Assembly (NCBI RefSeq): GCF_024612015.1
Contig: NZ_CP102512.1
Span: 9,858,001-9,922,000, forward strand
Source of the DNA: Streptomyces sp. CA-210063
GTDB taxonomy: Bacteria; Actinomycetota; Actinomycetes; Streptomycetales; Streptomycetaceae
DNA length: 64,000 nt
Direction: 5' to 3'
Positions 1 to 64,000 of the stretch are shown one piece after another; positions within the stretch are counted from its first letter, which is position 1; the number at the start of each line of letters is the position of its first letter. A program made the position numbers and the translations under genes. The notes beneath the pieces are model-generated. The model saw only the letters and a program-made list of their open reading frames with translations. It had not been told where the DNA came from and did not search any database.

Positions 1-2
1 CC

Positions 3-407
3 GACACTCACCGTGCTGGCCAGTCGGCCTATGCGCAGGTAGGCAGGGAGCTGACCGCCCAGGGCGACGCCGGACCGCCCCGAGGCTGGGTGATCCTGGG
101 CTTGGGACTCGCGGTCGCGTGCCTCTTCGGCTTCGGCGTGACCCGGTTCTACGACCCAAGGGACTGCATCGCAATCCCCGACAAGAAGCCGCAGCCGGTC
201 CTCGCTCGGACACAGACCGACGACCCCTGGGAGGCCGGGCTGCTCACGACCGTCCAGCTCGTCACTTTGTTGACTAACTGTGTGGGTGGGACCGCCGCAG
301 TCAGCCGTCGGCCCGGAGCGTGGCCGTGCGCTGTTCGAGCCTGCGCAGCGCCATGTCCCCCCACTGGAGGTTCTCCCGCTCGAACGACATCCCGCGCAGC
401 AGGGTGA
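3..407 (+). CDS. Possible 3' part of a small membrane protein (cut by window start)
   Basis: A frame is open from the first bases of the window to a TGA at 405-407. Its first hundred residues look protein-like: a polar stretch, one hydrophobic segment encoded at about 90-140 (Val-Ile-Leu-Gly-Leu-Gly-Leu-Ala-Val-Ala), then a charged segment. After about 300 the composition turns Arg/Ala/Pro-rich and the frame runs antisense into the well-supported PadR gene, so the true end may lie near 290 and the tail may be frameshifted or replaced. No family is recognised. This is either a real truncated gene or a chance frame. Confidence 0.3.
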   Translation, partial: DTHRAGQSAYAQVGRELTAQGDAGPPRGWVILGLGLAVACLFGFGVTRFYDPRDCIAIPDKKPQPVLARTQTDDPWEAGLLTTVQLVTLLTNCVGGTAAVSRRPGAWPCAVRACAAPCPPTGGSPARTTSRAAG

Positions 408-876
408 GGTACGGGCCGATGCGCTCGGCCTCGGCGAAGTACGCCTCCTCGGAGCGCCCGTCGAGCAGGCGCTGCCGGAGCCGCTCGTAGCGGGCCAGCT
501 TGGCGGTGGCCCACTCCATGCGCTCGGTGATGGCGGTCCGGACCGCTTCCATGTCGCCCGCGTCCAGGCACTGCACCTTGACAAGCAACTCGTCCCGGAT
601 CACCGCCGGTTTACCCAAGGGCTCGGCGGTGTAGGCGTGGACGGCCTTCCGCCCGGCCTCCGTCAAGGAGAACAGTCGCTTGTTGGGGCGGCGCTTCTGC
701 TCGACGACGCGGGCCGTGACGAGTCCTTCGGCCTCCATGCGATCCAGCTCCCGGTAGAGCTGCTGAGGCGTCGACATCCAGAAGTTGGCGACCGTCGCGT
801 CGAACGCCTTCGCGAGGTCGTACCCGGACGCCTCGCCCTCCAACAGTGCGGCCATCACCGCGTTCCGCAAAGCCAT
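301..876 (-). CDS. PadR-family transcriptional regulator
   Basis: 191 residues. The N-terminal 85 or so residues form the PadR winged helix (SGYDLAKAFD, then a recognition region around LYRELDRMEAEGLV and a basic wing ending RLFSLTEAGRKA). The rest is the helical dimerisation arm of the Vir_C-terminal type. It is divergent from the NTF2-like gene at 1002 across a 125-bp AT-rich gap, the usual layout for a PadR protein controlling its neighbour and itself. PadR proteins commonly sense phenolics or drugs; the ligand here is unknown. Family assignment is secure, target is inferred. Confidence 0.9.
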   Translation of the reverse strand: MALRNAVMAALLEGEASGYDLAKAFDATVANFWMSTPQQLYRELDRMEAEGLVTARVVEQKRRPNKRLFSLTEAGRKAVHAYTAEPLGKPAVIRDELLVKVQCLDAGDMEAVRTAITERMEWATAKLARYERLRQRLLDGRSEEAYFAEAERIGPYLTLLRGMSFERENLQWGDMALRRLEQRTATLRADG

Positions 877-1001
877 GGATGCACGCTAACAGATTAATCA
901 ACAACGTGAATAATAGTCCCCCCTTCCCTGTAGACAAGCTCTAACGGGCCCTCTAATCTCCATTACACCTATTCGCATTTTTGAATATCAGAGGTGGGCT
1001 C
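877..1001. promoter_or_regulatory. AT-rich divergent promoter region between padR and the NTF2-like gene
   Basis: This 125-bp gap is much richer in A and T than its surroundings and contains the 8-bp palindrome GATTAATC at 892-899 plus several TAAT tracts. It must hold both divergent promoters. A PadR binding site is likely here but none can be pinned down by eye. The sequence GAGGTGG at 991-997 is the ribosome binding site for the gene starting at 1002. Confidence 0.4.
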
Positions 1002-1394
1002 ATGCATCCCTTCCGCAAGGCCGTCGAGAGCGGCGACCTGGACGCCGTGGCCGCTCTGCTGGCCGACGACGTCGTCTTCACCAGCCCCGTCACCTTCAAG
1101 CCTTACCCGGGCAAGGCGATCACCGCGGCGATCCTGCGCGGCGTGCTCCGGGTCTTCGAGGACTTCACCTACATCCGTGAGATCGCCAATTCCGACGGCC
1201 GCGATCACGCCTTCGTCTTCACCGCCACCGTCGCCGGCAAGCAGCTCCAGGGATGCGACTTCCTGCACTTCGACGACGACGGAAAAATCGACGAGTTCAC
1301 GGTGATGGTGCGCCCGCTCTCCGCCGCCCAGGCGCTCGGCGAGGCCATGGGCGCCCAGTTCGAGCAGATCGCCCGAGAGGCCGCCGAACAGTAA
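1002..1394 (+). CDS. NTF2-like / SnoaL-like small protein
   Basis: 130 residues. [20 protein letters not shown] followed by ADDVVF and a TSPVTF segment is the typical opening of an NTF2-fold (SnoaL, limonene-epoxide-hydrolase-like) domain: one helix pair followed by the curved sheet that makes a ligand pocket. The start at 1002 is chosen because GAGGTGG lies about 5 bases upstream; a TTG 21 bases earlier has no ribosome binding site. Such proteins are isomerases, hydrolases or pure binding proteins, and sequence alone does not say which. It was probably the first gene of an operon with the oxidoreductase whose wreck begins immediately downstream. Confidence 0.85.
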
Positions 1395-1395
1395 C

Positions 1396-1817
1396 CACGA
1401 CGACGGACTTCGACGCGGTGGTCATCGGCGCGGGGCAACGCCGGACTGACCGCCGCCACCCTCCAACGCTGGGACTGCGCACCCTCCTGGCGGAGCGCCA
1501 CAACGTCCCCGGCGGCTGCGCCACCTCCTTTCGACGAGTCCGCTTCGAGTTCGAGACGGCGCTGCACCAGCTGTCCGGAGTCGGCCTGGAAGTCCAGCCC
1601 GTACACGCTGCGCGGGCTGTTCGAGAGGCTGGGCGTCGCTGACTCGCTGTAGTTCGTCCAGGTGTACGACCTGTATCGCGCCGTGGTACCCGGCCGGCAC
1701 GATGTGACCCTGCCCGCCGACTGGGCCGGCGCCGTGGACGCCCTGGAGGACGCCTTCCCCGGCAACCGCGCCCGCGTCGAGCGATTCTTCGCGCTCGCCA
1801 GGGACGTGACGGAGCCG
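1396..1817 (+). pseudogene. Broken FAD-dependent oxidoreductase (phytoene-desaturase-like), 5' part only
   Basis: The N-terminus of a flavin amine-oxidase/phytoene-dehydrogenase-like protein is readable across frames: [10 protein letters not shown] (dinucleotide-binding loop), then [17 protein letters not shown], then a segment ending in ALARDVTE. Damage seen directly: an extra C just after the Gly-Ala-Gly codons (about 1436), a compensating lost G near 1470, another frame change near 1600, and a TAG at 1650-1652 where the family would have a sense codon. Homology stops at about 1817, where an antisense transposase fragment begins. Only the first 140 or so codons of a protein normally near 500 remain. 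It starts at the stop of the NTF2-like gene, so the two were probably co-transcribed. Confidence 0.85.
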
Positions 1818-2260
1818 TCACGGCACACGACCTCGATGCCCGGATGCTCGCGCAGCCAAGCTTCCAGCGTGTCGGCGGTGCGGTCGGGCAGCACGTCGAT
1901 CCGCTCATAGGTCCCGGCGTCGATCACCACGGTGGCATAGCGGTGCCGCCGGCGCAGAGCGAAGTCGTCGACGCCGATCACGCGGGGCGTCCGCCCGGTG
2001 GGCAACGGGATGCGCAGCAGGGCGCGCAGGGCCGTGTGGCGAGCAGGCCCGCCGCGAGTATCGCGAGCAAACGAGATCCCGCCCGGCCCGCTAACTCCAT
2101 CACCACAGCCGTGACTTACCTGGTCAGACGGGCCGTGTCGCTGGTGACGCTCAAACACTCCGGGCGTCTGCTCGCGGAAGGGCTGCCGGCAGCCGCGCGT
2201 GGGACACACCAAGCGCCGCACCCGCACACGGACGTCGAGGACGGCTGCCCGTCCGCCGCC
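1818..2260 (-). pseudogene. ISL3-family (IS204/IS1001/IS1096/IS1165 type) transposase remnant
   Basis: Minus-strand reading gives the ISL3 N-terminal zinc-binding and helix-turn-helix part ([14 protein letters not shown], then [14 protein letters not shown]) and the start of the catalytic domain ([19 protein letters not shown], then [20 protein letters not shown]). The piece between them ([20 protein letters not shown]) lies in another frame behind a TAA codon, so there are at least two frameshifts and a nonsense codon. Both ends are missing and no terminal repeats were found. It sits between the oxidoreductase remnant and a possible TetR remnant, so insertion followed by deletion probably destroyed both. 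Confidence 0.85.
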
Positions 2261-2440
2261 TCTGCTCGACGAGATCGGGCGCTGCGCGGACGAGACCAGG
2301 CGGACGTTCACCGACGGTGTGCTGGTCGTCATGGGCGACATCGCCGCCCGCCTGGCGCCTGACGATCCGCCCTCCGCACGCGAAGGCGCTCAGCGTCTTC
2401 GTCATGATGGTTGGGACATTCCATGGCCCGTGAGCGCCGG
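2261..2440 (+). pseudogene. Possible TetR C-terminal remnant
   Basis: From the transposase junction, plus-strand frames read [20 protein letters not shown], then a frameshift near 2383, then [16 protein letters not shown] and a stop. This resembles the last helices of TetR-family regulators, whose C-terminus often reads like RALALFATLVGT. No DNA-binding domain is present. The match is short and by eye only. Confidence 0.35.
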
Positions 2441-2470
2441 CGCCGAGCCGGTCGGCCACGTCCGCCTCGG

Positions 2471-2677
2471 CTAGGGCCCTTCTGATGGATCTCCGCGGCG
2501 TCGCGGCGTTCGGCACGCACTCTCGCCGCACCGGACAAAAGCCCTAGTAGCTCCTCCCCCACTCTCGGCTTCGCTCGAGCGGGAGGTGCCCCCCATCGAG
2601 GGCTTTCGCCCGGCACGCCGAGAGCACGCACCGAACGCCGCTCCTTCTCCCACGGAGATCCATCAGAAGGGCCCTAG
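2471..2677. mobile_element. MITE-like element, 207 bp, 25-bp perfect terminal inverted repeats
   Basis: Bases 2471-2495 and 2653-2677 are perfect inverted repeats (CTAGGGCCCTTCTGATGGAT plus CTCCG on the left). Each outer end is CTAG, the target favoured by some IS5-group elements. Inside, a second pair of arms (about 2496-2540 and 2610-2650) matches with many compensated differences, so the whole unit can fold as one imperfect hairpin. The middle carries a further palindromic block (around 2551-2590) of a type common between Streptomyces genes. There is no transposase frame, so it is non-autonomous. Its right CTAG supplies the stop codon of the DUF4253 gene. Confidence 0.75.
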
Positions 2678-3456
2678 TCCCACCAGAACGACCAGTGGTC
2701 CCGTCCCACGAGGCCGGCCGCGTACTCGGGGAACGGGGTCGGCGGGTCGTCGACGATGTTGTCGGCGGTGGAGAGCACATGCTCCAGGGCGAGCAGGTCC
2801 GCGTCCGCCGCCGTACCCGGTGGCCGGGCGACGGAGACGTGCAGCCGGCCGCCGTACACGGCCACCAGGTGCGCACCGAACCGTTCCTCCCAGCTGCGCA
2901 GCAGGGCACAGAGCAGCGGCAGGGGCGCGCCGGAGCGCCAGCCGAGCAATGCCAGGGCGTCGCTGCCGCGACGGGCGGGCACGAGCACGAGACGGCAGTC
3001 GAACACGTCGACATCCGTGTCGGCGAGCCGGGCCGGAGCTTCCGTGGCCGCCTCCCGAGGCTGCGGGTCGCCGGGCGTGGCCGGCATCGCCGGTGCCAGT
3101 CCCGGCCACTGTTCGAAGGGCGGGCCCGGATCGTGCGGCCACGGCTCGACGTCCTCGGGCACCGGCTCCGGCGTCGCGTCCGTCCAGAACGGGAGCCGCC
3201 GACGCCGGTATTCGGCGAAGTCCGCCGCCAGCACGTCCTCCAGGCGGACGGCGTCGACCAGGCCCGGGTCCAGGGGCTCGCCGATGGCATCGGCCCGGTA
3301 CAGGACCGGCAGCAGGCCTGTGGCCTCGTGCTCGCTCAGCAGCCGGGGCCACAACTCTTCGAGGTCGTCGGGGAATTCGTCCGAGATCCACAGGTGCGCC
3401 GGTCCGCGGGCGGCGAACCGGCCGGCGGGCAGACCGTCAGGCAGGGGAAAGGGCAT
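2674..3456 (-). CDS. DUF4253 domain protein
   Basis: 260 residues, function unknown. The C-terminal half carries the DUF4253 core (CRLVLVPARRGSDALALLGW, then LRSWEERFGAHLVAVYGGRL) and ends in the family's Trp-Ser-Phe-Trp-Trp-Asp signature. The N-terminal part contains a short acidic Pro-rich linker. The TAG stop (2674-2676, complement) lies inside the CTAG end of the neighbouring MITE-like element, so the original end may have been altered or may simply coincide with the target site. The signature tail suggests little or nothing is missing. These proteins are scattered in actinomycetes with no assigned role. Confidence 0.85.
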   Translation of the reverse strand: MPFPLPDGLPAGRFAARGPAHLWISDEFPDDLEELWPRLLSEHEATGLLPVLYRADAIGEPLDPGLVDAVRLEDVLAADFAEYRRRRLPFWTDATPEPVPEDVEPWPHDPGPPFEQWPGLAPAMPATPGDPQPREAATEAPARLADTDVDVFDCRLVLVPARRGSDALALLGWRSGAPLPLLCALLRSWEERFGAHLVAVYGGRLHVSVARPPGTAADADLLALEHVLSTADNIVDDPPTPFPEYAAGLVGRDHWSFWWD

Positions 3457-3474
3457 GGCCGAACCGTAGATCCC

Positions 3475-3573
3475 GCCACCGACAACGCGGCAGCCGCCCT
3501 CCCCCCGGCCACCGACGACGCGGCCGCCGCCCTCTCCCCGGCCACCGACGACGCGGCCGCCGCCCCCCGCCGC
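3475..3573. repeat. 33-bp tandem repeat, three copies
   Basis: Three head-to-tail units start at 3475, 3508 and 3541, each beginning GCCACCGAC and continuing through a GCGGCCGCC-type run. The first differs at a few bases and the third drifts at its end. They lie in the gap between the DUF4253 start and the VOC gene stop, so they are non-coding unless a spurious plus-strand frame is used. Confidence 0.8.
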
Positions 3574-3595
3574 CCGCCGCCGGAGCGAGCGGCGC

Positions 3596-4012
3596 TCAGC
3601 CCTTCAGTTGGGCGAAGCGGATGCTGTTGCCGAAGGGGTCGCGCAGGCCGCAGTCGATGCCGTACGGGCGGTCGGTGGGCTCCTCGGTGAACTCGACGCC
3701 ACGGCCCAGCAGCGTCTCGTACGTCTTGCGGCAGTCGTCCGTGCTGAAGAAGAGCTGGCCGCCCATGGCCCCCTTCGTCAGCAGTTCGCGGACCTGCTCC
3801 GCCGTCTCCTCGGACAGTGCCGGGGCCCCCGGCCTCTCCAGCAGGATCTGGCGCTCCGGGTGACCGGGCACGTTGACGGTGAGCCAGCGCATGAAGCCCA
3901 GGTCGACATCGGTGTTGACCTCCAGGCCGAGCTTGCCGACGTAGAAGTCGAGGGCCGCGTCCTGGTCGAGGACGTAGATCTGCGAGTGCGTGATAGCGGT
4001 GAACATGGGCAT
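3596..4012 (-). CDS. VOC (glyoxalase/bleomycin-resistance fold) protein
   Basis: 138 residues forming one vicinal-oxygen-chelate domain: MFTAITHSQIYVLDQDAALD, FYVGKLGLEV, and a C-terminal RDPFGNSIRFAQ strand with the usual metal-side positions. The start at 4012 is chosen because the domain begins immediately after it; a TTG 36 bases upstream would add residues outside the fold. The AraC-type gene lies 66 bp upstream on the same strand, a pairing often seen where an AraC activator controls a VOC protein. Substrate unknown; related proteins are often annotated as extradiol dioxygenase-like. Confidence 0.85.
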   Translation of the reverse strand: MPMFTAITHSQIYVLDQDAALDFYVGKLGLEVNTDVDLGFMRWLTVNVPGHPERQILLERPGAPALSEETAEQVRELLTKGAMGGQLFFSTDDCRKTYETLLGRGVEFTEEPTDRPYGIDCGLRDPFGNSIRFAQLKG

Positions 4013-4078
4013 CACGCTACCGAGCGGGCCGGACGAAAACTTATCCAAAACTGCTCAGCCGCTCAGCCGGCCGGCTCG

Positions 4079-4471
4079 TCAGACGCTCGGTCGCATCCAC
4101 GCCTTCGCGAAACACATCGGTACGGTCACGGGCACGGCTTCCTTGCGGTACTCCCTCGGTGACCGGCCGACGATGTCGCGGAACGTCCGGCTGAAGGTCC
4201 CCGGGCTGCCGAAGCCGACCTCGAAGCAGATGTCCGTCACGCTGCGGTCGGTCTCCCGCAGCAGGAACATCGCCCGCTCGACCCGGCGGCGCTGGAGATA
4301 GCGGTGCGGTGTCTCGCCGAACGTGGTCCGGAAGGTACGCGTGAAGTGCGCCTCGGACACATGGGCGATCCGGGCCAGCGCGGGGACGTCCAGCGGCTGC
4401 GCGTAGGCGCGGTCCATGGCGTCCCGGGCCCGCAGCATACGGCGGTTGGACTCTTCGGAAGCTCGGCTCAC
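4079..4471 (-). CDS. AraC-family regulator (stand-alone DNA-binding domain)
   Basis: 130 residues made almost entirely of the double helix-turn-helix AraC domain: DVPALARIAHVSEAHFTRTF for the first unit and ETDRSVTDICFEVGFGSPG, then FRDIVGRSPREYR for the second. There is no N-terminal sensor domain, as in SoxS/MarA-type proteins, although those are not close homologues. It is transcribed toward the VOC gene and is its likely regulator. The start codon is the ATG at 4471. Confidence 0.88.
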   Translation of the reverse strand: MSRASEESNRRMLRARDAMDRAYAQPLDVPALARIAHVSEAHFTRTFRTTFGETPHRYLQRRRVERAMFLLRETDRSVTDICFEVGFGSPGTFSRTFRDIVGRSPREYRKEAVPVTVPMCFAKAWMRPSV

Positions 4472-4487
4472 GGCGTCATCACACCAC

Positions 4488-4518
4488 GGGCCGGGCGAGC
4501 GGATCGCTCTCCCGGCCC
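4488..4518. terminator. Terminator-like hairpin after gap
   Basis: Arms GGGCCGGGCGAGCG and CGCTCTCCCGGCCC pair at 13 of 14 positions around a three-base loop. It lies just past the gap stop in the minus direction and before the AraC start. There is no T tract, which is normal for streptomycete terminators. Confidence 0.6.
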
Positions 4519-4547
4519 ACGGCTGCGAGGGCGTACGGCCCGGTGGA

Positions 4548-6002
4548 TCAGACCGCCGGAGCCGGGTACGTCGGGTACTCCACCCCGGAGACGTGCTGGA
4601 CGACGCGGATGACCTGGCAGGAGTAGCCGAACTCGTTGTCGTACCAGAGGTAGAGGATCGCGTTGTCGCCGTCGACCTTGGTGGCGCCGGCGTCGACGAT
4701 CGAGGCGTGCCGGGAGCCGATGAAGTCGCTGGAGACCGAGTCGGGCGCGTTGGTGAAGTCGATCTGGCGCTTGAGCGGCGAGGTCAGCGAGACATCGCGG
4801 AGGTAGTCGAGGACCTCCTCGCGGTCGGTCTCACGGCCCAGGCGCAGGCTGAGGATCGCGATCGAGACGTCCGGGACGGGGACGCGGATCGAGCTGCCTG
4901 TGATCGGCGCCTTCAGGTCGGGCAGCGCCTTGGCGACGGCCGAGGCGGCACCCGTCTCGGTGATGACCATGTTGAGCGGCGCTGAGCGGCCACGGCGGTC
5001 GGACTTGTGGTAGTTGTCCAGCAGGTTCTGGTCGTTGGTGAACGAGTGGACGGTCTCCACGTGGCCGCGCAGTACGCCGAACTCGTCGTCCATCGCCTTC
5101 AGCGGGGGGACTATCGCGTTCGTCGTACAGGACGCGCAGGACAGGATCTGCTCGTCCGGCTTGATCGTGTCGTGGTTGACGCCGTGCACGATGTTCGGGA
5201 CGTCGCCCTTGCCGGGCGCGGTGAGGACGACCTTGTCGATGCCGGGGCGCAGATGCGTCGACAGGCCCTCCCGGTCGCGCCACTTGCCCGTGTTGTCGAT
5301 GAGGATGGCGTTCTTGATGCCGTACTCGGTGTAGTCCACCTCGGACGGGTCGTTCGCGTAGATCACCTTGATGGTGTTGCCATTGGCGACGATCGTGCTG
5401 TTCGCCTCGTCGACCGTGATCGTGCCCTGGAACTGCCCGTGGATGGAGTCCCGGCGCAGCAGCGAGGCCCGCTTCACGATGTCCTCGGCGGCCCGCTCGC
5501 CGCCCCCGCGCACCACGATGGCGCGCAGCCGCAGACCGTTGCCCGAGCCGGCCTTCTCGATCAGCAGTCGGGCCACGAGACGGCCGATGCGGCCGAAGCC
5601 GTAGAGGACGACGTCGCGTCCCTCGCCGCCCTCGATCTTGTTGGCACCCGTGGCGCCGGCGACGGCCTCGGCGGTGAACTCCGCGATGGACAGGCCTCGG
5701 TCGTCGGCCCGGTACGTCGCGGCGAGCATGCCGATGTCGATCTGGGAGGGGCCGAGGTCGAGCGTGGTGAGGGCCCGCAGGAACGGCAGGGTGTCGGTGA
5801 CCGAGAGCTCCTCACCGGCGATCTGGCGGGCGAAGCGGTGGGTCTTCAGGATGCTGACCACCGACTTGTTGACCAAGGAGCGGCTGTGCAGCAGGACCGT
5901 CACGTCCCGCTCGCGGTGCAGCTTCCCGATGATCGGGATCATCGACTCCGCGATCTCCTCGCGGTTCTTCCAGTTGGTGAACGAGTCCTCGTTGACAGTC
6001 AC
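4548..6002 (-). CDS. gap: Glyceraldehyde-3-phosphate dehydrogenase, long form
   Basis: 484 residues, about 150 more than the common enzyme because of an N-terminal helical extension (first 125 residues, MTVNEDSFTNWKNREEIAES onward) typical of one actinobacterial/proteobacterial GAPDH class. The nucleotide-binding loop GFGRIGR is at about 135-141. The catalytic cysteine is Cys292 in SCTTN. The enzyme interconverts glyceraldehyde 3-phosphate and 1,3-bisphosphoglycerate with NAD(P); this class is often thought to work in the gluconeogenic direction. It is transcribed alone, with hairpins on both sides. It is probably not the genome's only gap gene; that is inference. Confidence 0.93.
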   Translation of the reverse strand: MTVNEDSFTNWKNREEIAESMIPIIGKLHRERDVTVLLHSRSLVNKSVVSILKTHRFARQIAGEELSVTDTLPFLRALTTLDLGPSQIDIGMLAATYRADDRGLSIAEFTAEAVAGATGANKIEGGEGRDVVLYGFGRIGRLVARLLIEKAGSGNGLRLRAIVVRGGGERAAEDIVKRASLLRRDSIHGQFQGTITVDEANSTIVANGNTIKVIYANDPSEVDYTEYGIKNAILIDNTGKWRDREGLSTHLRPGIDKVVLTAPGKGDVPNIVHGVNHDTIKPDEQILSCASCTTNAIVPPLKAMDDEFGVLRGHVETVHSFTNDQNLLDNYHKSDRRGRSAPLNMVITETGAASAVAKALPDLKAPITGSSIRVPVPDVSIAILSLRLGRETDREEVLDYLRDVSLTSPLKRQIDFTNAPDSVSSDFIGSRHASIVDAGATKVDGDNAILYLWYDNEFGYSCQVIRVVQHVSGVEYPTYPAPAV

Positions 6003-6054
6003 AGATTTATCTTTCGAGCTAGGCGGCGCTCATATGCTAAACGGTCGCCGATCA

Positions 6055-6093
6055 GATCACGCCATCGGGGCCCATGAGCGCGATGGCGTGATC
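6055..6093 (-). terminator. Terminator-like hairpin after the protease-nuclease gene
   Basis: A perfect 13-bp stem, GATCACGCCATCG (6055-6067) with its complement at 6081-6093, closes a 13-base loop. It is 31 bp beyond the stop of the gene ending at 6125 and 52 bp before the gap start, so it most likely ends the upstream operon. It could also act as an operator for gap. Confidence 0.6.
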
Positions 6094-6124
6094 GTTTGAG
6101 CGGGTCAGCCCGAGGTTCGGCAGG

Positions 6125-8308
6125 TCAGGGCCAGACACCGGAGAAGTCGATCTTCTCGGCCCAGTCCGGGTGGTCTATCAACGGATTGCGGTTGCCCTGC
6201 AGTTCGGCGATGGCGGCGTTGCGGTGCAGCTCGTACTCGGTCACCGGCTCATTGACGTGCCAGGCCAGGAGGGTCGGCAGCCGGTTCTCGGGGAACTCGC
6301 GCCGGGTGTCGCCGACCTGCTTCGGGTAGCGCAGCAGGAAGTACAGGGTGGCCCGGGCGACCGCGCCCTTGCCCGTCTTCGGCTCGAACCCGATGTCCTC
6401 GCGCATCCCGCAGGCGTCCCGGATCTTCTCCTCGAAGTCGGCGAAGTCGACGTAGGGGAAGTTGCCGCGGAAGCTGTTGCAGCCGACCTCGCAGGCGAAC
6501 AGATGGTGCAGGTCGCCCCGCATCGGCTCCTTCTTGAGGAACCACGACTGCGGTACGACGTGTTCACAGTTGAACGGCATCGACGCCTCCAGCGCGTCGA
6601 ACTCCGCCTCGAACTCGGCCGGGCCCGCGGTGCCCTCGTGCAGGAAGAGTTCCTGGATGCGCGCCATCCGGGCCTCCTCCACGGCGGCGTCCGCCCGTAT
6701 GAACTCCTCCGCGGAGAAGTCCTTGCCGGAGTAGATGCTGCGCAGCCGGCCGTCCCGGTGCAGGTCGACCCACGGATAGACGAGCCGGATCGGCTTGTAC
6801 TTGGGCCGGGGGTCGTGTGTGCGCGTCAGCAGTTCGGTGAGCGCGCGGCGCAGCGCGTCCCCGTTGTCGGTGCCGATGCCCGCGTAGTAGGCGTCGCGGG
6901 CGGCGGTGTCGGCGGTCCGGTCGTAGTACGGCCGCTCCCGCGCGAGCCGGTGGTTGACCAGCGCCGCGTTCAGGTCCCGCTCGACCGCGAAGGCCACGTC
7001 GGGCCGCCCGGCCGGGGGCGCTGCCGGGGGCGTGAGCCCGGCCGGTGGGGCGGTGGCGGTCTCCACCGGGAACGCCGACGCGTCGAGGCCGACGCTGATC
7101 CGCAGCGGGACGGTGAGATGGGCGGTGCCGTCGGTCATGTACGCCCGCGCCCCGTCGGGTCCCGGAAGCGTGGCCGCCCCGTCACCCGAGGGCGCGGGCG
7201 GGGCGCTCTCGACCGGGGCCGGAGCGGGCCCGGCCGTGGTCCCGGCGCTGAACACCTCGTCGCGGAGCCGGGCGGCCGCACCGGTCAGGGTGAGTTCGTG
7301 CAGGGCGCGCAGCACACGGCTGATCCGCACCCCTTCGTTGGCCTTCCACGCCAGCCGGTCGTCGCCCATGTCCGGCGTCCAGACGGTTCCGTCGACGCTG
7401 AGGGGTCGGCCCTCGTCGTCGGTCTTCGGGACGGCCGAGTGGTGCAGCGCGACGACCTCCCACTGGTCGTTGAAGACCGGCGAACCCGATGAACCCTCAC
7501 GGGTGTCCGACTCGTAGTGCATGAAGCGGTCGAGTATGTCCACGACCTGGTTCTCGCGCAGCGCGAGCTGCTTGGGCTCGCCCCGGGGATGCTGGATGAT
7601 GCTCACGAACTCCCCGATGACGACCGTGCCCAGCGCCTCGCTGAGCGTCAGCCGGCCGAAGGAGGAGAGCGCCTCGCCCCGCGCCCCGCGTTCGGCCACC
7701 GCGACCAGGCTGAAGTCCAGTCCGCGGTCGGTGACGAAGAACCGGTGCGGTTCCAGCTGGAACACCGCCGGTGTCAGCGGATGTCCGTCGATCCCGGCCT
7801 GCAGCGAGAACGCGACCACACTGCGACGAGCCTCCTCCTGGCTGCGCAGCACATGGTTGTTGGTGAGCAGCAGGGAGGGGGACACCAGGAAACCGGTGCC
7901 GTGGCCGCCCCCGGGGCCGCTGAGGGTGATCCGGCCGACCGAGCGGGAGACGAGGGCGCCCTCCTCCAGGAACGCGACCGGAGCGAGGTTGTTGCGCCCG
8001 ATGAGGCGTTCCAGGCCCAGCACGTCGCTGCCGAAGCTCTCCGGCGGCAGCCGCAGGGTGCTCCCGGCCGCGGTCACCGGCTCCGACGGCTCCCGCTCGA
8101 TCGCCCTGGCCAGTGACCAGTCGGCGCCGAGGCGGGCCAGCCGCTTCTCGACCCGCTCCGGTTCGTCGGCGTACAGCACGCCACGCGTCCGGAGCAGCTC
8201 TCGGGTTCGCTCCCGCTCGCCGGACCGGTTCGCATAGCGTTCCGCGGCCCTCGTCAGCTGTGACAGGTAGTGGGATTCGGTGGGGGAGAAGAGTTCCGCC
8301 GTTGTCAT
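6125..8308 (-). CDS. Trypsin-like serine protease fused to endonuclease I-type nuclease
   Basis: 727 residues in two enzymatic halves. Residues about 110-340 are a trypsin-like peptidase with all three catalytic positions: His152 (LTNNHV), Asp198 (GLDFSLV) and Ser276 (GSSGSPV). A Pro/Ala-rich linker covers about 355-435. Residues about 450-727 match the endonuclease I family: IYSGKDF, NCEHVVPQSWF with the catalytic His583, DLHHLFA, NSFRGNFPYV, and the C-terminal AELQGNRNPLIDHPDW. No signal peptide or membrane segment is seen, so a cytosolic protein that can cut both protein and nucleic acid is suggested, perhaps held inactive until the protease acts. It follows two coupled unknown genes 76 bp upstream. 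Substrates are unknown. Confidence 0.88.
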   Translation of the reverse strand: MTTAELFSPTESHYLSQLTRAAERYANRSGERERTRELLRTRGVLYADEPERVEKRLARLGADWSLARAIEREPSEPVTAAGSTLRLPPESFGSDVLGLERLIGRNNLAPVAFLEEGALVSRSVGRITLSGPGGGHGTGFLVSPSLLLTNNHVLRSQEEARRSVVAFSLQAGIDGHPLTPAVFQLEPHRFFVTDRGLDFSLVAVAERGARGEALSSFGRLTLSEALGTVVIGEFVSIIQHPRGEPKQLALRENQVVDILDRFMHYESDTREGSSGSPVFNDQWEVVALHHSAVPKTDDEGRPLSVDGTVWTPDMGDDRLAWKANEGVRISRVLRALHELTLTGAAARLRDEVFSAGTTAGPAPAPVESAPPAPSGDGAATLPGPDGARAYMTDGTAHLTVPLRISVGLDASAFPVETATAPPAGLTPPAAPPAGRPDVAFAVERDLNAALVNHRLARERPYYDRTADTAARDAYYAGIGTDNGDALRRALTELLTRTHDPRPKYKPIRLVYPWVDLHRDGRLRSIYSGKDFSAEEFIRADAAVEEARMARIQELFLHEGTAGPAEFEAEFDALEASMPFNCEHVVPQSWFLKKEPMRGDLHHLFACEVGCNSFRGNFPYVDFADFEEKIRDACGMREDIGFEPKTGKGAVARATLYFLLRYPKQVGDTRREFPENRLPTLLAWHVNEPVTEYELHRNAAIAELQGNRNPLIDHPDWAEKIDFSGVWP

Positions 8309-8321
8309 GGGTCCGCCTTCC

Positions 8322-8371
8322 GTGGTGGGCGGTGCAGGTCGTGGGCGTTGTAGGTGGTGGGCGGTGCAGGT
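8322..8371. repeat. 18-bp direct repeat in the 5' gap of the protease-nuclease gene
   Basis: GTGGTGGGCGGTGCAGGT occurs at 8322-8339 and 8354-8371, a 32-bp period, with related GGTGG-rich sequence between and after. It fills most of the 76-bp gap between the two genes. Confidence 0.7.
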
Positions 8372-8384
8372 GGTGTGCGGCGCG

Positions 8385-9533
8385 CTACGCCACGAGCCGG
8401 GTGCTGCGTGACGCCTGGTCGGGGTGGGTCCCGAGGTAGCCGTGCGCGGAGAACGCGGCGGGGGAGAAGGCGCCCGGCGTGACGTCGTCGCCCGCCGCGA
8501 GCTCCACGCAGGAGGTCCGCGGCTGGACCTCGCTCTGCCCCAGGCGGCAGGCGGTGGCCATGAGTTTCACGGTGACGAAGTCGGCGATCTGGGCGCCGAA
8601 CTCGATGGGCCTGCCGGCGATGGTGATGTCGCCCACGGTGAAGTCCCGGTCCGCGGGCACCTCGTAGACCGCGCGTACCGGGAAGCCGGCGGCGCCGCGT
8701 TCGAAGGTCCAGAAGCTCTTCGGATCGGAGCCGTCGGGAGCGCGCCAACCGTCGGTGGCCAGGTCGTCGAAGTAGATCCCCACCGGGTCGCTGAGCGCGA
8801 TGTCCGCCTTCTGCCGGGCGATCGAGTTGACCACCTCGCCGATGTGCGGGTCGCTGTTGCGGTCCGGCACGCCGTACTTGCCGCAGGCGATGAGTTCCTG
8901 TGCGCCCGTGAGTTCCCGGCCGCCGATGAGGCGCCGGATCGTGGCGGCGGCGGCGAGTTCGATCTCCGCACCGAGGGTGTTGGACTGCTGGATGAGGTGC
9001 ATCGCACCCTGTGTCGTGGAGTCGTTCCACTGGTTGCGCCGCACGTACCGGCCGTTCGGACCGAAGAGGTCGCTCTTGCCCACGGCCGGGTCGATGTGGG
9101 CGCGGTAGAGGTCGAGGGCCTTGTCCGGGCTGGTCTGCGCCAGCACGTCCCAGTACTCGGGGCCCTCGCAGGTGAAGGTGACGCGAGTGATCCTGCCCGT
9201 GCTGTCGCGGGTCACGCTCCACTCGCAGTACTCGTCCTGCACATCGCGGCTGGCGTCGGCGCGTTGCCAGCGCTGCCGGTCCGAGATCGCTGATCTGAGG
9301 CGGTTGGGAAACGCGGTCCAGGTGACGGCCGCCTGGACCGCGTCCGTCGCGGTGTCCGTCTTGGTGAGGTTGTAGAACTGCGGCCGGGGGCTGTCGTGCA
9401 GCACCTCGGCCGGGTCCGGCCCGGTGATCGCCCGGTCGACACTGTCGCTGATGAAGACGTGCCACGCCTTCGTCCCGACGTCGTCGAGGTCGGTGAGCCG
9501 TCCGGGAGGCCCGTACACGGTGATGGTGGTCAT
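8385..9533 (-). CDS. Conserved-looking protein of unknown function
   Basis: 382 residues, no family recognised. It has no signal peptide and no membrane segments. Strings that look conserved are EYCEWSVTRD, CEGPEYWDVLA, GAMHLIQQSNTLGAEIELAA, then a block around SDPHIGEVVNSIA and DPVGIYFDDL. A cysteine-containing C-terminal third (LMATACRLGQSEV, SCVELA) follows a beta-rich stretch. The ATG at 9533 is chosen: it overlaps the upstream TGA by four bases and has GGAGG in front. It ends 76 bp before the protease-nuclease fusion, so all three probably form one operon. It may be a substrate, activator or inhibitor of the fusion; that is inference from position only. Confidence 0.8.
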   Translation of the reverse strand: MTTITVYGPPGRLTDLDDVGTKAWHVFISDSVDRAITGPDPAEVLHDSPRPQFYNLTKTDTATDAVQAAVTWTAFPNRLRSAISDRQRWQRADASRDVQDEYCEWSVTRDSTGRITRVTFTCEGPEYWDVLAQTSPDKALDLYRAHIDPAVGKSDLFGPNGRYVRRNQWNDSTTQGAMHLIQQSNTLGAEIELAAAATIRRLIGGRELTGAQELIACGKYGVPDRNSDPHIGEVVNSIARQKADIALSDPVGIYFDDLATDGWRAPDGSDPKSFWTFERGAAGFPVRAVYEVPADRDFTVGDITIAGRPIEFGAQIADFVTVKLMATACRLGQSEVQPRTSCVELAAGDDVTPGAFSPAAFSAHGYLGTHPDQASRSTRLVA

Positions 9534-11164
9534 GGAGATCCTCCGGTGGTCACGACACCGACGGTGCCGTCCTCGTGCATGCGCAGCCGGGGTGCGTCGG
9601 CCGGGATGTCGGTCGTCGGCAGGGTGAGCGCGAACTCGTTGAGCCTCATCTCCTTGAACACACGGCGGCGCGACTCGGCCAGCCTGGTGAACTCGTCGAA
9701 TCCCGAGGCCGTACGGAGCCGTGCCGCGACCTTCTCCAGGTACACGTCCACGCGCCGGGCGAAGACGCCGCGCCAATCGGCTTCGGGGAGCGCCCAGTTG
9801 CGGGCGAACTCGGCTTCCGGGCCGTCGGCGGGCCCGGTCCGCGCGGCGGCGACGACGGCCGCGGCGATGTCGTCGCACCACGTCGGGGCCGGCACGGGGT
9901 CGGTGGGTACATAGGTCATCAGCCGGGCGCGGGCCGGGCTGAAGACCGGGTTGGTGAAGTCCACCATCAGCGCGCACGCCGCGAATCTGGCCGGCACGAG
10001 GCCCTTCTCCACCAGCTGCCGCACCACGTCGTTGTCCTCGTAGGCGGCCTCCGGGACGACGAAGGCGAAGAACGTGTCGCCCCGCTGCGAGAAGTCGCTC
10101 ACCTGCTCCTCCAGCCGGAAGCCGAAGGCCTTGAGGCTGTCCGCGTACAGGGACGCCGGCGCGGACGGCACGGTCCCCGTGCTCACCGGCAGACCGAGAT
10201 CGTTGAGCAGGGCGTCGGCGTTCAGCCAGAAGCCCAGGGGCAGGCTCAGCTCTCCGCCGCCGGACGCGACCGTCGCGCTCTGCGTGGACGTACTGGCGAG
10301 GTTGACCGTGGTGGTGGTGAACAACTGCCGCAGCAGATGGTCGGGGTGGGTCACCATGCCGTCGTCGACGACCGCCGAGAGCCGTGCCGAGGTCCACCGG
10401 GAGACCAGCCCCTTCACGGTGAGCTCCAGCCGCTCGGCGCCGATGACCTGGCCGTGGAGCGGGTTGTCGCGCAACGGGTCGTCCGGGGCGAGCTGGATCG
10501 TCGCGGACATCGACTGCCAGTTGCTCCAGGGCTGCTTGAGTTCCTTCATGACGACGCTGCCGTTGACATGGCTGTCGAAGCAGCCCTTCCCCCGGGATTC
10601 GGGCGCCATCGACGACCAGGAGTCCCCCGTCCACACCCAGGCCGGCGAGATCCGCATGTAGTAGTTGAAGATCTGGGCCACCGGGTCCCAGGCGGCGACC
10701 TGGAGGAAGACCGAGCCGGGGTCGCTGCTGACCAGCAGGTCCGGGTCCTGGCCCGGTGCCGCGCGGGAGACCGCGAAACGGAAGTCGCGGCGGAGCCCCG
10801 GAGCCTCGTCCGGCGGGATCTGCCCGGCCTCACTGATCAAGTACACGGACTGCGCAGTCAGCTCACCCGCCCCCGTCAGCCCGTCCAGCACCTCTTCCAG
10901 GGTCATGGGCCAGCGATCCCGCTGGAAGAACACCCTGGCCATCGGGTCCCGCAGCCCGGTGGCCTGCCCCGCGGGCATGGGCACCGGGCCCCGGTCCACG
11001 CCACTGACGCCGCGGTACAGCGTCCCCGGCCGCAGCCCGCCGCCCTCGTCCGCCGGGCCGAACGCCGGCTCTGCCGCTGCCGTAGCCGTAGCCGTAGCCG
11101 TAGCCGCGGCTTCCGGCCAGGCGGTCGCCCGCCGGCGTTCAGGGGTGCGGTCCCACAGCGACAT
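9530..11164 (-). CDS. Large protein of unknown function, first gene of the protease-nuclease operon
   Basis: 544 residues, no family recognised. The first 45 residues are low complexity, with an Ala-Thr run from a hexanucleotide repeat, and look disordered. The rest reads as globular: VFLQVAAWDPVAQIFNYYMR, then FDSHVNGSVVMKELKQPWSN with Cys and His just before, then LRQLFTTTTVNLA and FALTLPTTDIP near the end. No signal peptide or transmembrane segment is seen. It overlaps the next gene by ATGA, so the products are probably made in matched amounts. A subtilisin remnant lies 28 bp upstream of its start. Confidence 0.8.
   Translation of the reverse strand: MSLWDRTPERRRATAWPEAAATATATATAAAEPAFGPADEGGGLRPGTLYRGVSGVDRGPVPMPAGQATGLRDPMARVFFQRDRWPMTLEEVLDGLTGAGELTAQSVYLISEAGQIPPDEAPGLRRDFRFAVSRAAPGQDPDLLVSSDPGSVFLQVAAWDPVAQIFNYYMRISPAWVWTGDSWSSMAPESRGKGCFDSHVNGSVVMKELKQPWSNWQSMSATIQLAPDDPLRDNPLHGQVIGAERLELTVKGLVSRWTSARLSAVVDDGMVTHPDHLLRQLFTTTTVNLASTSTQSATVASGGGELSLPLGFWLNADALLNDLGLPVSTGTVPSAPASLYADSLKAFGFRLEEQVSDFSQRGDTFFAFVVPEAAYEDNDVVRQLVEKGLVPARFAACALMVDFTNPVFSPARARLMTYVPTDPVPAPTWCDDIAAAVVAAARTGPADGPEAEFARNWALPEADWRGVFARRVDVYLEKVAARLRTASGFDEFTRLAESRRRVFKEMRLNEFALTLPTTDIPADAPRLRMHEDGTVGVVTTGGSP
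11079..11102. repeat. Coding hexanucleotide microsatellite (GCCGTA x4)
   Basis: Four exact GCCGTA units (TACGGC on the coding strand) lie near the 5' end of the gene ending at 9530 and encode alternating Thr-Ala. Because the unit is 6 bp, slippage would change length without changing frame. Confidence 0.85.
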
Positions 11165-11191
11165 GGTTCTTCCACCCTCCGTCGCGCACAG

Positions 11192-11320
11192 CTACGAGAA
11201 GTGGCTCAGGACGTAGGACAGGGCGGCGTCGACGTTCACCAGCTTCGCGCCCACGGGCCGGCGCCCAGCAGTACCACCGCAGCGCCCGCGACTTGGGGCA
11301 CCGCCACCGACGTACCGGCG
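11192..11320 (-). pseudogene. C-terminal remnant of an S8 (subtilisin-like) serine protease
   Basis: Reading the minus strand, one frame gives FAGTSVAVPQVAGAAVVLLG, which matches the active-serine block of subtilases (usually Gly-Thr-Ser-Met-Ala-Ala-Pro-His-Val-Ala-Gly). A shift of frame is then needed to reach GAKLVNVDAALSYVLSHFS and the TAG at 11192. The Asp and His parts of the triad are absent, so only about the last 40 codons survive. It points in the same direction as the protease-nuclease operon and may once have been its first gene. Confidence 0.6.
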
Positions 11321-11502
11321 AACAGCGCCCACCCCCGGTGTCGCCTTGTGTTGGCTCTTCCCTTCGATGCTGGCAGGTGCGGCAAACATGTGCAAAAGGT
11401 GCGTTGGGGAGTCGGTGGGACATTGTCGGCGGCCCGGTCTCCGCACCCCTACGGGTGCCACCTTGACGCCCCTGACCGGCGCACCTAGGTTCCCCTCGAC
11501 GC

Positions 11503-11536
11503 GATCAGCGTGATCGGACGGACAGGTCCGCGATCA
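11503..11536. promoter_or_regulatory. Candidate operator before the NCS1 permease
   Basis: GATCAGCGTGATC (11503-11515) is an exact 5-3-5 inverted repeat, and a third GATCA half-site follows at 11532-11536. The last site ends 16 bp before the permease start, where a repressor could block transcription or translation. No regulator gene is adjacent, so the binding protein is unknown. Confidence 0.4.
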
Positions 11537-11552
11537 GACAGGCAGGTCGACG

Positions 11553-13037
11553 ATGACGGACTCCAGCGCCCCCGACGGCACCGCCGCCGTCCGACCGCTC
11601 CAGGTGGAGACCCACGGCCTGGACGTGATCGGCGACGCCGACCGCAAGGGCACGCCACGCACCCTCTTCTGGCCCTGGTTCGGCGCCAACGTCTCCATCC
11701 TCGGCATGAGCTACGGCGCGTTCGCGCTCGGCTTCGGCATCTCCTTCTGGCAGGCCCTGACCGCCGGCGTCGTCGGCATCGTCTTCTCGTTCCTCCTCTG
11801 CGGCTTCGTCGCGGTCGCCGGCAAACGCGGCTCGGCACCCACGATGGTGCTCAGCCGGGCCGCGTACGGGGTGCGCGGCAACCGGCTGCCCGCGGTCGTC
11901 TCCTGGCTGCTCACCGTCGGCTGGGAGACCGTGCTGTGCGCGCTCGCCACCATGGCCACCGCCACCGTCTTCCGCCGGCTCGGCACGGGCGGCGGCACCG
12001 AGACCAAGGTGATGGCCCTCGTCCTGGTCGCCTCACTCGTCGTGGTGGTCGGCGTGATGGGCTTCGACCTGATCATGCGCTTCCAGACCGTGGTCACGGT
12101 GGTCACCGGAGTGCTGACGGTCGTCTACGTCGGACTGGTCGCCGACCACATCCACTGGAACACCGTCAGCGCCGTACCGGCCGGCTCCGCCCAGGAGTTC
12201 ATCGGCGCCCTCGTCTTCATGATGACCGGCTTCGGCCTCGGCTGGGTCAACGCGGCGGCCGACTACTCCCGTTATCTGCCCCGCGACTCCTCCGGCCGGG
12301 GCGTGGTCGGCTGGACCACCTTCGGCGCCTCCCTCGCCCCGCTGCTCCTGCTGGTCTTCGGCCTGCTCCTCGCCGGCTCCTCGACCGAACTCAACGCGGC
12401 CATCGGCCTCGACCCCATCGGCGCGCTGACCACGCTCCTGCCCACCTGGTTCCTGATCCCCTTCGCCGCCGTCGCGGTGCTCGGCCTGGTCGGCGGCGCC
12501 GTCCTCGACATCTACTCCTCCGGCCTCGCCCTGCTCGCGGCGGGCCTGCGCGTGCCGCGCCCGCTGGCCGCGCTCGTCGACGGACTGCTGATGATCGCGG
12601 GAGCCGTCTACATCGTCTTCCTCGCCGACGACTTCCTCGGCCCGTTCATCGGCTTCCTCACCACCCTCGGCGTCCCCATCGCCGCCTGGTGCGGCGTCAT
12701 GCTCGCCGACCTCCTGCTGCGCCGCCGCGACTACGCCGACGACGACCTGTTCCGCACGGACGGCCGCTACGGCGACCTCCCGCCGGGCCCCCTCCTCCTC
12801 ACCCTCGCCGCCACCGCCCTCGGCTGGGGTCTCGTCACCAACTCGACGGCCGGCTGGCTGGACTGGCAGGGCTATCTGCTCGGTCCCCTCGGCCTCGGTG
12901 GCAGGAACGGCGACTGGGCCTACGCCAACCTGGGCGTCCTGATCGCCCTGGCGGCCGGCTTCCTCGGCACCCTGCTCCTCGCGCGCGGCCGGGTGCGCGC
13001 GCAGGAGACGGCGAGCGGCGCGGGGGCAAAGGCATGA
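11553..13037 (+). CDS. NCS1-family nucleobase/hydantoin-type permease
   Basis: 494 residues with about twelve membrane segments, the length and layout of nucleobase:cation symporter-1 proteins (cytosine, purine, allantoin or hydantoin uptake). The family's first-helix region is visible as FWPWFGANVSILGMSYGAFA, and NAAADYSRYLPRD is the typical cytoplasmic loop after helix 6. It overlaps the following cysteine hydrolase by ATGA, so importer and amide-hydrolysing enzyme are made together. This suggests uptake of a small N-rich compound that is then deamidated. Exact substrate cannot be read. Confidence 0.9.
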   Translation: MTDSSAPDGTAAVRPLQVETHGLDVIGDADRKGTPRTLFWPWFGANVSILGMSYGAFALGFGISFWQALTAGVVGIVFSFLLCGFVAVAGKRGSAPTMVLSRAAYGVRGNRLPAVVSWLLTVGWETVLCALATMATATVFRRLGTGGGTETKVMALVLVASLVVVVGVMGFDLIMRFQTVVTVVTGVLTVVYVGLVADHIHWNTVSAVPAGSAQEFIGALVFMMTGFGLGWVNAAADYSRYLPRDSSGRGVVGWTTFGASLAPLLLLVFGLLLAGSSTELNAAIGLDPIGALTTLLPTWFLIPFAAVAVLGLVGGAVLDIYSSGLALLAAGLRVPRPLAALVDGLLMIAGAVYIVFLADDFLGPFIGFLTTLGVPIAAWCGVMLADLLLRRRDYADDDLFRTDGRYGDLPPGPLLLTLAATALGWGLVTNSTAGWLDWQGYLLGPLGLGGRNGDWAYANLGVLIALAAGFLGTLLLARGRVRAQETASGAGAKA

Positions 13038-13627
13038 GCACGGACGTGCCCCACGCCGACCCGGTCACACCACCCGGCCTGCTCGCCGTCATCGACATGC
13101 AACGCGTGTTCGCCGAGCCCGACAGCCCCTGGGCGACCCCACGCTTCGACGAGGCCGCGGCGGGCGTACGACGTCTGCTGCCGGCCTTCGCCGAGCGGAC
13201 CGTGTTCACCCGCTTCCTCGCACCCGAGCACCCCGAGGGAGCCTGGCGGCCGTACTACGATCAGTGGCCCTTCGCGCTGCAGCCACCCGAAGCACGGCTC
13301 TGGCAACTCGTCGACGAACTCGCCGACGAGACAAGGGACTTGGTCGACGCCCCCACCTTCGGCAAGTGGGGACCGCACCTGGCCGCCCGCCTGGGAACGG
13401 ACGGACGGCTGGTCCTGGCCGGGGTCAGCACCGACTGCTGTGTGCTGTCCACCGCCCTCGCGGCGGCCGACGCGGGCGTCGAGGTGCTGGTGGTCGCCGA
13501 CGCCTGCGCGGGTGCGGACGACGAGTCGCACGCCAAGGCCCTGGATGTGCTGGACCTGTACCGGCCGCTCGTCCGGGTGGTGGCCGTCGACGAGGTCCTC
13601 GGTCAGTCGCGGCCCGCTCCCCGGTAG
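13034..13627 (+). CDS. Cysteine hydrolase of the isochorismatase superfamily
   Basis: 197 residues. The catalytic triad is visible: Asp21 in AVIDMQ, a Lys in FGKWG near residue 114, and Cys in the GVSTDCCV block near 135. Members include N-carbamoylsarcosine amidase, ureidoacrylate hydrolase and nicotinamidase-like enzymes. Translational coupling to the NCS1 permease argues for hydrolysis of an imported carbamoyl or amide compound. Its 3' end overlaps the convergent fucosidase gene by 25 bp. Confidence 0.87.
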   Translation: MSTDVPHADPVTPPGLLAVIDMQRVFAEPDSPWATPRFDEAAAGVRRLLPAFAERTVFTRFLAPEHPEGAWRPYYDQWPFALQPPEARLWQLVDELADETRDLVDAPTFGKWGPHLAARLGTDGRLVLAGVSTDCCVLSTALAAADAGVEVLVVADACAGADDESHAKALDVLDLYRPLVRVVAVDEVLGQSRPAPR

Positions 13628-14892
13628 AGGTCCAGCTCCCCTTCCAACTCCACGGCGAGCACGGTCGCGTACGGGTCGAGGTCGGCCTCCGCGGGGGCGT
13701 CGATCCACGTCACGCCGGGCACGGCGTCGAGGCCGCCGATCACCTGGTGGCCCAGTTCCGTGCCCGTGCCGAGAACGGTGACCTTCTTGACGGGGTTGCG
13801 CAGCCCCCGCACCGCCACGGACTCACGCGGCACGTCGAAGCACATCAGGTACAGGGTGCGCCGGTCGGCGGAGAGGGTGCTGGGACCGTAGTGGTGCCCG
13901 GCGGGCACACCGGCGACCGATCCGTACACGGCGTCGGAGTGCCGCCCGATCCACGCGCCGAGCCCCTCCAGCCGCTCGACCTGCTCGGCGGGAATCGTCC
14001 CGTCCGCCCTCGGCCCGACGTCCAGCAGCAGATTGCCGCCCATGCCGATCGTCTCGGCGAAGTAACGCACCAGCTGCCGCACCGACTTGTAGTTGTCGTC
14101 CTGGTGCTGGAAACCCCAGGAGTCGTTGATGGTCAGGCACAACTCCCAGGGCCCGTCGGGCGCTTCGAGCGGCACCCCCTGCTCCGGGGTGGCGTAGTCG
14201 CCGTGGCTGAGCATCCGGGCGTTCAGGACCGTGTCCGGGTTCTCCGCGAGGATCAGCTCCGCCAACTCCCGTATCCGCCACTGCTGTTCGGTGCGCTCCC
14301 ACTCGCCGTCGAACCACAGCAGATCGGGGTGGAACCGCTCGACCAGCTCGCCCACCTGGGCGTTCCGGTAGGCGAGGTAGCGGTCCCAGGCCGCCGGGTC
14401 CTCCTCGCCGCGTGCGGCGTGCGCGTAGGGGTTGGCGTCGTTGCCGCCCGGGTGGGTGTCCGGCCACTCGTCGATCTCGGTGTGGCGGATGCTCGCGTAG
14501 TCGGGGTGGTTCCAGTCGGAGTGCGAGTAGTAGAGGCCGACCTTGAGGCCCTGCTCGCGCAGCGCGTCGACGTACCCGGCGACCAGGTCCCGGCCCGCCG
14601 GGGTGCGCCGGACGACGCTCAGATCGCCCTGGGCGGTGTCCCACAGGGCGATGCCGTCGTGGTGCCGGGCGGTGAGCACCGCGTACTTCGCGCCGACCCG
14701 GGCGAACAACTCGGCCCAGGCCCCCGGGTCGTACGCGGACGCGGTGAAACCGTCGAGCTGTTTCATGTACTGCTCGTGCGTCACCTCGCCCCAGTAGAAG
14801 GACCAGGACTCCGGCACTCCGTCCACGGCGTAGATGCCGTAGTGGATGAAGATGCCCAGCTTGGCGGCGGGAAACCAGGGTTGCATGGCCAT
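13603..14892 (-). CDS. GH29 alpha-L-fucosidase
   Basis: 429 residues. The GH29 barrel is clear: KLGIFIHYGIYAVDGVPESW near the N-terminus, TARHHDGIALWD at about 75-86, and the nucleophile Asp195 in LLWFDGEW. The C-terminal 90 residues would be the beta-sandwich domain. No signal peptide is seen, so it acts inside the cell on imported fucosides. Two ATGs six bases apart (14892, 14886) are both possible. No fucose transporter is nearby. Confidence 0.9.
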   Translation of the reverse strand: MAMQPWFPAAKLGIFIHYGIYAVDGVPESWSFYWGEVTHEQYMKQLDGFTASAYDPGAWAELFARVGAKYAVLTARHHDGIALWDTAQGDLSVVRRTPAGRDLVAGYVDALREQGLKVGLYYSHSDWNHPDYASIRHTEIDEWPDTHPGGNDANPYAHAARGEEDPAAWDRYLAYRNAQVGELVERFHPDLLWFDGEWERTEQQWRIRELAELILAENPDTVLNARMLSHGDYATPEQGVPLEAPDGPWELCLTINDSWGFQHQDDNYKSVRQLVRYFAETIGMGGNLLLDVGPRADGTIPAEQVERLEGLGAWIGRHSDAVYGSVAGVPAGHHYGPSTLSADRRTLYLMCFDVPRESVAVRGLRNPVKKVTVLGTGTELGHQVIGGLDAVPGVTWIDAPAEADLDPYATVLAVELEGELDLYRGAGRD

Positions 14893-15238
14893 GCGGCCAC
14901 GCTAGGCGGGGCGTCGGGGAGGGCGCGTGGGCGCCGGTCACCACTGGTGGTTCATTTTCCCCCTCGCGTTCGCAGGCTGCTCGATCCCGTACGCGTCTGT
15001 CATGTCCCTGTACCTTCCGCTCTGCAGAAGGTTTCAGGAATTTTCCGGTTCTTCTTGCAGGCCCCCTGACAGGGCGTCCCCTGAGTCCGCTAACCCTCTG
15101 ATCCCTTGAGCCCCGCGCACATCAGGCGCATCGGCCCGGCACAGGAATGCTCGCGCTCCTGTCGGGTACGCGAGGGACGTCGCGCCCGGGTCGGACGCTG
15201 TCCCGGGCGGCCTTTTCCATCACTACCTGGGATCTTCC
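14893..15238. other. Intergenic region between divergent fucosidase and SseB-domain genes
   Basis: 346 bp with both divergent promoters and two hairpins near the right end (listed separately). A GTG-started frame of 60 codons (14927-15109, plus) has a hydrophobic start and GGGGAGG in front, but its composition is not convincing and it is not called. The middle (about 15010-15060) is locally AT-rich, TTTTCCGGTTCTTCTTGCAG, and could be promoter or leader. Confidence 0.5.
15135..15214 (+). terminator. Two hairpins, the second with a T tract, in the sseB leader (attenuator candidate)
   Basis: Hairpin 1: CCCGGCACAGGA (15135-15146) pairs with TCCTGTCGGG (15157-15166) with a two-base bulge. Hairpin 2: CGCCCGGG (15183-15190) pairs exactly with CCCGGGCG (15202-15209) and is followed by GCCTTTTCC. 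This looks like a Rho-independent terminator on the plus strand, yet it lies only 25 bp before the SseB-domain start and no plus-strand gene ends nearby. It may end a short leader RNA or act as an attenuator. Confidence 0.5.
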
Positions 15239-15661
15239 ATGGACATACCCTCGAACAACCACCCCGCGCCCCAGGCCGCCTCGCCGGCCCAGCAGGCGCT
15301 GACCGTACTCGCCCGCGACACCCACGACACGGCCGCGCTGAACACGCTCGCCGACAGTGACGTGCTGGTGCCCGTACCGGACGACGCCGACGATGCGGCC
15401 GTGAGCGATCCGACGGCCGTGGCGCTGCCCGTCCTGGAGCAGGAGGGCGGCGAACAGGTCGTGCCGGTCTTCACCTCGGAACCGGCGATGGCCGAACTCC
15501 TGCCCTACGTGTCGCGCTACCGCCTGGTACCGCTGGGCGCCCTCGCCTCCCAGTGGCCGGCCGACGTCGACCTGTCCCTCACCATCGACGCCGGCTCCCC
15601 GCACGGCCTGACACTCGACGCCCACGACGTGGGCACCCTGCTGGGAGGACACGGCATCTGA
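15239..15661 (+). CDS. SseB N-terminal-domain protein
   Basis: 140 residues, an SseB-domain protein by pattern: paired blocks VLVPVPDD, GGEQVVPVFTSEPAM and LPYVSRYRLVPLGALASQW, then LTIDAGSPHGLTLD. In enterobacteria SseB is a secretion chaperone, but the actinobacterial forms are stand-alone cytosolic proteins of unknown role. The ATG at 15239 has only a weak ribosome binding site; the hairpin with a T tract ends about 25 bp before it. No operon partner follows. Confidence 0.75.
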   Translation: MDIPSNNHPAPQAASPAQQALTVLARDTHDTAALNTLADSDVLVPVPDDADDAAVSDPTAVALPVLEQEGGEQVVPVFTSEPAMAELLPYVSRYRLVPLGALASQWPADVDLSLTIDAGSPHGLTLDAHDVGTLLGGHGI

Positions 15662-15701
15662 CCCGTACGGACAACCGACGAGGGAACGGCCCTCACGGCC
15701 C

Positions 15702-17078
15702 TCACAGCCCCTTCCCGGGGTTGAGGATCCCGTGCGGGTCGAACACCTCCTTGATCCGGCGCTGCAACCCGTGCGCGGCCGACCCCAGCTCCTCCGCCAC
15801 CCACTGCCGCTTGAGCACCCCCACCCCGTGCTCCCCGGTCAGCGTGCCGCCCAGCCGCAGGGCCAGCGCGAAGATCTCACCCGCCGCCTCCCAGGCCGCG
15901 TCCGGCAGCTCCGGCAGCGCCGGGTCCACGACGACGATCGGGTGGAGGTTGCCGTCGGCGGCGTGCGCGACCGTGAACACCGGCACGTCGTGCCGTACGG
16001 AGATCGCGCGGATCTCCCGGACCGCCTCCGCCAGCCGGGAGCGCGGCACCGCGATGTCCTCGATCAACGGCCGCCCCAGCCGCTCCAGCGCCGGCAGCGC
16101 GAGACGGCGCGCGGCCAGCAGGGCCTCCGCCTCCGCCGGGTCGGAGGTCGTCTCCACCGTCGTCGCCAGCGGGCCGACCGCCCGGGCGACCACCTCCGCC
16201 TCGGCCGCCGCGCCCGCCCCGTCGCACTGCACCACCAGCAGGGCCGCACCCCGTTCCCGCAGCGCCGGATCGATCGCGTGCAGCACCGACCCGTCGACCA
16301 GCTCCGCGAGCGCCGGTACGACTCCGGCCCGCTGGATCGCGTACGAGGCCTCTGCGGCCGCCTCGAAGGTGTCGAAGTACGCGGCGAGCGTGGCCGTCGC
16401 CACCGGCACGGGCCGCAGCCGCAGCGTCGCCGACGTGATCACCCCGAGAGTGCCCTCCGAGCCGGTGAGCAGGGCCGTCAGGTCGTATCCGGTGACACCC
16501 TTGACCGTACGGCGGCCCGTGCGCACCACGGTGCCGTCCGCGAGCACCGCCTCCAGGCCCAGCACGCTGTCCCGGGTCACCCCGTACTTGGCGCAGCGCA
16601 GCCCGCCCGCGTTGGTCGCGATGTTCCCGCCGATCGTGGAGAGGGCCGCGCTCGCCGGGTCGGGCGCGTAGCGCAGACCATGCGGGCCGGCCGCGCGGTC
16701 CAGCTCGGCGGTGATCACACCGGGTTCGACGACCGCGAGCTGGTCGTCCGCCGACAGCTCCAGGATCCGGTTCATCCCGGAAAGGTCCAGAACGAGCGAC
16801 CCTTCGCCCGCGCTCGCCCCGCCCGACAGGCCGGTGCCGGCCCCGCGTGGCACCACCGGCACCCGCAGGGCGTTCGCGTGCCGCAGGGTCACGATCACGT
16901 CCTCGGTCCGCCGGGCGTGCACCACGGCCGACGGAACCCCGTCCGGCCGGGTGCCCGAACGGTCGGTGGCGTGCGCGGCGAGCCCCGCCGGGTCGGTGGT
17001 GAGCCGGTCGAGCGGCAGATCACGGGCGAGCAGCCCCAGCAGCCGCGCGGACACGGTTGTCTCCGGTGCCGCCGTCAC
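15702..17078 (-). CDS. GlcD-type FAD-linked oxidase
   Basis: 458 residues, PCMH-type FAD-binding oxidase of the glycolate oxidase/D-lactate dehydrogenase group. The FAD-binding block is PRGAGTGLSGGASAGEGSLV near 75-95; the C-terminal oxidase domain ends with GTLTGEHGVGVLK and the final HGILNPGK. The GTG at 17078 is chosen since it overlaps the upstream TGA as GTGA. It is the last gene of the organosulfur operon. It may oxidise a 2-hydroxy acid left after desulfonation; that is inference. No GlcE/GlcF partners are present, so it acts alone, as D-2-hydroxyglutarate or D-lactate dehydrogenases do. Confidence 0.88.
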   Translation of the reverse strand: MTAAPETTVSARLLGLLARDLPLDRLTTDPAGLAAHATDRSGTRPDGVPSAVVHARRTEDVIVTLRHANALRVPVVPRGAGTGLSGGASAGEGSLVLDLSGMNRILELSADDQLAVVEPGVITAELDRAAGPHGLRYAPDPASAALSTIGGNIATNAGGLRCAKYGVTRDSVLGLEAVLADGTVVRTGRRTVKGVTGYDLTALLTGSEGTLGVITSATLRLRPVPVATATLAAYFDTFEAAAEASYAIQRAGVVPALAELVDGSVLHAIDPALRERGAALLVVQCDGAGAAAEAEVVARAVGPLATTVETTSDPAEAEALLAARRLALPALERLGRPLIEDIAVPRSRLAEAVREIRAISVRHDVPVFTVAHAADGNLHPIVVVDPALPELPDAAWEAAGEIFALALRLGGTLTGEHGVGVLKRQWVAEELGSAAHGLQRRIKEVFDPHGILNPGKGL

Positions 17079-18199
17079 AGGCCCAGCGCCTTCGCGCCGA
17101 TCGCGAGCAGTGCGATGTCCGCCTGCGGTGCGTGGACGGGCGCGCACTGGATGTCCCGGAAGTGCCGCTCCAGCGGATTGCCCCGCGCCAGCCCCGGATT
17201 GCCGAGCAACCGCACGGCCAGCTCCACCGCCCGCACCCCGTGCCGATCCGCCAAGGCCCTCGCACCGAGGGCCTGTTCGGGTGTGTACGACGAGTCACCC
17301 GCGTCGACCTTCGCCGCGCCGCCGAACACCAGCTCCTCGGCCGCCGTGAGCAGGAGCTCGATCTCCCCGGCGGTCGTACGGAAGCGTTCCGTACGGGCCA
17401 CCGCATGCCCGAGACGGGCGGGCACCCGCTCATGGGCGAACGCGTGGAAGAACGCCTGCGCGGCCCGCGCCACCCCCAAGTACAGGGCGGCCAGCGGAAG
17501 ATGGATCGCCGCGCCCGCCCGGTTGTCCTGCTCGGCGGCGGGCCCGTACGGCGTGAGCCCGATGACCTGTTCGTACGGCACCTGCACCGCCCGGAACGTC
17601 ACGTCGTGGCTGCCACTGGCCCGCAACCCCAACTGGTCCCAGTCACCGGCGATCTCGATACCGGGCGAGCCGCCGGCCACCAGGAACGTGCCCACCCGCG
17701 GCTCGGCCTCCTCGGTGGTCGCCCACACCAGGAACCAGCCCAGCCCCTCCGCGCCCGTCACGAACCGCTTGGTGCCGCTGATCGCCCAGCCGTCGGCCGT
17801 CCGCCGGGCGCGCGTCGCGGGCAGCCCGCCCCGCGCGGGGGACCCCAACTCGGGCTCCACGCGCGCATGGTTGATCAGCACCGGCCCCTCCTCGGACTCC
17901 TTGAGGATCCGCGCGTACAGCTCCTCGGGCCAGTGCGGTTGTGCGGCCTGCCGGGCGTGCGCGACGAGCGTCATCGCCGAGATCAGGGCGACGGACGGAT
18001 CGCCCCGCCCGAGGGCGTGCAGTATGCGGGCCGTCTCCTCCACCCCGGCGCCGCGACCGCCGTACCGCTCTCCGACGGTGGCGGTGAGCAGCCCGGCCTC
18101 GTGGACGACCTGGAGTGACTCGGCGGGGAAGTCGCCGGAGCGGTCGTACACGGGTGCCAGTTCGGCGAGACGGTCGATCACCTGTCGGCGGCTGCTCAC
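17075..18199 (-). CDS. Acyl-CoA-dehydrogenase-fold flavin oxygenase (SfnB/DszC-like)
   Basis: 374 residues with the acyl-CoA dehydrogenase fold: LTATVGERYGGRGAGVEETA, a middle domain with TKRFVTGAEGLGWFLV and LRASGSHDVTF, and a helical C-terminal domain. In sulfur loci this fold usually belongs to FMN-dependent monooxygenases such as SfnB and DszC rather than to true dehydrogenases, and no CoA-ligase gene is nearby. The GTG at 18199 overlaps the upstream stop by GTGA. It probably hydroxylates or desulfurises an organosulfur compound, drawing reduced flavin from elsewhere. Confidence 0.82.
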   Translation of the reverse strand: MSSRRQVIDRLAELAPVYDRSGDFPAESLQVVHEAGLLTATVGERYGGRGAGVEETARILHALGRGDPSVALISAMTLVAHARQAAQPHWPEELYARILKESEEGPVLINHARVEPELGSPARGGLPATRARRTADGWAISGTKRFVTGAEGLGWFLVWATTEEAEPRVGTFLVAGGSPGIEIAGDWDQLGLRASGSHDVTFRAVQVPYEQVIGLTPYGPAAEQDNRAGAAIHLPLAALYLGVARAAQAFFHAFAHERVPARLGHAVARTERFRTTAGEIELLLTAAEELVFGGAAKVDAGDSSYTPEQALGARALADRHGVRAVELAVRLLGNPGLARGNPLERHFRDIQCAPVHAPQADIALLAIGAKALGL

Positions 18200-19215
18200 A
18201 GGGCCTTCTCCAGATCGGCGTCGAGCGCCGTCGACCAGAACGACTTCACGTCCAACTTGGTCTTCAACGCGCCCAGTTCCGTGAACACGTCGGCGACCTC
18301 CTGCTGCGAGGCGATCGTGTCGTCGCCGACGGTCCGGGCCGCCGTCGGCCGCTGGGCCTGTGCGTCGAGCAGATCCTTCTTCGCCTGGGCGAGGGGCTGG
18401 TGCGTGGCCTCGGCGGTGATCTTCGCGAAGCCGTCCTCGTGCCCGTCCCGGACATACGCGTACGCCCGCGTGATCCGGGCGATCAGATCGGCGACCGCGG
18501 CCTTCTGAGCGGGGCTCTTCAGCACACTGTCCTTGGCCGACCACAGGAAGTTGCCCGACAGGATGTCCTTGCCGGAGCCGACCGTCGTGGCGCCCTGCTG
18601 GTGCGCGGTGATGATCGAGGTGCCGTAGGAGGCGAAGGCGTCGAGGCTGCCGCCGTTGAGGGCGGCGAGACCGTCGTTGGGCAGCAACGGCTTCGCGTCG
18701 ATGTCGGACCACTCCAGGCCCGCCTGCCTCAGCAGCTCGTACAGGAAGTAGTGGGCGGTGGTGTTCTGCACATAGCCGACCCTCTTGCCCTTCAGGCCGG
18801 CGATGTCGGTGACCTTCGATCCCTTGGGGACGACCACCTCCTGGTTGAGGGTGGCGGCGCGCTGCACGGCGACGACCTTGAAGTTCGGTTCGCCGTCGGC
18901 CGCCGCGAAGATCGGCGGGATCTCACTGGAGGACGCCAGATCCAGGGCCCCGGCACGCATCGCCTGGAGCTGCTGGTCACCGCCCTGGAAGAGGTTCCAC
19001 GTGACCTTGTACGGGGTGTCGTCGAGGCCGGCGTACTTCAGGATCGCCTCCTCGTTCTTCCAGCCGGTGGCACCGACTCTCAAGGTCACGGACGACAGGT
19101 CGGAGGAGGACGACGAGGAGAACGACGAGGACTCGGCCTCGGCGGAGGCGCCGCACGCCGCCGTGAGCGTCAGGAACAGAGCGGCGGCGGACGCGCGCAG
19201 GGTGCGCTGGAACAC
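18196..19215 (-). CDS. ABC transporter substrate-binding lipoprotein (aliphatic sulfonate type), second
   Basis: 339 residues. The signal peptide ends at a lipobox with Cys21 (LTLTAACGAS), followed by a Ser-rich linker and a two-lobed NMT1/SsuA-like binding domain: VTLRVGATGWKNEEAILKYA, QAMRAGALDLASSSEIPPIF, GKRVGYVQNTTAHYFLYELL. The GTG at 19215 is chosen for its GGAG ribosome binding site and because the signal peptide starts there. It lies 37 bp after the FMN monooxygenase gene. The operon encodes two such lipoproteins but one permease and one ATPase, so both probably feed the same channel. Confidence 0.87.
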   Translation of the reverse strand: MFQRTLRASAAALFLTLTAACGASAEAESSSFSSSSSSDLSSVTLRVGATGWKNEEAILKYAGLDDTPYKVTWNLFQGGDQQLQAMRAGALDLASSSEIPPIFAAADGEPNFKVVAVQRAATLNQEVVVPKGSKVTDIAGLKGKRVGYVQNTTAHYFLYELLRQAGLEWSDIDAKPLLPNDGLAALNGGSLDAFASYGTSIITAHQQGATTVGSGKDILSGNFLWSAKDSVLKSPAQKAAVADLIARITRAYAYVRDGHEDGFAKITAEATHQPLAQAKKDLLDAQAQRPTAARTVGDDTIASQQEVADVFTELGALKTKLDVKSFWSTALDADLEKAL

Positions 19216-19252
19216 GGGATCTCCATGAGGGGGTGTCGCTGACCGGCGGAGG

Positions 19253-20353
19253 TCAGGCGGCCTGGGCGCCGGCGGCGCGATGGGCGAGTTCCTGCCGGAC
19301 CAGCGGCAGGACATGGCGGGCGTAGTCGATGGCGTCGTTCAGCGGGTCGTAGCCCCGGATCGACAGCAGGTCGCAGCCGATGTCGACGTAGTCGAGCAGG
19401 GCCTTGGCGACCGTCTCCGGCGTGCCGACGAGGGCGGTCGAGGCCCCGGCCGCGTTGGTGGCGACCGCCGGCGCGGTCCACAGGCAGCGGTCGTGCACCT
19501 CCCCGCGCTCGGCGATGTCCAGCAGCCGCTGCGAGCCGACGTTCGCCGGGCGCCCACTGGTCCGGTAGTGCCGGAACGCGTCCGACGACGCCGACTCGGC
19601 CTGGAGCACGCCCAGCGTGCGGTGGGCCTTCTCCCAGGCCAGCTCCTCGGTGGGCGCGATGATCGGACGGAACGACACCCAGATACGTGGACGGGGGCGC
19701 CCCGCGGCGTCCGCGACCGCGTTCACGGCGGCGATCTGCTCCGCCGTCTCCTTCAACGGCTCGCCCCACAGCCCGAAGATGTCACCCTGCTGCCCGCCCA
19801 CCCGATAGGCGTCCTGCGACGACCCGCCCACCGAGACCGGGATCAGCCCGTTCACCGGCTTCACATCGGAGTGGTAGCCCTCGAACCTGAAGTACTTGCC
19901 CTCGTGCGAGACGGGCCCGTCGGCCGTCCACACCTTCCTGAGCACCTGGATGTACTCGTCCGAACGCTCGTACCGCTCCGCCTTGTCGAGGTAGTCGCCC
20001 TCCCGCCGCTGCTCCTCGTCACTGCCCCCGGAGATGATGTGCAGCGACAGCCTGCCGTCGCTGATCCGGTCCAGGGTCGCGAGGGCGCGTGCCGCGTGCG
20101 TGGGGAAGATGACACCCGGCCGGTGGGCCAGGATCGGGCGGATTCGCTCGGTGTGCGTGGCCACGAACTGGGCCAGCTGGAGGGCGTCCGGGGACGCCGA
20201 GTGGTAGGCGACGAGGGTGTGGTCGAAGCCGCCGTCGTCCAGCGCACGTGCGTACGTGCGCAGATAGCCGGGGTCGAAGCCGGTACGCGCGCTCGCCGCG
20301 GGCCCGTTGACACCGGGGGCGGTGTGGACGGCGCTGATGAATTCCACGGGCAT
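19253..20353 (-). CDS. LLM-class FMN-dependent monooxygenase (alkanesulfonate monooxygenase type)
   Basis: 366 residues, luciferase-like monooxygenase. Visible family blocks are ARALDDGGFDHTLVAYHSAS, IRPILAHRPGVIFPTHAARA, LATLDRISDGRLSLHIISGG and LIPVSVGGSSQDAYRVGG. Such enzymes use FMNH2 and oxygen to cleave the C-S bond of sulfonates to sulfite and aldehyde. It sits between the two binding-protein genes. No flavin reductase gene (SsuE) is in the operon, so reduced FMN must come from elsewhere. Related SfnG acts on dimethylsulfone, so the substrate is not fixed. Confidence 0.9.
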   Translation of the reverse strand: MPVEFISAVHTAPGVNGPAASARTGFDPGYLRTYARALDDGGFDHTLVAYHSASPDALQLAQFVATHTERIRPILAHRPGVIFPTHAARALATLDRISDGRLSLHIISGGSDEEQRREGDYLDKAERYERSDEYIQVLRKVWTADGPVSHEGKYFRFEGYHSDVKPVNGLIPVSVGGSSQDAYRVGGQQGDIFGLWGEPLKETAEQIAAVNAVADAAGRPRPRIWVSFRPIIAPTEELAWEKAHRTLGVLQAESASSDAFRHYRTSGRPANVGSQRLLDIAERGEVHDRCLWTAPAVATNAAGASTALVGTPETVAKALLDYVDIGCDLLSIRGYDPLNDAIDYARHVLPLVRQELAHRAAGAQAA

Positions 20354-20376
20354 GGTGAACTCCCTTCACAAACCAG

Positions 20377-21363
20377 TCACTTGAGGACAGAGGTGTCGGC
20401 GGACTCGGCCACGTCGACGTTCGGTTCGAGGACCCCGATGCCGTTCATGAGATCGGCGACACCCTGGACCGTCCTGGTCACCTCGGCGTCGATCGGCAGG
20501 ACCTGGCTGTACGCGGCCGACGCGAGCGTCTTCGCCACCGACTCGTCGGCGCCGTTGCGCTCCACGATGGCCTTCGCGTACGCGTCCTCGTGCGTGTCGG
20601 TCCACTTCAGGGCCGTACCGAGCCGCTTGAGGAAGTCGCCGAGCGCGGCCTTCTTCCCGGAGTCCGCGAGGGCCTGGTCGGAGGCGCCGATGAAGCCGTA
20701 ACCGCTGACGCGGCCGTCGGCGCCGTCGACGAGCAGCTTGCCGCCCTGTTCCAGACCGACGGCCTGGTAGACGCCGAAGGTCGCCCACACCTTGATCCTC
20801 CCGGAGGCGAAGGCGGCCTGCGCGTCGGTCGGCAGCAAGTACTGGACCTTCACATCGGAGTACGTGAGCCCGTTCTCCTGGAGGACGTTGGCGAGCAGAT
20901 ACTCCGAGACGCTGCCCTTGGCCGAGGACACCACGACCTTCTGGCCCTTCAGGTCCTCGACGCTGTCGATGCCGGACCCCTCGCGGACGACGATCCCGAC
21001 GTGCCGCCCGTCGTTCTTCAGCGCGGCGACCGTCTTGAACCTCACCCCGCCGCTGAGCGCCTGGAGGGCGGGCAGATCGGCCGAGTACGTGGTGTCGGCG
21101 GCGTTCGCCTGCACGGCCTGGTAGAGCGGGGCCGCGCCCTCGAACTCGGCCCACTTCACCTGGTAGTCGGCGCCCTCGAGCGCGCCCGAGGCGGCGAGAA
21201 TGGTCTGGAGGGTCTTGGCCTGGTCGCCGATGGTCAGCGTGACCCGGCCGTTCTTCGACGAAGAAGCCTCCGCCGAGGAGTCCCCGCCACAGCCGGTCAG
21301 CGCCAGCAGGGCGGTGAGGCTCAGCGCGGCGGCCGTGATCCGGCGTATCACTGCGGGTGTCAC
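20377..21363 (-). CDS. ABC transporter substrate-binding lipoprotein (aliphatic sulfonate type), first
   Basis: 328 residues, GTG start overlapping the SsuB stop as GTGA. The lipobox is LLALTGCGGD with Cys25. The binding domain resembles SsuA: GRVTLTIGDQAKTLQTILAA, QAVQANAADTTYSADLPALQ, LKGQKVVVSSAKGSVSEYLL. It is clearly related to the second lipoprotein of this operon but only distantly, so they likely recognise different sulfonates. Confidence 0.9.
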   Translation of the reverse strand: MTPAVIRRITAAALSLTALLALTGCGGDSSAEASSSKNGRVTLTIGDQAKTLQTILAASGALEGADYQVKWAEFEGAAPLYQAVQANAADTTYSADLPALQALSGGVRFKTVAALKNDGRHVGIVVREGSGIDSVEDLKGQKVVVSSAKGSVSEYLLANVLQENGLTYSDVKVQYLLPTDAQAAFASGRIKVWATFGVYQAVGLEQGGKLLVDGADGRVSGYGFIGASDQALADSGKKAALGDFLKRLGTALKWTDTHEDAYAKAIVERNGADESVAKTLASAAYSQVLPIDAEVTRTVQGVADLMNGIGVLEPNVDVAESADTSVLK

Positions 21364-22106
21364 GAGGGGGTTCCTTCCAAGGTGCGGTTCACGCCGAGCC
21401 AGGTCAGCAGGCGGGCGCGCAGGGAGACGAACTCGGGGGCGGTCAGATCACGGGGCCGGGGCAGATCGACGGTCAGCTCATGGGCGATTCGGCCCTCGTC
21501 CATGACCAGCACCCGGTCGGCGAGCAGCAGCGCCTCCTCCACGTCATGCGTGACCAGGAGGATCGCGCAGCCGTGCCGCTGCCACAGCTCGGCCACCAAC
21601 TGCTGCACCCTGCCCCGGGTGAGGGCGTCGAGCGCGCCGAACGGCTCGTCCAGGAGCAGGAGTTCGGGCTCACGGACCAGTTCTCGGGCCAGCGAGACGC
21701 GCTGGGCCTGACCGCCGGAGAGCGTCTTCGGCCACACGGTCGCGCGGTCCGCGATACCGACCTCGTCCAGCGCCTTCGCGGCCACGGCCCGGTCGGGCCG
21801 TCCGGGCAGCCCGAGGACCACATTGCGCCAGACCTTCAGCCAGGGCAGCAGCCGGGGCGACTGGAAGGCCGCGCTGCGCCGGGCCGGTACGGTCACCTCG
21901 CCGCCGATCTCCTCGTCCAGCCCGGCGAGGATCCGCAGCAACGTCGACTTGCCGCAGCCGCTGTGCCCGAGCAGGGCCACGAACTCGCCCTCCCGGATGT
22001 CGAGATCGAGATCGTGCAGCACGGTGTGGCCGTCGAAGGCCCGCGAGAGCCCGCGTATCTCCACGCTGTTGGCCACGACAGGGCTGCCGGAGACGGTGGT
22101 GGTCAT
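21360..22106 (-). CDS. ssuB: ABC transporter ATPase, sulfonate/nitrate type
   Basis: 248 residues. Walker A is GHSGCGKST, the ABC signature LSGGQAQR and Walker B LLLLDEPFG, with the H-loop at VTHDVEEAL. It is the single ATPase subunit that would energise the SsuC permease encoded 5 bp upstream. ATG at 22106 chosen; longer readings in this frame run back into the permease gene. Confidence 0.92.
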   Translation of the reverse strand: MTTTVSGSPVVANSVEIRGLSRAFDGHTVLHDLDLDIREGEFVALLGHSGCGKSTLLRILAGLDEEIGGEVTVPARRSAAFQSPRLLPWLKVWRNVVLGLPGRPDRAVAAKALDEVGIADRATVWPKTLSGGQAQRVSLARELVREPELLLLDEPFGALDALTRGRVQQLVAELWQRHGCAILLVTHDVEEALLLADRVLVMDEGRIAHELTVDLPRPRDLTAPEFVSLRARLLTWLGVNRTLEGTPS

Positions 22107-22111
22107 GGCGC

Positions 22112-22984
22112 TCACGCCTCCCCTTCGAAGTTGGCCCGCCAGGTCAGCAACCGGCGCGACAGGACGCGTACGGCGAAGTCGCAGGCCAGGCCGAGCAGCG
22201 CGTACACGGCGAGGCAGAGCACGATGACGTCCGTGCGGAAGTACTGCTGGGCGTTGCTCATCAGATGACCGAGTCCCGCGTCCGCGTTGATCTGCTCGGC
22301 GAACACCAGCGCCAGCCAGGCCGTCGACAGCGCGTACCGGAGCCCCACGAGAGCCCCGGGCAGCGCGCTCGGCAGGATCACGTAGGTGATCAGCCCCAGC
22401 CGCCCGAGCCCCATCATCCGTGCGGCCTCGACGAGTTGGGCGTCCGTGGAGCGGATCCCGCCGTAGATGTTGAAGTACAGCGGATACGTCACCCCGAGCG
22501 CGACCAGCGCGATCTTCGGCGTCTCCTCGATGCCGAACCACACGATGAACAGCGGGATCAGGCCCACCCACGGGATCGCGCGGAACATGCCCATCGAGGA
22601 GTCGATGACGTCCTCACCGAGCCGGAACAGCCCCGCGAGCAGCGACAGGGTCAGCGCGATGGTCGCCCCGATCAGGAACCCGGTGGCGGCCCGGCGCCCC
22701 GAGGCGGCGACGGCACTGGGGAGTTCACCGCTCTTCGTCAGCTCCACGGCCTGCTCGACGACATCCACGGGGGAGGCGAGGACCGACTCGGGGAGCAGCC
22801 CGGTCGCCGAGGTCAGGAACCACAGCAGGACCAGGCCGAGGGGACCGGAGGCACGGCGTACGGCGCGGGGGACGGTGAAGCGGCGCGCGGTCTTCGCGGT
22901 GCCACGGATGGTGACGCGGGTCGGCGTGGGCGCCGCGTCCGCGCGGGTCGGCCGCTGGGGCAGTACCAGTGGTTTCGTCGTCAT
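22112..22984 (-). CDS. ssuC: ABC transporter permease, sulfonate/nitrate type
   Basis: 290 residues with about six membrane segments after a basic 50-residue N-terminal tail. The coupling-helix region is EAARMMGLGRLGLITYVILP, the standard EAA loop contacting the ATPase. AIPWVGLIPLFIVWFGIEET is the characteristic SsuC/TauC helix. Its ATG overlaps the rhodanese stop by four bases. Confidence 0.92.
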   Translation of the reverse strand: MTTKPLVLPQRPTRADAAPTPTRVTIRGTAKTARRFTVPRAVRRASGPLGLVLLWFLTSATGLLPESVLASPVDVVEQAVELTKSGELPSAVAASGRRAATGFLIGATIALTLSLLAGLFRLGEDVIDSSMGMFRAIPWVGLIPLFIVWFGIEETPKIALVALGVTYPLYFNIYGGIRSTDAQLVEAARMMGLGRLGLITYVILPSALPGALVGLRYALSTAWLALVFAEQINADAGLGHLMSNAQQYFRTDVIVLCLAVYALLGLACDFAVRVLSRRLLTWRANFEGEA

Positions 22985-23850
22985 GGCCGGCTTCCCTTCA
23001 CGGCCGGGCGGGCCGGATCGGCGGACCAGGCGGACCAGGAGCCGGGGAAGAGCGTCGCCTCGAAACCGGCGATCGCGAGCGCGGCGATCTGATGGGCGGC
23101 GGTGACACCGGAACCGCAGTACACGCCGATGCGCTCCGCCTCACCGGCGCCCTTCGCCAGGAACCGCTCCCGCAGCTCCTCGGCGGACCGGAACGTCCCG
23201 TCGGCCGCCAGGTTCTCCCCGGTCGGCGCCGACACGGCCCCCGGAATGTGTCCGGCCCGCGGATCCACCGGCTCGACCTCACCCCGGTACCGTTCGGCGG
23301 CCCGCGCGTCCAACAGCAGCCCTGACGCGGCGAGTTCGGCGACCCCGTCGGCATCGGTCACCGGCAGCCCACCGGACCGCAGCACTACATCACCGGGCAA
23401 CGGAGGGGTGGGCGTACCCGATTCCAGCTCCAGCCCGGCGGCTTTCCACGCGGCCAACGCCCCGTCCAGCAGCTTCACCTCGGTCACCCCGGCGAACCGC
23501 AACAGCCACCATGCCCGGGCCGCCGCCGCGTTGCCCAGATCGTCGTACACGACGACCGACCGGCCCTCCCCGACGCCCCAACGCCGTGCTGCGGCCCGCA
23601 GATCGGCGAGCTCGGGCAGGGGATGCCGCCCGCCCTCCGGACTCGGCGGCGCGGCCAGCTCCGTGTCGAGGTCGACGTACACCGCGCCCGGTATGTGCCC
23701 GGCCGCGTAGTGCTCCCGGCCATGAGGATCACCGAGCGCCCACCGCACATCGAGCAGCACGGGCGGGTGCTCGGAGTGGAGCAGGGCGTCCAGCTCGGCG
23801 ACGGACGTGGTGACGCGGCTGATGGGGGTGGTCGAGGTTCGCGTGCTCAC
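22981..23850 (-). CDS. Tandem-rhodanese sulfurtransferase
   Basis: 289 residues, two rhodanese domains. The N-terminal one (VLLDVRWALGDPHGREHYAA) is inactive; the C-terminal one has the catalytic loop CGSGVTA with Cys245. The Ser/Gly-containing loop is closer to 3-mercaptopyruvate/thiosulfate sulfurtransferases of actinobacteria than to single-domain rhodaneses. It moves sulfane sulfur to thiophilic acceptors, a fitting companion for an operon that frees sulfite. It overlaps both neighbours by GTGA/ATGA. Confidence 0.9.
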   Translation of the reverse strand: MSTRTSTTPISRVTTSVAELDALLHSEHPPVLLDVRWALGDPHGREHYAAGHIPGAVYVDLDTELAAPPSPEGGRHPLPELADLRAAARRWGVGEGRSVVVYDDLGNAAAARAWWLLRFAGVTEVKLLDGALAAWKAAGLELESGTPTPPLPGDVVLRSGGLPVTDADGVAELAASGLLLDARAAERYRGEVEPVDPRAGHIPGAVSAPTGENLAADGTFRSAEELRERFLAKGAGEAERIGVYCGSGVTAAHQIAALAIAGFEATLFPGSWSAWSADPARPAVKGSRP

Positions 23851-24563
23851 GACGGACCCGCCGCGATGACCGGCAGCTCGGGGGAGAGACGGAGCCGCTC
23901 CAGGAAGAGGACGACCACGGAGGCGGCCGTACGGTGCAGGGCGTCGTTGAGGACGTCGTGCCGACCGCCGTCGAAGGTCACGGTCCGTACGGCGGGGTGG
24001 CCCGCGTAGGCGTTCCGTGCCCCGTCGAGCGGGCTGATGGCGTCGTCCGTGCCGTGCAGCGCGAGCACGGGGACGTCCACGAGATCCAGGCGCAGTTCCG
24101 GCAGTTCCTCAGGGGTCTCGTCGAGCGCGCCCCGCCGGAAGCCGGGGTCGTGCGCGAGCCGGCCCTGATGGGTGGGGCACGCGGTCCGCGCCGCGACCTC
24201 GGTCTCCCAACTCCCGGACACCCAGGGCCCGATGGGCAGACCGGCCAGGATCAGCGCGTCGAGGCCCGTGGTCTGCTCGGCGGCGAGATGTACGGCGTAG
24301 CGGGCGCCCGTGTCGGAGCCGACCAGCACCTTCGGGCCGGGCAGCGACTCGTCGGCCAGGAGCTTGGCCGCCTCGTCGAGGACGGAGGGGTCGGCGGTCG
24401 GGTCGCCGAGCGCGCGGACCCGGTAGGCGTCGAAGGCGAGACGGCGGCCGAACCGTTCGTACACGCCGCCGTGCTCACCCCGCCCGGCGAGCACGATGAG
24501 CGTGCCGCGCGCGGCGAGACCTTCGGGTTCGTCCCAGGACGAGGACAGTGTGGAGGAGGGCAT
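23847..24563 (-). CDS. Alpha/beta hydrolase, first structural gene of the organosulfur operon
   Basis: 238 residues with the alpha/beta-hydrolase fold. The oxyanion region is GTLIVLAGRGEHGG. The nucleophile elbow reads Gly-Ser-Asp-Thr-Gly (82-86), so the central position is Asp84 instead of the usual Ser, as in haloalkane dehalogenases. The acid is in LHGTDDAISP and the His in GGRHDVLND. It might hydrolyse an ester or a halogen bond in an organosulfur substrate, or be a thioesterase; not resolvable here. It overlaps the rhodanese start by GTGA. Confidence 0.82.
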   Translation of the reverse strand: MPSSTLSSSWDEPEGLAARGTLIVLAGRGEHGGVYERFGRRLAFDAYRVRALGDPTADPSVLDEAAKLLADESLPGPKVLVGSDTGARYAVHLAAEQTTGLDALILAGLPIGPWVSGSWETEVAARTACPTHQGRLAHDPGFRRGALDETPEELPELRLDLVDVPVLALHGTDDAISPLDGARNAYAGHPAVRTVTFDGGRHDVLNDALHRTAASVVVLFLERLRLSPELPVIAAGPS

Positions 24564-24710
24564 GGGGAAGCAACTCCCGTATCAGGGCAGGGAAAAGGGG
24601 CCGAGGACCGCACGGGCGGAAGGCCGGGCGGACACGTGTCGGTTCAGTGAGGGCACACGCGAGGTGAGCGCGGCGAGAACGCCGGAGACCGGCGGCGGGG
24701 GATCAGCGAA

Positions 24711-24797
24711 TCAACGACAGCGCGCGCTGCACGCCACGCCGAAGTCGATGACTCGGCGCTGCGTCAGAAAGGCAGCAGAGGCGGTCGCGGGAATCAT
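24711..24797 (-). CDS. 28-residue leader peptide of the organosulfur operon
   Basis: Minus-strand ATG at 24797 to TGA at 24711. The product begins MIPATASAAF, continues LTQRRVIDFG and ends VACSARCR. Streptomycetes place very similar mini-genes, with a Leu-Thr-x-Arg-Arg core and a C-terminal Ser-Ala-x-Cys-Arg, ahead of sulfur-assimilation operons; they are listed as putative leader peptides. Cysteine codons close to the stop suggest that ribosome stalling at low Cys-tRNA controls the downstream genes. The hydrolase start is 147 bp downstream, room for alternative RNA folding. The peptide is seen; the attenuation mechanism is inferred. Confidence 0.75.
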   Translation of the reverse strand: MIPATASAAFLTQRRVIDFGVACSARCR

Positions 24798-24839
24798 GCG
24801 TTCATCATGACCGGCGGTGCGGTGTCACGTCCAACGACG

Positions 24840-24865
24840 ATTCCGTATCGAAACCGATCAGGAAT
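24840..24865. promoter_or_regulatory. 26-bp dyad between the LysR gene and the organosulfur operon
   Basis: Left arm ATTCCGTATCG and right arm CGATCAGGAAT match at 9 of 11 positions when folded around AAAC. The site is 36 bp before the LysR start and 43 bp before the leader peptide start, so a protein bound here could control both directions. LysR-type regulators bind such interrupted dyads and usually repress themselves. Confidence 0.55.
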
Positions 24866-24900
24866 CGCGATCGATGGCCGGTGGCGGCTACCGTCGCCGC

Positions 24901-25749
24901 ATGCCCCAACCTGTCCTCGACATCGTGGCCCTGCGCAGCCTGACCGCGATAGCCGACTGCGGCGGCTTCCACCGCGCGGCCCGCTCCCTCACCCTCAGCC
25001 AGTCCGCGGTGAGCCAGCATGTGCGCAGGCTGGAGAAGACCCTCGGCCGTCCGATCGTCGAACGCGAGGGCAGAGGCACCCGTTTCACCCCGGACGGCCG
25101 TCTCCTCGTCGAGCAGGCCCGCCGCATCCTCGCCGTCCACGACGAAGCCGTACGCGCCCTGCTCGACGTCGATGTCGACACCGTCACCATCGGCTCCACC
25201 GAACACGCGGCCGACCAGTTTCTGCCCCGGCTCACCGCGGCCGTACAGGGGGTGCGTCCCGGCTGCCGGGTGCGGTTCCGCATCGACCGCTCGGCGCGGC
25301 TCGTCGAGGCCGTGGAGCGGGGGAGCGTCGATGTCGCGGTGTACGTCACCGAGGCGGCCGCGACCGAGGGCACCCCTGTCGGCGGACTGCCTTTGACCTG
25401 GCACGCCACGCCCGGCTGGGAGGCCCCCGCCGCGCCTGTCCCGGTGCCGCTGGTGGCCGTCGAGGACCCGTGCGCGATCCGCCGTCGGGCCATCGCGACG
25501 CTCGCCGCGCACGGCGTCCCCGCCACGGTCGTCGGCGACGCCGGCTACCTCGCCGGTGTCCTCGACATCGCCCGCACCGGCCAGGGTGTCGCCCTCCTCG
25601 CCGCCGTCGGTCCCGCCCCGGACGGGCTCACCCCGTACGCCGGACTCCCGCCGGTCACTCCCATCCCGATGAGCGCCCTCGCCCGTCCCGGCGCCGACCG
25701 GGCCACGGTGGAGGCCGCCTTCGAGGCCGTACGGGGACTGCTGCGCTGA
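24901..25749 (+). CDS. LysR-family transcriptional regulator
   Basis: 282 residues. The winged helix covers the first 65 (LTAIADCGGFHRAARSLTLS, then QHVRRLEKTLGRPI). The effector domain begins at VTIGSTEHAADQFLPRL. It is divergent from the organosulfur operon, the standard place for a CysB/Cbl/SsuR-like activator. The ATG at 24901 is chosen because HTH proteins of this family begin only a few residues before the first helix. Effector unknown; sulfur-starvation signals are probable. Confidence 0.9.
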   Translation: MPQPVLDIVALRSLTAIADCGGFHRAARSLTLSQSAVSQHVRRLEKTLGRPIVEREGRGTRFTPDGRLLVEQARRILAVHDEAVRALLDVDVDTVTIGSTEHAADQFLPRLTAAVQGVRPGCRVRFRIDRSARLVEAVERGSVDVAVYVTEAAATEGTPVGGLPLTWHATPGWEAPAAPVPVPLVAVEDPCAIRRRAIATLAAHGVPATVVGDAGYLAGVLDIARTGQGVALLAAVGPAPDGLTPYAGLPPVTPIPMSALARPGADRATVEAAFEAVRGLLR

Positions 25750-25776
25750 AGGGCCGTACGAGACATACGGCCCTTC
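25748..25776. terminator. Bidirectional terminator between lysR and marR
   Basis: GAAGGGCCGTA (25748-25758) pairs perfectly with TACGGCCCTTC (25766-25776) across a 7-base loop. It begins inside the LysR stop codon and lies 31 bp before the convergent MarR stop, so it can serve both genes. Confidence 0.75.
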
Positions 25777-25806
25777 AGGTGGTGTGGATCAAGCCACGGA
25801 CGGACG

Positions 25807-26208
25807 TCAGCCCCGCCGCAACATGCGGGCCAGGACGTCGCGCTGGAGGGGCAGTACCTCGGCGTGCAGGTCGCGGCCCTTGGCGGTGAGGGTGACCCAC
25901 ACCCCGCGCCGGTCCTCCACGCACATCGACCGCTCCACCAGGCCGTCCTTCTCCAGGCGCCCGATCAGCCGGGACAGCGCGCTCTGGCTGAGGTGGACCT
26001 TCTCCGCGATGTTCTGCACGCGGCAGAGGTCCCCGGCCGCCGTGGCCGCGGCCATGCCGGACGCGAGGATGTCGAGCACCTCGAAATCGCTGGCGCCGAG
26101 GCCGTGCGGGTGCAGTACCCGGTCGATCTCGCACATCGTGCGGGCGTGCACGGAAAGGATGTCCCGCCACTGGTCCTCGAGCCGGGCACCGGCCGTGTTC
26201 GCTGCCAT
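25807..26208 (-). CDS. MarR-family transcriptional regulator
   Basis: 133 residues. The winged helix is seen at LCRVQNIAEKVHLSQSALSR with the recognition helix LIGRLEKDGLV and the wing DRRGVWVTLTAKGRDL. The VOC gene lies 71 bp upstream on the same strand, suggesting the pair responds to a small toxic or aromatic compound. Two internal cysteines (Cys26 and Cys63 by rough count) could sense oxidation, but this is not established. Confidence 0.9.
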   Translation of the reverse strand: MAANTAGARLEDQWRDILSVHARTMCEIDRVLHPHGLGASDFEVLDILASGMAAATAAGDLCRVQNIAEKVHLSQSALSRLIGRLEKDGLVERSMCVEDRRGVWVTLTAKGRDLHAEVLPLQRDVLARMLRRG

Positions 26209-26242
26209 ATGTGCACGGTAACAGAGGACCCGACGATTATTT

Positions 26243-26261
26243 CCTGTGCAACTACTGCAGG
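26243..26261. promoter_or_regulatory. Possible MarR operator
   Basis: CCTGTGCA (26243-26250) and TGCAGG (26256-26261) form an imperfect inverted repeat across ACTAC, 34 bp before the MarR start. It is in the right place for autorepression. The symmetry is modest. Confidence 0.3.
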
Positions 26262-26279
26262 TGCAATCACCGCGTCCCG

Positions 26280-26633
26280 CTACTCGGCGGCGGTGTCCTG
26301 GAGGAGCCCGACCAGGTTTCCGTCCGTGTCCTTCACCGAGGCGATCAGCCGGCCGCCACCCACGTCGTGGACGTCCTCCAGCGTCTCCGCACCGGCCCCC
26401 AGCAGCCCCGCGAGCGTCGCCCGGATATCGGTGACGTGCCAGTACGGCACCGGGCCCGTCATCCCCTTCGCATGGCCGTTGGGGTCCAGGCCCACGTCCT
26501 GCCCCGCGTCCTTGAACCCGACGTAGTACGGGGTGTCCGCATACGGCTCAACCTCCAGCAGGGCACTGAACAGCGCTTTCGCCTGAGCGAGGTCCTTGAC
26601 GGGATAGATGATGGTCTTGAGTCCGGCGGTCAT
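26280..26633 (-). CDS. VOC-family protein
   Basis: 117 residues, a single VOC domain: LKTIIYPVKDLAQAKALFSA, YYVGFKDAGQDVGL, and the C-terminal IASVKDTDGNLVGLLQD. It belongs to the small glyoxalase-like proteins often linked to MarR regulators. The ATG at 26633 is preceded by GGAGGAG-like sequence. Substrate unknown. Confidence 0.87.
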   Translation of the reverse strand: MTAGLKTIIYPVKDLAQAKALFSALLEVEPYADTPYYVGFKDAGQDVGLDPNGHAKGMTGPVPYWHVTDIRATLAGLLGAGAETLEDVHDVGGGRLIASVKDTDGNLVGLLQDTAAE

Positions 26634-26734
26634 GGCGTACTCCTCCGCGGTTGTGTCGGTCGCTGGGATCTGTCGTCCACGCTAGGCCGGGGCAGCGCCG
26701 ACCGGCTTCTCCGATCCTGACCAGTGACACCCGA

Positions 26735-26850
26735 GCCCCTGAAAGGGGCGCGGGGAACTGCGCGAGAAAGCCCCACCGGACCCGCGGCCGGGGGCCGAAG
26801 GGGCGCAGCCCCTGGGGATGGGAACGGGCAGGGGCGGCGGGGGCGGAAAA
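26735..26850. repeat. Streptomyces-type intergenic palindromic repeat (copy 1)
   Basis: The stretch contains CCCTGAAAGGGGCGCGGGGA, then a spacer, then GGGGCGCAGCCCCTGGGGAT and a GGGCAGGGGCGGCGGGGGC tail. The same modules occur twice more, in opposite orientations, at 54252-54575. The element abuts the glgB stop and can fold into GC hairpins, so it may also serve as a terminator. Confidence 0.8.
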
Positions 26851-29088
26851 CTAGGCCGGGCGGAGCCAGATCGTGGCCAGCGGAGGCAAGGTCACGCGGA
26901 CACTGGCCGGCCGTCCGTGCCAGGCGTGGAGCTCGGCCTCGACGGGGCGGGGGTTGGTGACGTCGCTCCCTCCGTAGGCGGCGGCGTCCGTGTTCAGCAC
27001 CTCCTGCCACGCCGCGACATCCTCAGGCACCCCGAGGCGGTAGCCCTCCCGGACCACAGGGCTGAAGTGGGAGACGGCCAGCAAGGGCGTGCCGTGCGCG
27101 TCGAAGCGCAGAAACGCGAAGACGTTGTCCTCGGCCGCGTCCCCGCTCACCCACCGGAAGCCGGCCGGGTCGGTGTCCCGCTGCCAGAGGGCGGGGGTGT
27201 GGCGGTAGGTCGTGTTGAGGTCGCGGACGAGGTCGCGTACGCCCCGGTGGTCCGCTTCGGCGCCGTAGGCGGGGTCCAGGAGCCACCAGTCAGGGCCGTG
27301 CGGCTCCGACCACTCCGCGCCCTGGGCGAACTCCTGGCCCATGAAGAGGAGTTGCTTGCCGGGGTGGGCCCACATGAAGCCGAGATACGCGCGGTGGTCG
27401 GCCCGCCGCTGCCACCAGTCACCCGGCATCTTCGACACCAACGCCTGCTTCCCGTGCACGACCTCGTCGTGCGAGATGGGCAGGACGTAGTTCTCGCTGT
27501 ACGCGTACATCATCGAGAACGTCATCTCGTTGTGGTGGTACTTGCGGTGCACCGGCTCGTGCTCGATGTAGCCCAGCGAGTCGTGCATCCACCCCATGTT
27601 CCACTTCAGCCCGAAGCCCAGACCGCCGCTGTCCGTCGGGCGGGTCACGCCGTCCCAGGCCGTGGACTCCTCCGCGATGGTCACCACCCCCGGCGCCCGC
27701 CGGTACACGGTCGCGTTCATCTCCTGGAGGAAGGCGACCGCGTCGAGGTCCTCGCGTCCGCCGAACACATTGGGAGACCACTGACCGGAGTCACGCGAGT
27801 AGTCGAGGTAGAGCATCGACGCGACCGCGTCCACCCGCAGCCCGTCGACGTGGAACTCCTCGCACCAGTACACGGCGTTCGCCACCAGGAAGTTGCGTAC
27901 CTCGGTACGGCCGAAGTCGAACTCGTACGTCCCCCAGTCCGGATGCTCGGCCCGCCGTGAGTCCCCGGGTTCGTACAGGGGCTCCCCGTCGAAGCGGGCG
28001 AGCGCCCAGTCGTCCTTGGGGAAATGGGCCGGCACCCAGTCCACGATCACGCCGATACCGGCCCGGTGGAGCGCGTCGATCAGATACTTGAAGTCGTCGG
28101 GAGTGCCGAGGCGTGAGGTGGGCGCGTAGAAGCCGGTGACCTGGTAGCCCCAGGAGCCGCTGAACGGGTGCTGGGCGACCGGCATGAGCTCCACGTGGGT
28201 GAAACCGAGATCGGAGACGTACTCCGGGAGTACGTCAGCAAGTTGACGATACGTCAGTCCGGGTCGCCAGGACGGCAGATGGATCTCGTAGACGGAGAAC
28301 GGCGCCTCGTGCACCGGAGTGTCCCCGCGCCTGGCCATCCACTGCGCGTCGCCCCACTCGTAGTGCGACGCCGTGACGATGGACGCCGTCGCCGGGGGCA
28401 TCTCGGCCTGGCGTGCCATCGGGTCGGCCTTGAGGAAGCGGTGGCCGTGCCGGGAGGTGATCTCGAACTTGTAGCGGGCGCCCTCACCCACCCCCGGCAG
28501 GAACAGCTCCCAGACCCCGGACGAACCGAGGGACCGCATCGGGAACGCCGTCCCGTTCCAGCAGGCGAAGTCCCCGGCGACACGCACCCCTTGGGCGTTC
28601 GGCGCCCACACCGTGAACCGGGTGCCGGTCACGCCCTGGTGGGTCATCGGCTCGGCCCCGAGCGCCTTCCACAGCTGCTCGTGCCGCCCCTCACGGATCA
28701 GATGCAGATCCAGTTCGCCGAGCGCCGGCAGGAAACGGTACGGGTCGTGGATCTCGTGGTCGACGTCCTCGTACGACACGAACAGCGTGTACGCGGGGAC
28801 GGCGTCGAGCGGCAGCAGGACGGAGAAGAGGCCGTCACCCTCCGAGGCGAGATAGGTGCGCTCGCCGTCGATCACGACGCTCACCGCATGGGCGTACGGG
28901 CGCAGGGCCCGTACGGCGATCCCGCCCGGCACAGGGTGGGCGCCTAGCAGGGCGTGCGGGTCGTGGTGGGCGCCGGAGAGCAGACGCGCACGGTCGTCGG
29001 GGGCCAGGGGAGGGGCGGGCACGGTCAGCCGGGGCCTGCGCGGGGGCGGGCCCGCCGCCTCGGGGGAAGTGGTGTCGCGCAGGGCCAC
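26851..29088 (-). CDS. glgB: 1,4-alpha-glucan branching enzyme
   Basis: 745 residues, full length for the actinobacterial enzyme: N-terminal beta domain N1, CBM48 (about 145-235), GH13 barrel and C-terminal beta domain. Catalytic residues by position are the nucleophile Asp420 (GLRVD), the acid/base Glu473 (TIAEES) and Asp541 ([10 protein letters not shown]). It introduces alpha-1,6 branches into the linear glucan made by GlgE. It is the last gene of the glgE-treS-mak-glgB operon, 4 bp after mak. Confidence 0.96.
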
Positions 29089-29092
29089 GGTG

Positions 29093-30481
29093 TCAGTCTC
29101 CTCTCACGGCGAGTCGCTCGATCGCCGCCATCGGTACGGGAAGCCAGTCGGGGCGGTGCCGGGCCTCGTAGAGGACCTCGTACACGGCCCGGTCCGTCTC
29201 GTAGGCGCGCAGCAGACCGTGTTTCTTGCGCGGGTCCCAGCCGGCGCGGGCGGCATAGCCCGCGCAGTAGGCCTCACGGCAGCGGCGCGCCCACTCCGGG
29301 CGCCAGGGGCGGCGCTGCCGGGCGGCATAGTCGAAGGAGCGCAGCATCCCGGCGATGTCCCGCACCGGGGACTGCGTGCCGCACCGCTCGGCGAGCGGAC
29401 GGGACGGCTCTCCCTCGAAGTCGATCACGAACCACTCCCGGCCGGCCCGCAGCACCTGACCCAGGTGCAGATCGCCGTGGATGCGCTGGGCGGGCGGCCC
29501 GACATCGCAGGAGAGCAGGGCGCGGAAGGCCGTGCGCAGACCGGGGACGAACGGCTGCAGCGCCGGTACGCAGCGCGCGGCGACGTCCAGCCGCTCGGTC
29601 ATCGCGGCCGCCGTCCGCCCGTTCTCGTCATGGGGCCCGGAGGGGAAGGCCGAGGCCAGCGCGAGGTGCACCTCCGCCGTGGCCCGCCCCAGCTCACGGG
29701 CCTGCGCCGTGAAGTCGTTCCCGGTGGCGAGCGCGCCGAGCGCCAGCGTCCAGCCGTCGGACGCGTCGGGCAGGAACGGCTGCAGCACACCGAGCGTCGC
29801 CGGGAACGGATCGGTCGTCCGGAACCAGGCCACCGGAGCGGGCACCCGCCCACACCCCTGACCGGCCAGCGCGTCCGGCACCTCCAGATCGGGGTTCACA
29901 CCGGGCTGGATGCGCCGGAAGACCTTCAGGATGTACGCGTCCCCGTACACCAGCGAGGAGTTGGACTGCTCGGCGTCCAGCAGCCGCGGCGCCAGCCCGG
30001 CCGGTACCCGTACGTCCGGGTCCGCCTCGAAGCACAACGGGCCCGCCGTACCGGGGTGCCGCAGCCGGTCGAGGAGCAACTGGGCCGAGCGAGGGTCATA
30101 CAGCGCGTCGTACACCGTCAGACCGGCGAGCGGCCCCTCATGGGCCTGCCCGATGAGCGCCCGGCTCAGGCGCGGCACCAGATGTTCGCGCACACCGAGC
30201 AGCAGTTGGTAGCAGTCACCGTCGAGGGGGGTGCCGTCGGGCGCGGGCACCCCGCAGTGGCCGGGGTGACTCGGCTGACCGGTGTGCACGAGCAGGTGCA
30301 GACAGCCCGGATACAGCTCGGTCATCGACAGCAGGGCGAGATCCGTGACCGGCCGGTCCTTGCCGGCGAACCAGCGCTGCCTCGGCAGCCACTCGCGCAG
30401 CAGTCCGGCGAGCGAGGTCATGAGGTCGGCGGCGACCCCGTCGCTGCTCGGCCGGAGCAATGCGGTTGCGGTCTTCGGCAT
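29093..30481 (-). CDS. mak: Maltokinase (Pep2/Mak)
   Basis: 462 residues. It phosphorylates maltose to maltose 1-phosphate with ATP, the substrate of GlgE. The protein-kinase-like fold shows [15 protein letters not shown] (catalytic loop) and [16 protein letters not shown] (metal-binding Asp). The ATG at 30481 is chosen for its AAAGGA ribosome binding site; a TTG at 30514 would overlap the treS stop by four bases and cannot be excluded. In some actinomycetes this enzyme is fused to TreS; here it is separate. Confidence 0.94.
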
Positions 30482-30510
30482 GGTGACGCGTCCTTTCGCC
30501 GGCCCACGCT

Positions 30511-34241
<3,731 letters not shown>

Positions 34242-34301
34242 GGGTCTCACCTCCGCCGTGCTCGGGGATCGGCGCTACGCCGAACGGGTACTGAACGGGT
34301 C

Positions 34302-34670
34302 CTACCGCCCTGCCTTGGAACGCCGGCCGGACGGTGGACCCCGCCTGGCCGCACGGCCCTGGCGGCGCTGGCCGCTCTGCTCCTTGCGGGCCGCGCCCGG
34401 TTGCTCCTTGCGGGTCTGGCCGGACTGGTCCTGCTTGAGGTGGCCGGTCTGTTCCTGGAGGTAGGCGGGCAGGCTCGTCTGGAGATAGCGCTCGGCGGCC
34501 GTCACGGCCTCGCGGGCGCAGCGCTTGCCCATCAGCACGCACAGCGTGTATCCCGAGTCCTCGAAGTTCTCCCGGGCCGTGCGGTCGGTCGGGGACGCGA
34601 GCATCACCCGTTCCCAGGTGCGGTAGCGCCGCAGCTGTCTGGCCACCTCGTTCTTGGCGGGCAGCAACAT
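34302..34670 (-). CDS. DUF5133 protein with Gln/Arg-rich tail
   Basis: 122 residues. The first 70 match the Streptomyces DUF5133 family: MLLPAKNEVARQLRRYRTWE, then FEDSGYTLCVLMGKRCAREA and VTAAERYL. The tail after LPAYLQEQTG is low complexity, with short repeats built on Gly-Gln-x-Arg-Lys-Glu-Gln. The start at 34670 is chosen because the family begins with this motif and GGAGG lies upstream; the longer frame adds unrelated residues. It leads into glgE on the same strand, so it may belong to the operon. Function unknown; such proteins are small and often multi-copy. Confidence 0.82.
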   Translation of the reverse strand: MLLPAKNEVARQLRRYRTWERVMLASPTDRTARENFEDSGYTLCVLMGKRCAREAVTAAERYLQTSLPAYLQEQTGHLKQDQSGQTRKEQPGAARKEQSGQRRQGRAARRGPPSGRRSKAGR

Positions 34671-34984
34671 GTGCTGATCACCTCCCGGCACTCTCGGTGG
34701 AGCACGCTTCCCGGGGGAGGTCGTGCGCTGAGGGGCACCGACGCCTCGCGGAGCCGATGCTTCACTCATGGTGCACGGGCAACCACCCACCGTCTTGTTG
34801 GCTCTTCAACTACCTCGGGAGTCGCTCGTGTTGCACGAATGGCGTAGCCCTCCCACTCTGGAGCTGACTCAGAAGAGATCGGTGCTCACGCTTCGTGCTC
34901 GGGCCCGCTCCGCAAAGGACGACTCGGCCTCGTTCCCCAGGGACGAGAAGAAGCGGGAGCTTCGCCGGTGAGGAGCCAACGACG
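34671..34984. other. Divergent promoter region between DUF5133/glgE operon and the glgX pair
   Basis: 314 bp without a gene. It contains the exact inverted repeat TCGTG-TTG-CACGA at about 34827-34839 and locally AT-rich sequence around 34790-34810 (TTGTTGGCTCTTCAACT). Both divergent promoters must lie here. No riboswitch or leader was recognised. Confidence 0.5.
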
Positions 34985-35496
34985 ATGAAGACCGCAGTGC
35001 CTCGCTACTACCACCTCGACATGGAAGTCAGTCCGGAACGGGTCGGACAGGTCAGGCGCATCCTGGCCGCTCACCTCCGGTTCTGGGACCTGGAGACCCT
35101 CGTCGAGCCCGTCTGCCACAGCGCCGACCTGCTGCTCCGCGCGATCGCGGAACACGCGACGGACAAGAACACCTCGATCGAGATGTGGTGGAACGGCCAG
35201 CACCTCATCGCCGCGGTGGGCGAGAACGACCGTGAGCTGCGCCCGGACCGTGAACTGCGCCCCTGCCTGACCCGCATCGCCGCGCTGAGCGACGGCTGGG
35301 GCTGCTGCGCCACCGACACCGGCAGCACGGTCATCTGGTTCACCCAACGGGCGCCGGTCGACCAGAGCGTGCCCCTGGTCCCGACGGCACCCGAACCGGA
35401 CCTGCGGGAAGTGCTCCAAGTACCCCGCGAGATCCCCGTCGCCGTGCTCGCCGGCGCGCCCGGCGGCGAGGCGCCGGACACACGCGAAGACGCGCG

Positions 35497-35500
<4 letters not shown>
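34985..35500 (+). CDS. Anti-sigma-factor-like / ATP-binding-like regulatory protein
   Basis: 171 residues. The middle resembles the small HATPase (anti-sigma kinase-like) proteins common in Streptomyces: ADLLLRAIAEHATDKNTSIE, then HLIAAVGENDREL (the nucleotide-binding Asp box) and LSDGWGCCATDTGSTVIWF (the G2-like glycine region). The first helix lacks the usual Asn of the N box, so kinase activity is doubtful. The ATG has GGAG nine bases upstream. It overlaps glgX by GTGA, so it is probably made together with the debranching enzyme and may regulate glucan metabolism. The tail is acidic and disordered. Confidence 0.7.
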
Positions 35501-37623
<2,123 letters not shown>

Positions 37624-37727
37624 ACGAGCGGCGAACACCGCTCCCCGACCGGGGTGTGCCACGCCGACGGCGGGCATGAGGAGTAGTGCGCCCTGCCCTG
37701 GGGAGGCGGGCGCGGAGGGGGAGAACA

Positions 37728-38273
37728 GTGGTCAGGTACGTCCACCATGAGTTGATCACCGCAGTCGAGGCGGCGTGCGCCCTGATCGTGACCGTGCCCC
37801 TGGTGCTCTGGCTGCGCGACGTGCCCAAGTCCGATGCCGAACTCTGGCGGACGGGTCTCGGCGTCGCCGCCGTCCTCGCGGTCTCCGGGCTGTTGTCCTG
37901 CACGGTCGGCTGGCCGGGCAGCGAGAAACGCGAGTTCGAGACAGCGCTGCCCCTGGCGGACCCCGAGGCGGTGCTGCCCACGCCTCAGGAATCCCTCCGT
38001 CGCAGCTTCGGCCTGCCCTTCGTCGGCTTCCTGACGGCGGCCAGTCTGGTCGTCGCCCTGGCGTGGGAGTCCTTGGCCGCCTTCCTGCCGCTGCTGTTCG
38101 TGCCGGCGCGGCTGGTGACCGGGACGTACTCGGCGTACTGGGAACGGCGTCACGGCCTGCTGCTCTGGCGCGGGCACGTCACCGGGCAGCCTCTGGGGGA
38201 GAAGCAGTACCTCTACTCGTCACCGCGGCAGCCCGCCGCCCGGTGGCCGCGGCGGTCAGCGTCGGGTGCGTGA
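37728..38273 (+). CDS. Small membrane protein of unknown function
   Basis: 181 residues with about three hydrophobic segments: ACALIVTVPLVLWL, LGVAAVLAVSGLLSCTVGW and a long one around FVGFLTAASLVVALAWESLA. The tail (LLLWRGHVTGQPLGEKQYLY) is polar. The GTG at 37728 is chosen for GGAGG upstream; the longer reading adds only Arg-rich residues. Its 3' end overlaps the convergent VOC gene by 18 bp. No family recognised. Confidence 0.65.
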   Translation: MVRYVHHELITAVEAACALIVTVPLVLWLRDVPKSDAELWRTGLGVAAVLAVSGLLSCTVGWPGSEKREFETALPLADPEAVLPTPQESLRRSFGLPFVGFLTAASLVVALAWESLAAFLPLLFVPARLVTGTYSAYWERRHGLLLWRGHVTGQPLGEKQYLYSSPRQPAARWPRRSASGA

Positions 38274-39056
38274 GGTGATCGTGAACTGGGCGCCGTCCGG
38301 GTCGCGGAGCACCGCCTCGTCCGCGTCGTGCGAGAGGACCGTGCCGCCGTGGTGCTGGGCGGCCTCGACGCAGACCGCCACGTCCGCGACGGCGAAGTGG
38401 ACCTGCCAGTGCGGGCGGATCGTGGGGTCGGGCGCGGCTTCCAGCGCGCCCGAGGTGATCCGGGCCACCACCTCGCCCTCGCTGCGCAGGACGACCTCGT
38501 TCGCCTCGTAGCGGACCTCGCAGCAGCCGGGCTTCTCGGTGGCCCACTCCAGGACCTCGCCGTAGAAGATCGCGGCGTCGAAGGCGTCCCGGGTGTGGAG
38601 CCGGACAAAGGCCGGGGCTGCCTTGCGCCAGGTCTCCCAGTCGGTGAAGAGCGCCCCCTCCCAGATGCCGAAGGAGGCCCCGTGGCGGTCCGCCAGGAGG
38701 GCGGCGCGGCCGGGAGGGAAGGAGAGGGGGCCGACCGCGACCGTACCGCCGCGTTCCCTGGCCCGGCCCGCCGCCGCGTCCGCGTCGGACACGGCGAAGT
38801 ACGGGGTCCAGGCGACCGCCATCTGCCACAGGTCCGCCACTCCGGCGATCCCGGCGACCGGCACCCCGTCCGCCAGCGCGATCCGGAAGTGGTCGCCGAG
38901 CTTGGCCGTGCGCCACCGCCAGCCCAGCACGGCGGCGTAGAAGTTCTCCGTGGCCGGAAGGTCACGGCTGGTGAGGCTCACCCAGCAGGGGGCCCCGAAG
39001 ACGGAATGGCTGGAGACGACGTTCTCCGCACCCCTGAGTTTGCTGTCGCTGTTCAT
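38256..39056 (-). CDS. Two-domain VOC protein
   Basis: 266 residues with two VOC domains: residues about 18-135 (CWVSLTSRDLPATENFYAAV) and about 145-262 (RLHTRDAFDAAIFYGEVLEW, ending LRDPDGAQFTI). The first domain ends with a longer loop than usual. Such tandem proteins are common in Streptomyces and are annotated as glyoxalase-like or hydroxylase-like. The ATG at 39056 has AGGAC upstream. Substrate unknown. Confidence 0.85.
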   Translation of the reverse strand: MNSDSKLRGAENVVSSHSVFGAPCWVSLTSRDLPATENFYAAVLGWRWRTAKLGDHFRIALADGVPVAGIAGVADLWQMAVAWTPYFAVSDADAAAGRARERGGTVAVGPLSFPPGRAALLADRHGASFGIWEGALFTDWETWRKAAPAFVRLHTRDAFDAAIFYGEVLEWATEKPGCCEVRYEANEVVLRSEGEVVARITSGALEAAPDPTIRPHWQVHFAVADVAVCVEAAQHHGGTVLSHDADEAVLRDPDGAQFTITSRTRR

Positions 39057-39197
39057 GGCAGTCGCGTCCTGGTCTCGTCCGCCGGCCCACACCGGCCGCA
39101 CTCCAGTGTCCAACCCGATCCGGGACCGGTGCGCGTCGAGTACCCTCGCGCGGCGCTCCGACCCCGGTCGTGACGGAAACTTCGGACGACCGTTCGG

Positions 39198-39225
39198 GTG
39201 ATGACCGGACACCCCGGGTCATTAC
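39198..39225 (-). terminator. Weak hairpin after the LacI-type gene
   Basis: GTGATGACC (39198-39206) pairs with GGTCATTAC (39217-39225) at 8 of 9 positions around a GC-rich loop, 20 bp beyond the regulator's stop. It is a plausible but weak terminator. Confidence 0.4.
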
Positions 39226-39245
39226 GCCGGCGCCGTTCGAGGGTG

Positions 39246-40277
39246 TCAGGTCGACTCGCGCCGTACCAGCTCCGTCGGGAGGATCACCGCCGCCGGGTCC
39301 TCGCCGCCGATCTGGGCCAGCAGCACTCGCACCATCTCGTTGCTGATGCGGTCGTAGGGCTGGCGGATCGTGGTGAGGGCGGGGGTGGACTCCGTCGCCG
39401 CGGCGGAGTCGTCGAAGCCGCCCACGGACACGTCCTCGGGGACCCGGCGGCCCGCCCGGCGCAGCGCCGTCAGGGCGCCCTGCGCCATCAGGTCGGAGGC
39501 CACGAACACGGCGTCCATGTCCGGGGCCCGCTCCAGCAGCCGTTCGGCGCCCGCCTCGCCACTGGCCCGGCTGTAGTCACCGGAGGTGATGAGGCGCTCG
39601 TCGATCTCGACGCCCGCCTCCGTGAGCACCTCCTTGTAGCCGGCGAGGCGGTCGACACCACCCGGGCTGTCCAGCGGGCCGGTCACGACACCGATGCGAC
39701 GGCGGCCCAGCGACAGCAGATGGCGCACCATGTCACGGGCCCCGTCCCGGTCGTCCGCGGCCACATAACTCACCTTGGAGCCCCGGCCCATGGGTTTGCC
39801 GCACTGGACGAGGGGCACCCCCGCCTCGCGCAGTTCCTCGGCGACCGGATCCGCGGAGTGGCTGGACACCAGCAGCACGCCGTCGACGTGGCCCGCCGTG
39901 ATGTACCGCGTGATCCGGCGCCGCTCGTCCTCCGTGCCGGCCAGCATCAGCAGCAGCGGGATGTCGTGCGCGGCCAGCGCCTGGGTGCAACTCCGCAGCA
40001 GGACATTGAAGTTGGGGTCCTCGAAGAGCTTCTCCTGCGGCTCGGTCAACAGGAAGCCGATGGAGTCCGAGCGGCCGGTGATCAGCGACCGCGCGTGCCG
40101 GTTGACGACATAACCCGTCTTGCGGATCGCGGCGTTGACCGCCTCGGCGGCCGTCGGGCTGACGTAGTGACCGCCGTTGAGCACGCGTGAGACGGTGCCC
40201 CGGGAGACTCCCGCCTCGCGCGCCACATCGTGAATGGTCGGCGGCCTGCGCCGGCCCCCCGTGCTGCTCATGGTCAT
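39246..40277 (-). CDS. LacI-family repressor of the galactan locus
   Basis: 343 residues. The headpiece is PPTIHDVAREAGVSRGTVSR followed by VLNGGHYVSPTAAEAVNAAI, and the sugar-binding domain begins at DSIGFLLTEPQEKLF. It is the last gene of the SBP-permease-permease-regulator operon, overlapping the permease stop by ATGA, so it is transcribed with the genes it probably represses. The target is most likely the dyad at 43474-43489. ATG at 40277 or 40271 are both possible. Likely inducer: galacto-oligosaccharides or galactose. Confidence 0.92.
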   Translation of the reverse strand: MTMSSTGGRRRPPTIHDVAREAGVSRGTVSRVLNGGHYVSPTAAEAVNAAIRKTGYVVNRHARSLITGRSDSIGFLLTEPQEKLFEDPNFNVLLRSCTQALAAHDIPLLLMLAGTEDERRRITRYITAGHVDGVLLVSSHSADPVAEELREAGVPLVQCGKPMGRGSKVSYVAADDRDGARDMVRHLLSLGRRRIGVVTGPLDSPGGVDRLAGYKEVLTEAGVEIDERLITSGDYSRASGEAGAERLLERAPDMDAVFVASDLMAQGALTALRRAGRRVPEDVSVGGFDDSAAATESTPALTTIRQPYDRISNEMVRVLLAQIGGEDPAAVILPTELVRREST

Positions 40278-41179
40278 GACTTTACGGCCCCGGAGAGCAG
40301 GTCGAGGCTCCAGAACCGCTGGATGACCAGGAAGAGCGCGATCAGCGGGATCACCGCGAGCAGCGCACCCGTGATCACCAGGGTGTAGAGCGCCGGAGTG
40401 TTCGCGCCCTGCTCGAGAAGCGTGAACAGGCCCAGCGTGATCGGGAACTTCTCGTCGTCGCTGAGCATGATGTACGGCAGCAGGAAGTTGTTCCAGACGG
40501 CCACGAACTGGAACAGGAAGACCGTCACCAGACCCGGCACCATCATCGGCAGCGCGATCCGCGTGAAGATCCGCCACTCGCTCGCCCCGTCCATCCGCCC
40601 GGCCTCGACCACGTCGGAGGGCACGGCGGCAGCGGCGTAGATCCGGGAGAGATACACGCCGTACGGGGAGAGGACCAGCGGCAGCAGCACCGACCAGTAG
40701 CTGTCCGCCAGGTCCGCCTTCGCCATCAGCAGGTACTGCGGGATCGCGAGGATCACCGGCGGCATCAGCACGCCCGCCATCAGGACGTTGAAGACGGTCT
40801 CGCGGCCCTTGAAGCGGTAGATCGCCAGCGCGTAGCCGCTGATGGCGGAGACGGCCGTCGACAGGAGGGCGCCGAGACCGGCGTACAGGGCGGAGTTGCC
40901 CATCCACTGCCAGTAGATGCCGTCGCGGTAGGCGTTCAGGTCGGACAGGTTGTCCGCGAAGCCGCTGCCCGGCAGGAACGTGAACGTCGAGAACAGCTCG
41001 CTGCCCGACTTCGTGGCCGCGATCAGCACCCACGCCACGGGCAGCAGACAGTAGATCGCGCCCAGCAGCAGGGTGAGCGTCGGGACGAGCGCGATCCGGC
41101 GGCGCAGCGGCGGGCCCTGGGCGGTGCCGGGCGTGGTGCCGGCCGCCGGGGCGGCCTTGCGGACGGCAAGAGAACTCAT
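40274..41179 (-). CDS. ABC sugar transporter permease (MalG-like)
   Basis: 301 residues, about six membrane segments. The EAA loop reads VVEAGRMDGASEWRIFTRIA with the following LPMMVPG. N-terminal 28 residues are cytosolic and Pro/Gly-rich. It overlaps both neighbours by ATGA. It pairs with the other permease to form the channel for galactan oligosaccharides. No ATPase gene is in the operon; Streptomyces commonly uses the shared ATPase MsiK for this. Confidence 0.92.
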   Translation of the reverse strand: MSSLAVRKAAPAAGTTPGTAQGPPLRRRIALVPTLTLLLGAIYCLLPVAWVLIAATKSGSELFSTFTFLPGSGFADNLSDLNAYRDGIYWQWMGNSALYAGLGALLSTAVSAISGYALAIYRFKGRETVFNVLMAGVLMPPVILAIPQYLLMAKADLADSYWSVLLPLVLSPYGVYLSRIYAAAAVPSDVVEAGRMDGASEWRIFTRIALPMMVPGLVTVFLFQFVAVWNNFLLPYIMLSDDEKFPITLGLFTLLEQGANTPALYTLVITGALLAVIPLIALFLVIQRFWSLDLLSGAVKS

Positions 41180-42099
41180 CGTGCTGCCTCCTGCTTGGTA
41201 CGGGAGTTCGCGGCCCTGAGGAAGCCGAAGGAGAGGACCAGGGTGGCCACGGCGATGATCACCGCGCCGGCGGCCGCCGAGTAGATGTCGCCCTCGCCGA
41301 ACGCGTCCCGGTGCACCTTCATCAGCGGACTCCATGTGGTGGAGACCGAGTTGGTGAGGGGCTTGAGGGTGGTCGGCTCGCTGAACACCTGGAGCGTGGC
41401 GATGATCGAGAAGAAGAAGGTCAGCACGAGCGAGGGCGCCACCATCGGGATCTTGATCTTCAGGGCGGTCTGCAGCGGGGTCGCGCCGTCCAGCTTCGCC
41501 GCCTCGTACACCTCGGCGGGGATCGCCTGCAGCGAGGTGTAGATGACGATCATGTTGAAGCCGGTGCCGCCCCAGATCGCGATGTTCGAAAGGGCCGCGT
41601 ACAGACCGCCGCCGTCCAGCAGGTCCGGCTGCGGGAGCCCCAGCTTCTCCAGCACGAAGTAGAAGGGGCTGACGTCCGGGAGGTAGAGGAAGCCCCAGAG
41701 CAGGGCCGCCACGACGCCCGGGACGGCGTACGGCAGGAAGATCGCCAGCCGGGTGAAGGGGGCCAGCCGCACCTTGTCGCTGTCCAGCATCAGGGCGAAG
41801 ACCAGCGCCAGACCGAGCATGACCGGGACCACGATCGCGCCGTAGCCGAGCACGCGCAGCGCGCCGTCCAGCAGTTCGGAGTCGGTCAGGGCGTCGGCGT
41901 AGTTCTCGAAGCCCGCCCACACCTCGCTGCGCGCGCCCGAGCCGAGGCCCAGGCCCTTGACCTGCACCTTGTGCAGGCTGAGCCAGACCGCGTAGCCGAT
42001 GGGCAGCGCGAAGAACAGGGCGAAGAGGACCGTCGCGGGGAGGAGGAAGGCGTACGGGGCCCCCTTGACCCCGTACGGCCTCCGGCGTGCCGTCGTCAC
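41176..42099 (-). CDS. ABC sugar transporter permease (MalF-like)
   Basis: 307 residues, about six membrane segments, short for MalF, as is usual in Gram-positive carbohydrate uptake CUT1 systems. The EAA loop is VYEAAKLDGATPLQTALKIK. The GTG at 42099 is chosen for its GTGA overlap with the binding-protein stop. Forms a heterodimer with the permease encoded next. Confidence 0.92.
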   Translation of the reverse strand: MTTARRRPYGVKGAPYAFLLPATVLFALFFALPIGYAVWLSLHKVQVKGLGLGSGARSEVWAGFENYADALTDSELLDGALRVLGYGAIVVPVMLGLALVFALMLDSDKVRLAPFTRLAIFLPYAVPGVVAALLWGFLYLPDVSPFYFVLEKLGLPQPDLLDGGGLYAALSNIAIWGGTGFNMIVIYTSLQAIPAEVYEAAKLDGATPLQTALKIKIPMVAPSLVLTFFFSIIATLQVFSEPTTLKPLTNSVSTTWSPLMKVHRDAFGEGDIYSAAAGAVIIAVATLVLSFGFLRAANSRTKQEAAR

Positions 42100-43418
42100 T
42101 CCGCGACCTCGAAGCCCTGCTTCTTCATGTCGGCGACCGTGTCGTCCTGCATGGTCTTCAGGGCGGCACCGAAGTCCGACTTGTTCTTGGCGGCGGCGCC
42201 GAACGCGTCCTTGAAGCTGGTGTACGCGACGTTCACGTTCGGGCCCCACGCGGAGGGCGCCGTGGTCTTCGCGATCTCGGAGGCCGTGGTGTAGAAGTCG
42301 GCCTGGTTGGAGAAGAAGGCCGGCGGCTCGGCGAACGCGTCACTGGTCTGCGCGGTCGTGGCGGCCGGGTAGATGCCGCCCTCCTTCGCCAGCGCGGTCA
42401 GCGCCTGAGGGTCCGTGTTCAGCCAGGCGGCGAACTTCGCGGCGGCACCCTTGTTCTTCGAGTCCGTGGTCACGGCGGTCGACGAGCCGCCCCAGCTGCC
42501 GGTGGTGTTCTCCGACGACGACCACTGCGGCAGCGGCGCCACCTTCCACTTGCCTGCGGTGTCGGGCGCGGCGGTGGTCAGCGTGCCCGGCGCCCACACG
42601 GCGCTGACCCAGGCGATCTGCTTGCCGGTGTTGATCGCCTTGTTCCAGGCCGGGGTGTACATCGGCTGGTTGTCGACGGCGCCCTCCTTGACCAGGCCGC
42701 CCCAGAAGTCGGCGACCTTCTGCGTCGCCTCGTCGTCGATGCCGACCTTCCACTTCTGACCCTCGGTGGTCCACCACTGGGCGCCCGCCTGCTGGGCGAG
42801 ACCGGCGAAGAGACCGGAATCGGCCGCGGAGAAGGTGGTGAGGTCGACGTCGGAGTCTTCCTTCTTCAGCTTCCGCGCGGTCTCGGCGAACTCGTCCCAG
42901 GTCTTCGGAACGGTCAGGTCGTACTTCTTGAACAGGTCCTCGCGGTAGTAGAACATCATCGGCCCGATGTCCTGCGGGATCGCGTAGACGGCGTCCGAGC
43001 CCAGCGTGGTCTGCTGCCAGACACCGTCGGCGAACTTGCTCTTCGCGTCGCCCGCCTCGTCCGCGATGTCGGCGACCGCGTCATTGCTGACCAGCGTCGG
43101 CAGCGCCTGGTACTCGGCCTGCACCAGGTCCGGGCCCTTGCCCGCCTTGTGCGCGGTGAGGATCTTGGTGACGAGGGTGTCGCCGGAGGCCTGCTTCTTC
43201 ACCGTGACGGTGATCTGCTGCTCCTTGCCGGGACCCTTGTTCCACAGGTCCACGACCTTGTCCATGCCCGGCGTCCAGGTCCAGTACGTCAGCTTCGCCG
43301 GCCCCGACTGGGCCTCGCTGTCGTCCTCGGACCCGCCACAGGCGGCAAGTGTGGTGGCGCCGAGCGCGACGGCGACGGCAGTGGCCACAAATCGCCGGTG
43401 CTTCGTGATGTTGGGCAT
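42096..43418 (-). CDS. ABC sugar-binding lipoprotein of the galactan locus
   Basis: 440 residues. Signal peptide ends at the lipobox LAACGGS with Cys27. It is a CUT1 extracellular solute-binding protein: LTYWTWTPGMDKVVDLWNKG, then ILTAHKAGKGPDLVQAEYQA and YAIPQDIGPMMFYYREDLFK. Likely ligands are beta-1,4-galacto-oligosaccharides released by the GH53 enzyme encoded nearby. First gene of the minus-strand operon; its promoter shares the LacI-type dyad at 43474. ATG at 43418 has GGGGAGA upstream. Confidence 0.92.
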   Translation of the reverse strand: MPNITKHRRFVATAVAVALGATTLAACGGSEDDSEAQSGPAKLTYWTWTPGMDKVVDLWNKGPGKEQQITVTVKKQASGDTLVTKILTAHKAGKGPDLVQAEYQALPTLVSNDAVADIADEAGDAKSKFADGVWQQTTLGSDAVYAIPQDIGPMMFYYREDLFKKYDLTVPKTWDEFAETARKLKKEDSDVDLTTFSAADSGLFAGLAQQAGAQWWTTEGQKWKVGIDDEATQKVADFWGGLVKEGAVDNQPMYTPAWNKAINTGKQIAWVSAVWAPGTLTTAAPDTAGKWKVAPLPQWSSSENTTGSWGGSSTAVTTDSKNKGAAAKFAAWLNTDPQALTALAKEGGIYPAATTAQTSDAFAEPPAFFSNQADFYTTASEIAKTTAPSAWGPNVNVAYTSFKDAFGAAAKNKSDFGAALKTMQDDTVADMKKQGFEVAE

Positions 43419-43473
43419 GGATCTTTCTCCCCTGACCTGGGTCCTCGTCTGACGCGAAGACCGTGCCATGCTT

Positions 43474-43489
43474 CTGTGAGCGTTCACAG
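43474..43489. promoter_or_regulatory. LacI-type operator in the divergent galactan promoter region
   Basis: CTGTGAGCGTTCACAG is a 16-bp near-perfect dyad with a central CG, the classic LacI/GalR-family operator form, with one mismatch per arm. It lies 56 bp before the binding-protein start and 115 bp before the GH42 start, so it may overlap the minus-strand promoter. The regulator encoded at 39246 is the obvious candidate. Confidence 0.75.
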
Positions 43490-43603
43490 TAGAGAAACAT
43501 CCCGGACACTTGTCAATGGTTGTTGCTGTGCGGTTATGTTGGGCTCGCACCGCTGCCACCGTGTGTGCACGTTCCCAAATGATCGACCAAACGGGAGAGA
43601 TCC

Positions 43604-45625
43604 ATGCCGGAGACCACCCCCACGGGCCTCACCAGGCTCGCCTTCGGTGGGGACTACAACCCGGAGCAGTGGCCGGAAACCGTCTGGCACGAGGACGTCC
43701 GGCTGATGCGCGAGGCCGGCGTCACGATGGTGAGTGTCGGCATCTTCTCCTGGGCTCTGCTGGAGACCGAGCGCGGGGTGTACGACTTCGCCTGGCTCGA
43801 CCGTCTGCTCGACCTGCTGCACGAGAACGGCATCCGCGCCGACCTCGGCACCCCCACCGTCGTACCGCCCGTGTGGTTCTACCGCGAGCACCCCGAGGCG
43901 CTGCCCGTGGCCGCCGACGGCACCCGCTACGAGTTCGGCTCACGCGGCGCCATCTGCCACAGCAACGCCGACTACCGGGCCGCCGCCGCGAACATCACGA
44001 CCAAGCTCGCCGAGCGCTACGCCGACCACCCGGCGCTCGCCCTGTGGCACGTGCACAACGAGTACGGCGTCCCCGTCTCCGCCTGCTACTGCGACTCCTG
44101 CGCCGCGCACTTCCGCCGCTGGCTGGAGCGCACGTACGGCACGGTCGAGGCGGTCAACGAGGCCTGGGGCACCGCCTTCTGGGGGCAGCGCTACACCGAC
44201 TTCGCGCAGATCAACCCACCCCGCGTGGCACCCACGGTCGGCAACCCCGGCCAGGCGCTCGACTACAAGCGGTTCGCCGACGAGACCATCCGCGAGAACT
44301 TCGTCGCCGAGCGGGACATCCTGCACCGCCTGGCGCCCGGCATCCCGGTCACCACCAACTTCATGACCGCGCTCAGCCAGTGCGACTCCATCGACTACTG
44401 GGCCTGGGGCCGCGAGGTCGACCTCGTCACCAACGACCACTACCTGATCACCGACGGCCGCCGCACCCATGTGAACCTCGCGATGGCCGCCGACATCACC
44501 CGCTCGGTCGGCGCCGGCGCCCCCTGGCTGCTCCTGGAGCACTCCACCTCGGGCGTCAACTGGCAGGCCCGCAACCCCGCCAAGGCCCCCGGCCAGATGG
44601 CCCGCAACTCCCTCGCCCATGTGGCCCGCGGCTCCGACGGCGCCATGTTCTTCCAGTGGCGGCAGTCCCGGCGCGGCGCCGAGAAGTTCCACTCGGCGAT
44701 GCTGCCGCAGGCCGGGACCGACTCCCGGGTCTGGCGCGAGGTCGTCGAACTCGGTGCCTCCCTGGACTCGCTCAGCCAGATCCGCGGCAGCCGGACCGTC
44801 GCCGACGTGGCCGTCCTGTGGGACTGGCAGTCCTGGTGGGCGCAGAACCTCGCCTGGCGCCCCAGCGAGGACCACGAGGCCCGCGAACGCGCCGACGCCT
44901 TCTACGAGGCCCTCTACGACCGCCACCTCACGGTCGACTTCGCCCACCCGGAAGCCGACTTGTCGGCCTATCCCCTTGTCGTCGTACCCGCGCTGTACCT
45001 GATGACGGAAGCGGCGGGGAACAACCTCAAGGCGTACGTCGACAACGGCGGCACCCTCGTCGTCTCGTACTTCTCCGGGATCGTCGACGAGCACGACGCC
45101 GTCCACGAGGGCCCGTACCCCGGTGCTCTGCGGGACGTACTCGGCCTGACCGTCGAGGAGTTCTCGCCGCTGCTCGGCGGGGAGAGCGTCCGGATCACCG
45201 GGCCCGACGGCTCCGAGCTGACCGGTGACGTGTGGACCGAGTTCGTGGTGCCGCGCGGCGCCGAGACCGTGTGGACCTACGCCGACGGACTCACCGCCGA
45301 CCGGCCCGCCGTCACCCGGCACCGGCTCGGCGAGGGCTCCGCCTGGTACGTCTCGACCCGCTTGGACCCGGCCGGTCTTGACGCGCTCCTCGGCTGGGCC
45401 GCCGACGACGCGGGCATCGCGCCGCGCGCCGATCTGCCGCGCGACATCGAAGTGGTCCGCCGGACGGGGGAGTCGGGCGACTTCCTCTTCGCGATCAACC
45501 ACACCGCGCTCGACGCGAAGGTGCCGCTCGACACGGACGGCACCGAGCTCCTGACCGGCGAACGCGCGGCGAGCCGCCTCGTCGTACCCGCCGGCGGCGT
45601 CAGGGTCGTACGACTCGACGCCTGA
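43604..45625 (+). CDS. GH42 beta-galactosidase
   Basis: 673 residues. The barrel opens at FGGDYNPEQWPETVWHEDVR. Catalytic residues are the acid/base Glu153 (HVHNEYG) and nucleophile Glu312 (LLLEHSTS). A metal site of four cysteines is complete: Cys118 region (AICHS) and the triple C-x-C-x-x-C cluster at about 161-166 (CYCDSC). No signal peptide, so it is intracellular and would split imported galacto-oligosaccharides. It starts divergent to the transporter operon; GGGAGA lies upstream of the ATG. Confidence 0.94.
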   Translation: MPETTPTGLTRLAFGGDYNPEQWPETVWHEDVRLMREAGVTMVSVGIFSWALLETERGVYDFAWLDRLLDLLHENGIRADLGTPTVVPPVWFYREHPEALPVAADGTRYEFGSRGAICHSNADYRAAAANITTKLAERYADHPALALWHVHNEYGVPVSACYCDSCAAHFRRWLERTYGTVEAVNEAWGTAFWGQRYTDFAQINPPRVAPTVGNPGQALDYKRFADETIRENFVAERDILHRLAPGIPVTTNFMTALSQCDSIDYWAWGREVDLVTNDHYLITDGRRTHVNLAMAADITRSVGAGAPWLLLEHSTSGVNWQARNPAKAPGQMARNSLAHVARGSDGAMFFQWRQSRRGAEKFHSAMLPQAGTDSRVWREVVELGASLDSLSQIRGSRTVADVAVLWDWQSWWAQNLAWRPSEDHEARERADAFYEALYDRHLTVDFAHPEADLSAYPLVVVPALYLMTEAAGNNLKAYVDNGGTLVVSYFSGIVDEHDAVHEGPYPGALRDVLGLTVEEFSPLLGGESVRITGPDGSELTGDVWTEFVVPRGAETVWTYADGLTADRPAVTRHRLGEGSAWYVSTRLDPAGLDALLGWAADDAGIAPRADLPRDIEVVRRTGESGDFLFAINHTALDAKVPLDTDGTELLTGERAASRLVVPAGGVRVVRLDA

Positions 45626-45672
45626 TCACCCCCGAACACCGGCCGGATCTCTGGGGACATCCGGTCGGTCAC

Positions 45673-45711
45673 GGCGGCGTCGCGCCCACGGCCTTCGGGT
45701 GCGGCGCCGCC
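45673..45711 (+). terminator. Hairpin between the GH42 and GH53 genes
   Basis: GGCGGCG (45673-45679) pairs exactly with CGCCGCC (45705-45711), and inner bases (CGC, CCCAC with GTGCG) extend the stem. It lies 48 bp after the GH42 stop and 47 bp before the GH53 start. It could end the GH42 transcript or only reduce read-through. Confidence 0.45.
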
Positions 45712-45757
45712 ACAGCACCTGTGCAACCAGATCCCCACCTTCGTCGAAGGGACGACG

Positions 45758-47326
45758 ATGTTCCACGCGAGACGCGCCCTCAGGGCCCTGCTGATACCGC
45801 TGTTCGCAGGCCTGGCGCTCACCACCCTGCCCGCCACCTCGGCATCCGCCGCCTCCACACTCACCAACGGGGGCTTCGAGTCCGACGGCACCGGGACCGC
45901 GACGCCGGCCGGCTGGTCGACGTACTCGGCGGCCGGGCAGAACTCCGCCTCCTTCACCGAGTCCGGTGGCCACGGCGGCAGTTACCGTCTCTCCCACTAC
46001 GCGGCCTCGGCCTACAAGGTGGAGACGTACCAGTACCTGTCCGGGCTGACCAACGGGAACTACAAGCTCACCGCGTGGGTGCGTTCCGGCGGTGGCCAGA
46101 ACTCCGCGTACATCGCGCTGAAGAACTGCGGCAGCGCCGAGCAGCGCACCGACATCCCGGTCTCCTCCAGCGGCTGGATCCGGATCGTCACCTCCATCGC
46201 GGTGACGAACAACCAGTGCACCATCAGCATCAACTCCGACGCGAACGCCGGTAACTGGATCAACGTCGACGACCTGACCTTCGCGTCCGGTACGACGGGC
46301 CTGTCCATCAAGGGCTCCGACGTGTCGTCGCTCATCAAGAGCGAGGCCCTCGGCGGCGTCTACAAGAACAGCTCCGGCACCACCGGCGACGCGCTCGCCA
46401 TCCTCAAGGGCGCCGGTCAGAACTACGCGCGCGTCAAGGTCTGGGTGAACCCCGCCGACGGCTACAACAACAAGACGCGTGTGCTCGCCGCCGCCAAGCG
46501 CATCAAGGCGCAGGGCATGAAGCTGCTGGTGGACTTCCACTACTCGGACACCTGGGCCGACCCGGGCGCACAGACCGTGCCGTCCCCGTGGACCGGGCAC
46601 AGCTACAGCCAGCTGAGGACGGACGTCTACAACCACACCCACGACGTCCTCAACGCCCTCAAGGCTCAGGGCACCACCGCCGACATGGTCCAGGTCGGCA
46701 ACGAGATCAACGGCGGCATGCTGTGGAACGCGGGCTCCACCTCCAACTGGTCGCAGCTCGCCGGTCTGCTCAACTCCGGCTACGACGCGGTCAAGGACGT
46801 CAACTCCTCCACCCAGGTGGCGCTGCACCTCGCCAAGGGCGGTGACCTGTCCGGCACGCGCTGGTGGTTCGACAGCGCGGTGTCCAACGGCGTGAAGTTC
46901 GACGTCATCGGCCTGTCGTACTACGGCTACTGGCACGGCACGCTCGCCGACTTCCAGACGACCCTGGACGACGCGGCGTCCCGCTACGGCAAGCCGGTCT
47001 TCGTCGCCGAGACGGCCTACCCCTTCCGCCTCGACAGCGAGGACTCGCACGAGAACATCATCGACCTGAGCAGCGAACTCGTGTCCGGCTATCCGGCCAC
47101 GACCGCCGGTCAGACCCGCTGGATGAAGGACATCGCGAGCATCGTCGAGGCCGTCCCGAACGGCCGCGGCCTCGGAATCTTCTACTGGGAGTCCACCTGG
47201 ACCGCCCGCACCGGCAACGGCTGGGACCCGACGGACTCGTCCTCCGGCAACGGCTGGGAGAACCAGGCGCTGTTCGGCTACGACGACAGGGCGCTTCCGG
47301 CGATGGCGTGGTTCAGCCACCGCTAG
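45758..47326 (+). CDS. Secreted GH53 endo-beta-1,4-galactanase
   Basis: 522 residues. A signal peptide covers about the first 32 residues and ends at ATSASAA. Residues about 33-180 form a beta-sandwich carbohydrate-binding domain (LTNGGFESDGTGTATPAGW). The GH53 barrel follows: KLLVDFHYSDTWADPG, acid/base Glu316 (VGNEINGG), nucleophile Glu418 (FVAETAYPF). It cuts the galactan side chains of type I arabinogalactan outside the cell; the products suit the adjacent importer and GH42. Whether the N-terminal domain is CBM61 cannot be settled by eye. Confidence 0.93.
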   Translation: MFHARRALRALLIPLFAGLALTTLPATSASAASTLTNGGFESDGTGTATPAGWSTYSAAGQNSASFTESGGHGGSYRLSHYAASAYKVETYQYLSGLTNGNYKLTAWVRSGGGQNSAYIALKNCGSAEQRTDIPVSSSGWIRIVTSIAVTNNQCTISINSDANAGNWINVDDLTFASGTTGLSIKGSDVSSLIKSEALGGVYKNSSGTTGDALAILKGAGQNYARVKVWVNPADGYNNKTRVLAAAKRIKAQGMKLLVDFHYSDTWADPGAQTVPSPWTGHSYSQLRTDVYNHTHDVLNALKAQGTTADMVQVGNEINGGMLWNAGSTSNWSQLAGLLNSGYDAVKDVNSSTQVALHLAKGGDLSGTRWWFDSAVSNGVKFDVIGLSYYGYWHGTLADFQTTLDDAASRYGKPVFVAETAYPFRLDSEDSHENIIDLSSELVSGYPATTAGQTRWMKDIASIVEAVPNGRGLGIFYWESTWTARTGNGWDPTDSSSGNGWENQALFGYDDRALPAMAWFSHR

Positions 47327-47360
47327 CCGACCGGTCGCCTGTGACCGATGGGTGAGTGAA

Positions 47361-47394
47361 GGAGGGCCCGTACGCCTCGGCGTACGGGCCCTCC
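47361..47394. terminator. Bidirectional terminator between GH53 and ATP-grasp genes
   Basis: GGAGGGCCCGTACGCC and GGCGTACGGGCCCTCC form a 16-base perfect inverted repeat separated by two bases. It lies between two convergent genes (stops at 47326 and 47401), so it can end both transcripts. Confidence 0.85.
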
Positions 47395-47400
47395 GGCCGC

Positions 47401-48237
47401 TCAGGGCCGGCCGACCGTGCCCAGGAAACGGTGCAATGAGTCCGCCATCGCGGTGACGAACGCGTCCTGGACCGACTCGGGCACGCGGTCCAGGGAGAGG
47501 TAGGGGTTGAGGTCCTCCAGTTCGACCAGGAGCAGGTCACCTGCTGGGGTGCGGCACGCGTCCACCCTCTGGATCCCCTGGTCCAGCGTGTTCCAGTTGA
47601 CGAACTTCCGGGCGAAGTCGAGGTCGGCCTCCGTGGCCTCGTAGGGCTCCAGAACCCAGCGCCGGTCGGGATCGGGCGCGTACAGCGCGTACTGGAACAT
47701 GTCGTCGACGTAGGAGAAGGACACCTCGTAACGGAAGTCGACGCGCGGCTGGACGAGGACATCACCCCAGGTCAGGCCCGCGAGTTCGGCCCTGGTCACG
47801 AAGCGCAGGCCGATGGAGTCGGCGCCCGCCTTCGGCTTGACCGCGTACGAGGCGGTCTCGGGCAGCCGTTCCAGGTCCTCGGGTCGGTCGACCGTGGGTA
47901 TCACCGGGTACCCGGCCCCGGCGAGGTCCAGCAGGTACTGCTTGCCGACCATGTCGGCGCGGCCGGTCAGCGGGTTGTAGACGGGGATGCCGAGTGCCGT
48001 CGCCCGCTCGCGGAAGGTGTCGTACTCCTGCTGATAGTGCAGGACGGGTCCGCTGTTGCGGACCACGACGGCGTCGAAACCGTCCATCAGGGCCGTGGCG
48101 TCCAGCGGGTGGCACAGGGCGATGTCGAAGTCCGCGCGCAGCCGGGAGGTGAGAAAGATGTCCTCGTCGCAGTAGCGCCGCCCACGGGCCGGGTAGGCGA
48201 GGTCGGTGACGTACAGCAGGCTGGGGCGAGCGGGCAC
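47401..48237 (-). CDS. ATP-grasp-fold protein
   Basis: 278 residues. The arrangement matches ATP-grasp ligases: a Rossmann-like start (SLLYVTDLAYPARGRRYCDE), the central lysine region (SYAVKPKAGADSIGLRF), the QPRVDFRYEVSF strand and the metal-binding ELEDLNPYLSL near the C-terminus. The family joins carboxylates to amines or thiols. No obvious substrate or partner gene is adjacent. GTG at 48237 is chosen for AGGGAGA upstream; the longer reading adds Arg/Pro-rich residues only. Confidence 0.8.
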   Translation of the reverse strand: MPARPSLLYVTDLAYPARGRRYCDEDIFLTSRLRADFDIALCHPLDATALMDGFDAVVVRNSGPVLHYQQEYDTFRERATALGIPVYNPLTGRADMVGKQYLLDLAGAGYPVIPTVDRPEDLERLPETASYAVKPKAGADSIGLRFVTRAELAGLTWGDVLVQPRVDFRYEVSFSYVDDMFQYALYAPDPDRRWVLEPYEATEADLDFARKFVNWNTLDQGIQRVDACRTPAGDLLLVELEDLNPYLSLDRVPESVQDAFVTAMADSLHRFLGTVGRP

Positions 48238-48986
48238 GGCGGTCTCCCTGGTCGGTGGCGGCCACCGTAACCCGAGGTCACGAGGGGCGGCCCGGCCCTC
48301 TGCCGGGATGGACCACCGCGGGCAGCGGGCGGACGACCGGGAGGTGGACATGACGGACGTGGGGGCAGGGCGGACTCACGACCACCGCTCCGCTTCCGCA
48401 GGGTCACCAGCGCCTGCGTCGCCGGGCCGACTGATCCCGGGGAGCCGGTGGGAGTGGGCAGTCGCAGTGTGCGAGCTGCCGGGAAAGGCGGGCTGAGCGG
48501 CCCGGGTCGGGCAGGGCCGAGGCCCAGGGTCGGCGTCGCGCCGGCCCCAGCCCCCAGGCGCAGGCCCAGGCCCAGGCCCGGCCCACGGTCCGCGTCGGGG
48601 CCGAGCCAGGCCACGGGGCGTTGCGCCGCGCTGCGAGGGCATCCACCGAGCGCCGCGAGGCCGCCGGTCACGGCCGCATGCTCCTGTGTGGGCCGGGGAA
48701 GGCCTGCTGAGCGATGGCCGGAGTCGGTCAGAGGCGAAAGACGGCTGCGCCTGGCCGGGGCCCGGTACCGGCGAAGCCCGGCCGCGGCGAGTCCACGCTC
48801 GCCACCGGCCCAGTACGGCACGGACGGCGGCCGCGCTACGCTGTCGACCAGCCGCGATCCCCCTCGCGGCGCGGCGGTGGGGCCCGCCGTACCCGAACCG
48901 CGGCATCGACGCCGCCAACGGTCCCTGCTTGCGACGGAGCGCGCCCGGCAGTCGTCCGGGCCCCGGCGAGTAGGAGACGTACGCGC
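48238..48986. other. 749-bp region without a convincing gene
   Basis: Very GC-rich sequence with imperfect short repeats of CAGGCCCAGGCCCAGGCC at about 48557-48577. Frames on both strands are Arg/Pro/Gly/Ala-rich and show no recognised domain. One small frame, ATG at 48350 to TGA at 48496 (48 residues), has a strong GGGAGGTGGAC ribosome binding site but no family; it may be a real small gene or a relic. The right end must hold the crcB promoter. Confidence 0.5.
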
Positions 48987-49547
48987 ATGCCAGTCCCGCA
49001 CCCGGACGGACCCGAAGCCCTTCATTCCCCCGACGCACCGGTCGCCGACCCGCCGCGGCCCGCTCCCTGGCACGGCCAGGCGCCCGTGATCGCGGTCGTC
49101 GCCATCGGCGGCGGCATCGGGGCGACGGCCCGCTACGGCGCCTCCCTGCTCTGGCCCGTGGGGACCGCCGGCTTCCCCTGGACCACGTTCTGGGTGAACG
49201 TCGTCGGCTGCTTCGTGATCGGCCTCTTCATGGTCCTGATCACGGAGAGATGGGCGGTCCACCGCCTGGTCCGCCCCTTCTTCGGCACCGGGGTGCTCGG
49301 CGGCTTCACCACGTTCTCGACGTACGCCGTCGACATCCAGCGCCTCATGGAGCAGGGCCGCCCGGCCACCGCCCTCGCCTATCTCGCCGCGACCCTCCTC
49401 GCCGCCCTCGCGGCGGTCTGGCTCGCGGCGACGACGGCACGACTGACCCTGCGGACCGGGCCGACCCACACACAGCGGACCGGGCCGACGCCAACGCGGC
49501 AGACCGGCCCCACCGAAACGCGTGAGAAAGGTAAGAGGTCGTCGTGA
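48987..49547 (+). CDS. crcB: Fluoride exporter subunit, CrcB/Fluc family (long)
   Basis: 186 residues with four membrane segments. Family blocks are [31 protein letters not shown] with the central Asn, and [15 protein letters not shown] with the Phe-box and the Na+-site Gly-Phe-Thr-Thr. The N-terminal 35 residues are a Pro-rich tail and the C-terminal 35 a repeat tail, both unusual for the family. Two-gene CrcB systems make heterodimers. It overlaps the next crcB by GTGA. Confidence 0.92.
49452..49523 (+). repeat. Three 24-bp tandem repeats at the 3' end of the first crcB
   Basis: Units start at 49452, 49476 and 49500, each beginning with a CGGACCGGGCC-like sequence. They encode repeated Arg-Thr-Gly-Pro-Thr. 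The reading frame is kept, so they add a soluble tail after the last membrane segment. Confidence 0.85.
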
Positions 49548-49918
49548 ACTGGGTGCTCGTCATCGTCGGCGGAATGCTCGGCGCGCCCCTGCGCTATCTC
49601 ACCGACCGGGCCGTGCAGTCCCGCCACGACACGGTCTTCCCGTGGGGCACGTTCACCGTCAACGTCGCCGGATCCCTGGTCCTCGGCGTCCTCACCGGCG
49701 CTGTCACGGCCGGCGCAGCCACCTCCCACCTGCATCTTCTGCTCGGCACCGGACTGTGCGGGGCGCTCACCACGTACTCGACCTTCTCGTACGAGACTCT
49801 GCGTCTCGCCCAGGACGGCGCCCGCTTCCACGCCGCCGCCAACGTGATCGCGAGCGTGGTGGCGGGGCTGGGCGCGGTCTTCGTGGGGGTGGCGCTCGCG
49901 GAGGCCCTCTGGTCGTAG
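49544..49918 (+). CDS. crcB: Fluoride exporter subunit, CrcB/Fluc family (short)
   Basis: 124 residues, the normal family length, four membrane segments. Signature blocks are [32 protein letters not shown] and [15 protein letters not shown]. Partner of the preceding gene in a dual-topology-derived heterodimer that lets fluoride leave the cytosol. GTG start. Confidence 0.93.
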
Positions 49919-49925
49919 GCGGGGG

Positions 49926-49945
49926 CGCCTGCCCGGCCGCAGGCG
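49926..49945 (+). terminator. Hairpin after the crcB pair
   Basis: CGCCTGC (49926-49932) and GCAGGCG (49939-49945) form a perfect 7-bp stem with loop CCGGCC, 7 bp beyond the stop. Confidence 0.5.
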
Positions 49946-50035
49946 GGGTCCTTACCCGCCCGTAGTACGAATTCCTCCCTCGTGTTCCTCCCTCATGTTC
50001 CTTCCGCATGCCGTCGCCGAGCAGAACTGGACCCC

Positions 50036-50869
50036 ATGAGCACCATCACCGTCGGTCAGGCCGTCGTCCTCGGAGCGGTGGAGGGAGTGACGGAGTTCCT
50101 GCCGGTGTCCTCCACCGGTCATCTGAAGATCACCGAGGGGCTCATGGGGATCCAGGTCGAGGACAAGGCCGTCGTCGGGTTCTCGGCGGTCATCCAGGTG
50201 GGTGCGATCGCCGCGGTGCTCGTGTACTTCCGCAACGACATCGCGCGGATCGGCTCCGCCTGGTTCCGTGGACTGTTCGACGCGAAGGAACGGCAGGACC
50301 GCGACTACCGGTTCGCGTGGTGGGTGATCGCCGCGACGATCCCGATCGTGGTCGTGGGGGCAGCCGCCCGGTCGCTCATCGAGGGGCCGCTCGCCTCGCT
50401 GTGGGTGGTGGCCGGATCGCTGATCGTCGGCAGCGGTGTGATGTGGGTCGCGGAGCAGGTGGGCCGGCGCAGGCGCGCGGAGGGCGACACCCGGTTCCGG
50501 GACGCGATGCTGGTCGGCGGTTCCCAGATCCTCGCCCTGCTCTTCCCCGGCTTCTCCCGCTCCGGCGCCACCATGTCCACCGCGCTGCTGCTCGACCTCG
50601 ACCGGGTCGCGGCCACCCGGCTCTCCTTCTTCCTCGGCATCCCGGCCCTCACGGGCGCCGGCCTGTACGAACTCAAGGACGCCCTCGGCGCGGGGGTGGG
50701 CGCGGCCCCGCTGATCGCCGGCACCACCGTCTCGTTCGCGGTCGCGTACGCTTCCGTCGCCTGGCTGCTGAAGTTCGTGACCAGGCACTCGCTCAATGTG
50801 TTCGTGTCCTACCGGATCGTCGTCGGGGTGCTCCTCTTCGGACTGCTCGGCGCGGGCGGACTCAGCTGA
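50036..50869 (+). CDS. uppP: Undecaprenyl-diphosphatase
   Basis: 277 residues, BacA/UppP type with about eight membrane segments. Catalytic blocks are EGVTEFLPVSSTGHL near the N-terminus and LFPGFSRSGATMSTALLL in the middle. It recycles the lipid carrier by removing a phosphate from undecaprenyl diphosphate and gives bacitracin tolerance. The ATG at 50036 gives the family start; no strong ribosome binding site is visible. Probably one of several uppP paralogues in such genomes. Confidence 0.94.
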   Translation: MSTITVGQAVVLGAVEGVTEFLPVSSTGHLKITEGLMGIQVEDKAVVGFSAVIQVGAIAAVLVYFRNDIARIGSAWFRGLFDAKERQDRDYRFAWWVIAATIPIVVVGAAARSLIEGPLASLWVVAGSLIVGSGVMWVAEQVGRRRRAEGDTRFRDAMLVGGSQILALLFPGFSRSGATMSTALLLDLDRVAATRLSFFLGIPALTGAGLYELKDALGAGVGAAPLIAGTTVSFAVAYASVAWLLKFVTRHSLNVFVSYRIVVGVLLFGLLGAGGLS

Positions 50870-50954
50870 CGGCGCTCCGTCCGCGCCACCGATGCGTGAC
50901 GCGGCGCTGATCCACAACCGCCCGTGACCTGGAAGATCCAATCCGCGGCCCCTT

Positions 50955-51015
50955 GACAGCCCCCTCCTGTCACCCGCAGGATCACCCCCGTGAACCTGTC
51001 AGACAGCCAGACAGG
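50955..51015. promoter_or_regulatory. Cluster of CTGTC/GACAG half-sites at the start of the FadR-type gene
   Basis: GACAG-N7-CTGTC spans 50955-50971, and CTGTCAGACAG, an exact 11-bp palindrome, spans 50996-51006 just inside the coding start, followed by GACAGG at 51010. GntR/FadR proteins bind such short dyads, so autoregulation is likely. Confidence 0.45.
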
Positions 51016-51721
51016 TGGCTCGGCACCCCGGCGCGTCAGCGCCATGGAAGCGGTGCTCACCCACCTCCGCGACGCCATCGAGCGCGGCACGTACGCCATC
51101 GGGGACAAGCTTCCCTCGGAGGCGGAGCTCTGCCGGCAGCTCGAAGTGAGCCGTCCGGTGCTCCGTGAGGCGCTGCGCGCTCTCCAGGTGATGGGCCTGA
51201 CCCAGTCCCGCACCGGCAAGGGCACCTTCGTGATCGCGAACGCCGTCGAGGACCCCACCTTCGGCGACTACGCGGCGAGCGACCTGCTCGAAGTGCGCCG
51301 ACATGTGGAGATCCCGGTCGCCGGGTACGCGGCGGTGCGCCGCACCCCGGAGAACCTGGACCATCTGGCGCATCTGCTGGACCGGATGGAGCGGGAGACC
51401 GACACCACCGCCTGGGTCGCGATGGACACGCTCTTCCATCTGGCGGTGGCCGAGGCCGCCCAGAACCCGGTGTTCCGCCGGGTGATCGAGGAGATCCGGG
51501 ACGCGCTGGCCCGCCAGTCGGCCTTCCTCAACGAACTGGGCGGCCGTCGCGAGCAGTCCAACCGCGAGCACCGGGCCATCGTCGAGGCGCTGATCGACGG
51601 TTCCGAACACGACGCGGTGGAGGCCATGTCCCACCACCTCGACCGCGTCGAGACCACCCTCACCGACATCGTGCGTTCCCCCCGCACGGAAAGCTCCACG
51701 GAAGGCGGACCCGAGGCGTGA
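50990..51721 (+). CDS. FadR-subfamily GntR regulator
   Basis: 243 residues. The winged helix is [40 protein letters not shown] and the wing TGKGTFV. The C-terminal all-helical FCD domain shows the metal-site histidines ([32 protein letters not shown]). It is translationally coupled (GTGA) to the amino-acid permease, so it probably controls the asparagine genes in response to an amino acid or dicarboxylate. The GTG at 50990 has AGGA eight bases upstream. Confidence 0.9.
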
Positions 51722-53178
51722 GCGAGCAGTCCCTCGAAAAAGACGCCGTAGACGACGCCGTACGGGCCGGGCAACCCTCCGGTCACGTCGACGCCGGAGA
51801 CGCCGGCTACAGCAAGTCCCTGAAGTCCCGCCACGTCAACATGATCGCCATCGGCGGCGCGATCGGCACCGGCCTCTTCCTCGGCGCCGGCGGCCGTCTC
51901 GTCGACGCCGGCCCGTCCCTCTTCATCGCGTACGCGGTCTGCGGACTCTTCGCCTTCCTCGTCGTCCGCGCCCTCGGCGAACTGGTCCTCTACCGGCCCT
52001 CGTCCGGAGCCTTCGTGTCCTACGCCCGGGAGTTCCTCGGCGAGAAGGGCGCGTACACGGCCGGCTGGATGTACTTCCTGAACTGGGCCACCACCGGTAT
52101 CGCCGACATCACCGCGGTCGCCCTCTACACCCACTACTGGGGCATGTTCTCCGACATCCCGCAGTGGGTGATCGCGCTCATCGCGCTCGGGATCGTCCTC
52201 GCCGTGAACCTGATCTCGGTGAAGATGTTCGGCGAACTGGAGTTCTGGTTCGCGATCATCAAGGTCAGCGCACTCGTCATCTTCATGCTGATCGGCATCT
52301 TCCTGCTGGTCACCCAGCAGCCCGTCGACGGCCACACCCCCGGCCCGTCCCTGATCACCGACAACGGCGGCATCTTTCCCAACGGCCTGCTGCCCATGCT
52401 GCTGATCATCCAGGGCGTCGTCTTCGCCTACGCCTCCGTCGAGCTGGTCGGCGTCGCCGCCGGTGAGACCGAGAACCCCGAGAAGATCATGCCCAAGGCG
52501 ATCAACTCGATCATGTGGCGCGTCGGTCTGTTCTACGTCGGCTCCGTCCTTCTGCTGGCGATGCTGCTGCCCTGGTCCTCGTACAAGGCCGGCGAGAGTC
52601 CCTTCGTCACCGTGCTCTCCAACATCGGCATCCCGGCGGCCGGCGGCATCATGAACCTGGTCGTGATGACCGCGGCCATGTCCTCGCTCAACTCGGGCCT
52701 GTACTCCACCGGCCGCATCCTGCGCTCCATGTCGATGGCGGGCTCCGCCCCGAAGTTCACCGGCGTGATGAGCCGCAGCCAGGTCCCCTACGGCGGCATC
52801 CTGCTCACCAGCGGTATCTGTGTGCTGGGCGTCGGGCTCAACTTCGTGGTCCCGGCCGAGGCGTTCGAGATCGTGCTCAACTTCGCCGCGATCGGCATCA
52901 TCTGCACCTGGGGCATGATCATGATCTGTCACCTGGTGTTCTGGCAGAAGACCGAGAAGGGCGAGCTGACCCGGCCGAGCTACCGGCTGCCCGGCTCCCC
53001 GTGGACCGAGCTGGTGACGCTGTTCTTCCTGGCGTCGGTCCTGGTCCTGATGTACGCGGACGGCGGCGCCGGCCGGACGACCGTGCTGTGCCTCCCCCTG
53101 ATCGTATTGGCGCTGATCGCGGGGTGGTTCGGCGTACGACGCCGGGTCGCCCAGCAGTCGGCCGGAGCGAAGAAGTGA
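51718..53178 (+). CDS. ansP: Amino-acid permease, L-asparagine type
   Basis: 486 residues with about twelve membrane segments, APC superfamily amino-acid transporter. The first-helix signature is [20 protein letters not shown]. Later blocks [20 protein letters not shown] and [20 protein letters not shown] match asparagine/GABA/proline permeases. AnsP is chosen because an asparaginase gene follows with a four-base overlap; other neutral amino acids are possible. Confidence 0.85.
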
Positions 53179-54230
53179 ACCAGGCAGTGATGTACGACCC
53201 CACGACCACCGGCGCCGCGGCGATCCCTGCGGCTCCGGTGGCCGCGGCCCCCGCGATCCGGGAACCGCTCCACGCCCCCGTCGCCCACCTCGTACGCGGA
53301 GGTGTCATCGAGGGCATCCACTACGGCTCCGTCGTGGTGCTGAGGGCCGACGGGGAGGTGGAACTCCAACTCGGCGACATCGAGGCGGCGTTCTACCCCC
53401 GGTCGGCGCTCAAGCCGGTCCAGGCCGTGGCGATGCTGCGCGCCGGACTGCCCCTGGACGGCGAACTGCTGTCCCTGACCGCGGCCAGCCACTCCGGCGA
53501 GGAACGCCACCTCGCCGGAGCCCGGCAGATCCTGGAGCTGGCCGGGGCCACCGAGGACGATCTGCGCAACGTCACCGACCTGCCGTACGACCCGGCGGTG
53601 CGGGACCAGTGGATACGTGAGGGCCGACAGCCCTCGCGGCTCGCGCAGAACTGTTCCGGCAAGCACGCGGCCATGCTCTACACCTGCCGGCTCAACGGCT
53701 GGTCCCTGGAGAACTACCTCGACCCGGCGCACCCGTTGCAGCAGGCCATCGCCGAGATCGTGGAGGACCTCACCGGGCAGGCCATCGCCCGGGTGACCGT
53801 CGACGGCTGCGGCGCCCCTCTCTTCTCCGTCTCCCTGCACGGCCTGGCCCGCGCCCTCGCCCGGATCACCACCGCCGCCGAGGGCACCCCCGAGCGCACG
53901 GTCGCCGACGCGATGCGCGACCACGTCGAGCTGGCGTCCGGCGCCGGGCGTGATGTGGCCGAGCTGATGCGGGCCGTGCCCGGGCTGCTCACCAAGGACG
54001 GCTTCGAGGGCGTCCAGGTCGCCGCGCTCCCGGACGGCCGGGCCGTCGCCGTCAAGATCGCGGACGGGGCGAACCGGGCCCGGGTGCCGGTGACTGCGGC
54101 GGCGCTCGCACGGGCGGGGGTCGCCCCCGAGGCGCTCGCCGCCTTCGCGGGCGAGGCCCTCCTGGGGGGCGGCCGCGAGGTCGGCCGGATCCGCCCGGTC
54201 CGCGCACTGGATCCACTGCCGCGCCAGTAG
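53175..54230 (+). CDS. L-asparaginase, type II-like thermolabile family
   Basis: 351 residues. It belongs to the PF06089-type asparaginase family (as in Rhizobium AnsA), unrelated to the E. coli enzymes. Conserved blocks are [64 protein letters not shown] and [16 protein letters not shown]. The Ser and Lys of SALK and SGKH are likely catalytic. Cytosolic, releasing aspartate and ammonium. GTG at 53175 overlaps the permease stop; an ATG 15 bases later is an alternative. Confidence 0.88.
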
Positions 54231-54251
54231 TCGTTCCGGCGCATTTCCGCC

Positions 54252-54575
54252 CCCGTCGCCCCTACCCGTCCCATCCCCAGGGGCGCTGCCCCTTCGACCC
54301 CGCTACGCGTGAGAGCTCGGGCGGTGGGGTGGTTCGGCGGGTGCGGGTGAGTGGGGGGCTGGTCGCGCAGTTCCCCGCGCCCCTGAAAGACCAGGCCCTG
54401 CGGGCCTGAAAGACGACGGCCCTGCGGGCCGAAAAGTCAGGGGCGCAGCCCCTGCTTTTCAGGGGCGCGGGGAACTGCGCGACCAGCCCCCCACCCACCC
54501 GCACCCGAAAACGCACCCCTTGCGGGTCGAAGGGGCGCAGCCCCTGGGATGGGACGGGTAGGGGCGGCGGGGGCG
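54252..54575. repeat. Giant inverted repeat made of two opposed intergenic palindromic elements
   Basis: The left arm (about 54252-54388) holds the CCCCAGGGGCGCTGCCCCTT and GGTCGCGCAGTTCCCCGCGC modules; the right arm (about 54457-54575) holds the same in reverse complement, with the CCACCCACCCGCACCC-type block matching in between. A short centre (54389-54456) carries CTGCGGGCCTGAAAGA-like direct repeats. The same modules appear once at 26735-26850. It lies between the asparaginase and aspartase genes and could form a very large cruciform. Confidence 0.85.
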
Positions 54576-54648
54576 AAAAAGGACCCGCCGCAGACGTCGT
54601 ACGCCCCGTTCGCCCACCCGCACCCTACGAAGAAAGGCCCACCCCGCC

Positions 54649-56061
54649 ATGACCGCCGCCGCAGCCACCCGCAGCGAACACGATCTGCTCGGAGACCGTG
54701 ACGTCCCCGCCGACGCGTACTGGGGCGTCCACACCCTGCGCGCCAGGGAGAACTTCCCCATCACGGGCACCCCGATCTCCGCCTACCCCCATCTCATCGA
54801 CGCCCTGGCCGCCGTCAAGGAGGCCGCCGCCCGCGCCAACGAGGAACTCGGTCTGCTCGCCCCCGAGAAGGCCGCCGCGATCATCGAGGCCTGCCGGGAG
54901 ATCCGCGACGGCAAACTGCACGACCAGTTCGTCGTCGACGTCGTCCAGGGCGGCGCCGGCACCTCCACCAACATGAACGCCAATGAGGTCGTCGCCAACC
55001 GGGCGTTGGAGCTGCTGGGCCACGCCAAGGGGCAGTACGAGTACCTGCACCCCAACGAGGACGTCAACCTCGGCCAGTCCACCAACGACGTCTACCCGAC
55101 CGCCGTCAAGATCGCGACGGTCTTCGCGGTGCAGGGACTGCTCAAGGCGATGGCGGTGCTTCAGGACTCGTTCGCCCGTAAGGCCGTCGAGTTCCGCGAG
55201 GTCCTCAAGATGGGCCGTACGCAGTTGCAGGACGCGGTTCCCATGACGCTCGGTCAGGAGTTCTCCGCGTTCGCCGTCATGATCGACGAGGACCGGAGCC
55301 GTCTCGACGAGGCCGTCGAGCTGATCCATGAGATCAACCTGGGCGCCACCGCCATCGGCACCGGCCTCAACGCACCCGCCGGATACGCCGAGTCGGCCCG
55401 CCGCCACCTCGCGGCGATCACGGGGCTGCCGCTGGTCACCGCCGCCAACCTGGTCGAAGCCACCCAGGACTGCGGCGCGTTCGTCCAGATGTCGGGCGTC
55501 CTCAAGCGCGTCGCCGTCAAGCTCTCCAAGAGCTGCAACGACCTGCGGCTGCTCTCCTCCGGGCCGCGCGCGGGCCTCAACGAGATCAACCTCCCGCCCG
55601 TGCAGGCGGGTTCGAGCATCATGCCCGGCAAGGTCAACCCGGTGATCCCCGAGGTCGTCAACCAGGTCGCCTTCGAGGTGATCGGCAACGACGTCACGAT
55701 CACGATGGCGGCCGAGGCCGGACAGCTCCAGCTGAACGCCTTCGAACCGATCATCCTGCACTCCCTGTCCGAGTCCATCACCCACCTGCGCGCCGCCTGC
55801 CTCACCCTCGCCGAGCGCTGCGTCGACGGCATCACCGCCAACGAGGAGGAGCTGCGCGCGGCCGTGGAGAACTCCATCGGCCTGGTGACCGCCCTCAACC
55901 CGCACATCGGGTACACGGCGGCCACCGACATCGCCAAGGAGGCCCTCGCCACCGGCCGGGGCGTGGCCGAACTCGTCCAGGAGAAGGGCCTGTTGCCCGC
56001 CGAACGGCTCCGGGAGCTGCTGAGGCCCGAGGTGCTCGCGGGCAGCGCACCCCTCGCCTGA
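54649..56061 (+). CDS. aspA: Aspartate ammonia-lyase
   Basis: 470 residues, fumarase/aspartase superfamily. The family signature with the catalytic Ser, SSIMPGKVNP, is at about 322-331. The start (EHDLLGDRDVPADAYWGVHT) and the GGAGTSTNMNANEVVANRAL block match aspartases. It removes ammonia from aspartate to give fumarate, the next step after asparaginase. GAAGAAAGG precedes the ATG. Confidence 0.95.
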   Translation: MTAAAATRSEHDLLGDRDVPADAYWGVHTLRARENFPITGTPISAYPHLIDALAAVKEAAARANEELGLLAPEKAAAIIEACREIRDGKLHDQFVVDVVQGGAGTSTNMNANEVVANRALELLGHAKGQYEYLHPNEDVNLGQSTNDVYPTAVKIATVFAVQGLLKAMAVLQDSFARKAVEFREVLKMGRTQLQDAVPMTLGQEFSAFAVMIDEDRSRLDEAVELIHEINLGATAIGTGLNAPAGYAESARRHLAAITGLPLVTAANLVEATQDCGAFVQMSGVLKRVAVKLSKSCNDLRLLSSGPRAGLNEINLPPVQAGSSIMPGKVNPVIPEVVNQVAFEVIGNDVTITMAAEAGQLQLNAFEPIILHSLSESITHLRAACLTLAERCVDGITANEEELRAAVENSIGLVTALNPHIGYTAATDIAKEALATGRGVAELVQEKGLLPAERLRELLRPEVLAGSAPLA

Positions 56062-56140
56062 CGCACCCCAGGGCTGACACATCCCCGACCTGGCCCTCTC
56101 CTGACCTGCGGCGACGCGCCAGGACCGGCACGGAGGCACA

Positions 56141-57079
56141 ATGGTGATCATGACAACGACGTCGTCCCTCACCTTCCAGCCGGTCCTGGAACGCATCGCC
56201 GAGGAGATCGAACGGACCCCGGGCCGGGGCCGGCCCGCCGACTACATCCCGGCGCTCGCGGCCTGCGATCCGCGCAGCTTCGGCATGGCCGTCGCGGAAC
56301 TCGACGGCACGGTGTACGGCGTGGGGGACTGGCGGGAGCCGTTCTCCACGCAGTCCATCACCAAGGTCTTCACCCTCGCCCTCGACCTGGCGCGGGAGGG
56401 CGACGCCCTCTGGGAGCACGTGGGCCGCGAGCCCTCGGGCAACCCCTTCAACTCCCTGGTCCAGCTGGAGTACGAGGCCGGCATCCCGCGCAACCCGTTC
56501 ATCAACGCGGGTGCCCTCGTCGTCACCGATCGCCTGCACACCCGTACCGGCGACGCGGCGGGCGAGCTGTTGTCCTTCCTCCGCTCGGAGAGCGGCAACC
56601 CGGAACTGGACTTCGACGCCCAGATCGCCGCCTCCGAGTCGGCGCACGGCGATCGCAACGCGGCGCTCGCCCACTTCATGGCGTCGTACGGCAACATCGA
56701 CAACCCGGTGCCGGCCCTGCTGGACCAGTACTTCCGGCAGTGCTCCCTCACCGCGTCCTGCGCGGATCTCGCCCTCGCCACCACCTTCCTGGCCCGCCAC
56801 GGTGTCCGCGCCGACGGGACCCGCCTGCTGACCCGGAGTCAGGCGAAGCAGGTCAACGCGGTGATGCTCACCTGCGGGACGTACGACGCGGCCGGCGACT
56901 TCGCCTACCGCGTGGGCCTCCCCGGCAAGAGCGGTGTGGGCGGCGGCATCATCGCCGTCGTACCGGGCCGCTGCACGCTGTGCGTGTGGAGTCCGGGCCT
57001 GGACGAACGGGGCAACTCGGTGGCGGGCGTGGCGGCACTGACCCGATTCACGACCCTGACGGGACTGTCGATCTTCTGA
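56141..57079 (+). CDS. glsA: Glutaminase
   Basis: 312 residues, beta-lactamase-fold glutaminase. The Ser-Ile-Thr-Lys motif is Ser72 to Lys75 in FSTQSITKVF. Further blocks are SGNPFNSLVQLEYEAGIPRN and NPFINAGALVVTD. It hydrolyses glutamine to glutamate. The ATG at 56141 has GGAGG four bases ahead; the ATG at 56150 is a reasonable alternative. Completes the run of amide and ammonia-releasing enzymes in this part of the window. Confidence 0.94.
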   Translation: MVIMTTTSSLTFQPVLERIAEEIERTPGRGRPADYIPALAACDPRSFGMAVAELDGTVYGVGDWREPFSTQSITKVFTLALDLAREGDALWEHVGREPSGNPFNSLVQLEYEAGIPRNPFINAGALVVTDRLHTRTGDAAGELLSFLRSESGNPELDFDAQIAASESAHGDRNAALAHFMASYGNIDNPVPALLDQYFRQCSLTASCADLALATTFLARHGVRADGTRLLTRSQAKQVNAVMLTCGTYDAAGDFAYRVGLPGKSGVGGGIIAVVPGRCTLCVWSPGLDERGNSVAGVAALTRFTTLTGLSIF

Positions 57080-57101
57080 CAGGATTGTCGATCTTCTGAC
57101 G
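57062..57101. repeat. 20-bp tandem duplication across the glutaminase stop
   Basis: Bases 57062-57081 and 57082-57101 are near-identical (TGTCGATCTTCTGAC is exact). The first copy encodes the last codons and TGA of the glutaminase; the second repeats the ending just after the gene. Confidence 0.9.
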
Positions 57102-57129
57102 GGCCGTCGGCACGACCGTCGCCGCCATC

Positions 57130-57159
57130 GAACCCGTGGCGCCGACCGGCGGCGGGTTC
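57130..57159 (+). terminator. Terminator-like hairpin after the glutaminase gene
   Basis: GAACCCG (57130-57136) pairs with CGGGTTC (57153-57159); inner GCGCC and GGCG extend the stem around GACC. It is 50 bp after the stop. Confidence 0.6.
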
Positions 57160-57237
57160 GCTCATGGTCACGTCCTGGTACCCGGCAGGAAGGCGCCACG
57201 TCGCCTCCCCGCCACCCGGCGTTGACACGCTGACCGA

Positions 57238-58635
57238 GTGTTGGCCATCGCTTTTCCCGTCGACCTCCGCCGCTGCCAGGCCCTTGGCCTGGCCGGATCC
57301 GCTTTCCTCGCCCTGGGAGGTGAGACCGCCGGCGCCCTGCCGGTCCAGGATCTGCTCTCGCCGACATCCGGACGCGGTGCGCTGGGGTTGGTCGGTGTTT
57401 ACTTCGGCGTCGTCCTGCTGATAGCCGCCTGGGCGCTGCTGGGGAAGGTGATACGCGGCCCCGAACCCCCGACACCGCGCGCCCTGCTCCTCGTGCTGGC
57501 CGTCTGGGCGGCCCCCCTGCTGCTCGCGCCGCCGCTGTTCAGCCGGGACGTGTACAGCTACCTCGCCCAGGGCGCCATGGTCGACGCGCACATCGACGTC
57601 TATGTGCACGGGCCCGCCCGGCTCGGCGGACCGCTCGCCGACGAGGTGGCACCGATGTGGCGGCACACGGCGACGCCGTACGGGCCGGTCTTCCTCGCCA
57701 TGGCCTCCGGGCTCTCCGGTCTCACCGAAGGACGGATACCGGCCGGACTCATCGGCATGCGCATGATCGCCCTCCTCGGTGTGGCCCTGATGGCCGTGGC
57801 GCTGCCCCGCCTCGCCCGGCACAGTGGGGCCGACCCGGCCGTCGCCCTCTGGCTCGGCGCGCTCAACCCGCTCGTGCTCCTGCACCTGGTGGCCGGGGCC
57901 CACAACGACGCGATGATGCTGGGTCTGCTGGGGGTCGGGCTGGTGGCCGCGCGGGGCCGCTGGTATCTCCTCGGTGTCGTCCTCGTGACGCTCGCCGCGC
58001 TGGTCAAGGCCCCCGCCGCGCTCGGCCTGCTGGCGCTGATCGTGATGCGCGGCCGTACCGGATGGATACGGACGACGGCGGCCACGCTGGCCGTCGCCTC
58101 GGCCACCACGGCCGCCGCGACCACCCTGGCCGGCACGGGATACGGGTGGATCGCCGCCCTGCGCACCCCGGTGTCCCCGCAGAACTGGTCGCTCACCAGC
58201 GTCCTCGGCCGCGCCACCGGCACCCTGCTCCACGACCTGGGCAGCGACCTCGCCCCCCTCGCGCTCCCGGCCTGGCGCGCCGCCGGACTCCTGGTGACCC
58301 TGGCCCTCGTCCTGTTCATATGGCTCCGGTTGAGACCCGGACCGGTGTACGCGCTGGGTCTCAGCCTGGCCGTCGTCGCCGTGCTGGGCCCGGCGATCCG
58401 TCCCTGGTACGCCCTGTGGGGTCTGTTCCTCATCGCCGCCGCCGCGCGGAACGACTCCGTGCAGCGCCGGATCGCGGCCGCCAGCGGGGTGCTCGCGCTC
58501 GCCGTCCTGCCGAGCGGCTACCCGGCGGACACCGAGCAGATAGCCCTGGCGGTGTGCGGGGGAGTCCTCGCGGTGGTCGTGCTGTGGCAGGCCCATCAGG
58601 CCGCTCAGGCGCCGGTCCTGGAGCGGACGGCATGA
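57238..58635 (+). CDS. Polyprenol-phosphomannose-dependent alpha-1,6-mannosyltransferase (MptB-like)
   Basis: 465 residues with about twelve membrane segments, GT-C fold. The characteristic first extracytoplasmic loop motif is LFSRDVYSYLAQG with the catalytic-type Asp; VYVHGPARLGG and TATPYGPVFLAMASG follow, as in MptA/MptB. Such enzymes extend mannan chains of lipomannan-like glycolipids using polyprenyl-phospho-mannose. It overlaps the next glycosyltransferase gene by ATGA. The polymer made in this organism is unknown. Confidence 0.85.
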   Translation: MLAIAFPVDLRRCQALGLAGSAFLALGGETAGALPVQDLLSPTSGRGALGLVGVYFGVVLLIAAWALLGKVIRGPEPPTPRALLLVLAVWAAPLLLAPPLFSRDVYSYLAQGAMVDAHIDVYVHGPARLGGPLADEVAPMWRHTATPYGPVFLAMASGLSGLTEGRIPAGLIGMRMIALLGVALMAVALPRLARHSGADPAVALWLGALNPLVLLHLVAGAHNDAMMLGLLGVGLVAARGRWYLLGVVLVTLAALVKAPAALGLLALIVMRGRTGWIRTTAATLAVASATTAAATTLAGTGYGWIAALRTPVSPQNWSLTSVLGRATGTLLHDLGSDLAPLALPAWRAAGLLVTLALVLFIWLRLRPGPVYALGLSLAVVAVLGPAIRPWYALWGLFLIAAAARNDSVQRRIAAASGVLALAVLPSGYPADTEQIALAVCGGVLAVVVLWQAHQAAQAPVLERTA

Positions 58636-59924
58636 GCGAACCGCGTCACCGGCGGTTCGCGCTGCGCACCGACCGCGCCCGGATCCTGTTCGTCCTCGGC
58701 CTGGCCGTCACCGTCACCGTGTTCACCGCGACCGTGCCGCTCCTGCGCGACTGGTTCGACCTGCGCGTCTACCACGGCACCATCGACACCTGGGTCCACC
58801 ACGACGGCCGTATCTACGACTACCTGGTGCCCGGCACCACCTACGGCTTCACCTATCCGCCGTTCGCGGCCGTCGCCATGCTGCCGATGGCGCTGGTCGG
58901 GCTGCGCACGGCGATCGTGCTGTGCCTGGGACTGAACCTGGCGGCGCTCGCGGCCGTCCTGTGCGTGCTGGCCGGGCCGCGTCTGCGCCGCTACGGCTGG
59001 TTCGGCACCTCCCTCGTCCTCTGCGCGCTCGCCCTGTTCGAACCGCTGCGGGACACCTTCAGCTTCGGCCAGGTCAACCTTCTGCTGCTCGCTCTCGTGC
59101 TCACGGACGCGTGGCTGCTGTCCACCGGCCGGGCGCGCTGGGCGGGCGTGGGCATCGGTCTGGCGGCGGCGATCAAGCTGACGCCCGCGATCTTCATCGG
59201 GATGCTGCTCCTCGCCCGGCGGTGGCGGGCCGCCGGGCTCGCGACCGCCGTCGCCGCGGCCGCCACCGCGGCGGCGGCCTGGATCGCCCCGTCCGCCTCA
59301 CGCTTCTACTGGACCGAGGCCCTGTGGGACACCAGCCGCATCGGCCGTCTCGACTACGTCTCCAACCAGTCGCTGCAAGGCGTCCTGGCCCGGCTCGTGG
59401 CACCGCACGAACCGAGCCGCGCCGTGTGGGCGTTGCTCGTGCTCGGGGTGCTGTGCGTGTGGGCGTGGCGGGTGCGTACGGCGGCTCGCGCCGAGGACTG
59501 GACCGCCGCGTTCGCTCTCACCGGGCTGACCGCGTGCCTGGTCAGCCCGATCACCTGGGTGCACCATCTGGTCTGGCTGCTGCCGTCCTTCGCCGTGCTG
59601 CTGAGACACCGCCGGCTGCTGCCGCTCGCGGCGACGCTCTACGCGGCGCTGTGCAGCAGCGTCGTCTGGCTGTGGTTCGACGACGCGTCCGGCATCGGCG
59701 GCTTCGTCGGCAGCAACACCTATGTGTGGATCACGCTCGGCCTGCTGCTGTGGCTGCCGATCGGTCAGTCCCGGACGAGCCGACCGCTCTTGAGCCGCAG
59801 AGCCAGTGCCACGGCCGCCGCACCGAGTCCGGCCGCGCCCGTGATCACGCCCGCCGCCGGCCAGCCGGGACCGGTGACTTCCTCCTTCTCCTCAAGGACG
59901 GGCGGTGACTCGGGGCCGGTCTGA
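58632..59924 (+). CDS. GT87-family membrane mannosyltransferase
   Basis: 430 residues with about nine membrane segments, GT87 (PimE-type) family. Features are RDWFDLRVYHGTIDTWV near the N-terminus, YGFTYPPFAAVAMLPMALVG, FSFGQVNLLLLALVLTD and WVHHLVWLLPSF. It probably adds mannose from a polyprenol donor outside the membrane, working with the MptB-like enzyme. The last 55 residues are Ala/Ser/Pro-rich and overlap 160 bp of the convergent carboxypeptidase gene; the domain itself ends before this tail. Confidence 0.85.
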   Translation: MSEPRHRRFALRTDRARILFVLGLAVTVTVFTATVPLLRDWFDLRVYHGTIDTWVHHDGRIYDYLVPGTTYGFTYPPFAAVAMLPMALVGLRTAIVLCLGLNLAALAAVLCVLAGPRLRRYGWFGTSLVLCALALFEPLRDTFSFGQVNLLLLALVLTDAWLLSTGRARWAGVGIGLAAAIKLTPAIFIGMLLLARRWRAAGLATAVAAAATAAAAWIAPSASRFYWTEALWDTSRIGRLDYVSNQSLQGVLARLVAPHEPSRAVWALLVLGVLCVWAWRVRTAARAEDWTAAFALTGLTACLVSPITWVHHLVWLLPSFAVLLRHRRLLPLAATLYAALCSSVVWLWFDDASGIGGFVGSNTYVWITLGLLLWLPIGQSRTSRPLLSRRASATAAAPSPAAPVITPAAGQPGPVTSSFSSRTGGDSGPV

Positions 59925-60952
59925 GGAGCCGCCGCCGGGCGCGGCGGCACGAGGGAGCCCACGGCGTCGACGCGCCCGGCGGCACGGAAACCCCAGTCGA
60001 GGAGCGACCGTGCCTCCTCGTAGACGGCGAGGCCGCCGCCCGTCCGGGGCCGCATCACCGTGACGACGAGGGTGCGTCCGCCCCGTTTCGCGGCGGCGAT
60101 CAGGGTGTTGCCCGCCTTGCTGGTGTAGCCGTTCTTGATGCCGATCAGCCCCGGGTAGCGGTCGACACCGGCGCCGGTGAGCAGCCGGTTGGTGTTCTGG
60201 ATGTCGTACGACCAGCCACCCGCCGGGAACTTCGCCGTGGCCGTGGAGCAGTACGCGGCGAACTCCGCGTTGCGCAGCCCGGCCCGACCGAACACCGCCA
60301 GGTCGTACGCGGACGACACCTGGCCGGGCGCGTCGTAGCCGTCGGGCGAGACGACCCGGGTGTCCCGGGCGCCCAGGGAGCGGGCCTTGTCCTGCATCTG
60401 CTCCGCAGTGGCCCGCCAGCCGCCGTTGAGGGCGGCCAGGACGCGTACGGCGTCGTTGCCCGAGCTGAGGAAGACACCGCGCCACAGGTCGGCCACCCGG
60501 TAGGTGCGGTTCTCCTTCACGCCGACCAGACTGCTTCCGGCGCCGACGCCCGCCAGCTCCGCACGCTCGACGGTGTGTCTCAGACCCGCCGGCAGGCCCG
60601 GCAGCACGGTGAGCGCGAACAGCGCCTTCAGCGTGCTCGCCGGCGGCAGTTTGCGGTGCGCGTTGTGCGCGGCGAGCACCTCGCCGGTACCGGCGTCGGC
60701 CACCAGCCACGACACCGCGGAGACGTCCCGGGGCACGCGGGGCGCCCCGGCCCGTGGCCGCGCCTGTGTCCCCGGCCGGTAGAGCGACGGCGGCTCCTGC
60801 CCGGCCTTGGCGTCCTGTGCGCCCGTCCCGAACGGGAGGCCGGCGCCCTCCGGGTTCGTCGCGACGGCCAGGGCAGCGAGCGTACAGACGGCGGAGCAGC
60901 AGACGGCGACGCGGGCCACACGGGAGGTACGGGATGAGAATCCGATGGTCAT
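59765..60952 (-). CDS. D-alanyl-D-alanine carboxypeptidase (PBP5-like)
   Basis: 395 residues. A signal anchor starts the protein (VARVAVCCSAVCTLAALAVA). Peptidase S11 motifs are Ser106-x-x-Lys109 (ASTLKALF), Ser164-Gly-Asn166 (SSGND) and the KNG box in GIKNGYTSKAGNT. A C-terminal Pro-rich segment and a hydrophobic helix (GVITGAAGLGAAAVALAL) with basic end anchor it in the membrane. It trims the terminal D-Ala of peptidoglycan stem peptides. ATG at 60952 chosen because the signal peptide starts there. Confidence 0.9.
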   Translation of the reverse strand: MTIGFSSRTSRVARVAVCCSAVCTLAALAVATNPEGAGLPFGTGAQDAKAGQEPPSLYRPGTQARPRAGAPRVPRDVSAVSWLVADAGTGEVLAAHNAHRKLPPASTLKALFALTVLPGLPAGLRHTVERAELAGVGAGSSLVGVKENRTYRVADLWRGVFLSSGNDAVRVLAALNGGWRATAEQMQDKARSLGARDTRVVSPDGYDAPGQVSSAYDLAVFGRAGLRNAEFAAYCSTATAKFPAGGWSYDIQNTNRLLTGAGVDRYPGLIGIKNGYTSKAGNTLIAAAKRGGRTLVVTVMRPRTGGGLAVYEEARSLLDWGFRAAGRVDAVGSLVPPRPAAAPQTGPESPPVLEEKEEVTGPGWPAAGVITGAAGLGAAAVALALRLKSGRLVRD

Positions 60953-61031
60953 ACCGCAAACGTAGAAACGGACGTGCCGTAGTCCGGGATGCCGGGCCGA
61001 GTGAGCGGATCGAGCACCCGGATGCCTCACG

Positions 61032-62174
61032 TCATGCCGTCGGCAGCGTGGGCTGCACCTGGCGCAGGAACGTCGCGTTGTCCGGGGTGGCGCGCAGCCG
61101 CTCAAGGAGCGTTTCGAGGTTGGCCTGTCCCTCGCGGGACCGCAGGGCGCGCCGCAGCCCTCGTACGGCGCTCAACTCGCCCGGTGTCAGGAGGAGTTCC
61201 TCGCGGCGGGTGCCGGACGGGGTGATGTCGACGGCGGGGAAGACGCGCCGGTCGGCGAGGGCGCGGTCCAGGCGGAGTTCCATGTTGCCGGTGCCCTTGA
61301 GCTCCTCGAAGAAGAAGTCGTCGGCACGGGAGCCGGTCTCCACCAGGGCGGTGGCCAGGATGGTGAGGGAACCGGCCTCCTCGGTCAGCCGGGCGGCGCC
61401 GAAGAGCCGCTTCGGGCCCTGGAGCGCGGCGGCGTCGACACCGCCGCTGAGGGTGCGGCCACCGGCGGCGGCCGCGTTGTTGTGGGCCCGGCACAGCCGG
61501 GTCAGGGAGTCCAGCAGGATCACGACGTCCTCGCCCTGTTCGACGAGGCGCTTGGCGCGTTCCACGACGAGTTCGGCGAGTGCGATGTGCTGCTTGGGGG
61601 AGCGGTCGAACGTCGAGGCGTACACCTCGCCCCGCACGGAGCGCCGCATGTCGGTCACCTCCTCGGGCCGTTCGTCGAGGAGCACCACCATCAGGCGGGC
61701 CTCGGGGTGGTTGGCGGCGATCGCGGCGGCCACCTGCTGGAGCAGCACCGTCTTGCCGGTCTTGGGCGGGGCCACGATCAACCCGCGCTGGCCCTTGCCG
61801 ACGGGGGCCACGAGGTCGACCAGACGGCCCGTCAGTCCGCTCGCCGGGTGTTCGAGCCGCAGCCGCTCGCGCGGGTGCAGCGGGGTGAGGTCGTGGAAGT
61901 GCGGGCGGCCGCGCAGCTCTTGGGGCGTACGGCCGTTGATCCGCTCGACCTCGGTGAGGCCGCGCCGGCCGTCGCGTACGCCCTCGACGGTGTCGCCCTT
62001 GCGCAGGCCGTACCGGCGGATCAGCGCGGCGGGGACCTGCGGGTCGGCGGCGGTGGGCAGGCCGCGCTCGGCGCGCAGGTGTCCCTGCCCGCCCTGTGCG
62101 ATCTCCAGGACGCCGGTGACCCGGGCCGGAGGCTGCCGATCTGTGGAAGTGCGTTCGAGTGTGGTGGTGGTCAT
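61032..62174 (-). CDS. rho: Short paralogue of transcription termination factor Rho
   Basis: 380 residues. The RecA-type ATPase core is complete: Walker A VAPPKTGKT (about 135-142), VVLLDERPEEVTDMRRSVRG, Walker B region VVILLDSLTRLCRAHN, Q loop TLSGGVDAAALQGPKRLFGA and R loop FFFEELKGTGNMEL. The RNA-binding N-terminus is short (about 100 residues), whereas main streptomycete Rho proteins have a long basic insertion. The Q loop differs from E. coli at the His-Arg positions (here Gln-Gly). Probably a second Rho. ATG at 62174 preceded by AAAGGA. Confidence 0.9.
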   Translation of the reverse strand: MTTTTLERTSTDRQPPARVTGVLEIAQGGQGHLRAERGLPTAADPQVPAALIRRYGLRKGDTVEGVRDGRRGLTEVERINGRTPQELRGRPHFHDLTPLHPRERLRLEHPASGLTGRLVDLVAPVGKGQRGLIVAPPKTGKTVLLQQVAAAIAANHPEARLMVVLLDERPEEVTDMRRSVRGEVYASTFDRSPKQHIALAELVVERAKRLVEQGEDVVILLDSLTRLCRAHNNAAAAGGRTLSGGVDAAALQGPKRLFGAARLTEEAGSLTILATALVETGSRADDFFFEELKGTGNMELRLDRALADRRVFPAVDITPSGTRREELLLTPGELSAVRGLRRALRSREGQANLETLLERLRATPDNATFLRQVQPTLPTA

Positions 62175-62549
62175 GAGTGGGGGTCCTTTCAAGGACGTGA
62201 GGGAAACGCATGGGGGAAGGGGAGGGGAAGGCACACACCCGGGCTACGGCTGAGCCGTTCAGGGCCGCGTGTGAGAGGCGGCCTGTGCGTCGCGGGTGGT
62301 ACGGGGAAGCCGAGGGCCGGTCGGGAATCGACGGGCGGTTCAGCGGAGAGATCTCAGGATCTGAGAGAGAGCGGCACCGGAGCCCGGGAACGGGCGATAC
62401 ACACGTGCCAAGCTAATTGTACCACCACTAGTGGTGGGCCGTTGGGGAGTTCCTTGCCGATGGCTTACCCGTGGTCTTTGAACTGATGGCGCGGGTCCCC
62501 CGTACAGATGGGGGCACCACCAGCGGTCTTCGCACGGAAGGAACGTCGC
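62175..62549. other. Divergent promoter region between rho and the sulfatase-family gene
   Basis: 375 bp without a gene. The main feature is CCACCACTAGTGGTGG at 62422-62437, a perfect 16-bp palindrome next to AT-rich AGCTAATTGTA, which looks like an operator at a promoter. About 62220-62400 is GC-rich leader for one of the two genes and shows no clear hairpin by eye. A GGAAGGAAC ribosome binding site for the right-hand gene lies at about 62537-62545. Confidence 0.55.
62422..62437. promoter_or_regulatory. 16-bp perfect palindrome, candidate operator
   Basis: CCACCACTAGTGGTGG is its own reverse complement and lies 248 bp from rho and 113 bp from the sulfatase-family start. Its form fits a GntR-, LacI- or TetR-type dimer site. 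No regulator gene is adjacent. Confidence 0.55.
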
Positions 62550-64000
62550 GTGTCGCTCTTCACGCGCTCCAGCCCCTCACCGGACACGGACGAGACGGAC
62601 GAGGCGGACGAGACGGGCAAGTCGTCGGCGGTGGACCCGTCGGCGTCGGACCCGTCGGCGTCGGACAGCCCCGTCGAGGACACGCCGGCGCAGACCGGCG
62701 GGCCCGTCCGCCGATGGCGGAGGTACCGGACGGCGTTCCAGCAGAAGTACCCGGTCGCCGCACGCGGCCTCTCCTGGGGCATCACCGCGCTGGCCGCCGC
62801 CCTGGTGTTCTTCGCGCTGCTCATGCCGGGCCAGGCCGAGTACTTCGTGGCGCGGCAGTTCCTGCGGATACCGGTGGAGCCGATCCTCGGTGCCGCCCTG
62901 CTGCTCGTTCTGCCCCGCAGGCCGAGGCTGGTCGCGGCGGTCGTCATCGGGGTGGGCCTGGCCGCGCTGGTGGTCGTGAAGGCGCTGGACATCGGCTTCA
63001 ACCAGTTCCTAGGCCGCGGCTTCAACGTGGTCCTCGACTGGGGGCTGCTCGACGACGCCGAGTCGTACACGCAGGACACCCTCGGCGGTACGGGCGCCAA
63101 GGTCGCCGTGATCGGCCTCGCGGTCCTGGTGCTGCTGCTGTTCGTCGTCATGTCGCTGGCGGTGGTGCGGCTGGTGAACCTCCTGGTCAGCGACCGCGAC
63201 CGGGCGACCAAGGGCACGATCGTCGCCGGAACCGTGTGGATCACCTGCGCGGCGCTCGGCCTGACACCGATCGAGAACACCGCGGTCGCCTCCCGGAACA
63301 CCATCGGGTTCGTGCAGGACCGCTGGGACCGGGTGCGGGAGACGCTCAGGGACGAGGCCGCGTTCGCCAAGGAGGTCAAGAAGGACAAGTTCGCCGAGGT
63401 GCCCGCCGACCAGCTGCTGACCGGACTGCGCGGCAAGGACGTCATGATCTCCTTCGTCGAGAGCTACGGCCGCGCCGCCCTCGAGGACCCGGCCATCGCG
63501 CCGGGCGTGAACGCGGCGCTCGACGAGGAGGGCGAGGCGCTGACCAAGGCCGGGTTCGCGGCGAAGAGCGGCTGGCTGACCTCCGCGACGTACGGCGGCA
63601 GCAGCTGGCTCGGCCACTCCACGTTCCTGACCGGCCTGTGGATCGACAACCAGAGCCGCTACCGCACGGTCACCGCCGGCGAACGCCTCACCCTGCCCGG
63701 CGCGTTCGCCAAGACGGGTGCCTGGCGGACGGTCGGCGTCGTGCCCGGCGTCCAGTACAACTGGCCGGAAGGCGACTTCTACGGCTTCGACAAGGTCTAC
63801 GACTCCCGCGATCTCGGCTACCAGGGGCCGAAGTTCAGCTGGTCGACCATGCCCGACCAGTACGCCCTCACCGCGTTCGAGCGTCTGGAGGCCGCCAAGA
63901 AGGGCGGCAAGCCGCTGATGTCGGAGATCATCCTGACCTCCAGCCACCAGCCGTGGGCGCCGCTGCCGGAGATGATCGGCTGGGAGGAGGTCGGCGACGG
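62550..64000 (+). CDS. Membrane-anchored sulfatase/phosphoglycerol-transferase-family protein (3' end beyond window)
   Basis: 483 codons visible, no stop before the window edge. An acidic Asp/Ser-rich N-terminus (with DPSASDPSASDS) is followed by a membrane bundle of about four segments (ALAAALVFFALLMPG, LGAALLLVLP, LVAAVVIGVGLAALVVV, VAVIGLAVLVLLLFVV, then VAGTVWITCAALGL). The extracytoplasmic part starts near residue 280 with MISFVESYGRAALEDP, like the alkaline-phosphatase-superfamily sulfatases, and shows GGSSWLGHSTFLTGLWID. Likely acts on cell-envelope polymers. GTG at 62550 has GGAAGGAAC upstream. Confidence 0.82.
   Translation, partial: MSLFTRSSPSPDTDETDEADETGKSSAVDPSASDPSASDSPVEDTPAQTGGPVRRWRRYRTAFQQKYPVAARGLSWGITALAAALVFFALLMPGQAEYFVARQFLRIPVEPILGAALLLVLPRRPRLVAAVVIGVGLAALVVVKALDIGFNQFLGRGFNVVLDWGLLDDAESYTQDTLGGTGAKVAVIGLAVLVLLLFVVMSLAVVRLVNLLVSDRDRATKGTIVAGTVWITCAALGLTPIENTAVASRNTIGFVQDRWDRVRETLRDEAAFAKEVKKDKFAEVPADQLLTGLRGKDVMISFVESYGRAALEDPAIAPGVNAALDEEGEALTKAGFAAKSGWLTSATYGGSSWLGHSTFLTGLWIDNQSRYRTVTAGERLTLPGAFAKTGAWRTVGVVPGVQYNWPEGDFYGFDKVYDSRDLGYQGPKFSWSTMPDQYALTAFERLEAAKKGGKPLMSEIILTSSHQPWAPLPEMIGWEEVGD

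Follow-up and report, generated by a model that had tools for sequence, protein, structure and literature searches.

A conserved two-protein pair beside a trypsin-endonuclease I fusion in Streptomyces, a possible protease-gated killing module

The window analysed here is a 64,000-nucleotide stretch of Streptomyces sp. CA-210063, which occupies 9.858-9.922 Mb on one contig of 10.86 Mb. It carries three genes on the minus strand, which we call A (11164..9530, 544 aa), B (9533..8385, 382 aa) and F (8308..6125, 727 aa). Four bases are shared between A and B (ATGA, 9530-9533), and B ends 76 bases before F; the open reading frame calls thus bear out the three-gene order and the overlap described in an earlier note on this DNA. 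A perfect, terminator-like 13-bp inverted repeat on the same strand (6055..6093) lies 3' of the F stop codon, where the hairpin (6093-6055) has a z of -3.7 and precedes a same-strand gene (6002..4548) whose product looks, by eye, like glyceraldehyde-3-phosphate dehydrogenase. On the other flank, a permease and isochorismatase-like and fucosidase-like proteins were recognized by eye. No NTPase gene was seen in the operon.

F combines an N-terminal module, a trypsin-like protease, a linker of low conservation and an Endonuclease I-type nuclease. Pfam assigned residues 137-288 to Trypsin_2 (PF13365, E = 6.1e-24) and residues 577-714 to Endonuclease_1 (E = 3.5e-30). Among the best 120 of 2424 F homologues, His152, Asp198 and His583 are each present in 120/120, and Ser276 in 116/120, with Ala in the remaining 4. 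The proposal that F joins a trypsin-like triad to an Endonuclease I-type domain therefore stands. Its top PDB matches were SplB, V8-type glutamyl endopeptidases and Endonuclease I, so that F is homologous, domain by domain, to enzymes with solved structures; unlike these Spl/V8-type proteases and Endonuclease I enzymes, F fuses both activities and has no signal-like N-terminus. Within F, conservation among the homologues is lowest between the two domains (~361-440), which is compatible with a predicted proteolytic activation of the nuclease. DUF4157, Endonuclease_NS (PF01223) and EAD1 were not matched in F with Pfam. Both Endonuclease I and NucA belong to the beta-beta-alpha-metal class of nucleases. 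A search of 21 proteins in all against PADLOC-DB 2.0.0 gave four weak matches for F, the best (E = 8.2e-06) to RT-Protease models.

The location of these proteins was judged by hydropathy alone, as the best 19-residue stretch within residues 1-45. No signal-like N-terminus was found in A, B or F by this measure (0.57, 0.27 and -0.21, respectively), and five full-length S8 proteins of relatives likewise showed no hydrophobic N-terminal segment (-0.33 to 0.29). The worry that F carries an overlooked secretion signal and is a plain scavenging exoenzyme is thus answered, as far as hydropathy goes, by the lack of a signal peptide or membrane segment. The same observation would suit an exported arsenal, in which signal-less hydrolases leave the cell through a contractile injection system or by lysis and A-B act as packaging or carrier. 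Peptidases of M36, M28, M4 and S53 type, families that are usually secreted, are neighbours in some relatives, a gene adjoining F at one locus (L096) looks DUF4157-like by eye, and a phage-sheath gene is present in the genome itself. That sheath gene, however, lies at 3.06 Mb, ~6.8 Mb away from the window at 9.86 Mb, DUF4157 is not matched in F, and the immediate neighbours in the window look metabolic by eye. F therefore bears neither mark of an eCIS payload (DUF4157, sheath linkage), even if payloads may come without such marks, and we regard export as quite improbable.

Just upstream of A, in the same orientation, lies the relic of an S8 subtilase gene (11198..11349, minus strand), made of two pieces in different frames. 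The first (11349-11254) matches the Ser-motif region of S8 proteins in relatives at 69-72% amino acid identity over 32-33 aa and at 81-88% identity over ~80 bp of DNA, and the second (11252-11198) corresponds to the last ~18 codons of the same genes. An internal deletion has removed ~116 bases between the pieces, and the first ~400-410 codons left no trace in the 551 bases searched. In the closest relative, S. adelaidensis (L007), only the last ~14 S8 codons are left in 601 bases searched. A Pfam scan of the genome placed S8 domains at 15 sites elsewhere and none at this locus. A full-length S8 gene precedes A in five of the seven other Streptomyces with A-B-F (L008, L009, L010, L011 and L023); its product at L008 matches Pfam S8 (E = 3.6e-17), and the Ser motif is present in the other four. 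These alignments, together with the intact subtilase that occupies the first position in relatives, agree with the remnant reported earlier: the relic is genuine, and in the window's clade the operon once started with a subtilase.

A and B are less readily placed. Neither gave a match at E <= 1 in local Pfam, NCBIfam, PADLOC or PHROGs libraries, EAD1 was not matched in either with Pfam, and no PADLOC-DB 2.0.0 family was assigned to A or B. Homologues of B (best 120 of 1725 matches) carry a newer accession, PF26676, in the protein database, and a literature search on that accession returned nothing. The predicted model of B is confident (pLDDT 85.2, pTM 0.84), with no match in PDB or BFVD, and a known fold was likewise not matched for A. 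The low-confidence tail of B (349-382) is the same end that bears added domains in some relatives. We also considered whether A is distantly related to B's other partners, an idea that hhalign did not support (probability 1.6 for A-c1, 0.2 for A-c3 and 0.1 for A-c16). B is highly conserved: more than 30 polar positions (e.g., D100, E101, E104, E123, N170, R225, D228 and R279) are kept across groups in which its neighbour is A, c1 or DyP, compared at thresholds of 85, 70 and 40%. Retention across partner groups suggests that these positions may form a binding or active site, and the conservation of B looks more like that of a putative enzyme or ligand binder than that of a fast-evolving sensor.

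B is rare and widely scattered. It was present in 6/150 genomes of the genus and 4/396 genomes across the phylum, counting the source genome each time. With one genome scanned per species, 192 B relatives came up, the best 80 of which represent 78 loci in at least ten phyla, with a patchy distribution that takes in Actinomycetota, Pseudomonadota, Cyanobacteriota, Planctomycetota, Chlamydiota, Bacteroidota, Verrucomicrobiota, Chloroflexota, Nitrospirota and Myxococcota. Genes in the fetched loci were called with a codon-usage script. Among these best 80 of 192 matches, A adjoins B or is fused with it in 60/78 loci, and we show that A-B is a conserved pair. A virus or plasmid origin of B was considered and rejected: B was found in none of 50,697 phage records, was confirmed nowhere in IMG/VR, and occurred in 25 of 72,556 plasmid records, all at <60% identity.

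F is linked to the pair in a narrower circle. In the same set of best matches, full-length F directly follows B in seven Streptomyces loci (L007-L012 and L023), which brings the A-B-F adjacency to eight species with the window's own and answers the question whether the three genes co-occur elsewhere. Full-length F was found in 3/61 genomes, own included, and in the other two (G009 and G030) neither A nor B occurs within the 16 kb fetched around F; a B match is absent in G009, and G030 is among the genomes without a listed match. Conversely, five other genomes of the genus have A-B, and full-length F occurs in just one of them, G130, whose fragmented assembly places it on a different contig. 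F and A-B are thus separable, each occurring without the other. This bears on a toxin-antidote arrangement, in which F would be a standing toxin and A-B its bound inhibitor. Such an arrangement would sit well with A-B lying upstream of F in one tight unit, and with a planctomycetal chain (L033, below) that joins B to an F-like module; A-B nevertheless seems unnecessary for tolerating F, given that G009 and G030 carry F with no A or B nearby and that G009 has no B match. We consider it very improbable that F and A-B form a toxin and its antidote.

The most direct connection between B and hydrolases comes from fusions. At L033, in a Planctomycetota MAG, one 1376-aa ORF holds B followed by Trypsin_2, Exo_endo_phos and Endonuclease_NS (Pfam), and its residues 389-664 are 38% identical to residues 23-294 of F, that is, to the N-terminal module of F plus the protease. 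This F-like module fused to B supports a physical link. B is also fused to PLDc_2 (Pfam) in Microvirga (L034) and Mesorhizobium (L089), both of which have ORFs annotated as PLD proteins in plasmid records too, and Azospirillum (L036) has A, B and PLDc_2 in a single 1405-aa ORF, the PLD part of which resembles DrmC models in PADLOC (best E = 2.2e-21). No ambiguous letters occur within these four loci. An apparent fusion of B to S8 at L106 was rejected, as a run of 100 N (locus positions 9401-9500, residues 303-336) lies inside the ORF, between its B and S8 parts; all that is shown there is the order B, gap, S8. In S. atratus (L032), B is followed by a protein that shares 42% identity with F across residues 21-341 and whose C-terminal half has no Pfam match and no BLAST match to F. 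Since this protein is 60-61% identical over its full length to proteins of G009 and G026, a whole sister gene, and not a swapped half, replaces F. A THSLG motif seen by eye suggests a possible alpha/beta-hydrolase.

We then compared how often hydrolases lie near A-B. At 68 loci with A, 28/395 genes within three positions matched a hydrolase profile, compared with 8/438 genes farther away, and at 20 loci without A the counts were 0/106 near and 0/104 farther. These counts used trypsin, S8, caspase, PLD and EAD1 profiles, left out metallopeptidases and excluded eight short or duplicate loci (L001-L006, L087 and L094). With EAD1 excluded, 74 loci gave 27/435 near vs 8/467 farther (Fisher P = 0.0004, duplicates included), a set that contains near-duplicates such as L013 and L100 and counts L106 as fused (five fused loci; four without L106). 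Some of these loci also went into building the TRYP, S8, C14 and PLD profiles, whose training members therefore match by construction; key hydrolase cases were rechecked with Pfam. After B was clustered, the enrichment gave P = 0.04 at 85% identity and was not significant at 72% (P = 0.28) and 60% (P = 0.63). The fusions, therefore, and not the enrichment, carry the claim of a link between A-B and hydrolases. Among 22 named Streptomyces A-B loci, the window included, a trypsin, S8, caspase or PLD gene lies within three genes in 10 and not in 12, and 8 of the 10 belong to the window's clade. On a tree of 102 B rows, the hydrolase-neighbour state changed 9 times with L106 counted as hydrolase-linked; this tree omits twelve loci (L001-L006, L087, L094 and L096-L099) and B pieces <250 aa, and L074_7 and other rows form long branches.

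A conflict-type setting is seen in some relatives. Bradyrhizobium (L035) encodes a Trypsin_2-Endonuclease_NS protein, then two genes, then A-B-S8. The two genes after the L033 fusion encode an EAD1-Trypsin_2 protein and an EAD1 protein. L095 lies on a plasmid of R. leguminosarum; there A-B is preceded by trypsin, caspase, trypsin and S53-type genes and followed by S8 and PLD genes, all interspersed with other genes. Counting from B, the fifth and sixth genes encode the Septu proteins PtuA and PtuB (best E = 3e-223 and 1.4e-115), with GajA/GajB of Gabija beyond them. PtuA and PtuB directly follow B in Crocosphaera (L064), where A cannot be seen because B sits at a contig end. Caspase genes occur in L038, L039 and L095. 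M28 and M36-type peptidases, the second known by its FTP propeptide only, precede A-B-F in S. aurantiogriseus (L012), and peptidases of the same two types precede F without A-B in G030. In Mesorhizobium, M28/M36-type peptidases form one 1303-aa protein after the B-PLD fusion, and only there does an N-terminal HAD domain rise above the cut-off.

Other neighbours point in a different direction. A DyP peroxidase gene lies beside B in 13/102 rows and a CxxCH protein gene in 10/102, on distant branches. In a metabolic reading, A-B would be an oxidative or other enzyme pair, the hydrolases would share mobile or arsenal islands with it, and F would be a functionally unlinked neighbour in one clade. 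A-B pairs themselves, not only distant B, adjoin oxidase or peroxidase genes, so the function of the core may be redox: tyrosinase (L015), galactose-oxidase-like (L056), GMC oxidoreductase (L085), LodA/GoxA (L088) and animal haem peroxidase (L106) genes lie near A-B, and further B loci have tyrosinase (L091) or DyP plus LodA/GoxA (L090). The peroxidase and oxidase neighbours of B and of A-B together are the main evidence for the metabolic reading. The enzyme-like conservation of B across partner groups and the 12/22 Streptomyces A-B loci with no tested hydrolase within three genes would also agree with it. It is hard to square, though, with B being covalently joined to a trypsin-nuclease chain like F (L033) and, in three Alphaproteobacteria, to PLD, and with the adjacency of A, B and F in eight species; we hold this reading to be unlikely.

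Published systems offer partial parallels. Among papers found by searches on protease-nuclease fusions and their neighbours, the A-B-F arrangement is named in no title or abstract opening, subscription papers being outside the search. System 3 of Kaur 2020, as outlined there, fuses a nuclease to a trypsin-like peptidase, at times with S8, has EAD1 partners, and is predicted to run a proteolytic cascade that deploys a NucA nuclease (PMC7159879). F shares its trypsin-like peptidase domain, with the triad conserved, and the likeness is closest in relatives, where L035 places a Trypsin_2-Endonuclease_NS protein near A-B-S8 and the B-fused chain of L033 contains both domains (PMC7159879). Unlike System 3, the window's F carries Endonuclease I and not NucA (PF01223 occurs in relatives L033 and L035), and no STAND NTPase was found in A, B or F (PMC7159879). 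Of the further peptidases of System 3, the window retains only the S8 relic, with full-length S8 in five relatives; EAD1, an optional feature of that system, is found in L033 and not in the window's A, B or F; and no A-B-like pair is mentioned in the passages on System 3 considered here (PMC7159879).

According to Tuck 2025, in the portion describing these systems, trypsin-like proteases activate DNases in two defence systems, protease-activated MBL pro-nucleases occur in Hachiman, AVAST, Lamassu, DRT and canu loci, and cleavage unmasks the nuclease, likely killing or arresting the cell (PMC12799240). The pairing of a trypsin-like protease with a DNase is shared, in the window from genes alone (PMC12799240). 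As described there, the nuclease is MBL-fold and encoded by a separate gene, usually upstream of the protease, which is fused to a defence enzyme; F, by contrast, holds Endonuclease_1 and protease in one chain, and A and B have no Pfam match (PMC12799240). With a nuclease of Endonuclease I type that shares one chain with the protease, the window is a member of neither system as these sources define them. EAD-based conflict systems (eLife 2021, PMC8195603) show a likeness in the EAD1-trypsin gene at the Planctomycetota A-B locus (L033), whereas the window's A, B and F contain no EAD; the comparison extends to what that source sets out. On the accounts given in these sources, A-B-F is best read as a variant of two published kinds, the NucA-trypsin and the protease-activated-nuclease systems, with an undescribed A-B pair at its core.

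We propose, tentatively, that A-B-F is an intracellular, protease-gated killing module, a reading that could well hold and leaves slightly more room for doubt than for belief. F would be a two-domain effector with no signal peptide, in which a flexible linker connects the trypsin-like protease to the Endonuclease I-type nuclease. A and B would form a conserved two-protein core on which the effector docks, and in some relatives the effector would be covalently joined at the C-terminus of B. In the window's clade, a subtilase with no signal-like N-terminus once preceded A and has been lost in the window. A trigger, either infection or a developmental cue, might lead the core to permit proteolysis, in cis or via a partner protease, after which the nuclease would be freed or unmasked, DNA degraded and the cell killed. 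Docking, activation by proteolysis, trigger and outcome are the parts that we infer.

Here, in favour of the killing module stand 1) the gene order, the domains, the conserved catalytic residues and the lack of a signal-like segment by hydropathy, 2) the hydrolase modules of two kinds (trypsin-EEP-NucA and PLD) that are fused to B, 3) the different trypsin protein in the place of F in S. atratus, and 4) the genes for EAD1, caspase or Septu proteins that some relatives carry close to A-B or B. Against it count the 12 of 22 Streptomyces A-B loci that have no tested hydrolase within three genes, the F genes of G009 and G030, whose surrounding 16 kb contain neither A nor B, the fading of the hydrolase enrichment once B is clustered, the oxidase or peroxidase genes beside A-B pairs, the loss of Ser276 in 4 of the best 120 F homologues, the lack of a PADLOC match for A, B and the fused ORF of L033, and the lack of an NTPase gene in the operon. 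The conflict, defence or death role suggested in the earlier note accordingly gains from the EAD1-trypsin, caspase, NucA-trypsin, Septu and Gabija genes near some relatives and is not proven, since F and A-B also occur apart, over half of the Streptomyces A-B loci have no tested hydrolase nearby, and B often adjoins oxidase or peroxidase genes. The note's idea that one partner senses a trigger or silences the effector stays a conjecture.

A broader claim is possible and is held with considerable doubt: that A-B is an undescribed, cross-phylum core of programmed self-digestion or immune systems. In such systems B would be either the scaffold on which interchangeable hydrolase effectors dock or the enzyme that activates them. 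The effectors would be fused to B (trypsin-EEP-NucA, PLD) or come from adjoining genes (trypsin-EndoI, S8, or a trypsin whose C-terminal half differs), and M28/M36 or caspase partners would often accompany them. The undescribed two-protein A-B core is the part worth following, and the fusions make the model testable, as B is expected to bind the effector. If the proposal is true, two conserved proteins with no matched fold, which range from Streptomyces through rhizobial plasmids to Planctomycetota, would be a common core for protease-gated killing by swappable effectors. It would also add a further nuclease family, and effectors made of a single chain, to the recently found nuclease activation by proteases in bacterial immunity, and would open a direct way to study how multicellular bacteria undergo programmed cell death.

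In some relatives, homologues of the consecutive minus-strand genes A (544 aa) and B (382 aa), or of B, are found near known defence genes. On the Rhizobium leguminosarum plasmid pR132503 (locus L095, 14615-43750), A-B lies within a hydrolase cluster comprising trypsin, caspase, trypsin, S53-type, S8 and PLD genes, with Septu next and Gabija after it; this region is a plasmid defence island. In a Crocosphaera MAG (L064, 115-3509), PtuA and PtuB of Septu immediately follow B, which lies at the contig end.

Relatives of B are also paired with other proteins. A separate B branch is partnered by cluster c1, whose unannotated members carry a CxxCH motif (L061, L065, L066, L068, L069, L073, L079, L080 and L083) and, in several cases, a signal-like N-terminus as judged by eye; a Pfam search with the c1 member of L080 returned no matches. 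Elsewhere the partner is a DyP-type peroxidase gene (L070, L074, L077, L081, L084, L090, L104, L105 and others), and at L054, L070 and L105 this second pair, B'-DyP, adjoins A-B.

Peptidase genes recur around A-B or F, the 727-aa protease-nuclease fusion: M28 aminopeptidase and M36-type (fungalysin) genes were repeated neighbours (L012, L089, L097), encoded separately or as a single 1303-aa chain. An apparent B-S8 fusion at L106 (8493-10784) was rejected owing to a 100-base N gap inside the ORF, and because this gap is spanned, the locus demonstrates at most B/S8 adjacency at an indefinite distance. The neighbouring genes there are Abhydrolase_1 and, beyond A in the other direction, an animal-type haem peroxidase.

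F also occurs without A-B: at L096 (6226-10974, genome G009), it adjoins a DUF4157-like gene and lies near a radical-SAM-like gene, both read by eye. Among the 120 listed F homologues (P0241-P0360, best of 2424), the alignment places Ala at the catalytic Ser276 in four that retain the nuclease His; these are perhaps dead-protease versions.

Finally, certain A and B copies are undergoing decay, as L041, L093 and L058 show: two Rhizobium records carry A as a pair of ORFs, and in a Flavobacterium MAG neither A nor B is intact.
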